64,000 nucleotides of DNA from Eriocheir sinensis (Eukaryota > Arthropoda > Malacostraca > Decapoda > Varunidae), in assembly GCF_024679095.1 (NCBI RefSeq), contig NC_066577.1, positions 4,142,993 through 4,206,992 of the forward strand, given 5' to 3'. Below the pieces are notes generated by a model. The model worked only from the letters and a program-made list of their open reading frames with translations, was not told the DNA's origin and made no database searches. Shown piece after piece: positions 1 to 64,000 of the stretch. Position numbers and translations under genes: made by a program. Positions within the stretch are counted from its first letter, which is position 1, and each line of letters opens with the position of its first letter.

Positions 1-420
1 CACTGCCGCCAAGTCGCAGCCCCACAGGTGGCGTCCTTCAGCCAGCCCGTGGGCCCGACCACTGCCGCCAAGTCGCAGCCCCACAGGTGGCGTCCTTCAG
101 CCAGCCCGTGGGCCCGACCACTGCCGCCAAGTCGCAGCCCCACGGGTGGCGTCCTTCAGCCAGCCCGTGGGCCCGACCATTGCCGCCTAGTCGCAGCCCC
201 ACGGGTGGCGTCCTTCAGCCAGCCCGTGGGCCCGACCACTGCCGCCAAGTCGCAGCCCAACGGGTGGCGTCCTTCAGCCAGCCCGTGGGCCCAACCATTG
301 CCGCCTAGTCGCAGCCCCACGGGTGGCGTCCTTCAGCCAGCCCGTGGGCCCGACCATTGCCGCCAAGTCGCAGCCCCACAGGTGGTCTCCTTTTGTCAAC
401 ACGTTGGGCCGACTGCAACC
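1..420. repeat. 59-bp tandem repeat, about 7 copies, runs off the window start
   Basis: A unit containing GCCAGCCCGTGGGCCCGAC recurs every 59 bp with few changes and decays after about 370. The period is not a multiple of three, so open frames across it are accidental. It abuts the broken end of the BEL/Pao fragment. Confidence 0.93.
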
Positions 421-505
421 GCCAAGTCGACAGCTCTCTCATCAGTATCCCACACCAGTAGCCGGAGCCCGGTCGCTCGCGGTACACTCATTCTGGAAGA
501 CGATT

Positions 506-2221
506 TTAGCTGTCACAATGGTTGGGGCTTCTAGTTCCAATGGATCGGAAACGTTTTGCATCGTCCCTAACCCCAGTTTTGGGAACATCCTCAGGTCGAT
601 TCCTCTTTGATCCCGCGGGATTCCAAGCAATGCCACGGGAGGTCCTTCCCTTGTGACTGCCATCGTGCCGAGTTCCAGAGGAGAGGTCTCGGGTGCCGGT
701 TCTATGCAGAAGCCTCGAGTGAAACCAAGGACAGCCATTTATCCCGCAGCGTTCCTTCCTTGTACAAACAACCATTTGATGATCTCGTCTAAGGCAGCTA
801 AAACAACGGCGTTGGGACTGGGCCACTGTTTCCTTGTTTTCCAGGGTCATATCCAAGAACTTCTCACAGTGTTGGAGAAGATGGTCTCGTTCGCACAACG
901 GACAGCCATTTTCATCCTCCTTTGCGTCACTGATAGTCGCCAAGACTGCGTAGTCCTTCACCCCGCTCGACTTACTGGAAACACGTCCAGCATGTCTGTC
1001 TTCTGAGGTGGGGGCTCTCTGACCCTGTTCTGGGTCTTGCATTATGTCATCGGACATATCTACCATATCCTTCACGAAGGCTGCCAACCATTCGATGTCA
1101 GGGGCATCTCCGTGCTGCTTCCGGTATTCATGCCTCTTGGTGGTGTGGTCATGCAGCAGTCTTCCTTTGAATCTCTTAGCCTAGGCGAGCGTCGTCTGAA
1201 GGTTATCGATTTGGTGGAGTTGCCCCATTGCCTTCAAACCGTCAATGCAAATCAACATGTCATCTACCAGTCGTGTCATACCCTTCGGATCTTGGAGACT
1301 CACTGACGGCCCCACGAGGAGCCTCTCTGTCAGCTGCCGTATATAGGTGTTTTTATTGCCATGGCGTTTCTCGAGAAGGGCCCAGGCTCTTTCGTACCCT
1401 TCCTTCTGATTCTCCATCGCGAGACAACTCCTCAAGTTTTCCTTCATGGGTCCACTATATGCTTCAACCAATATTTCCAGCTGTCGGGCCTGAGACAGGT
1501 CCGTCTCCTGAAAAAGACGCCGCAGTGATCTTTTGAATTCCCAGTAGGCAGGGATTGACTCTCCGTTGAACTTAGGTATCGAGCTTTTAGCTAACGCCAT
1601 AGTGCTGCAAAGTCGGGACGCCCATACTGCAGGTTCATCGGGCCCACGTAGCGGTCTCCGTGTGGGATTGGGGCCTTTCTGTTCCTTTAGTGACGGAAGC
1701 GTCTCGATCTCCTCATTCTGCATAGCAGTTTTGCTAGTCCCTACCTGTGAGGGTTCGGGGGAAAGGAGTGAGATTATTTCCTCCCCCTGGTTCGGAAGTT
1801 CCAACGCGAGGGGCAGGTTTGGTTTAGAAGGGGCCGTTGCCTGTCCAGTAGATGTCGAGGGTGCGGGGGACGGGATTGAGTTTATTTCCTCCCCCTGGTT
1901 CGGAGATTCTAATGCGAGGGGCAGATTCAGTTCAGAAGAGGCCGTTGCCTGTCCAGTAGATATGGATGAGTTCTCTCCATCCTGTAACAGTTTCACAGTT
2001 TCCGCCAGGGTGCACAACATCGTCGTCACAGTAGATAGTGTCTTCGCGATTTTGTCCATCTTGTTTTCCAACTGTCGTTGTGCCAGCACGATATTTGTAT
2101 CCGTTAGTTCTGGAACCAAAGGAGGTTCCCTCTCCAACAGATCCACCTCCAGCTGTGCCTGAGTCAACACAGGGTCTGACTCCATAGCAGAGCCCCCAGT
2201 TTCCACGGTCTCGGCATCCAT
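506..2221 (-). pseudogene. BEL/Pao-type LTR retrotransposon Gag region, one internal stop
   Basis: The minus-strand frame runs from an ATG at 2221 (in-frame TAG just upstream) to a TAA at 506, about 572 codons, broken by one in-frame TAG at 1181-1183. The N-terminal part is acidic and Ser/Pro/Gln rich with a short internal duplication. The middle has the DUF1759-like block of BEL/Pao Gag (IPKFNGESIPAYWEFKRSL; later GYERAWALLEKRHGN). The C-terminal part has zinc-knuckle cysteines (CPLCERDHLLQHCEKF, then CFSCLRRDH). Family assignment rests on these motifs. No protease, reverse transcriptase or integrase follows: the element is cut off at about 430-505 next to the 59-bp satellite. No LTR pair was found. 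It probably sits in an upstream intron of the integrin gene. Confidence 0.8.
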
Positions 2222-2349
2222 CTTCTAACGATCACCCCTGATGGCAGTACCAAGAAGCCTACTCACGGCCTGTGAAGGAGTCCGAACGCGGCAGGAATTT
2301 CTCACCGGCCAGGTGTAGGAGAGGTGGTGGGGTTCGGCTGACTCTCCGG

Positions 2350-3775
2350 GCGGCAGGGCGGCACACAAGGCCGCCGTTGCACGGGAGACGGGCGGCACAC
2401 ACAAGGCCGCCGGTGGACGGGAGGCGGGCGGCACACACAAGGCCGCCGGTGCACGGGAGGCTGGCGGCACACACAAGGCCGCCGGTGCACGGGAGGCGGG
2501 GGGCACTCACGGGGCCGCCGGTGCGCGGGAGGCGGGCGGCACACACAAGGCCGCCGGTGCACGAGAGGCGGGCGGCACACAAGGCCGCCGGTGCACGGGA
2601 GGCGGGGGCAGACACAAGGCCGCCGGTGCACGGGAGGGGGCGGCACACAAGGCCGCCGGGGCACGGGAGGCGGGCGGCACACACAAGGCCGCCGGTGCAC
2701 GGGAGGCGGGCGGCGCCGCCAACGCCGCCGGGGCACGGGTGGCTGGCGGCACACACAAGGCCGCCGGTGCACGGGGGGCGGGCGGCACACACAAGGCCGC
2801 CGGTGCACTGGAGGCGGGCGGCACACAAGGCCGCCGGTGCACGGGAGGCGGGCGGCACACCCAAGGCCGCCGGTGCACGGGGGCGGGCGGCACGCACAAG
2901 GCCGCCGGTGCACTGGAGGCGGCGGCACACTGGGCCGCCGGTGCACGGGAGGCGGGCGGCACAAGGCCGCCGGTGCACGGGAGGCGGGCGGCATACACAA
3001 GGCCCCCGGTGCACGGGAGGCGGGGGGCACACACGGGGCCGCCGGTGCACGGGAGGCGGGCGGCACACACAAGGCCGCCGGTGCACGGGAGGCTGGCGGC
3101 ACACATGGCCGCCGGTGCACGGGAGGCGGGCGGCACACACAAGGCCGCCGGTGCACGGGAGGCGGGGGGCACACACAAGGCCGCCGGTGCACGGGAGGCG
3201 GCACACAAGGCCGCCGGTGCACGGGAGGCAGGGGCACACAAGGCCGCCGGTGCACGGGAGGCTGGCGGCACACAAGGCCGCCGGTGCACGGGAGGCGGGC
3301 GGCACACACAAGGCCGCCGGTGCACGGGAGGCGGGCGGCACACAAGGCCGCCGGTGCACGGGAGGCGGGCGGCACAAGGCCGCCGGTGCACGGGAGGCGG
3401 GGGGCACACACAAGGCCGCCGGTGCACGGGAGGCTGGCGGCACACACAAGGCCGCCGGTGCACGGGAGGCGGGCGGCACACACAAGGCCGCCGGTGCACG
3501 GGAGGCGGGGGGCACACACAAGGCCGCCGGTGCACGGGAGGCTGGCGGCACACACAAGGCCGCCGGTGCACGGGAGGCGGGCGGCACACACAAGGCCGCC
3601 GGTGCACGGGAGGCGGGCGGCACACACAAGGCCGCCGGTGCACGGGAGGCGGGCGGCACACACAAGGCCGCCGGTGCACGGGAGGCGGGGGGCACACACG
3701 GGGCCGCCGGTGCACGGGAGGCGGGCGGCACACACAAGGCCGCCGGTGCACGGGAGGCGGGCGGCACACACAAGA
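2350..3775. repeat. GC-rich 36-bp minisatellite, about 40 copies
   Basis: The unit contains GGCCGCCGGTGCACGGGAGG followed by GGCGGCACACACAA. Copies are 36 bp, with some of 34 bp or shorter. Several frames on both strands stay open because the unit has no stop triplet. Substitutions and indels fall without regard to codons, so I do not call it coding. It lies about 130 bp upstream of the Gag ATG of the BEL/Pao fragment, where an element leader would be. Confidence 0.95.
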
Positions 3776-4823
3776 CGGTGTCAAGATCACTTCCACTGTC
3801 TTCTTCGTTACCAAGACCACTATTGAATTCACGTTTTGACTGTTACCGCAACTGCGGTGATTTCAATAATGTTGACCTGGAGAATGAGACACCCGCACGT
3901 CGACACGAACTTTTATTTTGATCCTGTTCGGTCAAAACCTGGAACACAATTTGTGGCTACTAGAACAAAGAACAAGTCAACTAATATGGCATTATGATGA
4001 CATAACAGGGGCGACGTATATACATATACGACACGAGAGCGAGTTAACTTACGTGTTTCGGGCTCTCGGACTCGGACAAACTCGGACAGAAAGGATATCC
4101 GTGTGAATAGTACCAATTCTTGACACCGTCTGCTCCCTTTTCTCCCTTGTAGCTCACCCTCAGGGCCTCTGTCGCCCCTTACGTGAGTCACCCTCAGGAC
4201 CTTGTGTAAGCATTCTCTACATTAACCCTGCATTAACCCTAAGCGATAAGACCGGCGAACGCGTAAACATCAACCAATGACCTCTGACCCGACACTCTCT
4301 CTCTCACACTTTGTCTCTCTCTCTCTCTCTCTGTCTCTCTCACTCTCTTTGTCTCTCTGATCGGCGGTAACAAGTGTAGATAACTATATATAAATATAAG
4401 TATGATTAATAAGCACGGCTTCATCGAACCAGCCTCTACAAACCCTTTTGTCTTGGTTTCGTATGTAAGATAAGACCACTGGTAAAAACTTCATTAATTT
4501 TCATTTATCTCTCATTTATAAACTTATCATGAATTTTACTTTCAAATACTGTGAAATCAGTAGAAAAATCCTGGGGTGAAAATCATTCAAAATTACCAGG
4601 CACAAATTCCTTTGATTTTCGCTTACAAAAATCAAGATCATATAATCTCCTTCAAAAAGAAAAGAAAAAAAACGCACCCAAATTGAATGAAAATAAGCGA
4701 GTTATGCTTCGTTAAAGTATGAAAAGGTTAACTGCTCAGGAGAGGCCATTTTTAAAGTACGCACGTTAGCTGACGCTCTTTTTAATTAAAATCCTTCAGC
4801 CGCATAGTCTTCCCTATCATCCT
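3776..4823. other. No gene seen; short CT microsatellite
   Basis: Non-coding by inspection. A CT-rich simple repeat lies at about 4294-4353. The first several hundred bases could include the 5' LTR of the minus-strand BEL/Pao element, but no second LTR copy is present to confirm it. Confidence 0.5.
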
Positions 4824-5420
4824 TCACTCGCATACGTTTTTTTTCCGATGCCTTAGCTGCTCCCGTGTTCTATCTTGTTCGGCTAGTGATGACTGACGGA
4901 TGTGTGAGCAGCGTTCCAAGAAGCTGAAGAATGTCTCCTTCCTTGTAGCCACATTACAGTCGAGTACAGCTGCAACAGCGAAGTCAAGGATGTTCGTGTT
5001 GGCATTCTTGTACTTCAAACAGTACCTCCACACTCTTGAATGTAACTGTTCGCTGGGGTTTTGGGTTTTCCCCAACAAACATGCAGACAGGATCTTGTCT
5101 AGGTCAGTCTTCTGTACTCACCCCAAACTTTTTGACGGAGATTGCTTGGCAGCTGGAACTTCACTCTCATGGTGTTGTGGGATGGTAGTGGTTCATCGTA
5201 AGCTATTGCTTGCTGATAGAAGCACCAGGTGTCACTCGTCTTTGGGCACAAGTGATGTGGGTTTTCATCAGATGAGGAGCAGTGCAGGAAGGTTGAAATT
5301 ATGTCATTGCGTAAATCTTCCACAGTCCCTTCAACATGACGACGAACTGCAATGCCGAAATACCCTTCCCTGGCCTTCTCTGTTATCTTTTTCTAGTCTT
5401 GCTTATGTTTCTTTATTCCT
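4824..5420 (-). pseudogene. Mutator-domain transposase remnant
   Basis: Two minus-strand frames join near 5099 by a one-base frameshift. The first has AVRRHVEGTVEDLRND, then DENPHHLCPKTSDTWC. The second has NPSEQLHSRVWRYCLKYK. The order of a basic helix, the ENPxHxLCPKxxDxWC motif and an N-x-S-x-H-S-x-x-W block is that of animal proteins with the Mutator-like transposase domain. There is an upstream in-frame stop, no N-terminal part and no terminal repeats recognised, so this is a decayed fragment. Family assignment is from remembered motif pattern. Confidence 0.6.
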
Positions 5421-5520
5421 CCCATGAAGAAAAGATAAGGGCGCTGGTTGACAATACAGGGAGAGGCGAAAGGCAAGAACACTAACCCTCCCCTCTCGAC
5501 TTCTGAAGGCAACTGAGGGG

Positions 5521-6567
5521 TAGGAGTGGGCAGGTACCGGTACCAGTACCGGTACTAACGGTACCAGCTGAACGGTACGGTACCGGTACCAGATTGCTCG
5601 GTACCGGTACCAGATTGCTCGGTACCGGTACCAGATTGCTCGGATTTATTTACTGGATTTATTGATAATTCTTCATGTCCGATTTTTTTTTAGGTTGCTA
5701 CTAAATATTGTTATTGTTATTAGACTATGATCGAGTACATCCAAAATAACTATACATGCTATTTTTTTTTCGAAAAAATAAATATTCACTTCATTCAGAG
5801 AGAGAGAGAGAGAGAGATCACCACTCAGTGAGTGGATATCTCGGTGATATGGGTACTCGATCATAGTCTAATAACAATAACAATATTTATTAGCAACCTA
5901 AAAAAGAAAAAGAATCGGACATGAAGAATTATCCAGTAACTCCAATAAATAAATAAAATAATAAAATAATGGAAACGGGAGCTGTGATGGAAACGAAGAG
6001 CAGGACAAAATGGTGGGAACTTGGGGGGACGGTCAGCGAGGCAGTGACTCAGCGTCTCCACACAGGGCCCATACCGCGTGATACCACATGGAGGCGGGCG
6101 AGCGCCGAGCGTCACTAAGATCCAAACGGTACTGGTACTAGCGGCAATGCGCAGTGCCGAGTGATCATGACGCCTCCCGGCACCCGAGTAATCATGAGGC
6201 TTCGCGGCACCAGGTACCGGTACCGAGTACCGCGAGGAATCGATTCTTCGCGGTACCCGGTACCGGGTACTGCGAAGCCTCATGATCACTCGGGTGCCGG
6301 AAAGCGTCATGATCACTCGGCACTGCGCATTGCCGCTGTTACCGGTACCGTTTGATCTGACGATCGGCTCGCGCGCGCCCGCCCTATGATGTGGTAACAC
6401 GCGGTATTTCTTCTGTAGAGTTTCACTCTCTCTCGCCGTCCTGACCGTCCCCCCAAGTTCCCACCATTTTGTTTAATAAATATTGTTATTGTTATTAGAC
6501 TATGATCGAGTACATCCATAATAACTATACAAGATATTTTTTTTTCGAAAAAATAAATATTCACTTC

Positions 6568-6615
<48 letters not shown>

Positions 6616-6760
6616 CTTTACAGGAAATTTATTTGGGAATTTCATCAGAAGTCAGAGATAAAAAAATACTCCTTCGGGTACCGGTACCGGTACTAACGGT
6701 ACCTGAGTTTTCGGTACCGGTACTACTGGTACACAAATTAACGGTACTTGCCCATCCCTA
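5521..6760. mobile_element. Non-autonomous hAT-type element with perfect 8-bp target duplication
   Basis: The left end reads TAGGAGTGGGCAGGTACCG. The right end, reverse complemented, reads TAGGGATGGGCAAGTACCG. Both sides are flanked by CTGAGGGG (5513-5520 and 6761-6768), a perfect 8-bp direct repeat as hAT transposases make. No transposase frame is present. Subterminal parts are full of GGTACC. The interior is nested inverted repeats: 5650-5735 against 5845-5945, a direct copy of the first at about 6480-6600, 5985-6040 against about 6430-6475, and a central palindrome around 6242. Confidence 0.9.
6127..6357. repeat. About 230-bp imperfect palindrome inside the hAT-type MITE
   Basis: Arms of about 115 bp fold around AATCGATT near 6242. 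For example GCGGCAATGCGCAGTGCCGA near 6140 pairs with TCGGCACTGCGCATTGCCGC near 6317-6336. Both arms keep GATCA and GGTACC blocks. Confidence 0.85.
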
Positions 6761-7224
6761 CTGAGGGGCTCACTTATATTATATAGCGGCTAGTGCTTAT
6801 ATACCCGATACAGAGAGCTGCAGAAAAACATCCAGAAATGTAATTTCTCAACCCCCAATAAAATTGAGTGAAAATTTTCGGCTTATTCCAAGACAAAAGA
6901 GAGGCATACGTGAATGTGGGGTTGCCAGGTGTTGCCAATTTTTTATCTAAATATTCTATAAAAAAAAAAAGAGAGAGCAAATACAGTTGTAAAGTGTTTG
7001 TACAATGTGGCCACCATCAAGTCCATGCCTTTGGAGTGATTAACCGGAATTCGACCATATACCATATCGTACATCTGGCTCACAGACTCCCTTATCCACC
7101 TCGTCCGCTGCCTGCCCTCAACTATATGGGTTACACTGTTACTCTGGTTATCCGCTTGTTATCTGTTCTGCTAAGGATACTACCTTCCGAAGTTCAGTTA
7201 TTACTCCTCGTCATTAATCTATCT
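6761..7224. other. Unassigned, probably intronic
   Basis: A 122-codon open frame at 6868-7236 has no recognisable motif. I see no splice-site pair in the right phase for an integrin exon here. Confidence 0.4.
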
Positions 7225-7228
7225 TTAA

Positions 7229-7674
<446 letters not shown>

Positions 7675-7678
7675 TTAA

Positions 7679-8158
7679 GCTTTGACCGTTTTCTATTTCA
7701 TGATACTCGCTTCCTGTCTCTCCGTGTTGCCCCCAGCATTTTTCGCTCTGTTTCCCTTTGTGCACTTCTTAGTTTTCTCTAAGTATTTTGTGATGCGCCA
7801 TGTTACTGAATCATATTTTAGGAATGCACGATACATGGCTTGTCTACTTTTCTCCTCAGGGAGAGTGGCAAGTTGCTTTTGAGACTACCAAAACCACTCC
7901 CTCACATTCTTATTGTTTGATTTCTTTTTTTGTGGTCTGACTTTGCTATATTTGGTCGTTCTGTACATCCACTATATGTTATTCCTATATTTGATTGTTG
8001 ACAGTGTCCAAAGTTTAGTTCTTACTGTAGCAGCTAGTACTAAAAGGCCAAGCTTTGTAAACATTTTTATTTTCACTTTTCATGAAACAACAGCCGAACT
8101 AACCTGTAAACACACTAAAGAAATGACTGAAGGCTTTACAGTCATGCTATTACTCCAG
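7679..8158. other. Integrin intron end, no further feature seen
   Basis: AT-rich sequence with a 66-codon accidental frame at 7682-7882. It ends in the acceptor TACTCCAG before the first recognisable integrin exon. Confidence 0.6.
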
Positions 8159-23713
<15,555 letters not shown>

Positions 23714-24580
23714 AGGAGCCTGCTCACTGCTGTGTGTCGGTGTCAAAGAAACTCTTCAGTCAACCAATTGGAAGGTTAATGTTAAGTCTCCCTAAGATGT
23801 CGCCAAAGTGGTGAGAGGAGTAATTGTTAGGCTAGTAACTGTACTCTGGCGGGAGTCAAGAGTGTAAGTGTTAGTTAGTGTGTGGATAGAGTGACTTCAG
23901 GTCCATTAATGTTGTGATCTCACACAGCGAAGATGATAAGCTCATGTGGAAGGTACATTTGTTAAACGTGCCTTGTTTGAAACTTGCAAGAAACTGATTA
24001 TAATTAGGATACTTTATATACCTGTGAGTTGAGTGCATAAAACTCTCTCTCCCTTTGACATGGTTTGTGTCGTCTTCTAAGTGCAGGTAAAAGCCATGGT
24101 CCGCATGATGAATGATCAGGGGTGACATGGCACGTATATCCCGTACTAAGCGGCACATTTGCTAAAACTAGTTAGACTAGTAGCAGTCTAGTGATTATAT
24201 TGTTTATTATCGAGCAGTCTTTCCAAATGTATGTTAGCTCCATGGAGCGGCGACCTGTGCCCAGCAAGACCACGCCTGGTCTCGCTCCTCCGTTACATAC
24301 AGTCTGCTCACGAGCACGAGGGAGTGGGTGGATGTGTCTGAGGCTTGCCTGTACACAGCTTATTTCTGAGGTGATATTTACATGAAATGTAGGCGGCACT
24401 TTGAAATACTTAATAGCCTGTCCTTCCTGACTTTTGAATTATTCACCGACACGTTGAAGTTTCTCAAATATTTCTAGTTTCGGAAAAATGTTTGCAGTTT
24501 TTATAAGATTTACAGATACCTTACATACTTTTCACACCACTAATACCAACGAGTAATGTGTTGCATAATCATATTTGTAG

Positions 24581-24629
<49 letters not shown>

Positions 24630-25934
24630 TGAAATTCCTACCAGAATAAGTTGTAGTGACTTTCTCTGTGCTGAGCTTTGGTTCACAGTCCACATGTCAT
24701 TGTTGGCGTCATTGTCGTCACTGTAGCATAAGTAAGCAGCATTGTAGTAAAAGTAGTATTGTTAAGGGTTTACAGCAATCGGAGCAAGTGAATGACGTGA
24801 AAAAGCAATATACCTCGCAAAGAAGTTAGCTGTGAACAGTCGGAGCTGTTATTGAGGATTGGCAAGGCCGGTGAACAACTGTTGTAAAGTAATACTGTTT
24901 CTACACTGCCACCATCACCCTTCCCTGTTATTACTTTGTCTCCTCTCCAGAGTCTGTATGTGCCATAACCCTCTAGGATAGTGACATACTTAAGTTTGAT
25001 CTCCACGTGGAACATGATTTCAAGCTCTTTTTCCCAAAAAAAAGTTTAGTTCCAGTGTATTCGCGCCTAGACCATCTGTGTCAGCAAATACCCCTTTCAT
25101 ACCGTTCATACTGCTGACTACTTCGCCCTTCTCACTTCCTCTCTCTGCAGATTCCACTTCCTCAGCCTTTGATTCAGCACTTTCCTGCAGGGCCTTTTCT
25201 TTTCTCCATTCTCTGATCATTTTCCCCTGGCTTTGTACCGACTCCGTTACTTCTGCTCTTTCTTCCCCATTTGTTTCACCTTACCACACATTCCTGAGGC
25301 CTTCGCCTTGGTTAGCAGGTTCTGTTGATGTTTCAGCAGAAGGCAGGCACCGAGGTGACTGTCAGTTAGACTATTAGTAGATCACTAGATCGGGTAACCT
25401 TTAATGAGAGAACAGGCTCACCGTTGCCTTTTCCCACGTAGTATTATCATTTACCTTGGTCTGTTTATGAAATGTATCTTTGTAATGTATCTTTGAAATG
25501 TATCTCCACACACGTTTCCAACCTTAATATATCAGTCTGCTCTTGAACTTCTTGCTTCCCTTTCAAGACTCTGGATATTATACTTTTATCTTCTGCCAGT
25601 TACAGTAGTTTTTCTCGTTGTTCTCTGTCCTTATCAGCGTTCAGTTTTCAACTAGCTCTTTATTTTCCCAAGGCCTTTGTCTGCTGGACCCCTCACCAGT
25701 GTCTCCCTTGTTCTCAGCATCCTGACACCCCCCCCTCCACTCCTCCCTGTTTTTCATTCCTCGGATGGTCTAGAATCCCTTGCAGTTCTTCTTCCTGAAT
25801 GTTTTATTTACAACCCTGGTCCTGTTCTTCCATTTTGGTGCTTTCATTCCACACTGAAGACATCAAGCTATACAAGTTTTATAAACAATTTTAAAAGATT
25901 CCTTTACGGGCAATACATTTACCTAAATGTTGTG
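23714..25934. other. Integrin 3' UTR and downstream sequence; GT microsatellite
   Basis: No further coding frame recognised. A (GT)n tract lies at 24584-24628. I found no convincing AATAAA close to the stop, so the transcript end is not placed. Short frames here lack motifs. Confidence 0.5.
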
Positions 25935-26235
25935 TATAATTCTCCTCCTCTTACTGATAGTCTATACCTCTTAAATTCCGTCGCGATGTTGCTTCTCTTT
26001 CTATCTTCTATCGATATTTTCATGCTGACTGCTCTTCTGAACTTGCTCCTCCCCCCCTCCCGCGGCCTCGCCGCACACGACTTTCTAATCAAGCTCATTT
26101 CAATACTGTCCAGACCCCTTATGCAAGAGTTAACCAGTATCTTCACTTTTCATCCCTCACGCTGGTAAACTCTGGAACAATCTTCCTTCATCTGTATTTC
26201 CTCCTGCCTACGACTTTAGGATCTTGCACACCTCT
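25935..26235 (+). mobile_element. 3' fragment of the LINE-A family
   Basis: Matches 46048-46260 closely, for example AAGAGTTAACCAGTATCTTC and CTCTGGAACAATCTTCCTTC, but with internal insertions and frameshifts. It is a remnant of the C-terminal coding end of that LINE. Confidence 0.8.
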
Positions 26236-27240
26236 AGAGACCGAATTTCACTCAATTTTGACCATTTTCATTTTTATGCTTTATGTGTTCCCTTAGGGTA
26301 GGAGAGTTATGTAGTTACAGGAAAACCCATTTATTGGCCCCCATACCCATTCCACGCCCCCCCCCCCCCCCGATACCCCAAATGTTTCAAAATTCAGCAT
26401 ATTTGTTTAATTTTTATGATAATTGTAGTAAACTCCATCCAGAATCATGCTCCAGAATCATGCAGAAATCACCAAAACCACATATCAACCCCATTACCCA
26501 ATTCATCGGGCCCGTACCCATTCCCCGCCCCTCCACCCCCCCCCCCCCCATATCAAAATTTTGCATATTTGCTTTATTGTAATATACTAATACTGCAATA
26601 CATCCCAAATATATATTGTATTCATCCACTGGGAAACACGTAGCGTGGAGCTTGGTACAAAAATAGAGGTGTCAAGTGTCTTTCTACTCCTACTGAACGT
26701 TTATCTGATGTTTATTTGTTTCCCATCTCTTCTTATGAACGTCCAAACTTAAGGGGGGACGAAAATAAAGAGAGTATCTTATGATTTTTGATGTTGTAAC
26801 TTTTGATATCTAATATCTGAAAACATGCTTTTTCTTCTGTCTTGGCAAACTACACATACAGTTTCTGCATGATTCCTTTCAAACTTGCCACACTTGCAGA
26901 TCGATTACATAGGCATCTTTATACAGAAGGAAAAAGAGATACGATGGTATCTGTCGCTTGTGAAACACTTTTTTCATGGTGGCTTGATGGAGATTTATTT
27001 CAAGCTTGCATTTCTCACCTTTCTAGCATTCATAAGGGGATTATATTATTTCTTCTTATTGAAAAATAATGTAGGAAGGCACATACGGAAGCATTTTGCG
27101 TTATCATAATTTCTGATGATTTTGTTTGACTCGGGGAAGAAAGTCGGGAAAAAAATTCGTGAAAAATACTATTTATTGTCCAATGAACTTGAAACTTGGT
27201 CAAACTATGTAAAATGTCACGGGTAAAACGATGGTAAAGA
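26236..27240. other. Unassigned; two poly(C) tracts
   Basis: Two related blocks with CCCATTCCxCGCCC and long C runs (about 26358-26371 and 26537-26550) suggest a local duplication. TTAAGGGGGG at 26749 resembles the TTAA-element termini but no matching right end was found. Confidence 0.4.
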
Positions 27241-27619
27241 AACATTAGTGCTTAGATAGACCTGGGCCATTATGGAGGCCAAGGGTGTGCAAGACCCTTA
27301 AGTAGAGGGCTTTTTTTTCATTATTTTTTTTCACGCCCTTGAACTGTCTCCTTTTCTGTAAAAAAAAATGGCGGGGTAAAGTGTACATAAGTGTGCACAG
27401 TGAAGTAATTAAGTTAACTACGGGAGTGTGAAGAAGAACCAAAGAAGTCCTGAGAAGCGGGAAGAAGAGGAGTTGAGTTGAGTTCTCGGGACTCGAGAGT
27501 CTTGCCTTTGTAACGGCACTCCCTGATGTCTGTGTAATAGTTCCAAGGATGGCTGAGAGGGATGAGAGTAAGGTAGCTTTTTCTGGGTCTGTGGTCTTTC
27601 TCGGTCTGGGTCTTTTGAT

Positions 27620-27735
27620 TGACTGATAGTTTATTGTTGCAAGTAAACAACAAAGGATCGAGAAAGGAGGAGCATGCCATCCCAACTCCCAGGCAGTACA
27701 GAGTGGGATTATACAACTAAGGATACATGTACGGT
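27620..27735 (-). mobile_element. Copy of a SINE-like 3' end with TCAA-type tail
   Basis: Reading the minus strand: TGTACTGCCTGGGAGTTGGG, ATGGCATGCTCCTCC, then AACAATAAACTATCAGTCAA. The same order recurs at 28745-28800 (minus, partial) and 28920-30745 (plus, split), which defines a family. Confidence 0.7.
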
Positions 27736-28740
27736 TTTTGAGTTTCTAAACTTCTTTACGTCTCCTGTTCCTTTCTTTTCTTTTCTCTCTTTTGCCAAAA
27801 TTTATATAGTACTGTCTTTATTGTCTCCATTCCTGTGTTCTCAAAAAGAGCTCTTCCAAATGGTGTTCTCTTCGTCCTGGTGGTATGGACGCAGCAGTGC
27901 AGGGATGCTGCTCCTCTCCTCCTAAGTCTATATACACCAAGTCAAGTCATACGCAGGTTTGTGGGAGGAGACACGGCCGAGGCGTGGTTTATGCGTGACA
28001 CTGCTTGGAGCCAAACTAGAGAATGTAGAAACAGGGATTTAGAGAAAACGAGGAAAGGCGGACTAATTTAAATCAATCACTTCATCATGCCCTCCCTCAC
28101 ACCCCACACCGCCGTTTGTAGTCATTGAAATTACAGTCACGCAATAGCACAATAAAAAGACATATTTTTTCGTCACTGGCTTGCCTGAACGCGCTGTGAA
28201 AGAAGGCGAGAATGCACATCCAGAGTGCACATACGGCCCCAACTTTAGTCACCCCTGAACTGGCGGGTATTTTTTTTTTTGGCTCCAAGTGACGTCATCC
28301 CGCTGCTCTGCCCCAAAACCGCCTCCTGCGCGTACCGGTCGCAGTTTTGAAGCAGAGTGACTTGACTTGGTATATATAGACTTAGCTCTCCTCGTCGTGG
28401 GCCGGGCAGTGCAGGATGAAGTGCCTCAGGTCCTCCGGCTCGTCTCCACACATGATGCACGCCGTACTCTCGTTGTTAAATCTTTTCATATCTCTCAGCA
28501 CCGTTGCCAGATTATTGTATTCAGAGCCTCGTATGTACCGGTTTCTAAGCCAATAATTAACCATTTTAACGAGAACTGTATATGAAGGGAGTTATCGGGG
28601 TCGAGGAGGCAGTTTTGGGGTCAGATATCGGCAAACATCGGAGGCTGAGTACGACAATCTGGCAGCGTTGTCTCTCAGTCTCATGTTATCGTTCTGCAGT
28701 TGAAGAGGATGGCTGATGCTTCACTGTTGTCGTACACTTC
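27736..28740 (-). mobile_element. LINE C-terminal fragment, split by a MITE
   Basis: The minus frame at 28382-28564 ends CIMCGDEPEDLRHFILHCPA, the CCHC zinc knuckle near the C-terminus of many ORF2 proteins. The frame resumes on the other side of the inserted element at 27921 as RSSIPALLRPYHQDEE. Upstream parts have stops. The clade is not certain. Confidence 0.65.
27922..28385. mobile_element. 464-bp MITE with perfect 8-bp target duplication
   Basis: Termini CTAAGTCTATATACACCAAG and (reverse complement of the right end) CTAAGTCTATATATACCAAG continue as GTCAAGTCA on both, 1 mismatch in about 28. CTCTCCTC flanks both sides (27914-27921 and 28386-28393). No coding frame. The 8-bp duplication fits hAT or P superfamilies. 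It holds a TGACGTCA site near 28290. Confidence 0.9.
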
Positions 28741-28744
28741 CTCC

Positions 28745-28800
28745 TGATTGATTGATAGTTTATTGTTGCAGGTAAACAACAAGGGAGAAGGGAGGAACAT
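28745..28800 (-). mobile_element. Partial copy of the SINE-like 3' end
   Basis: GATTGATTGATAGTTTATTG followed by TTGCAGGTAAACAACAAGG is the reverse complement of the family tail. Confidence 0.65.
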
Positions 28801-29019
28801 GCCATCTGTCCTCCCATCTCTTCTCTCCAGGTTCTATATATTTTCAGGGTTGCTTTTCTTGCAGGCCTTTATTTTTTTAGCACTTGTCCCCTACCATTGT
28901 ATCTTTTTAGTTTCCTGGTGCTGCTTCCACATGTATCCTTGTTGTATAATCACACTGTACTGCCTGGGGGTTGGGATGGCAGTGGCGGCGCCAAGGGGGG
29001 GCGTGGGGGGGCTGGAGCC

Positions 29020-29645
29020 CACAGAGTTATATACTAGAGGGCTCAACTCCAATCTTTCGCCACGGTGAGAGGTGAGGCCACTGCTCCTGCCTGTAACTCT
29101 GTGGTCGGCCGCCATAGGGTGACGGATTGGCGACCTTTCCATGACCACATGTTTACACTTAACCACTATTAGCCAGCCAACATTATGATATTTTGGAAAA
29201 CTGAGCCGATCATCGTGTTGATGAGACATTGCTGCATATCGTGATCACAAATGTATTGCACTTAGGTAAACCTACAATAAAATAATGAGAAAAATATATG
29301 GTAGTGTATAAACATTTTTGTTCACCTGTTTTGCTTCAACTCCTTGTCATTCATGTAATTTTTATTGCATTAGATTTTCGTTTACAGTTTAAAATTGAGC
29401 ACAATTTTCCGATTCAGATGGTTTATGACGTGCCAATGTAACAACAGTCAGGGGTAAAAAATGGACACGAAAATAACAAGTCTATCTGACAGAGGATCGC
29501 CGAGGCGCTGCTAACTTGGTAATAGCAGTAGCAGACATAACTATGTGAGGTTAAATTTCTCTGTCTCGCCATCCGTCACCCAAGATGGCCGCCAGTTGCT
29601 TCAAAATCCAGGCTCTGGGAACCCTCTATGTATATAACTCTGTGG
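29020..29645. mobile_element. 626-bp foldback element nested in the hAT element
   Basis: Flanked by CTGGAGCC on both sides (29012-29019 and 29646-29653). Termini CACAGAGTTATATACTAGAG and, reverse complemented, CACAGAGTTATATACATAGA are inverted repeats. A second inverted pair lies inside (GGCCGCCAT...GGGTGACGG). No frame. Confidence 0.85.
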
Positions 29646-29835
29646 CTGGAGCCCCCCAATAATGAGCCAAGCCCCCTCAGCCCCCAATATTGCTGCCTGA
29701 TGAGGATGATGAGGATGCCTAACGAGGACTGAAGCTGCCTGGAAGGAGTTAGAGGAGGCTGCTGAGGATTTGTGCAAGGCAGGTGTGATACGCACTGAGA
29801 CTCAGCGTCCAGTAGACAACGATCTGCTCCCAGAC

Positions 29836-30445
29836 GCCTGGATGAGTTCATCATAACATCTAGTACAGGTCAGAGAGATGGAGCTGCACCACCAGATGCC
29901 GGGAGAAAGACCTTCTATGCCATCATAGACAGAATGCTCAATGAGCTGACCAGGCGATTCTCATCTAATGCCTGCAATGTTCTGATGGGTGCTACTTCCG
30001 CCTTCAGCCCGGAACATACTTCATTTCTGGACGAAGAAGCGCTGCCAGGAATGGCAGCCAATTATGGAGTGGCAGAGGATGATCTTGCAGTGGAGGTCCA
30101 CCAATTGAAAAGACTCATAGCTAGGAAGAGAGACAAGGGCCAGGAAGTGTCCACACCGCTGGAGCTCGCAGCCGTGCTGGAGCCATACAAGGATCATGGA
30201 TCATGGATCTGCATAAACTTGTCTGCATTGCAGTGACCCTCCCTGTCACCTCAGCCGCCTGTGAGAGGAGCTTCTCATGTCTGAAGCTCCTCAAAACATA
30301 CTTGAGGGACAGCAGTGGCAACAACCGCACCAGCAACCGTGCTGTAACATCATTTAATTCTAGGAGGGCCAAACAGCTGAACATTGATGCTGTTGTAGAC
30401 ACGTTTGCTGCCAGTCACCAGAACAGGCGCATAGTTTTAAAGTAA
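29836..30445 (+). pseudogene. hAT transposase C-terminal fragment
   Basis: The reading frame from RLDEFIITSSTGQRDGA through DRMLNELTRRFSSNA continues, after a frameshift near 30195, to LPVTSAACERSFSCLKLLKT and ends in TAA at 30443. The last block is the hAT dimerisation domain (SxxCERxFSxL). This resembles the ZMYM-like hAT transposases. The N-terminal BED or MYM finger and most of the catalytic core are deleted, so it cannot be active. Confidence 0.85.
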
Positions 30446-30956
30446 CATCTTGATTTAAAGTTCTTGGCTGTTTGCCATGCTCAACTTCTACTATTCTTCC
30501 TCAGAGTGTGTTAATTAACTTCATATAGAATCATTCTTTTCTGCCATGTTAACTACGTACTTACACATGTCTCTATATCGTATTTCTTCACTTTGATGAC
30601 GTTTTGTGAAGCCCCTCCACATTTTACCCCAGCCCCCCCAGTGAAAGTTTCCTGCCCGCCACTGTCCGGGGATGGCACGCTCCTCCCTTCTCCTTTGTTG
30701 TTTACTTGCAACAATAAACTATCAATCAATCAATCAATCATCTCTTGTTTCAACATTTTTGTGTCCCATGCTCTTGGAAGAGGAAGAGGAAGCCTTGACA
30801 CCGTCTCCGCACCGCTGGAGTCCCTTGATCGAGAGTCCCGACAGGCTGCCGGGCGCCATTCTTGGCCCTTCGAGCACCGCGCCGACTTTGAACTGAGGTA
30901 ATAAAAACATAATTTTACCTATTTTGGAAGCGGATTCGGCTGCTTTTTAATGTAAC

Positions 30957-31052
30957 AATGCCTTGCTGCCTAGCCTTCGACTGTAGCAACATGCCACAGA
31001 GGGGATACAAAGTGTATTATTTAACTGCAAGGCCGCTGAGAAGACAGCGCTA
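30957..31052 (+). pseudogene. Possible THAP-type zinc-finger start, decayed
   Basis: MPCCLAFDCSNMPQRGYKV followed by YYLTARPLRRQR and a stop recalls the MPxxCxxxxCxN...RFP...RR start of THAP domains of P-element-like transposases and host proteins. The His and second half are absent. Could be chance. Confidence 0.3.
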
Positions 31053-31090
31053 GGCGTGCTAACAGTCAGCCGTCTTGGGAGGAAACCATC

Positions 31091-31145
31091 GGTTATGACA
31101 GCAAGACACACACACTGCCATTGTGTGTGTCTTGCTGTCATAACC
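31091..31145. repeat. Perfect hairpin, 23-bp arms, short loop
   Basis: GGTTATGACAGCAAGACACA and its exact reverse complement flank a loop of about 9 nt. The stem includes an ACACAC/GTGTGT run. Pairing weakens outside the arms. Stem length is in the range of small-RNA precursors, but there is no other evidence of transcription. Confidence 0.85.
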
Positions 31146-31938
31146 GCCCTTCCTTTGTACTGTGTATGGAACTCATTGTGAGAGAGGCACAGCTACAAGG
31201 ACTGAAACAATCGTTCACCTCAGGTCCAGACATCGAAGCTGATGGGGGAAGCTGTGGCCCTTATGGCCAAAATTACTGGCTGTGATCTCTCCCACAGGGC
31301 TCTAGCTGTTGTTACAGACTCACAATGGATTATTCACACTCATCAAGGCCACAGTCTAATAGACTGGACGTGTTACAAGAGTTTAATGAACAGAAGCTAG
31401 CTTTTGGCGAGCCATACCTGTCTTGGTAAAACTCTAGAATCACACCCAACTCACTCTAAAAGTTAACACGTTATTTGTTTAGAATGTATTTGCTAATCAT
31501 CACTCTGGTAACCGTTTCCAATATTATTACTCGTTTGTGAGATTTTAAAATGCGGGGAAATATTACTATTTCAGCGGTGATAGGTTAGGCTACTATTTAA
31601 TCATGTGAAGGGTCTTCAGCTAGAAACTCCTCTAGGCTGGGTTAGAAGTGCATCTTTATTTAACAGCCTAATGTATAACGTTACACAGTCTTCATTTTCA
31701 TGGGTACCAATGTCATTATAATATGTTGAAGACATTTTCCTACAGTATTCTCTTAACCAAGCTATTTTGACCCTCAAGCAAAATGAAACACGTTTACATG
31801 GCCTTAGTATTTTGCTGTATTATTTGTTTTAATCAACAAAAAGTATTTAAATTAAATCAAATGTTATTGAATTATAATCATTGATGACTTATCTTCACAA
31901 TACCTTGGAATCGCGCAGAACATTATTTATTGCAGCAA

Positions 31939-31940
<2 letters not shown>

Positions 31941-32014
<74 letters not shown>
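31941..32014. repeat. (GT)n microsatellite
   Basis: About 74 bp of uninterrupted GT. Confidence 0.99.
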
Positions 32015-32017
<3 letters not shown>

Positions 32018-33100
32018 GGAATCAGGGCCCCTCCACCCCCAGATAATTAGTTTACACTAATTTTCTCTCCATATGCTAAAGTTTTCTGCAAGCAGGTAAT
32101 GGAAAGGAAGTAAAGTGCCTTTGCAGTGATGGAGCTTGGGCAGTGTGTCAGCCACGTGGCCCATGACAAGTATATCAAGGCTCATGACGTTCAGGAGGCA
32201 GCGTCCCTCCCTGCAGGCAAGGGTCAGGCGATGAAGGGATATGTAGGTAATAGAAAGACTTCCCAAACTGCTGGCGATAATGTTTCACAGCGATAAGTAT
32301 TGTTAAATCCATCCACCACAGCAGCAACACTCAAAGAGAAGCACCAGACTTGTGTGAAGTCTCTCGGTACCCTCTGAGCGCGGCCGCCTCTCAAGGTCGT
32401 CAGCAGCCCGCCATGACATGCATATATCACAGGCTGCGTGGGTTACTGAGTGCCTATACTGAGACAGTGGCTGATCGTAAGGCTAATAATAGTCTCCTGT
32501 CACCTTCTTACGGCACATTACAACGGCTGGTGACCAAATTATGGTAAAGTATAAGGGCGTAATGGTGGGTTGGCGATACCTGTTGATGTAGACACAAACT
32601 GTCTCTTATTTACTTTCCCAGAGCTCGCTGGCTGCTGGCTCCCTGCTGGCTGTTAGGGGAAGGTGTGCAGGTCTGACACAAGTGTGCTCAGTTTCAGTGG
32701 ACGACCCGTATGGCTGTGAAACAGGAATACAAGAGAGAGCGTGTGCTAGCGTTTGAAAAGCGCGGCGAAAACAGGGCCAATAATGGCGTCCAAATGTTAG
32801 GTTGTCGGGACCATGGAGGTATTATAACAGGAGGCGCCCTCCCGCGCCGTCCCCACACAGGCGAGTGAAGCCAGTGGGCGGAGCTTACAGAGTCTGTGGG
32901 CGGAGCTTACAATCGGCAGATAGACCCAAAACATTGCGATCTCCTGGGCGGAACTAAGGGAATTTACCACTTGTTTTTGCATCTAGACGAAAAATTAAAA
33001 AAAGAATTGATGGCTTGAGTTATGAAAAGTACATAAAATTTTCCTATATATTTAATGTAGATCTATTATCAACGATATTTAAGGTCAAGGCAGTCCCGTG
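32015..33100. other. No gene seen; promoter-like GC patch
   Basis: GGGCGGAGCTTACA repeats at about 32877 and 32900, and CCAATAATGGCG lies at 32776. ACCATGGAGGTATTAT near 32810 is the exact inverse of ATAATACCTCCATGGT at about 34758-34773, so part of this region may be an end of an unrecognised element. Confidence 0.4.
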
Positions 33101-33109
33101 GCTTAAAAA

Positions 33110-33765
33110 AAAACAATGAAAGGGCCCCGGCATTCCATGACAGTGTTGCAGTGTGTGTCCCTCGGCCTGGCACACAGCGTGCAGCAGACACAGGGGAGTT
33201 AATAACCTCCCAGTAGTACCTATAGCCTAGCCTAAGACGCATTGCTACCACATCCTGAGGTGCACTGTGTCGCCCATAGGGGTAAACAGTGGTGGGAGAC
33301 ACTTGCATAATGGAGGCTGCTGGTGCTACCATTGTCACAGCAGTGTCTGAGTTGGGTAGCAATGTTATTATGGAAATAATCCCTAATTATATTCTTAACA
33401 TAGCTAAGCGTATAGTCAGTGTCAGGGTCCACTGTGTCATCCTGAAGGGCACGTCGAGCAAGGCAGTCTGCCTTTTCATTGTGCTGGATGGAAGGGCACC
33501 CAGGTGAAGTGGACCTTGGCACCTGCGGCCTCAAGGGCACGGAGGGCAGTCAGGCACTTAGTCACAAGATCACAGTCTGTAGGGGAGGAGGACACAGGTT
33601 CATGTAATGCAGCCTGGCTATCAACAAACAAGTATACATCTTTGCGGAAAGCTGCTACAGTGTGGCGAGCCTCAAGTATGGCATACAGCTCAGCCCGGGT
33701 CGAGGACAGGTACCCTGGCAGCCACCTGGTAATCTCAATGTCAGTGTACAACAGAACTGCAGATT
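33110..33765 (-). mobile_element. LINE fragment with RNase H domain
   Basis: The minus frames give STRAELYAILEARHTVAAF, LFVDSQAALHEP and, after a frameshift, HNEKADCLARRALQ, the order of conserved acidic residues (E, D) of an RNase H fold, followed by TLSYVKNIIRDYF. RNase H occurs in I/R1/LOA-type LINEs. The first Asp strand is cut off. Several frameshifts. Confidence 0.75.
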
Positions 33766-33849
33766 TCTATCATATGTAGCCCTATCTGATTATACAGTTC
33801 TCAACTCACCTGTGAAATGATGTAGAACCACTACGTTCCCTTTTCGTGC

Positions 33850-34555
33850 AGCCATATGAACATATGAACATAAGAACGTAGGAGTCTGCAAGAGGTCGGT
33901 AGGCCTGTACAAGGCAGCTCCTTTGAATCTAAGCTCCCGTGTATCTAACCCCACCTAATATCGCTGTCCATGAATTTATCTAATCTATTTATTAATGTGA
34001 CAATTGTATTGGCAATCAGCACGTGACTGCAAACCTGTTCCACTCATCCACCAACCACTCTGTTAGTAAACCAATTTTGCCTATGTCCCTGTTGAATCTG
34101 AATTTATCCAGTTTAAACCCATTACTTCGTGTCCTACCCGGTTCTCTTACCAACAAAACCTTATAATTATCCCCCTTATTAAAGCCCTTCATCCATTTAT
34201 AAACCTCGATCATGTCTCCACGCACTCTTCGCCTTTCTAGAGAATGCAAGTTTAACTGTTTGAGTCTTTCCTCGTATGGCAAGTTTCTCAACCCCTGAAT
34301 CATCTTCGTCATCCTCCTCTGCACCGATTCTAACATTTTGATATCCAGGTGACCAGAACTGAACCACATAGTCAAGATGAGGTCTAACTAATACTAAATA
34401 TAGTTTGAGGAAGACTTCGGCGCTTCTATTGCTCCTTCTATTGGCTCCTTCAAATAAATCCCAGTACCCTATTTGCTCGATTTCTAGCATGAATGCATTG
34501 TGCCCTTGGACGGAGATCAGGAGCTCACTCAGACCCCTAAATCCCTCTCGCACCC
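33850..34555 (-). mobile_element. CR1-like LINE 3' fragment
   Basis: Encodes RRMTKMIQGLRNLPYEERL and FNRDIGKIG...VDEWNR, the same family as the intron 3 LINE at 9720-11530. The 3' end again is a short TTCATATG/TTCTTATG run (33852-33879). Broken by a frameshift. Confidence 0.88.
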
Positions 34556-34689
34556 AGACCTGCTTATGAAAGTGTCATTAAGCAATAGTTATGTGAGGGG
34601 TTGTTCCTACCTACACTCAGAAAAGGCAGGGATTGTATGCACTTTCAATGCGTCCACTGGATCAGCTGATATATGTTTTGAGTCTAAGG

Positions 34690-34920
34690 GGGGTGGGGAG
34701 ACAGCGGACCAATAGCGCGTTGGCTTCGCGTTCGTGACGTCATGGCGGCTCCTCCCATAATACCTCCATGGTCGGGACTCTATCAAGGGACTCTACGCAC
34801 CGCCTGTGACATCAAGATCAAGAGCAAGATCAGCTGTGGCGGGCGGAGCAGACCTTCCAGCAGGAGCACCTCGCCAGCAGAAGGCGCCGAGGCCCCGCCG
34901 CTCCCTGCTGCTGCCGGGTA
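34690..34920 (+). promoter_or_regulatory. Candidate CpG-rich promoter with CCAAT and CRE
   Basis: CCAAT at 34709, a full CRE TGACGTCA at 34735-34742 followed by ATGGCGGC (YY1-like), then GC-rich sequence ending in CCGG with donor GTAAGC at 34918. This looks like a non-coding first exon, but no downstream exon is recognised, and the block shares an inverted repeat with 32803-32840. Treat as a guess. Confidence 0.3.
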
Positions 34921-35173
34921 AGCTGCTTGCAAAGCCTCTCGGGGAAGTTGCCGGGTTTCCGTGGACTGTTTTTTGCGGTAAATGTGTAGTTGAGCTCCGC
35001 CACCTCCCTCGTGAACCCCGTGGGGAGGCCTTTGGTAGGGGTGGCAGGGGCGAGCCGTGGTGGGGGCCATGTCGCTGCGTTATGAGGGTGGCATGTCGGG
35101 TCCCTTATGTGGCGTGAGCGGGGGTGTTTAAAGGGGGAGAGTTCATGTGGCTTGTTTAGCTCCCTGCCTGCCT

Positions 35174-35203
35174 GTGTGTGTGTGTGTGTGTGTGTGTGCC
35201 TGG

Positions 35204-35234
<31 letters not shown>

Positions 35235-35237
35235 TAG

Positions 35238-35272
<35 letters not shown>

Positions 35273-35442
35273 GGTGGGTGTTGGTGTGGGTGTAGGTGTG
35301 TGTGTGTGTGTGTTGGTGTGGGTGTGTGTGGGTGGGTGTGTGTGTGTTGGTGTGGGTGTAGGTGTGTGTGTGTGTGTGTGTTGGTGTGTGTGGGTGTGTG
35401 TTGGTGTGTGTGGGTGTGGGTGTGGGTGTGTGTGTGGAGAGG
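35174..35442. repeat. GT-rich complex microsatellite
   Basis: GTGTGT runs broken by GGGTGTAGGTGT and TTGGTGTGGGTG motifs. Open frames across it (115-228 codons) are simple-sequence artefacts. Confidence 0.97.
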
Positions 35443-35647
35443 GTGTTGGTGGGGGTTCTCTCACCTGGTGGGCTTCCCAGAACCCGGTAGACACAGGGCC
35501 CAAAAGGAAGCCGCACTCTGCTGATGCGCCAGCCCGACTAGTTCAGTAACCTCCATACATACAAATACATGTGCTATAGACAGAGCTGGAATTGTGCATC
35601 ATGTGCAGCAAAGTAAATAATCAATTAATAATATGTAAATGAACAAA

Positions 35648-38476
35648 CTAGAATGTAAGAAGTCTGTCACCGAGATGAGCAGCAAGGGATGCTTTGAATG
35701 CTGAGAGTGAATTAGCTGAAACAACATGCTGGGGAAGAGAGTTCCACAGCGTAATACCTCCGACGTTGAAGAACCTCTTGCGGATCTCTAATTCAGTTCT
35801 TATGTGTGCAACCTTATACTGACGGCCTCTTGTGGTGCCCAGAGGTGGACTGACAAACATATCCTCGGGGGCAATAGCACAGAAACCGTGAAATATTTGC
35901 CAATACTTTACCACGTCATGTCGTAGCAGCCGACCATGGACAGAGTACAAGTCCAAAGCCTTCAGTCTCTGGGAATAACTTAGATGCTCCATACCTCTAA
36001 TGGTCCTGGTCCAATGTCTCTGCACTGACTCAAGTGAGTTGAGATCAGTAATATATCCCAGATTCCACACATCTGAACAATATTCAAGTAAAGGCTGAAT
36101 GTGCGTCACATACATAGGAACAAGAAAGGAAGCATCGCGGTTAACTGTAGATTTAAGTAGATTTTGAGCCATGCCACCTGCTTTCTGGACGACGTTCTGT
36201 ATGTGCTGGTGAAATTTCAAGGAAGAATTGACATTAACCCCAAGGTCCATTGCAGAATCTTTAACTGGAATAGGAATGCCATTTAGATAATACATACCAG
36301 AGGCCGGTAAACCCGACAAGTTCACGGTCCGCCTTTGGAATTTGACAACTACACATTTATTAATGTTCATGGATAGACCCCAAGACAATGCAACTTTGTA
36401 AAGATTATCAATATCTCTTTGACAAGAAGCCATGTTTTGTGAGCAGTATGCACACAGTTAGTCTCAATTGAAATATACAATTTAAGGTCATCAGCAAAAA
36501 TTTTTGTATGGAAACTAATGTCATGAGTAAGAAGGTTAATATATAGAAGAAATAGAAGTGGACCAAGAACTGAACCCTGGGGCACTCCACTGACCACACC
36601 GCAAGGACGACTCAACTGACGATCGACTACAACATTCATAACCCGAGATTTTAAAAACTCCCTTATCCAGCCCAAAAGCTTGCCTGTAATACCCAATTTC
36701 CTAAGCTTATCTAACAAAATGTCATGACATACAGTGTCGAAGGCCTTAGAAAAGTCAAAAAGAATGAGATCAACATTTTTACCCTGGTCCATGGCACAAG
36801 TAACATCATTGTATGTCCGCAGCAGCTGGTCCTCTGTGGATCTGCCTGGACGAAAACCAAACTGCTCATTACACAAAACGTTATGACTTGTGGCATAATC
36901 AAAAATAAATTTACATAATATACGCTCAAGAGATTTCAGACAGACTGGCGATACTGGTCTATAATTTAAAGGATCATGTCAAATCCCCTTCTTAAAGATT
37001 GGCACAATCAAGGACCTCTTCCATATGGATGGTAGAGTGCATGTGTCCAGAGAAGATCTGAAAATGAGCCATAAAGGGTAAGAAAGTTCATCTTTACAAG
37101 ATTTAAGCAAACAAGGATGGAGCTCGTCTGCTCCCATTGACGACGACACATCGAGATCTGAAAGTACAGCAATGACAGAATCCAATGAGATATCAATGTG
37201 TCCAATGCTCCCATCAAAGACCTGGTGAGGCTCAGGATGATCAGGAATTTCCTGCACATAAACTGAGGAAAATGCCGCAGCGAAAATGTTAGCCATGCCC
37301 TCTGCCTGGTTGATGACATTACCATTGTCTGACATTAGTGGACCAACTCGAGGTTTGCCCACCTTCTTCTGGCGTATATATGAATGAAAAACCTTTGAGT
37401 TGTGTAAAGATTTGTCTACAATTGATGCTCCATACTCCGCCTGCTTTGCTAAGGCAAAATTCCGATACTGGAGGTTAGCCGCCTGAAAAAGACTTAATGC
37501 ATCAGTGGCCTCACTAGAATTCCTTCCTAAACGAGAACGTATTGTCTTGTATTGTATCCACAGCATATGGCGTCTCCTCTTCAAAGCTTGAGGCGGGCGA
37601 ACCTGCCATTTAGGGGAATGAGCACCTGCCTTGATGGCAGAGGAGGGAATGTATCTATCAGTTAAAGGCATCAAAATATTAAGGAAATGTAAAACATCTG
37701 TTCGACATTAAGGTGTAGAAATTCCAAGTCCCAATCAACAACAGACAAGTGGCTACTTATCTGTTGGTATTTACCCTTATGCCAGAGTCTATGACTGCAT
37801 GACATTTGGGATCCCGAAATATCCTGAAAAATGTAACTGCAAAGTGTTGGGCTGTGACTACAATTAGGGAAGGGAGGAAGCACCCGTATCTCACCAACTC
37901 TGTCGCTCTCACTAGTTAGAATAAGGTCTAGTGTGTTGCCAGAAGGGAGAAATGTCGGCTCAGTAACCCACTGAGTAAGCCCAAGAATATTAAAACAATC
38001 ATAGAATTGGCGATCCCTGAATGATAACCCAAATGAAACCAAATCCCTTTCCCAATGAACTGAAGGCAAGTTGAAATCACCCAACAACACTACATCCTTA
38101 CCCAAGCAAAAGTCACAAAGAAAGTTAAGAAGTTGTTCATCATCCCCAAAAGTGTTAGAAGGTGGACGATAAAAGGTAACAATATACAAATCATAATCTG
38201 AAAAGTAGGCCACTACCACATTAGGTCCTTGAATAATTACCTCCGTGAAGCTGAGATACGACCTCAAATACATACAGACCCGTGCTTGTGTACATTACCT
38301 AAAACATCCTTCCTTAACAACACATAATTAGGAATATCAACAAATGAACCAGGGGTAGAAGAAAGCACCCACGATTCACTAATACCCAAAACAGAAACAT
38401 CATGATCCTGCAAAAAAGAATTCAAATAATTAGTTTTATTTATAATTGAATTAACATTAGCATGTGCAATATACAA
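35648..38476 (-). pseudogene. LINE-C ORF2: endonuclease and reverse transcriptase
   Basis: The apurinic-type endonuclease shows HANVNSI, LGISESWVL, LLGDFNLPSVHWERD, NTLDLILTS and a His in the last motif (SHSPTLCSY). Reverse transcriptase shows LIVPIFKKG, NYRPVSPV, NEQFGFRPGRSTEDQLL, FDFSKAFDTVCHDILL, VPQGSVLGPLLFLLYIN and the catalytic FADDLKLY. The C-terminal region has YVTHIQPLLEYCSDVWNLGY and ends DRLLTF with a stop at 35648. This would copy its own RNA at a nicked target, but at least three frameshifts and one stop break it. Confidence 0.9.
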
Positions 38477-38517
38477 TTTAGTAACACCATCACAGGGACC
38501 ATCACCTGGAGACCCAT

Positions 38518-39260
38518 CTAACGAAGCAAAAAACTAGCCAGGGTCCGTGACTGTGGGGTCTGAGAGCTCCGAGACTCATCAGCAGGTGCTCGCTCTCCAT
38601 TGGCAGCCTCACGCCTCGCTCGCAACTCCTGACGCTGTCTGTAAGTAAGATCTCTATGAATATAAAGTGAAGTGAACCGATCAGACTGCTTCAGCCTGGG
38701 GGATGCTGCCAGTAGGGATTTTTTGTCATCCATATTAGGTACTTTCCCCCTAAAACTGCCTTTCTCCCTACTAATGCAGACTGGGTCCTGCAAACTTATC
38801 TCTTTGTTGATCAGGAAGAGGGAAGCTTCCTTAAACACATTACAAGCAGAAGACACATCAGAGTTTGGAAGTCCCCGAACAACAACAGAGTCCCGTCTGA
38901 TGTCACGTTCCTTACCTCACGAATTTGTTTGCGAATCCTCAAGTCAAGGTCATCCTTGCTTGCAGCTGAGCAGACTGGGTGAGGCAGGGACTGAGCATTA
39001 GGCAAATTAGTACTTGACGTCATCAAGGTCCTAACTGCTGTACAGTAACATCACCATTTCATGTAGTTGTTCGATTGTCTCTGTAAGGTCAGATCCAGCG
39101 CCAGAGGCACGCCTGGAACTCTTATCAGTAGGGTGGTTGATCCTGCATGACAAGCAAACAAAAAGAATCCCTCTGCCCTCCTGTTTAACGATGGTCTCGA
39201 TCACCTTGTCCGACCCATGCACCAATACTTCCATGACCCTTGGTACAGACCCATGCACCA
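38518..39260 (-). pseudogene. LINE-C ORF1 (RNA-binding-type protein)
   Basis: The N-terminal part has KQEGRGILFVCLSCRINH (cysteine pair), then a basic helix LDLRIRKQIREV. The C-terminal part has LYIHRDLTYRQRQELRARRE, a motif usual near the end of arthropod CR1-like ORF1 proteins. Two frameshifts. Its first codons run into the 36-bp array in the phase VHGSVPRVMEVL. Confidence 0.75.
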
Positions 39261-40735
39261 ATACTTCCATGACCCTTGGTACAGACCCATGCACCAATAC
39301 TTCCATGACCCTTGGTACAGACCCATGCACCAATACTTACATGACCCTTGGTACAGACCCATGCACCATTACTTACATGACCCTTGGTACAGACCCATGC
39401 ACCAATACTTACATGACCCTTGGTACAGACCCATGCACCAATACTTACATGACCCTTGGTACAGACCCATGCACCAATACTTCCATGACCCTTGGTACAG
39501 ACCCATGCACCAATACTTCCATGACCCTTGGTACAGACCCATGCACCAATACTTACATGACCCTTGGTACAGACCCATGCACCAATACTTACATGACCCT
39601 TGGTACAGACCCATGCACCAATACTTACATGACCCTTGGTACAGACCCATGCACCAATACTTACATGACCCTTGGTACAGACCCATGCACCAATACTTAC
39701 ATGACCCTTGGTACAGACCCATGCACCATTACTTACATGACCCTTGGTACAGACCCATGCACCAATACTTACATGACCCTTGGTACAGACCCATGCACCA
39801 ATACTTCCATGACCCTTGGTACAGACCCATGCACCAATACTTCCATGACCCTTGGTACAGACCCATGCACCAATACTTCCATGACCCTTGGTACAGACCC
39901 ATGCACCAATACTTACATGACCCTTGGTACAGACCCATGCACCAATACTTCCATGACCTTTGGTACAGACCCATGCACCAATACTTACATGACCCTTGGT
40001 ACAGACCCATGCACCAATACTTCCATGACCCTTGGTACAGACCCATGCACCAATACTTACATGACCCTTGGTACAGACCCATGCACCATTACTTACATGA
40101 CCCTTGGTACAGACCCATGCACCAATACTTATGACCTTGGTACAGACCCATGCACCAATTACATGACCCTTGGTACAGACCCATGCACCAATACTTACAT
40201 GACCCTTGGTACAGACCCATGCACCAATACTTACATGACCCTTGGTACAGACCCATGCACCAATACTTACATGACCCTTGGTACAGACCCATGCACCAAT
40301 ACTTACATGACCCTTGGTACAGACCCATGCACCAATACTTACATGAACCTATGTACAGACCCATGCACCAATACATGACCCTTGGTACAGACCCATGCAC
40401 CAATACTTACATGACCCTTGGTACAGACCCATGCACCAATACTTACATGACCCTTGGTACAGACCCATGCACCAATACTTACATGACCCTTGGTACAGAC
40501 CCATGCACCAATACTTACATGACCCTTGGTACAGACCCATGCACCAATACTTACATGACCCTTGGTACAGACCCATGCACCATTACTTACATGACCCTTG
40601 GTACAGACCCATGCACCAATACTTACATGACCCTTGGTACAGACCCATGCACCAATACTTACATGACCCTTGGTACAGACCCATGCACCAATACTTCCAT
40701 GACCCTTGGTACAGACCCATGCACCCTGGACTGAC
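39210..40735. repeat. 36-bp tandem repeat, about 42 copies
   Basis: Unit: ACAGACCCATGCACCAATAC then TTACATGACCCTTGGT. TTAC/TTCC is the commonest variant. The plus strand stays open for 413 codons because the period is a multiple of three; the minus strand is closed by the TTAC variant. It begins exactly where ORF1 of LINE-C would start and shares VLVHGS with it, so it probably grew from LINE sequence. Decayed unit remnants run on to about 40840. Confidence 0.96.
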
Positions 40736-41000
40736 AGTCACTGTGCACTCTTCTACACACTGGTCATGCCATGCACCCCTCCATGCGTCCCATTGCTTCC
40801 ACGACCCTTTGCAAAGACTCATGCACCCGAGGTGACAGTCACTGCACTTGTTTGGATATCTTAGAACAATGTCTGAGGAACGAGTGGTTTGCGACGGCAG
40901 AGCAACACGGCAGTGTGCTGTGTGTGCTCACGGCACTTCCTGCAGCACCAGGGTGTCCTGCGCTGTGGGACGGGTCACCTTATGGAATGATGCCGTTTAA

Positions 41001-41244
41001 CCCTCACAGCGTCGGCGTCGTACATGTACGACACAGGCTGAGTCACCTTCCCAGCGTCGGCGTCGTACACATATGACGCGACAATTTACGACACACACCG
41101 TGACTCAGATGTCATTTTTGACACTTTTCATGACTTAAACATATGTTTTTTCAGCATTTCTTACATAATGGGCGAAAAAAATTTTTTGAAAAGTGCCGAC
41201 GCTGGGGGGGGTCACGGGTGGGAAATGTTCCGACGCCATGGGGG
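41001..41244. mobile_element. 244-bp piggyBac-like MITE
   Basis: TTAA at 40997-41000 and 41245-41248. Left terminus CCCTCACAGCGTCGG; right terminus, reverse complemented, CCCCCATGGCGTCGG. TTAA plus CCC is the usual piggyBac arrangement. Contains short GTACGAC inverted motifs. Confidence 0.8.
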
Positions 41245-41248
41245 TTAA

Positions 41249-41880
41249 TGCAGTGAGGTCAGGTCAGGTCAGGGTGGATTAGATAAGTGTAATTGTTTTC
41301 GATGAATAAGTGTGGCAGACTTGGCGGTGCACCGTTGTGTCGTTGCCGGCAGCACAGTCCGCCCTCCTTTTTGTCTTGTCAGTCTGGAGTGTTTATTGTG
41401 CCTCATTCCTGTGTTGTGAGGAGCTGGTGGTTTGTGGCGTTTGTTTTGCGGACACAACCAGCTCTTGTAAGGAGGGAAGGCGGGCAACAAAAGGAACCAG
41501 TCATCTGCCCTTCGTTCCCTGTTTTGTTTGGACACAATTTCTTGCTGCTTTCATTTCCTCCTGGATGGCTGATTAAAACATCCTGAGGGTCATTATATTC
41601 TCTATTATGAAGACTGTGGCGTCAAATTGTTTACTGGGATGTCTTCCTTCTCTGCTGCAAAGAAAAATGTTATTCTCTCAGTGGATAAAAAGTAGTGGCA
41701 TTTCCTTGCAAGGCGCTAAAAGCCTTTGATTTTTGTTATAGCAATTCAAACGCTGCACCAGTTCTGATGAAGCAGGGTGGACAACAGCACCACATAGTCA
41801 CCCGTTGGGTGCAAAAAAAATCATTGTGTTTGATGAATGATTGAAGGCAGCAGACATGAAAATCCATTACAGTGATAGTG
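41249..41880. other. Unassigned
   Basis: No motif recognised. Overlapping 88-97 codon frames at 41269-41586 on both strands lack signatures. A GGTCAGGTCA run lies at about 41258. Confidence 0.4.
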
Positions 41881-42153
41881 ATTAAATATCCTCCTTAACA
41901 GCCCATCTCTTGCAGCCCAGGATGTGGTGTTGGCCATGCTGGGAGGAGCACAGCGCCAGGAGACAGCTGCTCAAGTGAGGGTCTGAGGCGGACGCTGTGC
42001 TCAGCGCTCGCTGCGTCCACGCTGCCGCTGACCTCAGGACTCCTTGGTGCATCCCTCGCCTCGCCTGCCGCTTGGTCCCTGAGTGTGGCATCGGGGGAAC
42101 CTTGTCGCCCGCTGCAGCTTCCCTGAGGTTCCTGCAAGACCCCCACCCCAGGA

Positions 42154-43219
42154 GTGGTGGGCAGGGGAGGCTGCAAGGCCGGGCAGCAGCCTGAGTGGCA
42201 GGACCAGCAGGAACACTGCCACTGCTGTGAGGACCAGAAGAACACAACCACCACTGACAACAACAATACCACCACCACCTTACTACTGGCACCTTCAGCC
42301 ACAAAGGAAAGGGAAAGTTTGAGTGTGACAAGATTTGAGACTGGGAGCAAGTTCAGCAGACACAGCCTTGCACACACTGGTGAGGGAAACCATGAGTGGC
42401 CAGCGTGTGGGGAAAGACTCCCTGGGAAGGATGACCTCAGCAAATACACCCACACACTCTGCTGAAGGACCCCTTGAATGCCAAGACTGTGGCAAAAGGT
42501 TCAGTTGCAAGAGTAAACTCAACAGACACACCCTTACACACACTGGTGAAAGACCTCATGAATGCCAAGAGTGTGACCAAAGTTTCAGTACAAAGAGTTC
42601 CCTCAAGAGACACACCCTTAAACACACTGGTGAAAAACCTCATGAATGCCAAGAGTGTGGCAAAGTGTTCAGTCAGAAGAGTATCCTCAACACACACACC
42701 CTTACACACACTGGTGAAAGGTCTCATGAATGCTAAGAGTGTGGCCAAAGTTTCAGTACAAAGGGTTCCCTCAAGAGACACACTCTTACACACACTGGTG
42801 AAAGACCTCATAAATGTCATGGCTGTGGCAAATGGTTCAGTACAAAGGGTGACCTTAAAAAACACAGCCTTACACACACTGGTGAAAGACCTCATGAATG
42901 TCATGACTGTGGCAAAAGATTCATTAGGAAGCGTAACCTGAACAGACACACCTTTACACACACTGGTGAAAGACCTCATAAATGCCAAGAGTGTGGCCAA
43001 AGGTTTGTTTACCAGAGTGAGCTCAGCAGGCACACCCAGGCACACACTGGTGAGAGACCTAATGAATGCCATGAGTGTGGCAAAAAGTTCACTGATAAGT
43101 TTTCATTGGAGCGTCACATCTTCAGACACTCTGGCCTGAGAGAGTTCAAGTGTGATGTGTGTGGGAAGCACTTCAAGATGAAGGAAGACATTGCCAAACA
43201 CATGAAGACCCACTTCTGA
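42154..43219 (+). pseudogene. C2H2 zinc-finger sequence, copy 1 (disrupted)
   Basis: About nine C2H2 fingers of C-x2-C-x12-H-x3-H form joined by HTGERPHEC linkers, for example CGKRFSCKSKLNRHTLTH, ending with CGKHFKMKEDIAKHMKTH and TGA at 43217. Upstream is a degenerate finger and an Asn/Thr-rich stretch (QKNTTTTDNNNTTTT). The frame is broken by a shift in the ACACAC run near 42460 and by TAA at 42734 within the fourth intact finger; after this the same frame is open to 43219. Arrays of this type normally bind DNA. The upstream region back to about 41890 is about 97% identical, inverted, to 63240-63690. No start exon is identified; a TCTTGCAG acceptor-like site lies near 41917. Confidence 0.88.
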
Positions 43220-43389
43220 GGTGCTGTGCTGCGTGGAGGAAGACATGGGGAGGAGGAACACCAGGGAGGAAAAGAAGAAGAAAAAGCAGAGGCACATGTG
43301 AGTCTCGTAAATTAGTCGTTTCTTCATTCTCTCCTCTCCTTTCCCTTCCTCTCTTTTCCTCCTCCTCCTCCTTATACTGAACTCTTTCC

Positions 43390-46300
43390 ATCAGTTGTTT
43401 CAGAAGAGGTTTAATAAATATTTACGACCTGGTTTCCAAATTGCAATGATAATAAAAATGGTAGTGTATGTCCCTAGTTGTAGTTTTACAGGGCCTGGGC
43501 TTAATGCTCGTGTGGTCTTGTCTCCATATCTGTACTTGTCCAGTTTTTCCTTAAAGTTGTGCACACTCTTTGCTGATACTACATCCTCACTTAGTCTGTT
43601 CCAAACTTCTATGTTTCTTTGCGGGAAGCTATATTTCTTTATGTCTCAAGCATCTTCCTTTTCTCAATTTTTTACTGTGTTCTCATGTGTTGCTGGTGTT
43701 TCTTCCTTCTCCTAGTATCTCTATCCTAAATTTCAATCCAAAGCTGGATGTTGCATCTACATCCTCAATGTCATCACTTGCTCTCATGCCCATGACCTTG
43801 ACTCCTCAGAATTTTCCACCATCTGGCTAAGACTTCATTGTCGTTCTATTACTAAATACATCTGTGCTCTTTATCTCTCACCTAACTCTACTAACTATGT
43901 AAAATTCTTTGACTATTTGAACTCTAAAGTGGAGCACATCTTGACTCACTCTCCCTTCTCTGAAATCTCCATCTTGGGAGATTTCAATGTTCACCACCAG
44001 CTTTGGCTTTCATCCTCTTTCACTGACCATCCTGGTGAACAAGCCTACAACTTTGCTCTCCTCATCGACCTAGAGCAGTTGGTTCAGCACCCTACACTTA
44101 TTCCCGACCATCTTGGAGACAGGCCCAACATTCTAGACCTCTTCCTTACCTCTAACCCTTCTGCTTACTCTGTCAAACTGTTCTCTCCGTTGGGCTCCTC
44201 CGATCACAACCTTATTTCTGTATTCTGTCCTATCGCTCCTGTACATCCTCTGGACCCACCGAAGAGGCGATGCTTCTGGCATTTTGCTTCAGCTCGGTGG
44301 GACGACCTGAGGATGTACTTTTCCGATTTCCCGTGGAATGATTACTGCTTCCAGGGTAGAGACCCCTCTGCATGTGCTCAGCGCATCACAGAGGTGATTG
44401 TCTCTGGAATGGAGGCATACATTCCACGTACTTTCTCTACTCCTCATGCTAAAAAGCCTTGGTTTAATCATGCTTGTTCTCGTGCTATTAAAGATAGAGA
44501 GGCAGCTCACTAAAGGTACCAGAGCCTTCGAACTCCTGCTAACCATGATCTTTACATTTCTGCCCAGAATCGTGCCAAATCTATTCTTTGACTTACCAAA
44601 AACTCCTTTATCCATAGCAAATGTCAACACCTTGCTTTCTCTAATTCTTCCAGAGACTTCTGGCACTTAGCCAAAGATATCTCCTCCAATTTCACTTCTT
44701 CCTCTTTCCCGCCTCTTCTTAACCCTGACGGCAGCACTGCCGTCTCATCTATCTCTAAGGCTGAACTCTTCACTCAGACTTTCTGTAACAACTCCACTCT
44801 GGACGATTCTGGGCATATTCCTCCTACTCATCCCCCCCTCTGACTCCTTTATGCCTGTTAAGATTCTTCCTAATGATGTTTTCTATGCCCTCTCTGGCCT
44901 CAACTCTCAGAAGGCTTATGGACCTGATGGAGTGCCTCCTATTGTCCTTAAAAACTGTGCTTCCGTGCTGACACCCTGCCTGGTCAAACTCTTTCGTCTC
45001 TGCCTGTCAACATCTACCTTTCCTTCCTGCTGGAAGTATGCCTTCATACAGCCTGTGCCTAAGAAGGGTGACCTTTCCAATCCCTCATACTACCGTCCTA
45101 TAGCTTTACTTTCCTGTCTATCTAAAGCTTTTGGATCAATCCTTAACCGGAAGATTCAAAAGCACCTTTCCACTTCTAACCTTCTATCTGATTGCCAGTA
45201 TGGGTTCCGGAAGGGGCGTTCTACTGGCAATCTTCTTGCTCTCTTAACTGACTCTTGGTCATCCTCTCTTAGCCGTTTCGGTGAAACTTTCTCTGTTGCG
45301 CTAGACATGTCGAAAGCCTTTGATAGAGTCTGGCACAAGTCTTTGCTTTCTAACTGCCCTCTTTCGGATTCTATCCCTCTCTCTGTTCCTTTATCTCCAG
45401 TTTCCTTTCCAGCCGTTCTTTCTCTGCTGTGGTAGACGGTCACTGCTCTTCCCCTAAACCTATCAACAGAGGCATTCCACAGGGCTCTGTCCTATCACCC
45501 ACTCTCTTCCTGTTATTCATCAATGGTCTTTCCATAACAAACTGTCCTGTCCACTCATATGCTGATGACTCCACTCTGCATTATTCAACTTCTTTCAACA
45601 GAAGACCCTCTCAACGGGAATTACATGACTCCAGGCTGGAGGCTGCAGAACGCTTAACCTCAGACCTTGCTATTATTTCCAATTGTGGTAGAGGGAACCT
45701 TGTGTCCTTCAATGCCTCAAAAACCCAATTTCTCCACCTATTAACTCGACACAATCTTCCAAACACCTATCCCCTATTCTTTGACAACACTCAGCTGTCA
45801 CCTTCTTCAACACTAAACATCCTCGGTCTATCCTTAACTCAAAATCTTAACTGGAAACTTCACTTCTCTCGCTAAATCAACTTCCTCAAGGTTGGGCATC
45901 CTGTACCGTCTCCACAAGTTCTCCCCCGCACAGTTGCTTTCCAAATACGTACAGGTGCCTTGTCCGCCCTCGTATGGAGTATGCATCTCACGTGTGGGGG
46001 GCTCCACTCACACAGCTCTCTTGGACAGAGTGGAGTCTAAGGCTCTTCATCTCATCAGCTCTCCTCCTCTTACTGATAGTCTTCTACCTCTTAATTCCTG
46101 TCGATATTTCCACGCTGACTGCTCTTCTGAACTTGCTAACTGCATGCCTCCCTATACTGTCCAAATCCCATACGCAAGAGTTAACCAGTATCTTCACTTT
46201 TTCATCCCTCACGCTAGTACACTCTGGAACAATCTTCCTTCATCTGTACTTCCTCCTGCCTATGACTTGAACCCTTTCAAGAGGAGGGTATCAGGACACC

Positions 46301-49300
46301 TCTCCTCCCAAAATTGACCTCTCTTTCCGCCACCTCTTTTGATCCTGTTTAGGAGCAGCGAGTTGCGGGCTTTTTTTTTATTATTGTTTCCTTTTTTTTG
46401 TGCCCTTGAGCTCTGTCCTTTGTTATAAAAAAAACCTCCTGTCTATCTACTACTTCCATTTTATTCCACAATTTGGAACTTTGTATTAGGTCTCCCCTTT
46501 CTCTTCTTTGTTCCAGTGTTGGCAGGTCCATTTCCTTTAACCTTTCTTCATATGACACTCCCTCCAGTTCTGGAACCATCTTCGTTGCCATCCTCAGTAT
46601 TCTTTCTATTTTTTCACGTGTTTCTTCTTATGGGGAGACCACACAATTTCCGCACATTCCAACTTTGGTCTAATCATAGTGGTAATCATCTTTTTCGTCA
46701 TATCTTTATCCATGTAGTGGAATGCTATGCCTATATTTCTTACCATTCTATACGTATCTCCGAATATCCTATTTACATGACTGACTGCTGATTATCTTGT
46801 ATTGTCACTCCCAGATCTCTCTTCTTGAACTTTTAATATGTCTCCATCTCCCATTCTATATGTCCATTTTGGTCTCCCTTCACTCTTTCCCATTTCCATT
46901 ACATGACATTTAATCACATTAAACTCCATCTCCCATTTCTTACTCCAGTCCCAAACCTTATTTAGGTCCTCTTGCAGAATTTCAGTCTTTACTGTTTCTT
47001 ATGTGTCTCAGCAGTTTTGCACCGTCTGCAAACAAGCTCATGTAACTATTTACTTTCTCCGGCATATCATTTCATATACTAGGAAAAGTATTGGTGCCAA
47101 TACCAATCCTTGAGGCACTACACTATCTACATTTATCCATTCCGATTTCATGTCCTTTACCACTGTTCTCATTTCTCTTCCCTTTATGTAACTTTCCATC
47201 CAGTGTTCATTTTCCCTTTCAATCCTTCTCTATTTTCCAGTTTCCATAGTAGTTTTGTGTGTGGAACTTTGTCGAAAGCCTTCTTCAAGTCCAAATACAC
47301 GCAGTCTACCCGTCCATCCCTCTCCAGTGTCATGTCCGTCACTCTCGAGTAAAAGCTTAATAAGTTTGTTACACATGAGCGCCCTTGTCTAAAGCCATAC
47401 TGTTTTTCTGTAATTATATTGTGTTCTAGAAATTCTGTCCATTGTTTCTTTATCACTTTCTCGCATATTTTACAAACCACACTGGTCAGTGATACTGGTC
47501 TGTAGTTCAGGGGCTCTTCCTTATTCCCACTTTTATATATAGGGACCACCTCAGCCCTCTGCCATTCCTTTGCTAATTTGATATTGAGCATTTTATGATA
47601 TTATATACCGGTCCAGCCAGCTGATTTCTACAGTCTTTCAAAATAAAACCTGAGACCCCATCCGGTCCTACTGCTTTCCTCTCTTCCAGCTCCTCCATCA
47701 TTTTATATATCTCCTTTAGTTACTGTGACTTCTTCCATATGAACATTTATCTTGTCATCTTGTGGTTCATTGAATTGTGACTCTTTCGTGAAAACTTGCT
47801 GGAACCTCTTGTTTAGCAGCTCAGTCATGTCTTTAGGATCTTCAATTATCTTATTTCCATCTTTCAGTTTTTCTATTGTTTCCCTTGGTTTGACTTTTCC
47901 CTTTATGAATCTATAAAACAGTTCAGGTGGTTCCTTGCACTTTTCGACAATATCCTTTTCACATCCTTTCTCTTTATTCCTCTGATTCTTATTTCTTTTC
48001 AATCTTCATCACGCTTTGTCTCTTTTTTTTCTTTGCATCTGCACATCTTGCATTAAACCAATCCTTTTTCCTTTTCCTTTGGGTTTATATAATGGTAGAT
48101 ATTTCATAACTCCTGCTTCATACGCCTCCATAAAAATATCATACGTTTCCTGCACCTCACTTTTTCTCCTCAACTTTCCCCAGTCTGGCTCTCTTCTACT
48201 TCTTAAGATTTTGTGTCTGCCTGCCCATAGTTTCTCCTGTTTCTTTTATGTGATTCGTCCCCTTCAGTGCCTTCCTCCTCTGTTTCCATCTCTGTTATCT
48301 CGTAATCACTCTTTCCCAGGAGTGCCCACATCTTAATTCACTTAACAAGTGTATTCTCTTGGTCAGCACCAGGTCCAGTCTCGCCGGTTCATCGTCACTC
48401 CTGTATCTTGTGTTCTCCGTCACCCACTGCATCATCAAGTTTTCCAAAGTCAATCTTAAAAATCTTTCCCCCATGCCGTTTCACTACCTCCACTTTCAAA
48501 TATTTCCCAATTTACCTCCTCACAGTTGAAGTCTCCAACTAACAAGACTTTTTTGCTTGCTTTGGGTAACCTACTCAAACTCTGAATGGTATCTTCAGTC
48601 ATGGTTCTTCTTTGTTCAGTGAGTTTGTTCTTGGTGGTACACAGGTTGCTATTATCGTCATCATTTCTCTGTTTTTGTTCTCCGGATTAACACTCACTAT
48701 TTCCGCCTTTCCTTCTCCATGTACGACTGTTTTCACTAATACCTCCTTCCTCGTCATTATCATCACTCCTCCACCACCTTTACTCTTTCTGTCCTTCCTC
48801 CATACATTGTACTTATTATCAAACACTATTTGGATGACCTCATTCAGCTTTGTTTCCGTTAAACATACAATCTTGGGCTCTTTTTTCCTTTAAGTAGTCT
48901 TGTAGTTCTGTTTTTCTAGATATTATCCCGCCTACATTTGTATACATCACACTTGTCACTTATTTGTTTCAGTCTTGTCTAGCTTCTGTTCTCTTTTGTC
49001 TTTTCCCTTAAATTCCGTTTCTTTAGTCGGTCTCCCAGAACTCCAACTTACATTATTTCTCTCTTTTGCCTCTTCCTCTCTTCTTTATTTCTATTTTTCT
49101 TTATATGTATTTCCTTACATTCGTCTATTTCCCTTAGTTTAGTTGTTCTGTACAATATTTCCTCGGTTACCTTCTGTGATTTTAATCTTAACTGGCCTTG
49201 TTTTACCTTCTATGTAAGGGCCCATCCTAACAATCTCTTCCACCTCCTCCTCAAGGTTTTGTATTTCTTTGTCATTTAAGTTCTTCAGTAAGTCCTTCAC

Positions 49301-49760
49301 TGACTAAGTTCTTCCTTATCCTTTCTTGGTTTATATGTTATGTTTTTCTCTTTCATTCCAAATACTAGTAACACTTTTCCTCGTCTGCTGCATCTCTCAC
49401 TGAATCTTCATTCTTTTCTATGACCTCCACCATCTCTTTTTCTACATTTTCCTTCTCCTCTTTCAGTTGCTATTCAATTACTTCCTGGCAGTCTACGTTA
49501 GCCTTTTCTTGCTCTACTTTCCAGGTGTTCATTTCACCCAACACTTCCTCTGACTCTGTTCCTCTTTGCTCACCATCTCCTTCAGATTTTCATTTTCCTT
49601 TCCTACCACTCCCATCATTTTTTCATATTTTGCCAACTTCTTTCAGCTCTTCTTTTTCTAGAATCAATTTTTTTCCCTTCTACATTACGTACTCGTGATT
49701 GGAGATCCCTTTGAAGTTCTCTGTTACGTAATTCTTCTTCATCTCTGCTCTTAACTACTC
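43390..49760 (-). mobile_element. CR1-like LINE (LINE-B), split by an opposite-strand LINE
   Basis: Minus-strand pieces in order: an ORF1-like charged region (about 48950-49760), endonuclease block NVWRKDRKSKGGGGVMIMTR (48600-48830), KCKEPPELFYRFIKGKVKPR, reverse transcriptase NYRPVSLTSVVCKICEKVI and YLDLKKAFDKVPHTKLL (47184-47591), FADGAKLL near 47020 (FADD decayed), and GVSYEERLKEMDLPTLEQRR (46500-46590). The C-terminal end DIKKYSFPQRNIEVWNRLS lies at about 43560-43640, beyond the inserted LINE-A. Many frameshifts; inactive. Confidence 0.82.
43690..46440 (+). mobile_element. Jockey-like LINE (LINE-A) inserted in LINE-B
   Basis: Endonuclease end [38 protein letters not shown]; reverse transcriptase VPKKGDLSNPSYYRPIALLS, YGFRKGRSTGNLLALL, ALDMSKAFDRVWHKSLL, GIPQGSVLSPTLFLLFINGL and the catalytic YADDSTLHY; C-terminal region YARVNQYLHFFIPHASTLWN. 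The 3' end has T-rich sequence and ATAAAAAAAA at 46427-46436. A stop at 44511, frameshifts near 45345 and after 45875 and a missing 5' part make it inactive. The split of LINE-B on both sides dates it as the younger insertion. Confidence 0.88.
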
Positions 49761-49981
49761 CAATACATTTGTCTAGTTTCCTTTCCATAAGCAGAACTCT
49801 TTTGTATATAGCCGATTCTTTGCTCGGAAATCCAGAAGAACTATGCTCATACCTTTCATCTTCACCTTCGTCTTCACTGCTTCCTATATCTGTCCTTCAC
49901 TCCTTTCTTCGTGTTCCACTTCCTTTTCTTCTTGGTGTTGTCCACTCCAAATCATCCTCCCTCCCACTCATCTTACAAACT

Positions 49982-49982
<1 letters not shown>

Positions 49983-50023
<41 letters not shown>
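49983..50023. repeat. (GT)n microsatellite
   Basis: About 40 bp of GT; a short CA tract follows at about 50135-50152. Confidence 0.98.
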
Positions 50024-50024
<1 letters not shown>

Positions 50025-51866
50025 CATAAACTTTGTGCTAGTGTCTCATGGCATCTTTTTTACAGTGTGGCTGCCAGTCTGTCTGTCCGGCACTCCCTTC
50101 AAGACAGAGGCCTGGCACTCCTCTCCTGGGCCGGCACACACACACACACACACTGTCTGCCCAGCCCTGTGCCCGTCCATGCAGCGCTTCAAGGCTCTCC
50201 TGCTGTGCTGTAAGTGGATGGCAGCAGATGTTATAGTAGAGGCTTTTTACTGATTGTCTGTTCAGGAGAGGAAAGGGAAGAAGATGGGCCGGGAAACAGA
50301 AGGTGATGAGGGTATGAGAGGAAAGAGCAGGAGGGAAGAAAGAAGAGAGGCTTGAATAAGGAGAAAGAAGATAGGCTGAGAAATGGAAGAAGGCGAGGCT
50401 GTAAGAGAGAAGAGAGGCTTGAATAAAGAGGAGGAAAGAGGCGGAGAAATAGAAGGTGAGGGTAGAGAAGAAAGCTTAGAGAAGGTCTGCTACACAAGAA
50501 GGTGACCTTTGTTGACCTCACCGGCCTGAGCAGTGAGTGTACAACTGTAGCACCATTGGCAGTGAGTGGAAGTCAAAAAATAATATGTAATGTTTATACC
50601 ACTTTTTATCTGTTATCAGTGTTTGCAGCCATTATGAATCCATTTTAGAATAAAACATTATTTTGTTCTCCTCTTGAATGCTTTCATATTTTAGATGGTG
50701 TGATATGAGAGGGGCCAAGAAATGCTTTGTAAGGAGTGGTGTAAATGTTTCTGACTTGTGCTCACTGTAGCCACTGTTTTCTCACACCCTTGAGTCTTGT
50801 ACAGTTTGTACAGAGTGGTGTAAACACTAGATGTTTTCTGACTTCAGCTCACCATAATTACTCTATTTTTTCACCCCATTGAGTTTTGGCAGTGGTGTCA
50901 CAGCTGTACAGTTACTGCTCAACAACATTTGTCCATCTTGTGTAACAGATGAGCCGGGTAAAGAAATGTGAATCTTTTCTGAGCCTGGGTGAGTGTGTTG
51001 GCGGCGGAGAGGTCAGACGCCCCAAGACAGGTTCTGGAGCAAAGCTGGAAGCATTTTCTGTCAAATAAAAGGAATGTTTCCCCAACAGGATGTTTATTGG
51101 AGTCCAGCGTACACTCAAGGGACAGAATGCTCTACAGAAATAACGTGTTCCAGAGAATTATCAAGACGTTTTTAGTTCCTCTGCTTAGACACACTCAGGC
51201 TTGCCGAGGGAGTGGGAACGGCCTTCATCTTGGCGTCACTGTTGCTTCTTCCAGGCGTGGCGCGGTGAGTGTGGCCGTGCGGCGCTTGGCGAGGGAGACA
51301 GCGGCTGTGTCCTCCTGGGTGCTGAGGTCCAGCAGCTGTGTCTGTGTCTGCAGGGCAGGAGGGGACACATGTGCTCCCCGGCAGGCCACCTGTCCCACTG
51401 GCCTGCACACAGTGGCGGGACAGTCCAGCTGTCAGCCAGCCTTCAGCAGCGGTCTGTTGGGGAGAACAGAGGATGTTCCTCAACACAGAAAAGGAAATTT
51501 CAGTTTCTCAAGACTGGCAGGATTAACGGAGAGGCCACGTCATCGCTGCCACTCTCTCTCTCTCTCATGGTAATAACTGAACTCAAACATTGTGTACATT
51601 TAATTATGATCAGACCAAATAGCTCTACCTAAGATTGGTTTTCTAGGGACATTTCACTGCTCCAGTCACCCAGGCCATAGCCAGATCACTTCAGACTTTC
51701 ACCTCATGGCCCATGGGTGGTGTAGATTATTATCCAAAACAATAGAGTTTTTAATGGAAAAAGATGAGAGGGGGGGGGGGGTCCTTTATGTGTCGAGGGG
51801 GCATGTGTCTGTGGGGTTTATAAACATACTGTGGGGAGACATTCTGTGGGTCCTGTGTGCTGTGGT

Positions 51867-51869
<3 letters not shown>
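50024..51869. other. Unassigned non-coding sequence
   Basis: Includes a purine-rich stretch (50260-50480) and a 194-codon frame at 50989-51573 without recognisable motifs. No splice logic supports it. Confidence 0.4.
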
Positions 51870-51912
<43 letters not shown>

Positions 51913-51933
51913 ACACACACACACACACACACA
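51870..51933. repeat. (GA)n(CA)n compound microsatellite
   Basis: GA to about 51909, then CA to about 51933, abutting the foldback element. Confidence 0.98.
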
Positions 51934-51939
51934 CCACAT

Positions 51940-52372
51940 GGGTTTCAGGGCTGTGTTGTGCAGTTTCTCGTGAGCAACATTTCAACAGAGCGTTGGACAA
52001 GGAAGATAATTTGGCAGAGCATGTTTCAGACCTGGCCCTGTTTTCATCCGCGTGGTTCACCGACAAAATGTGGACGACCAAAGTACTCGTGAGGGACGTG
52101 CAATGACAGAGTCTGGCAGGTGGAGTGGTTCCCGACACAGGGCCGGCGTGGCGGTGCCGTGATGTGGGCAGCGCACCGCCACACACTGCAAACCACCTGT
52201 GCCGGATTGTTGCATTCCGTGTCTCTTGTGAGTGCTCTCGTCATCCACACTGTTAGTGAACCATAGTGGTGAAATTACGGCAAGGTCTGAAACACTCTGC
52301 CAAAGTATCATCCCTGTGCGACGCTTTGTTAAAGTTATTCCCAAGAAAGATATAACACAGCCCTGCAACCCT
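51940..52372. mobile_element. About 430-bp foldback element
   Basis: The two halves are imperfect inverses over nearly the full length, centred near 52157. GGGTTTCAGGGCTGTGTTGT at the left end matches the reverse complement of the right end, GGGTTGCAGGGCTGTGTTAT. TTTGGCAGAG and GTTTCAGACCT are also shared. No frame and no clear target duplication. Simple repeats flank it on both sides. Confidence 0.75.
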
Positions 52373-52584
52373 TACAGTCTCTCTCTCTCTCTGAAACCTA
52401 CAGTGGCTTTGTTGCCTCACACATCAACACTGCAAGAAGTGTACACTGTATTCAGTGAGCAGTGAACTCTGCTCACCATCTGTCTGCAAGACTTAATAAA
52501 ATACACTGAAGGGAAGCTCAAATTTGTTTCTCTGAAGACCTTTTAAGACGTTTCCGGTGTTCCTCCAGAGGCACCTTGGGTGTC

Positions 52585-52695
52585 AGGTCAACTGGTATCC
52601 AAGTCAACCCACACCCCAGGTCAACTGGTAACCAAGTCAACCCACACCCCGGGTCAACTGGTAACCAAGTCAACTCTCACCCCGGGTCAACTGGG
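52585..52695. repeat. 33-bp tandem repeat, about 3.5 copies
   Basis: GGTCAACTGGTAACCAAGTC plus AACCCACACCCCG. A related but inverse-looking GTTGACC/GTTAACC cluster lies at 53510-53625. Confidence 0.85.
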
Positions 52696-52699
52696 AACC

Positions 52700-54613
52700 C
52701 TTGCATTGGTAATGCACTGTGGGATTTGCCTTCCACTCTCAGGTCACAGCGGCCACCCTGGAGCACGGACGCCTCCACTCAGTGCCTCACCCAAGCTGGT
52801 GTTCTGGCATATATTTCAGTGTTTCTGCACTCAGGAACCCTCGAGCCATCTTATGTAAAACAAAAACGTGCCGATTTGCATGGACAACACACCAAACAAG
52901 CACACGAAAGACAAGCTTGTGTCAAACAGTTTAGTCAGATCACACTCCAAGGATTCATGGCCTTTCAAACACCTATAATTCATCTCATTGGAAGCACTTA
53001 AACAAGACGTCTGGCTCTGCAGGTGCCTGCACATAAGGAATTTTAGTAATTTACTGCATGTAAATAACACACTGGGTAATATTCAAAATAGCCCGGCCTC
53101 ACATTCAGCAATATTTCACGTCATTTCAAAGATTAACCGTGATTTACAGTCAATAAATTATTGAAATACATATTATTTGCACTTGCAGAGCCAGATGTCT
53201 TTTAGTGCACCTGAAATGAGCTTCCTTCCAGGCCTCTGAAGGGCCCTGGAGGGTTGGGGTATGGCCTCACTGTGCAGCGTGACACAAGCCTGTCTTTCGT
53301 GTGCTGCTGTGCTGTATTAGCAATCCAAAGGCATCTTTGGGATTTATAAGGAGTGAGGGTTTTTGTGTATGCATAAACACTCAAATATATTATTGAGAAA
53401 TTAGCTTGAATATCTATCACAAGTTGGTTTTCACTTATTCATGAACCAGAAATGTGCAGGAGCCACATCTATCAAAGCTCCCGCTGTGTTCCTTAAGTGA
53501 CTGAGCCGGTTAGTTGACCAGGGGAATGAGTTGACCGGGGGAATAAGTTAACATGGTTAGTTAACCAGGGGAATGAGTTAACCTGGTTAGTTGACCAGGG
53601 GAGTGAGTTGACCTGTAACCTGCACTTATCAAGATATTCACAGCATGTTGCATTCTGTAGCCTGCTGACAGCTGCCAATAAAGAAATATCTGTCCTGTTT
53701 TAAGAAAGTTTTACAGTAGATATTACTTTTACAAACATGATCTACTGTTGAAGTGGAAGAAACTTAATGCCTGAGCCATCACCACGGCTGCCCTGGACCC
53801 TGAATGGACGGTAAAGTTTGGGGCACAGGCTGTGGCTGTGCATGGCCCCAGTGCTCATCTCTGCCACAATGGTCCCTGAGCCTGTGGCGGGAAGAACCCG
53901 TCACCCTGGGACATATGGCCACTGGGACATAAGGGCTGCCACAGTTTAACTAACTAGGGGGTGCGTTGCTTCACTCGCTTGCTGCCTCCACCCCAATGGA
54001 CCCCCGAGCAGGCCTCCACACATCTCCCCTTTCCATTCTAAGCCCCTCCGGCCTGTGTAGATATCGACAACGCCATATACCTGTACTGAGCGAGTCCACA
54101 ACACCATGGGCCAGGCCAGTCCCTGGAGTGCCTTCCTGGCAAGACCCACCATTGTTATGCCCTCATAAGCATCAAGATATAATTGTCAAAGTACAAATGT
54201 TATAAACGAGCCCTGAAGGAAAACTTGCTCATAAATAAAGGGCAATTTTAAACGTGCTTACCCAAAGTGGAGTGCGACAAAGTGATCTCTGTGGCCAGTA
54301 CCAGATTGAGGTCACTCTAGGAGGACATGCGCCTTGTTGTCAGTGTCATCACCATCACTGCAATAGACACACTACAATTAGAAATGCTTAGATACCTGCC
54401 CTGCATCCATATCCACACTTGTCCAAAAGGCAAAACTCTTCACTCGTGGAACAATTTTTTGTTCAAAAACATTTCAGCATTGATGGTTGACTTTACGGCT
54501 GTTTGGGAGCAAGACTAAGTATGATCATGAAATTCACTGTTAGATCTTCATGAGAAAGGAAGCTGCAAATAACAAAAGCCATAATATACTGTGAACTAGT
54601 TTATTCCAAGTGT
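52700..54613. other. No gene seen
   Basis: Short frames lack motifs. The GTTAACC-type repeats at 53510-53625 are the only structure noted. Confidence 0.4.
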
Positions 54614-54727
54614 GGGAATGTTAGAGGACGACCTCCAGTGAAGTGGAGGGACAGGGTGCAGGAGTATGTCAAGCTCCTCGGAGCAGGCGTCAAAGATGAA
54701 AGAATGATTGGAAAAAAAAGAAAATGA
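54614..54727 (+). mobile_element. LINE C-terminal remnant
   Basis: The frame GNVRGRPPVKWRDRVQEYVK matches the RGRPPxKWxDRV tail of several arthropod LINE ORF2 proteins; stop at 54725. Confidence 0.5.
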
Positions 54728-54823
54728 CCAAAACAATACTACAATGCTAGCATGGGTGTTAGTATCATTTCCAACATCCAGGGATTCCTGGGAGGCATTT
54801 AACAGAAAGGGTAACTGAGTCAA

Positions 54824-55544
54824 GGGAGCGTCGCACTGATATGTTCGATAATTTCAGAGATTTGAAGAAAACTAGTTATGTGTTTCTGTGATGATGGCAA
54901 CAGTCTCTCAAAGTTTTGTGGTAAAACCTGGCTTCTAAAGTGGCTTTTATTAGCAAAAAAGAAAAAAATGGTGACCATAGGCAACCCCAATACAGGACTT
55001 TAAATGGCGTGGTCAGCTACGCCTCAAACTTTAAATGCCCTATATCTCAACACTGTTGTTTTGCCAATCAGAAGGACATAGCTCTGGTGTGACTCAACCA
55101 ATCTGAGGGATCTTTTTTGTCACAAAGAGGAAACCTTTCTCTATTTCTCATGTGGAGTGAAATAAATATATTTAGTCTCACACATTTTTCACCATTCCTT
55201 TCCCCTCAAACTCACAGTTTTCTAGAGTACTTGCAAGTAAAACATTATACGGAGAGATGCAGACTGGCAAGTGAAAAAGGAATCCACAACAAATGTTCTA
55301 CAATAGTTACTCCTTCAAAAGAGACAGCGAGTAAACCCTTCTCAAAGGACGGCTCAGTGGCATCCTCAAGTAAAGCGATGCTTCAATTTTTGCGTACTTT
55401 TGCATTACTATTAAAGGGATTTACGTGTTTTACTCAGGCAGCGCAGGAAGGATGCTTCATTACAAAAGGATTGTTGCATAAATGAACCAAAGCATGGACT
55501 GAATTTTGATGTTCTCCCACAGGAGTAAGGCAGGCGACGCTCCC
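54824..55544. mobile_element. Candidate TTAA-type MITE, about 720 bp
   Basis: GGGAGCGTCGC at the left is the exact inverse of GCGACGCTCCC at the right. The right flank is TTAA; the left is TCAA (one change). A 122-codon frame inside (55117-55485) has no motif. Confidence 0.5.
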
Positions 55545-55875
55545 TTAACACTCCTGGAGTAAGGAATTAAAGACAAAAACACAAGTGACAGCAGCCTGAC
55601 TGTTCAAAAGGGCAAAGGCATAAGTACGCACTGAACACTTCCTCAAGAGGTGCGCACTTGTGCGTAGGAAACACTGCACGGGTCAAGGAGCTCAGCACTC
55701 CGGAAAAGCCTACAGTTCTGAGGGATCCTCCAGCGAGCACTGACAAGGATGTGGCTGGTCTCCTTTGCCACACCGCCAGCACTGCTGTGTCAAGTCCAGC
55801 GCCAAGGCTCGCGCCTCTAGAACCAGGAACCAGAACCCTCAGCCTCCTGGACTTTGCAAAGTTGAGGAGAGAACT

Positions 55876-56100
55876 GTTCCTGTTTCTGGTGCCAGAGGAC
55901 CAACACACGACTCACAGCCCTCCTCAGGCACCGTCCATCAGCCAGCCCCAAAGAGAGCACCAACAGCTGGGTGAGCTGCGTCCTCAGTGCCCGGGCAGGT
56001 GTCCAAACTGTTCCTGTTTCTGGTGCCAGAGGACCAACACACGACTCAGCACTCCTCAGGCACCGCCCATCGGCCAGCCCCTGGTGAGCTGCGCCCTCAG
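55876..56100. repeat. Tandem duplication, two units of about 130 bp
   Basis: GTTCCTGTTTCTGGTGCCAG and AGGACCAACACACGACTCA occur at about 55876 and 56009, with GGTGAGCTGCG following each. Confidence 0.85.
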
Positions 56101-56329
56101 TGCCTGGCCTCAGTGTCCAAACCTGGGCTTGCAGATTCCCAGCTAGGCACACTGACCACTGCACCACAGACCAACCCTGAACACCACACTGCAAACCTCT
56201 GCTGCACTTGTTGCATCTCTGGTGCCTGTCAAGGCCACCAATGGGCCGTGTTGGCCACACAGGCAGCGCTTGGTGAACCCTCAAGGCACAGAGGTCAGGT
56301 TACAGAGCGTGTCTGAGGCTGGCCACACA

Positions 56330-56575
56330 CACTTCACTCCTGCCAGACTTCCCCACACTAATATTTGGCAGGAACAAAATCTGAGGCCACTATCATCAGC
56401 CTCAGGAACACACTTCACTCCTGCCAGACTTTCCCACACTACTATTTGGCAGGAACAAAATCTGAGGCACCATTGCCTGCCCCAGGAACACTTCACTCCT
56501 GCCAGACTTTCTCACACTACTGTTTGCCAGGAACAAAATCTGAGGCACCATTGCCTGCCTCAGGAAACTGTGCAT
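56330..56575. repeat. About 73-bp tandem repeat, about 3.3 copies
   Basis: CACTTCACTCCTGCCAGACT, then GGCAGGAACAAAATCTGAGG, recurs three times. Confidence 0.9.
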
Positions 56576-56699
56576 TGCACTGGAATAAATTTGTGACTGT
56601 AAGGTGAGAAAATATATTCAAAAACGAGGGTTGAGTAAAATGATGCACAAACATTTTCTCCTCTTACTTGACTTGTACTCCTTGCTCGGCACTGCTGGC

Positions 56700-57790
56700 T
56701 GCTGGCCCCCACAAGACAGCTGACAGTTGTATGCACCTTTGGGGCAGGCAGGGAGTGTTGCCCCTCACAAGACAGGCTGACAGTTGTATGCACCTTTGGG
56801 GCAGGCAGGGAGTGTTGCCCCTCACAAGACAGGCTGACAGTTGTATGCACCTTTGGGGCAGGCAGGGCGGGAGGGTGGGAGTGTTGCCCCTCACAAGACA
56901 GGCTGACAGTTGTATGCACCTTTGGGGCAGGCAGGGAGGGAGGGAGTGTTGCCCCCACAAGACAGGCTGACAGTTGTCAGCACCTTTGGGGCAGCAGGGA
57001 GGAGGGAGGGAGTGTTGCCCCCCACAAGACAGGCTGACAGTTGTCAGCACCTTTGGGGCAGGGAGGGAGGGAGGGAGTGTTGCCCTCCACAAGACAGGCT
57101 GACAGTTGTATGCACCTTTGGGGCAGGCAGGGAGGGAGGGAGGGAGTGTTGCCACCCACAAGAAAGGCAGACAGTTGTCAGCACCTTTGGGGCAGGGAGG
57201 GAGGGAGGTGTTGCCCTCCACAAGACAGGCTGACAGTTGTATGCACCTTTGGGGCAGGCAGGGAGTGTTGCCCCTCACAAGACAGGCTGACAGTTGTATG
57301 CACCTTTGGGGCAGGCAGGGAAGGAGGGAGGGAGTGTTGCCCCCCACAAGACAGGCTGACAGTTGTATGCACCTTTGGGGCAGGGAGGGAGGGAGGGAGT
57401 GTTGCCCCCCACAAGACAGGCTGACAGTTGTATGCATCTTTGGGGCCGGCAGGGAGGGAGGGAGGGGAGTGTTGCCCTCCACAAGACAGGCTGACTGTTG
57501 TATGCACCTTTGGGGCAGGCAGGGAGTGTTGCCCCCCACAAGACAGGCTGACAGTTGTATGCACCTTTGGGGCAGGCAGGGAGGGAGGGAGGGAGTGTTG
57601 CCCCCCACAAGACAGGCTGACAGTTGTATGCACCTTTGGGGCAGGGAGGGAGGGAGGGAGGGAGTGTTGCCCTCCACAAGACAGGCTGACAGTTGTCAGC
57701 ACCTTTGGGGCAGGGAGGGAGGGAGGGAGGGAGTGTTGCCCCTCACAAGACAGGTTGACAGTTCTCAGCATCTTTGGGGCAGGAAGGCTG
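56700..57790. repeat. 57-66-bp minisatellite, about 18 copies
   Basis: Unit: AAGACAGGCTGACAGTTGTA, TGCACCTTTGGGGCAGG, a variable GGGA run and GTGTTGCCCC. Unit length varies with the number of GGGA steps. Long frames on both strands are artefacts of the repeat. Confidence 0.95.
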
Positions 57791-57821
57791 GGAGGGAGGG
57801 AGGGAGGGAGGGAAGGAGAGT

Positions 57822-57892
57822 CAGTGGCGGATCCGGGGGAGGGGGGGGTGGCACCCGGTCACGTGCCCCCACCAAAATAAAATATTATAATT
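57822..57892 (+). mobile_element. Orphan hAT-type terminus
   Basis: CAGTGGCGGATCCGGGGGAG matches the common hAT end CAGTGGCGGATCC. No partner end with CCGCCACTG lies downstream in the window, and the 56-bp array starts 70 bp later. Confidence 0.55.
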
Positions 57893-58797
57893 TTCAACTC
57901 TTGCATAAGGGATTTGGACAGCACAGGGATGAAGGAATGAAGATGCTGCTTAACTCTTGTATAAGGGATTTGGACAGCACAGGGATGAAGGAATGAAGAT
58001 GCTGCTTAACTCTTGCATAAGGGATTTGGACAGCACAGGGATGAAGGAATGAAGATGCTGGTTAACTCTTGCATAAGGGATTTGGACAGCACAGGGATGA
58101 AGGAATGAAGATGCTGGTTAACTCTTGTATAAGGGATTTGGACAGCACAGGGATGAAGGAATGAAGATGCTGGTTAACTCTTGCATAAGGGATTTGGACA
58201 GCACAGTGATGAAGGAATGAAGATGCTGGTTAACTCTTGCATAAGGGATTTGGACAGCACAGGGATGAAGGAATGAAGATGCTGGTTAACTCTTGCATAA
58301 GGGATTTGGGCAGCACAGGGATGAAGGAATGAAGATGCTGGTTAACTCTTGCATAAGGGATTTGGACAGTGTAGGGATGAAGGAATGAAGATGCTGGTTA
58401 ACTCTTGCATAAGGGATTTGGACAGCACAGGGATGAAGGAATGAAGATGCTGCTTAACTCTTGCATAAGGGATTTGGACAGTGTAAGGATGAAGGAATGA
58501 AGATGCTGGTTAACTCTTGCATAAGGGATTTGGACAGCACAGGGATGAAGGAATGAAGATGCTGGTTAACTCTTGCATAAGGGATTTGGACAGCACAGGG
58601 ATGAAGGAATGAAGATGCTGGTTAACTCTTGCATAAGGGATTTGGACAGCACAGGGATGAAGGAATGAAGATGCTGGTTAACTCTTGCATAAGGGATTTG
58701 GACAGCACAGGGATGAAGGAATGAAGATGCTTAACTCTTGCATAAGGGATTTGGACAGCACAGGGATGAAGGAATGAAGATGCTGGTTAACTACTCA
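57893..58797. repeat. 56-bp tandem repeat made of LINE-A coding sequence, about 16 copies
   Basis: The reverse complement of one unit (CTGTCCAAATCCCTTATGCA, AGAGTTAACCAGCATCTTCA, TTCCTTCATCCCTGTG) matches LINE-A at 46157-46213, where the sequence codes for the YARVNQYLHF block. Copies are near identical; one is shortened near 58725. Confidence 0.93.
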
Positions 58798-59063
58798 AAT
58801 TCTGAATGGTATCATCAATCATGATCTCATATTCTTCTTTACTCCATGAGTTTGTTCTTGGTGGTACACAGGTTGCTATTATCGTCATCATTTCTCTGTT
58901 TTTGTTCTCCAGATTAACACTCACTATTTCTGCCTTTCCTTCTCCATGTACGACTGTTTTCACTAATACCTCCTTCCTCGTCATTATCATCACTCCTCCA
59001 CCACCTTTACTCTTTCTGTCCTTCCTCCATACATTGTACTTATTATCAAACACTATTTGGATG

Positions 59064-60274
59064 GGTTTACAGTCGAAGTGCCCCACTGCCGATGCGCCCC
59101 AACTTTCGGGGCACATCGACTCGTGACTGAGTCCAGGCGCCCCGGGGTGAACCATGGCGCCCCAACTATATAAATATTCATTTTACGGGTGGGTTGTAAA
59201 CTCTCAAATCCCATGTTAAATTACCTATGTTATAAGTATATCTCCTCCCTTACTTACGGGTCGATTTCTTTCACTTAAAAAGCATCATAATCAGGAAGGA
59301 CGGAATATTAACGTTTGCCATCGGTAAGTTTTCTACAATAGTAAAAATATATTTTTAAAGTTTGATGAAACAATAAAAAACAATTGACATATAAATTTGG
59401 TAATTATTGAGAATCACTACACAAAGTTGCTCTCACGGCATTACTAGCCTTTCCAAGCCATCGCACGCTGTTGTGTTAGTCTAGTTTTACCGGCGGATCA
59501 AACATGTGCTGCGTCTACAAGTGATGATAGGAAGCAACAGTTTTGGCGGCGGTGGCGGCAGCCATTGGGAGGCGAGCAGTGTTGCCAACGATCCAACGCT
59601 TGGTTAGCGATGAGCCCACGCATGTGAGACCAGCGCGTGGTTATTTTTTTATATTTTTTTTAGAACACGCACCTTTACCCAAAGGGTTTTGTGAAGGTTT
59701 GGGCCGGGTATAGTATTAGGTAAAGGTGCGTGTTCTAAAAAAAATAACCATGCATGGTGGACCAGGTCTCACATGCATACCATCGCTAACTTAGCGCACC
59801 ATCGCTAATCGGATCGTTGGCAACACTGCTCAACTCCCAGTGTCCGCCGCCGCCACCAAAACAAATGTATGCATATGCCTTTTCACGACCTACCACCATC
59901 GCTAACCACCCTAAAACAGGTGGCAGTATTTGTCCGGCACTTTTACTAATGTATTACATGTATGCAAAGGGTTTTGTGAAGGTTTGGATGAAAATAGACC
60001 AAAATTACGGCGCTGGAGTTATACTGAACCTTTACCACTTTTCTTTAAGTTTTTACGCCTTCATATTATGGTTAAGGGACATGTATTTCGTCCCTTAAGT
60101 ACAATATGGAGGCGTGATATCGTATTTTGGAGGCGCGTAGTGATTCTCAATAATTACCTAAATATTTATATAGTTGGGGCGCCACGGTTCACCCCGGGGC
60201 GCCCCGACTCAGTCACGAGTCAGTGCGCCCCAAAAGTTGGGGCGCATTGACTTGGGGCACTTCGACCTGCTACC
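59064..60274. mobile_element. 1.2-kb palindromic MITE with 8-bp target duplication
   Basis: Termini share GTCGAAGTGCCCC and then about 110 bp of inverted repeat rich in GGCGCCCC. Flanks TTTGGATG and TTTGAATG (59056-59063, 60275-60282) form an 8-bp duplication with one change. The centre near 59695 folds on GAACACGCACCTTTACC. The unbroken LINE at 48820-48850 shows the empty site. Confidence 0.82.
59176..59388. mobile_element. Fragment of the 12683-type element nested in the palindrome
   Basis: Matches 12688-12890 (GGTTGTAAA, AATCCCATGTTAAATT, AAAAAGCAT, AATCAGGAAGGA). ATATAAAT flanks it on both sides (59168-59175, 59389-59396). It interrupts the left arm only. Confidence 0.65.
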
Positions 60275-61102
60275 TTTGAATGACCTCATTTAGTTTAGTT
60301 TCCATTACTTGTTGGCTGCTGCACTGTGCCGGGGCAAGGTGACAGTTGTCACCACTCTGGCTCGGGGCAGACGGCACTGTTCACTGTGGTGCTGCTTGTT
60401 GGTGCATCTCTCAGCAGTCAGCCACAACATGGTGCCAGTCCTCTCCAGGTGGTGCTGATGACTGGTTCCCCGTCACTGAAGTCCCACACAGCAGCACAAC
60501 ACAGCACCTCAGAAGTGGGTCTTCATGTGCCGGGCAATGTCTGACTTTGTTTTGAAGTGCTTCCCACACACATCACACTTGAACTCTCTCAGGCCAGAGT
60601 GTCTGAAGATGTGACACTCCAATGCAAACTTCTCTCTGAACCTTTGTCCACATTCCAGACACTCATGAGGCCTTTCACCAGTGTGTGTAAGGGTGTGTTT
60701 CTTGAGGTTGTCCTTTGTAATGAACCTTTGGCCACACTCTTGACATTCATGAGGTCTTTCACCAGTGTGTGTAAGGGTGTGTCTCTTGAGGGAACTCTTT
60801 GTATTGAAACTTTGGTCACACTCTTGGCATTCATGAGGTCTTTCACCAGTGTGTGTAAGGGTGTGTGTGTTGAGGTTATCCTTTGTAATAAACCTTTAGC
60901 CACACTCTTGGCATTCATGAAGTCTTTCACCAGTGTGTGTGTAAGGGTGTGTCTCTTGAGGGAACTCTTTGTATTGAAACTTTGGTCACACTCTTGGCAT
61001 TCATGAGGTCTTTCACCAGTGTGTGTGTAAGGGTGTGTGTGTTGAGGTTATTCTTGTAACTGAACCTTTTGCCACACTCTTGGCATTCATGAGGTCTTTC
61101 AC

Positions 61103-62262
61103 TTTTTCTGTTTTAGTTTACTTTTTCAGTCTTGATTATGGGTGATGGGGCACTCTGCCAAGTGCCTAACAATCACCCACTTTTTAGAGGCTGCAACCGA
61201 GGGTTCTTTTTAGGATGGTAGTGGTTCCCTTAAGGGCAATTGTTTGGATTTCTGTTGCCCTCGGGTTTCCTGGGATTTTAGCTAGATGGTCCTTGAAGTT
61301 CTTTTTCAGTAGGCCTGTTGCTCCGGCAATGACTGGCACAATCGAGATGTTCTTCAATTTCCAGTTTCTTTTCATATCATGCATCAGGCCTTGATATTTG
61401 GTGACCTTTTCCCTTTCAGCTCTGTTTAGCCCGCTGTCATGTGGGATACTGACCTCAACTATCATAGCCACTTTTTCTTTCCTGTTCCACACAACCAGGT
61501 CTGGTTTCACTGCAGCATTATCTAGATAGGTAGCTGTTGGAATTACCTGGTCATAGCAGATGGTGTGCGTCTCATTTCCGGTGATTTTCTCTGGCTGATG
61601 TTCCCACACTTTGCTAGAGCACTTGATGTTCAGGCTGCTGCAGATGGTCCAGTGTAGGTATTTGCACACTTCATCGTGCCTGACTGTGTAGTAGCCATCG
61701 GCTAGCAGAGTCTGGCAGCTGCAGATCAGGTGGCTCACACTTTCAATTTCAGTGTGGCAGAACCTGCGTTTGTTGTTGTTACTGAGACCAGCCATTTTTT
61801 TTAAAGCGTTGGTCATTATGGCCTGGTCTTGTGCTGCCATTATCAGCCTCTCCTGATCGTAGTGGAGGGTTCCTTTGATGAGCCAGTTCAGAGAGCTCTC
61901 CTTGTCAATGTAGTCTTTGGAGAGCTCTTGCAGGAAAAACTTGGCACGTTGGTGTTCTGCCCACTCAGTTAAGTTGGTGTTCTGGAACTTCCTGGTGAAT
62001 TTTGAACAGCTCTTTCTGGCCATTTTGGTGGCTGGTGTGTTTTCTGTTTCCTGCTCATCTACTATACAATCCTGTCCAAAATGCTGGGTCAGCTTAGTAA
62101 TTGAGGTGTTTTTGCTGGCTTTGTTGGTGTGGTGTTCCTGGACCCTGGCAATGTTTGGACTTAGGGAGCTTCTGAGGTATTGGCCGATGCTCACCATAAT
62201 GGCTCTGTGTTGGTAGTTAACTTCAGACAGTCCTAGGCCTTCCTCTCTTCTTGGCATATACA
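61103..62262 (-). mobile_element. LINE 3' end with restriction-like endonuclease, insertion 1
   Basis: A 357-codon frame (62257 to stop 61184) begins PRREEGLGLSEVNYQHRAI and has GTLHYDQERLIMAAQDQA, a CHTEIESVSHLICSC zinc-knuckle-like block, a RHDEVCKYLHW block and KPDLVVWNRKEKVAMIVEVS with the PD...(E/D) spacing of the PD-(D/E)XK nuclease of R2/NeSL/HERO-type LINEs, then KYQGLMHDMKRNW and VPVIAGATGLLKKNF. Reverse transcriptase is absent (5' truncation). A short A-rich 3' end (reverse complement of TTTTTCTGTTTTAG) abuts the target. GTCTTTCAC is duplicated at 61094-61102 and 62263-62271. Confidence 0.82.
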
Positions 62263-62355
62263 GTCTTTCACCAGTGTGTGTAAGGGTGTGTGTGTTGAGG
62301 TGATTCTTTGTAATGAACCTTTGGCCACACTCTTGGCATTCATGAGGTCTTTCAC

Positions 62356-62760
62356 TTCACTTTGGTTTAATATATTATTAACTTTGTATCGGGGGTGCAA
62401 TGGGCCCCAGCCTGGGGTCTATAGTTGCTCCCTTAATATACTTCATTGGCCTTGTATCCGAGGGCTCTTTTTAGTATGCTCACTGTTCCCTTGATGGCAG
62501 CAATCTGTACCTGGTGCATACTGGGGCAGCTTGGTATTGCCTGGAGGTACCGTTTCAGGTTTTTCTTGATGAACCCTGTTGCCCCCACCACCACAGGTAT
62601 TATTTCTATTTCCTTCAGTGCCCACGTACTCTTCAGGTCATTCTTTAGGTCTTGGTATTTAGTTATTTTGTGCCTCTCAGCTCTATTGAGGCCAAAGTCA
62701 TTGGGCACTGTTACATCTATAATCTTTGCTGTTTTTTCTTCTTTGTTCCACATCACGATG
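62356..62760 (-). mobile_element. LINE 3' end with restriction-like endonuclease, insertion 2
   Basis: Encodes DIVMWNKEEKTAKIIDVTVP, LNRAERHKITKYQDLKNDL and VVVGATGFIKKNLKRYL, ending at a stop at 62433. Roughly 55% identical in protein to insertion 1, so a separate subfamily. The 3' end abuts GTCTTTCAC at 62347-62355, the same base as insertion 1. The 5' side resumes at TCACCAGTG (62761), a 4-bp TCAC duplication. Confidence 0.82.
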
Positions 62761-63416
62761 TCACCAGTGTGTGTAAGGGTGTGTGTGTTGAGGTGATTCT
62801 TTGTAATGAACCTTTGGCCACACTCTTGGCAGTCATGAGGTCTTTCACCAGTGTGTGTAAGGGTGTGTGTGTTGAGGTGATTCTTTGAAATAAACCTTTG
62901 GTCACACTCTTGGCATTCATGAGGTCCTTCACCAGTGTGTGTAAGGGTGTGTGTGTTGAGTTTATTCTTGTAACTGAACCTTTTGCCACACTCTTGGCAT
63001 TCATGAGGTCCTTCACCAGTGTATGTAAGGGTGTGTCTGTTGAGTTTACTTTTGCAACTGAACCTTTTGCCAGTCTTGGCATTCAAGGACTCCTTCAGCA
63101 GTGTGTGGGTGTATTTGCTGAGGTCATCCTTCCCAGGGAGTCTTTCCGCACACGCTGGCCACTCATGGTTTCCCTCACCAGTGTGTGCAAGGCTGTGTCT
63201 GCTGAACTTGCTCCCAGTCTCAAATCTTGTCACACTCAAACTTTCCCTTTCCTTTGTGGCTGAAGGTGCCAGCAGTAAGGTGGTGGTGGTATTGTTGTTG
63301 TTGTTGTTGTTCTCAGTGGTGGTTGTGTTCTTCTGATCCTCACAGCAGTGGCAGTGTTCCTGCTGGTCCCGCCACTCAGGCTGCTGCCCGGCCTTGCAGC
63401 CTCCCCTGCCCACCAC
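62433..63416 (-). other. Uninterrupted zinc-finger/nuclease fusion frame
   Basis: A stop-free frame of 327 codons (no ATG before the fusion; first codon here is GTG). It has an Asn/Thr linker, degenerate fingers, three canonical C2H2 fingers (CQECGKRFSYKNKLNTHTLT and two like it), then, at THTGD, the endonuclease-like domain of insertion 2. Both acidic positions of the PD...D pattern remain, although the Pro is lost at the junction. Expression would need an upstream exon. It may be a chance product of the insertion. Confidence 0.6.
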
Positions 63417-63696
63417 TCCTGGGGTGGGGGTCTTGCAGGAACCTCAGGGAAGCTGCAGCGGGCGGCAAGGTTCCCCCGACGCCACACTCAGGGACCAAGC
63501 AGCAGGCGAGGCGAGGGATGCACCAAGGAGTCCTGAGGTCAGCGGCAGCGTGGACACAGCGAGTGCTGATTACAGCGTCCGCCTCAGACCCTCACTTGAG
63601 CAGCTGTCTCCTGGCGCTGTGCTCCTCCCAGTATGGCCAACACCACATCCTGGGCTGCAAGAGATGGGGTGTTAATGCCACGCCCTCTTCTGTCTA

Positions 63697-64000
63697 AGTG
63701 CCATCGGGTACTCCAGTAGTTAATGACAGAAGAGTTTTGACATTTCCTGCTGTTGGTCCCCAGGGAGGCAGCGAGGCGGCCTGCCCTCGCTGCCCTTCAC
63801 TGGTGGCTCTGGTTGTTGACAGGAGAGGAGGAGGAGGAGGAGGGGGGAGAATAGAGGAAGAGGCTGGTGATGATGGAGTGACATGCCTAACCAAACTAAA
63901 TCTAGTGTAACCTGAATTAAATAAACTAAATCTAACCTAGCCTGACGATATCTTATCTAACTAATCTAAATCTAGCCTACTCTGACCTAACCAAATGAAA
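63697..64000. other. No gene seen
   Basis: GGAGGAGGAGG run near 63823-63848 and a short CTAAATCTA/CTAACCTA cluster at 63895-63980. No motif. Confidence 0.4.

Follow-up and report, generated by a model that had tools for sequence, protein, structure and literature searches.

How do two different LINE fragments come to end at one and the same base of a zinc-finger gene, within the repeated sequence that encodes the linker between its fingers? The question is raised by the window, that is, the whole stretch of 64,000 nucleotides of Eriocheir sinensis DNA that was analyzed (G000:C69:4142993-4206992; the genome measures 1.77 Gb in 2158 contigs). As judged from sequence comparisons, the two fragments are very probably 5′-truncated copies of LINEs that belong to the R2 group, broadly defined, and that insert site-specifically, with the C2H2 linker ACTG/GTGAAAGACC as their target. 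The features on which the question turns are listed below with their coordinates in the window, strand, description, and basis.

60509..63443, minus strand: C2H2 zinc-finger (ZF) gene region holding both inserts (open reading frames, tandem repeats, Pfam zf-C2H2 and zf-H2C2_2)
61094..61102, minus strand: target duplication of insert 1 at its 3′ junction, GTGAAAGAC on the finger strand (junction comparison)
61103..62262, minus strand: insert 1, the 3′ part of a family-1 LINE, 5′-truncated, with CCHC knuckle, endonuclease region, and 3′ UTR (junctions; relatives at up to 88% identity; profile match to R2)
62263..62271, minus strand: target duplication of insert 1 at its 5′ junction (junction comparison)
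62352..62355, minus strand: target duplication of insert 2 at its 3′ junction, GTGA on the finger strand (junction comparison)
62356..62760, minus strand: insert 2, the 3′ part of a family-2 LINE, 5′-truncated (junctions; three more genomic copies at 94.5-96.6% identity)
62761..62764, minus strand: target duplication of insert 2 at its 5′ junction (junction comparison)
42546..43069, plus strand: linkers of a second ZF array, seven matches at up to two mismatches, none adjoined by an insert (linker search; Pfam for part)

The region at 60509..63443 is built of finger units of 84 bp each with TGERPHEC-type linkers, and this array is broken twice. On the finger-coding strand, insert 1 ends in ACTAAAACAGAAAAA and insert 2 in TTAAACCAAAGTGAA, and each is followed directly by GTGAAAGACCTCATGAATGC, so that both 3′ ends stop exactly before GTGAAAGACC inside one C2H2 ZF array. 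The 5′ side of insert 1 reads CACACTGGTGAAAGAC on the same strand, and the 9 bp GTGAAAGAC is duplicated, appearing as GTCTTTCAC at 61094-61102 and again at 62263-62271, while insert 2 is flanked by TCAC at 62352-62355 and 62761-62764. Reading of both inserts bore out the shared 3′ junction in the linker that the preliminary description had reported, together with its duplications of 9 bp for insert 1 and 4 bp (TCAC) for insert 2. Written out, the linker target stretch is ACTGGTGAAAGACCTCATG. The linker 20-mer GTGAAAGACCTCATGAATGC has 17 matches in the window at up to three mismatches, five of them exact, with 0.00 expected from dinucleotide shuffles.

Several other features of the neighborhood were recorded. 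The frame of the finger upstream stays open into insert 1, so that finger and LINE protein together form a 390-aa frame at 61184-62356. Just below the ZF array, at 59092-60247, lies a large imperfect inverted repeat, perhaps a foldback element, with 87-nt arms that are 92% complementary and 982 nt apart and with smaller inverted repeats nested within it. Long tandem-repeat arrays are found at 2347-3774 (period 36), 39212-40725 (36), 56803-57802 (69), and 57896-58792 (56).

Are the two fragments descendants of a single insertion? In the endonuclease region, 56 of 103 residues are identical between the proteins of the two inserts, and the reverse transcriptases (RTs) of one longer copy per family share 54% identity over 372 aa, in agreement with the protein difference of about 45% first estimated. 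At the DNA level, the inserts can be aligned in pieces only (69% over 142 bp and 79% over 42 bp). By these alignments, the two inserts belong to two families and are not copies of one insertion.

If the linker is a true target, other copies of each family should adjoin it as well. Family 1 was sought in the whole genome with the 3′-UTR motif GGCACTTGGCAGAGTGCCCCATCACCC at up to two mismatches, a search that is blind to the flanks. It gave 37 matches, 33 of them exact, compared to 0 for the reversed control; copies with more than two motif mismatches are left out of these 37, as they are out of the four found for family 2. An automatic junction score, which required the canonical linker to be matched in at least 12 of 20 bases, was passed by 28 of the 37 family-1 3′ ends. 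When the score was applied with the same offset freedom to places drawn at random within the window's first 42 kb, 0.94% passed, and chance was rejected as the cause of the linker junctions on this null rate per copy.

The nine family-1 flanks that failed the automatic score were read by eye, and at five of them (L046, L051, L054, L055, and L058) the script was found to have misplaced the junction. L046 has an exact linker at its 3′ junction, and the other four show GTGAAAAA leading into finger codons with slight departures from the canonical linker. At L065 and L066, the junction reads GTGAAAG and is followed by a second truncated family-1 copy that itself ends at the linker. The copy at C1:22338158 (L047 and L050) has the 3′ flank GTGGCGAAAAATTC, which is also seen in L051's relic finger array, but with the linker absent; this arrangement reads as the probable result of a later deletion. 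A single clear off-target copy of family 1, at C7:14185523 (L056 and L079), has a satellite with GGTGTAGGTTATYTCAT-like units on its 3′ side and satellite on its 5′ side also. The unit of the satellite around this copy contains GGTGTAGG. By reading, the 37 family-1 3′ ends comprise 35 at the linker, one at a ZF relic, and one at a satellite. The linker specificity of family 1 is strong but not absolute, since 1 of 37 copies is clearly off-target.

Family 2 gave the same picture on a smaller scale. Its 3′-UTR motif, again at up to two mismatches, has four matches in the genome (the window, C1827, C24, and C61), and all four copies adjoin the linker. The C1827 copy is 3.7 kb long, extending from about 624345, within a linker, to about 628076; its frames are broken, and its two RT pieces fall below the curated cut-off in their matches to Pfam RVT_1. 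At C61, the DNA 5′ of the family-2 copy is not recognizably ZF. Insertions of both families occur in one ZF array at C61 (L060 and L085, in neighboring linkers) as well as in the window. The survey of the 3′ flanks of all copies that the preliminary description had proposed places 35 of 37 family-1 copies (28 automatically) and four of four family-2 copies at the linker. That description had named unrelated flanks at other copies as evidence against a linker target; 39 of the 41 copies adjoin the linker, and the exceptions are the satellite copy and the ZF relic that lacks a linker. Among these 41 flanks, none was read as rDNA. All 35 family-1 and four family-2 linker insertions are in the sense orientation relative to the fingers, as follows from the direction of the linker.

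A test in the opposite direction started from the linker itself and covered every genomic GTGAAAGACCTCATGAATG preceded by a base other than G (n=37), a design blind to inserts whose last base is G and to linkers that have changed. Of these sites, 22 belong to intact ZF arrays in which that preceding base shows a point change, 13 lie after family 1, and two lie after family 2; no insert other than those of families 1 and 2 was found before the 37 sites. The junctions also bear on the suggestion that the elements inserted at random and survived only in multicopy ZF arrays, which may tolerate insertions. Survival cannot pick one base of the finger unit, and the window also contains, away from ZF DNA, frames that by eye resemble the RTs of other LINE kinds (10144-11444, 19695-21723, 34016-38294, and 44671-46317). 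Random insertion with selective survival is, on this evidence, scarcely credible.

A different objection is that one or two founder insertions were spread by duplication and gene conversion between ZF arrays. ZF arrays duplicate readily, and many of the 37 family-1 copies are duplicates of each other as judged by similar flanks or truncation. The duplicate sets of family 1 are C68 (three times), C112/C275, C6/C57, C70/C1355/C1481, C70/C1355, C58/C176, C295/C1473, C32/C1328, and C1048/C1314, and several of them (C68, C6/C57, and C70/C1355) are plain duplicates that share the same truncation and flank. However, family 1 includes at least 15 groups that are bordered by ZF DNA at both junctions and differ in their 5′ truncation points, with element lengths of about 86, 90, 131, 176, 191, 211, 241, 296, 478, 503, 570, 1160, 1900, 2070, and 2120 bp. 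Copying of one insertion cannot explain the family-1 copies in view of these differing truncations. The duplications, moreover, match the local linker. They range from GTGA to GTGAAAGAC, that is, from 4 to 9 bp, and in L062/L067, where the linker has GGG in place of GTG, the variant GGGAAAGA stands on both sides of the element, as a true duplication requires. No clear duplication is present at L061, L081, and L089, and L074 has non-ZF DNA on its 5′ side. Finally, the same base is used by two families at about 55% protein identity. Spread from founder insertions is, therefore, highly improbable, and the early statement that the inserts are not one insertion copied was upheld both by the differing truncations in different arrays and by the divergence of the families.

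A linker that has been used once may also serve again. In C1314, a first copy has its 5′ edge in a finger array; after it come GTGAAAG, a second family-1 copy of about 500 bp, and then GTGAAAGAAATCATGAGTGTGAAG (linker); C1048 has the same 3′ arrangement (loci L065, L066, and L087-L089). Because the two loci resemble duplicates, this tandem re-insertion was counted as one event. As read from the order LINE, GTGAAAG, LINE, linker, a used linker site can be hit again. The second copies at C1048 and C1314 have more than two motif mismatches and fall outside the 37, which indicates that the motif search misses older copies.

These elements behave as site-specific LINEs do, with most copies at one site and with independent insertions (at least 15 truncations in family 1). 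The proposal of a LINE lineage that uses the repeated ZF linker as a dispersed multicopy target gains support from the flanks of 35 of 37 and four of four copies and from the varied truncations.

What kind of LINE is it? The RT of L040, a longer family-1 copy, was compared with PDB sequences, and all matches with E <0.5 are R2 proteins (9nl2, 9.9e-25; 9nl3, 1.6e-24; 9dou, 2.7e-24; 8gh6, 1.3e-13; 8ibw, 2.6e-12); Pfam RVT_1 is matched at 2.1e-23. Profile A1, built from 42 sequences (insert 1 plus 41 relatives), can be aligned with R2 (9nl3) over the CCHC knuckle and the KPD-bearing endonuclease region, with a whole-sequence E-value of 3.3e-13 and an i-Evalue of 0.0019 for the endonuclease, and its columns P252 and D253 are at least 90% conserved. 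The C-terminal endonuclease region is presumably of the restriction-like PD-(D/E)xK type. The protein model of insert 1 has a mean pLDDT of 87.4, and its matches to Pfam are limited to sub-threshold zf-RVT and VRR_NUC. No C2H2 motif fused to the LINE protein was found in 70 relatives of insert 1. In a near-start stretch of 180 aa, taken from a single long and decayed family-2 copy, no Pfam family was recognized, including N-terminal zinc finger, Myb, and apurinic-type endonuclease. The best reading of these comparisons is that the element is a LINE of the broadly defined R2 group, with an R2-like RT and a C-terminal endonuclease region. The classification of the RT that the preliminary description had called for, along with recovery of full-length copies, could accordingly be given as R2-like, and no copy among those examined is intact and full-length.

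The RNA ends of the two families differ, and one further feature belongs here.

61103..61190, minus strand: family-1 3′ UTR together with the last part of the coding region, predicted to form a stable RNA hairpin (-24.8 kcal/mol, z -4.04)

The family-2 3′ end folds no better than shuffles (z -0.33). These ends bear on the proposal that the choice of site depends on a short homology of the RNA end to the linker, or on ZF chromatin being open, and not on sequence recognition by the endonuclease. The 3′ ends of family 2 (CCAAAGTGAA) are similar to the linker start GTGAAAG, as homology would have it, and family 1 ends in A-rich letters. The family-1 end is without GTG, yet it stops at the same base, and open chromatin cannot fix one base within an 84-bp unit. 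Site choice by homology or chromatin is, therefore, improbable, if less so than spread from founders.

With recognition by the endonuclease as the preferred reading, the junctions suggest the following course of insertion. First, the encoded putative endonuclease would nick the linker on its bottom strand, after GGTCTTTCAC, which would fix the 3′ junction. Second, the RNA of the element, which has a hairpin and a short A-rich tail at its end, would be reverse transcribed from the nicked 3′ end. Third, a second nick in the top strand, 4 to 9 bases away, would give rise to the short target duplication, and incomplete copying would leave truncated 5′ ends. Target-primed reverse transcription as in R2 fits this course.

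Compared to R2 of the 28S rDNA, the elements are similar in several respects: the RT resembles R2 chains (E 9.9e-25 to 2.6e-12), the CCHC knuckle and endonuclease region can be aligned, the 3′ junction is fixed, and 5′ truncation is frequent. They differ in target, which is 28S rDNA for R2 and a protein-coding ZF linker for the elements described here. The N-terminal zinc finger and Myb domains were not recognized in the one long, decayed family-2 copy. The elements appear to work like R2 but, lacking the 28S target, fall outside R2 proper.

Other LINEs of related kinds have been described. The part of PMC13188248 that was available mentions R2-homologous proteins outside the rDNA; they share with the present elements a location away from the canonical 28S site, but in that part they are assigned to other rDNA sites or to no site, whereas here a single coding motif is used. 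The term "zinc finger gene" has no match in the same part of that article. NeSL, R5, and Utopia, as covered in the available text of PMC4640811, and HERO are likewise target-specific RLE LINEs with some copies at look-alike sites; Utopia is described there with one to three N-terminal zinc fingers and one C-terminal zinc finger plus the RLE. In contrast to the linker, the targets of NeSL, R5, and Utopia given in that text are spliced-leader, U2 snRNA, tRNA, and 28S genes. HERO is mostly non-specific or found at microsatellites. Across the accessible portions of PMC4640811, PMC5035012, PMC7650587, PMC12503042, and PMC13188248, the LINE targets named are rRNA, tRNA, and snRNA genes, spliced-leader exons, microsatellites, telomeric repeats, and transposons, or no fixed site. 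A LINE targeting ZF coding DNA was not found described in the titles and abstract openings of the articles that searches of the open-licence literature brought up.

If LINEs do target the coding DNA of a gene family, this would add a new class of LINE target and tie LINE biology to the evolution of ZF genes, and a natural R2-like protein with another target would serve for comparison with R2. Speculatively, the sense position may let the element be transcribed along with the ZF gene. A broader proposal, which can be put forward only tentatively and has less than an even chance of being right, is that an old LINE lineage specialized on an exon motif of a protein-coding family, the C2H2 linker of many ZF genes, and remained faithful to it even as protein identity fell to about 55%, the sense position serving its transcription with ZF genes. 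Some of the ZF arrays that were hit are relics. On this proposal, and should the ZF genes of this host act as silencers of transposons as well, the element would break and shape the very repertoire that would control it.
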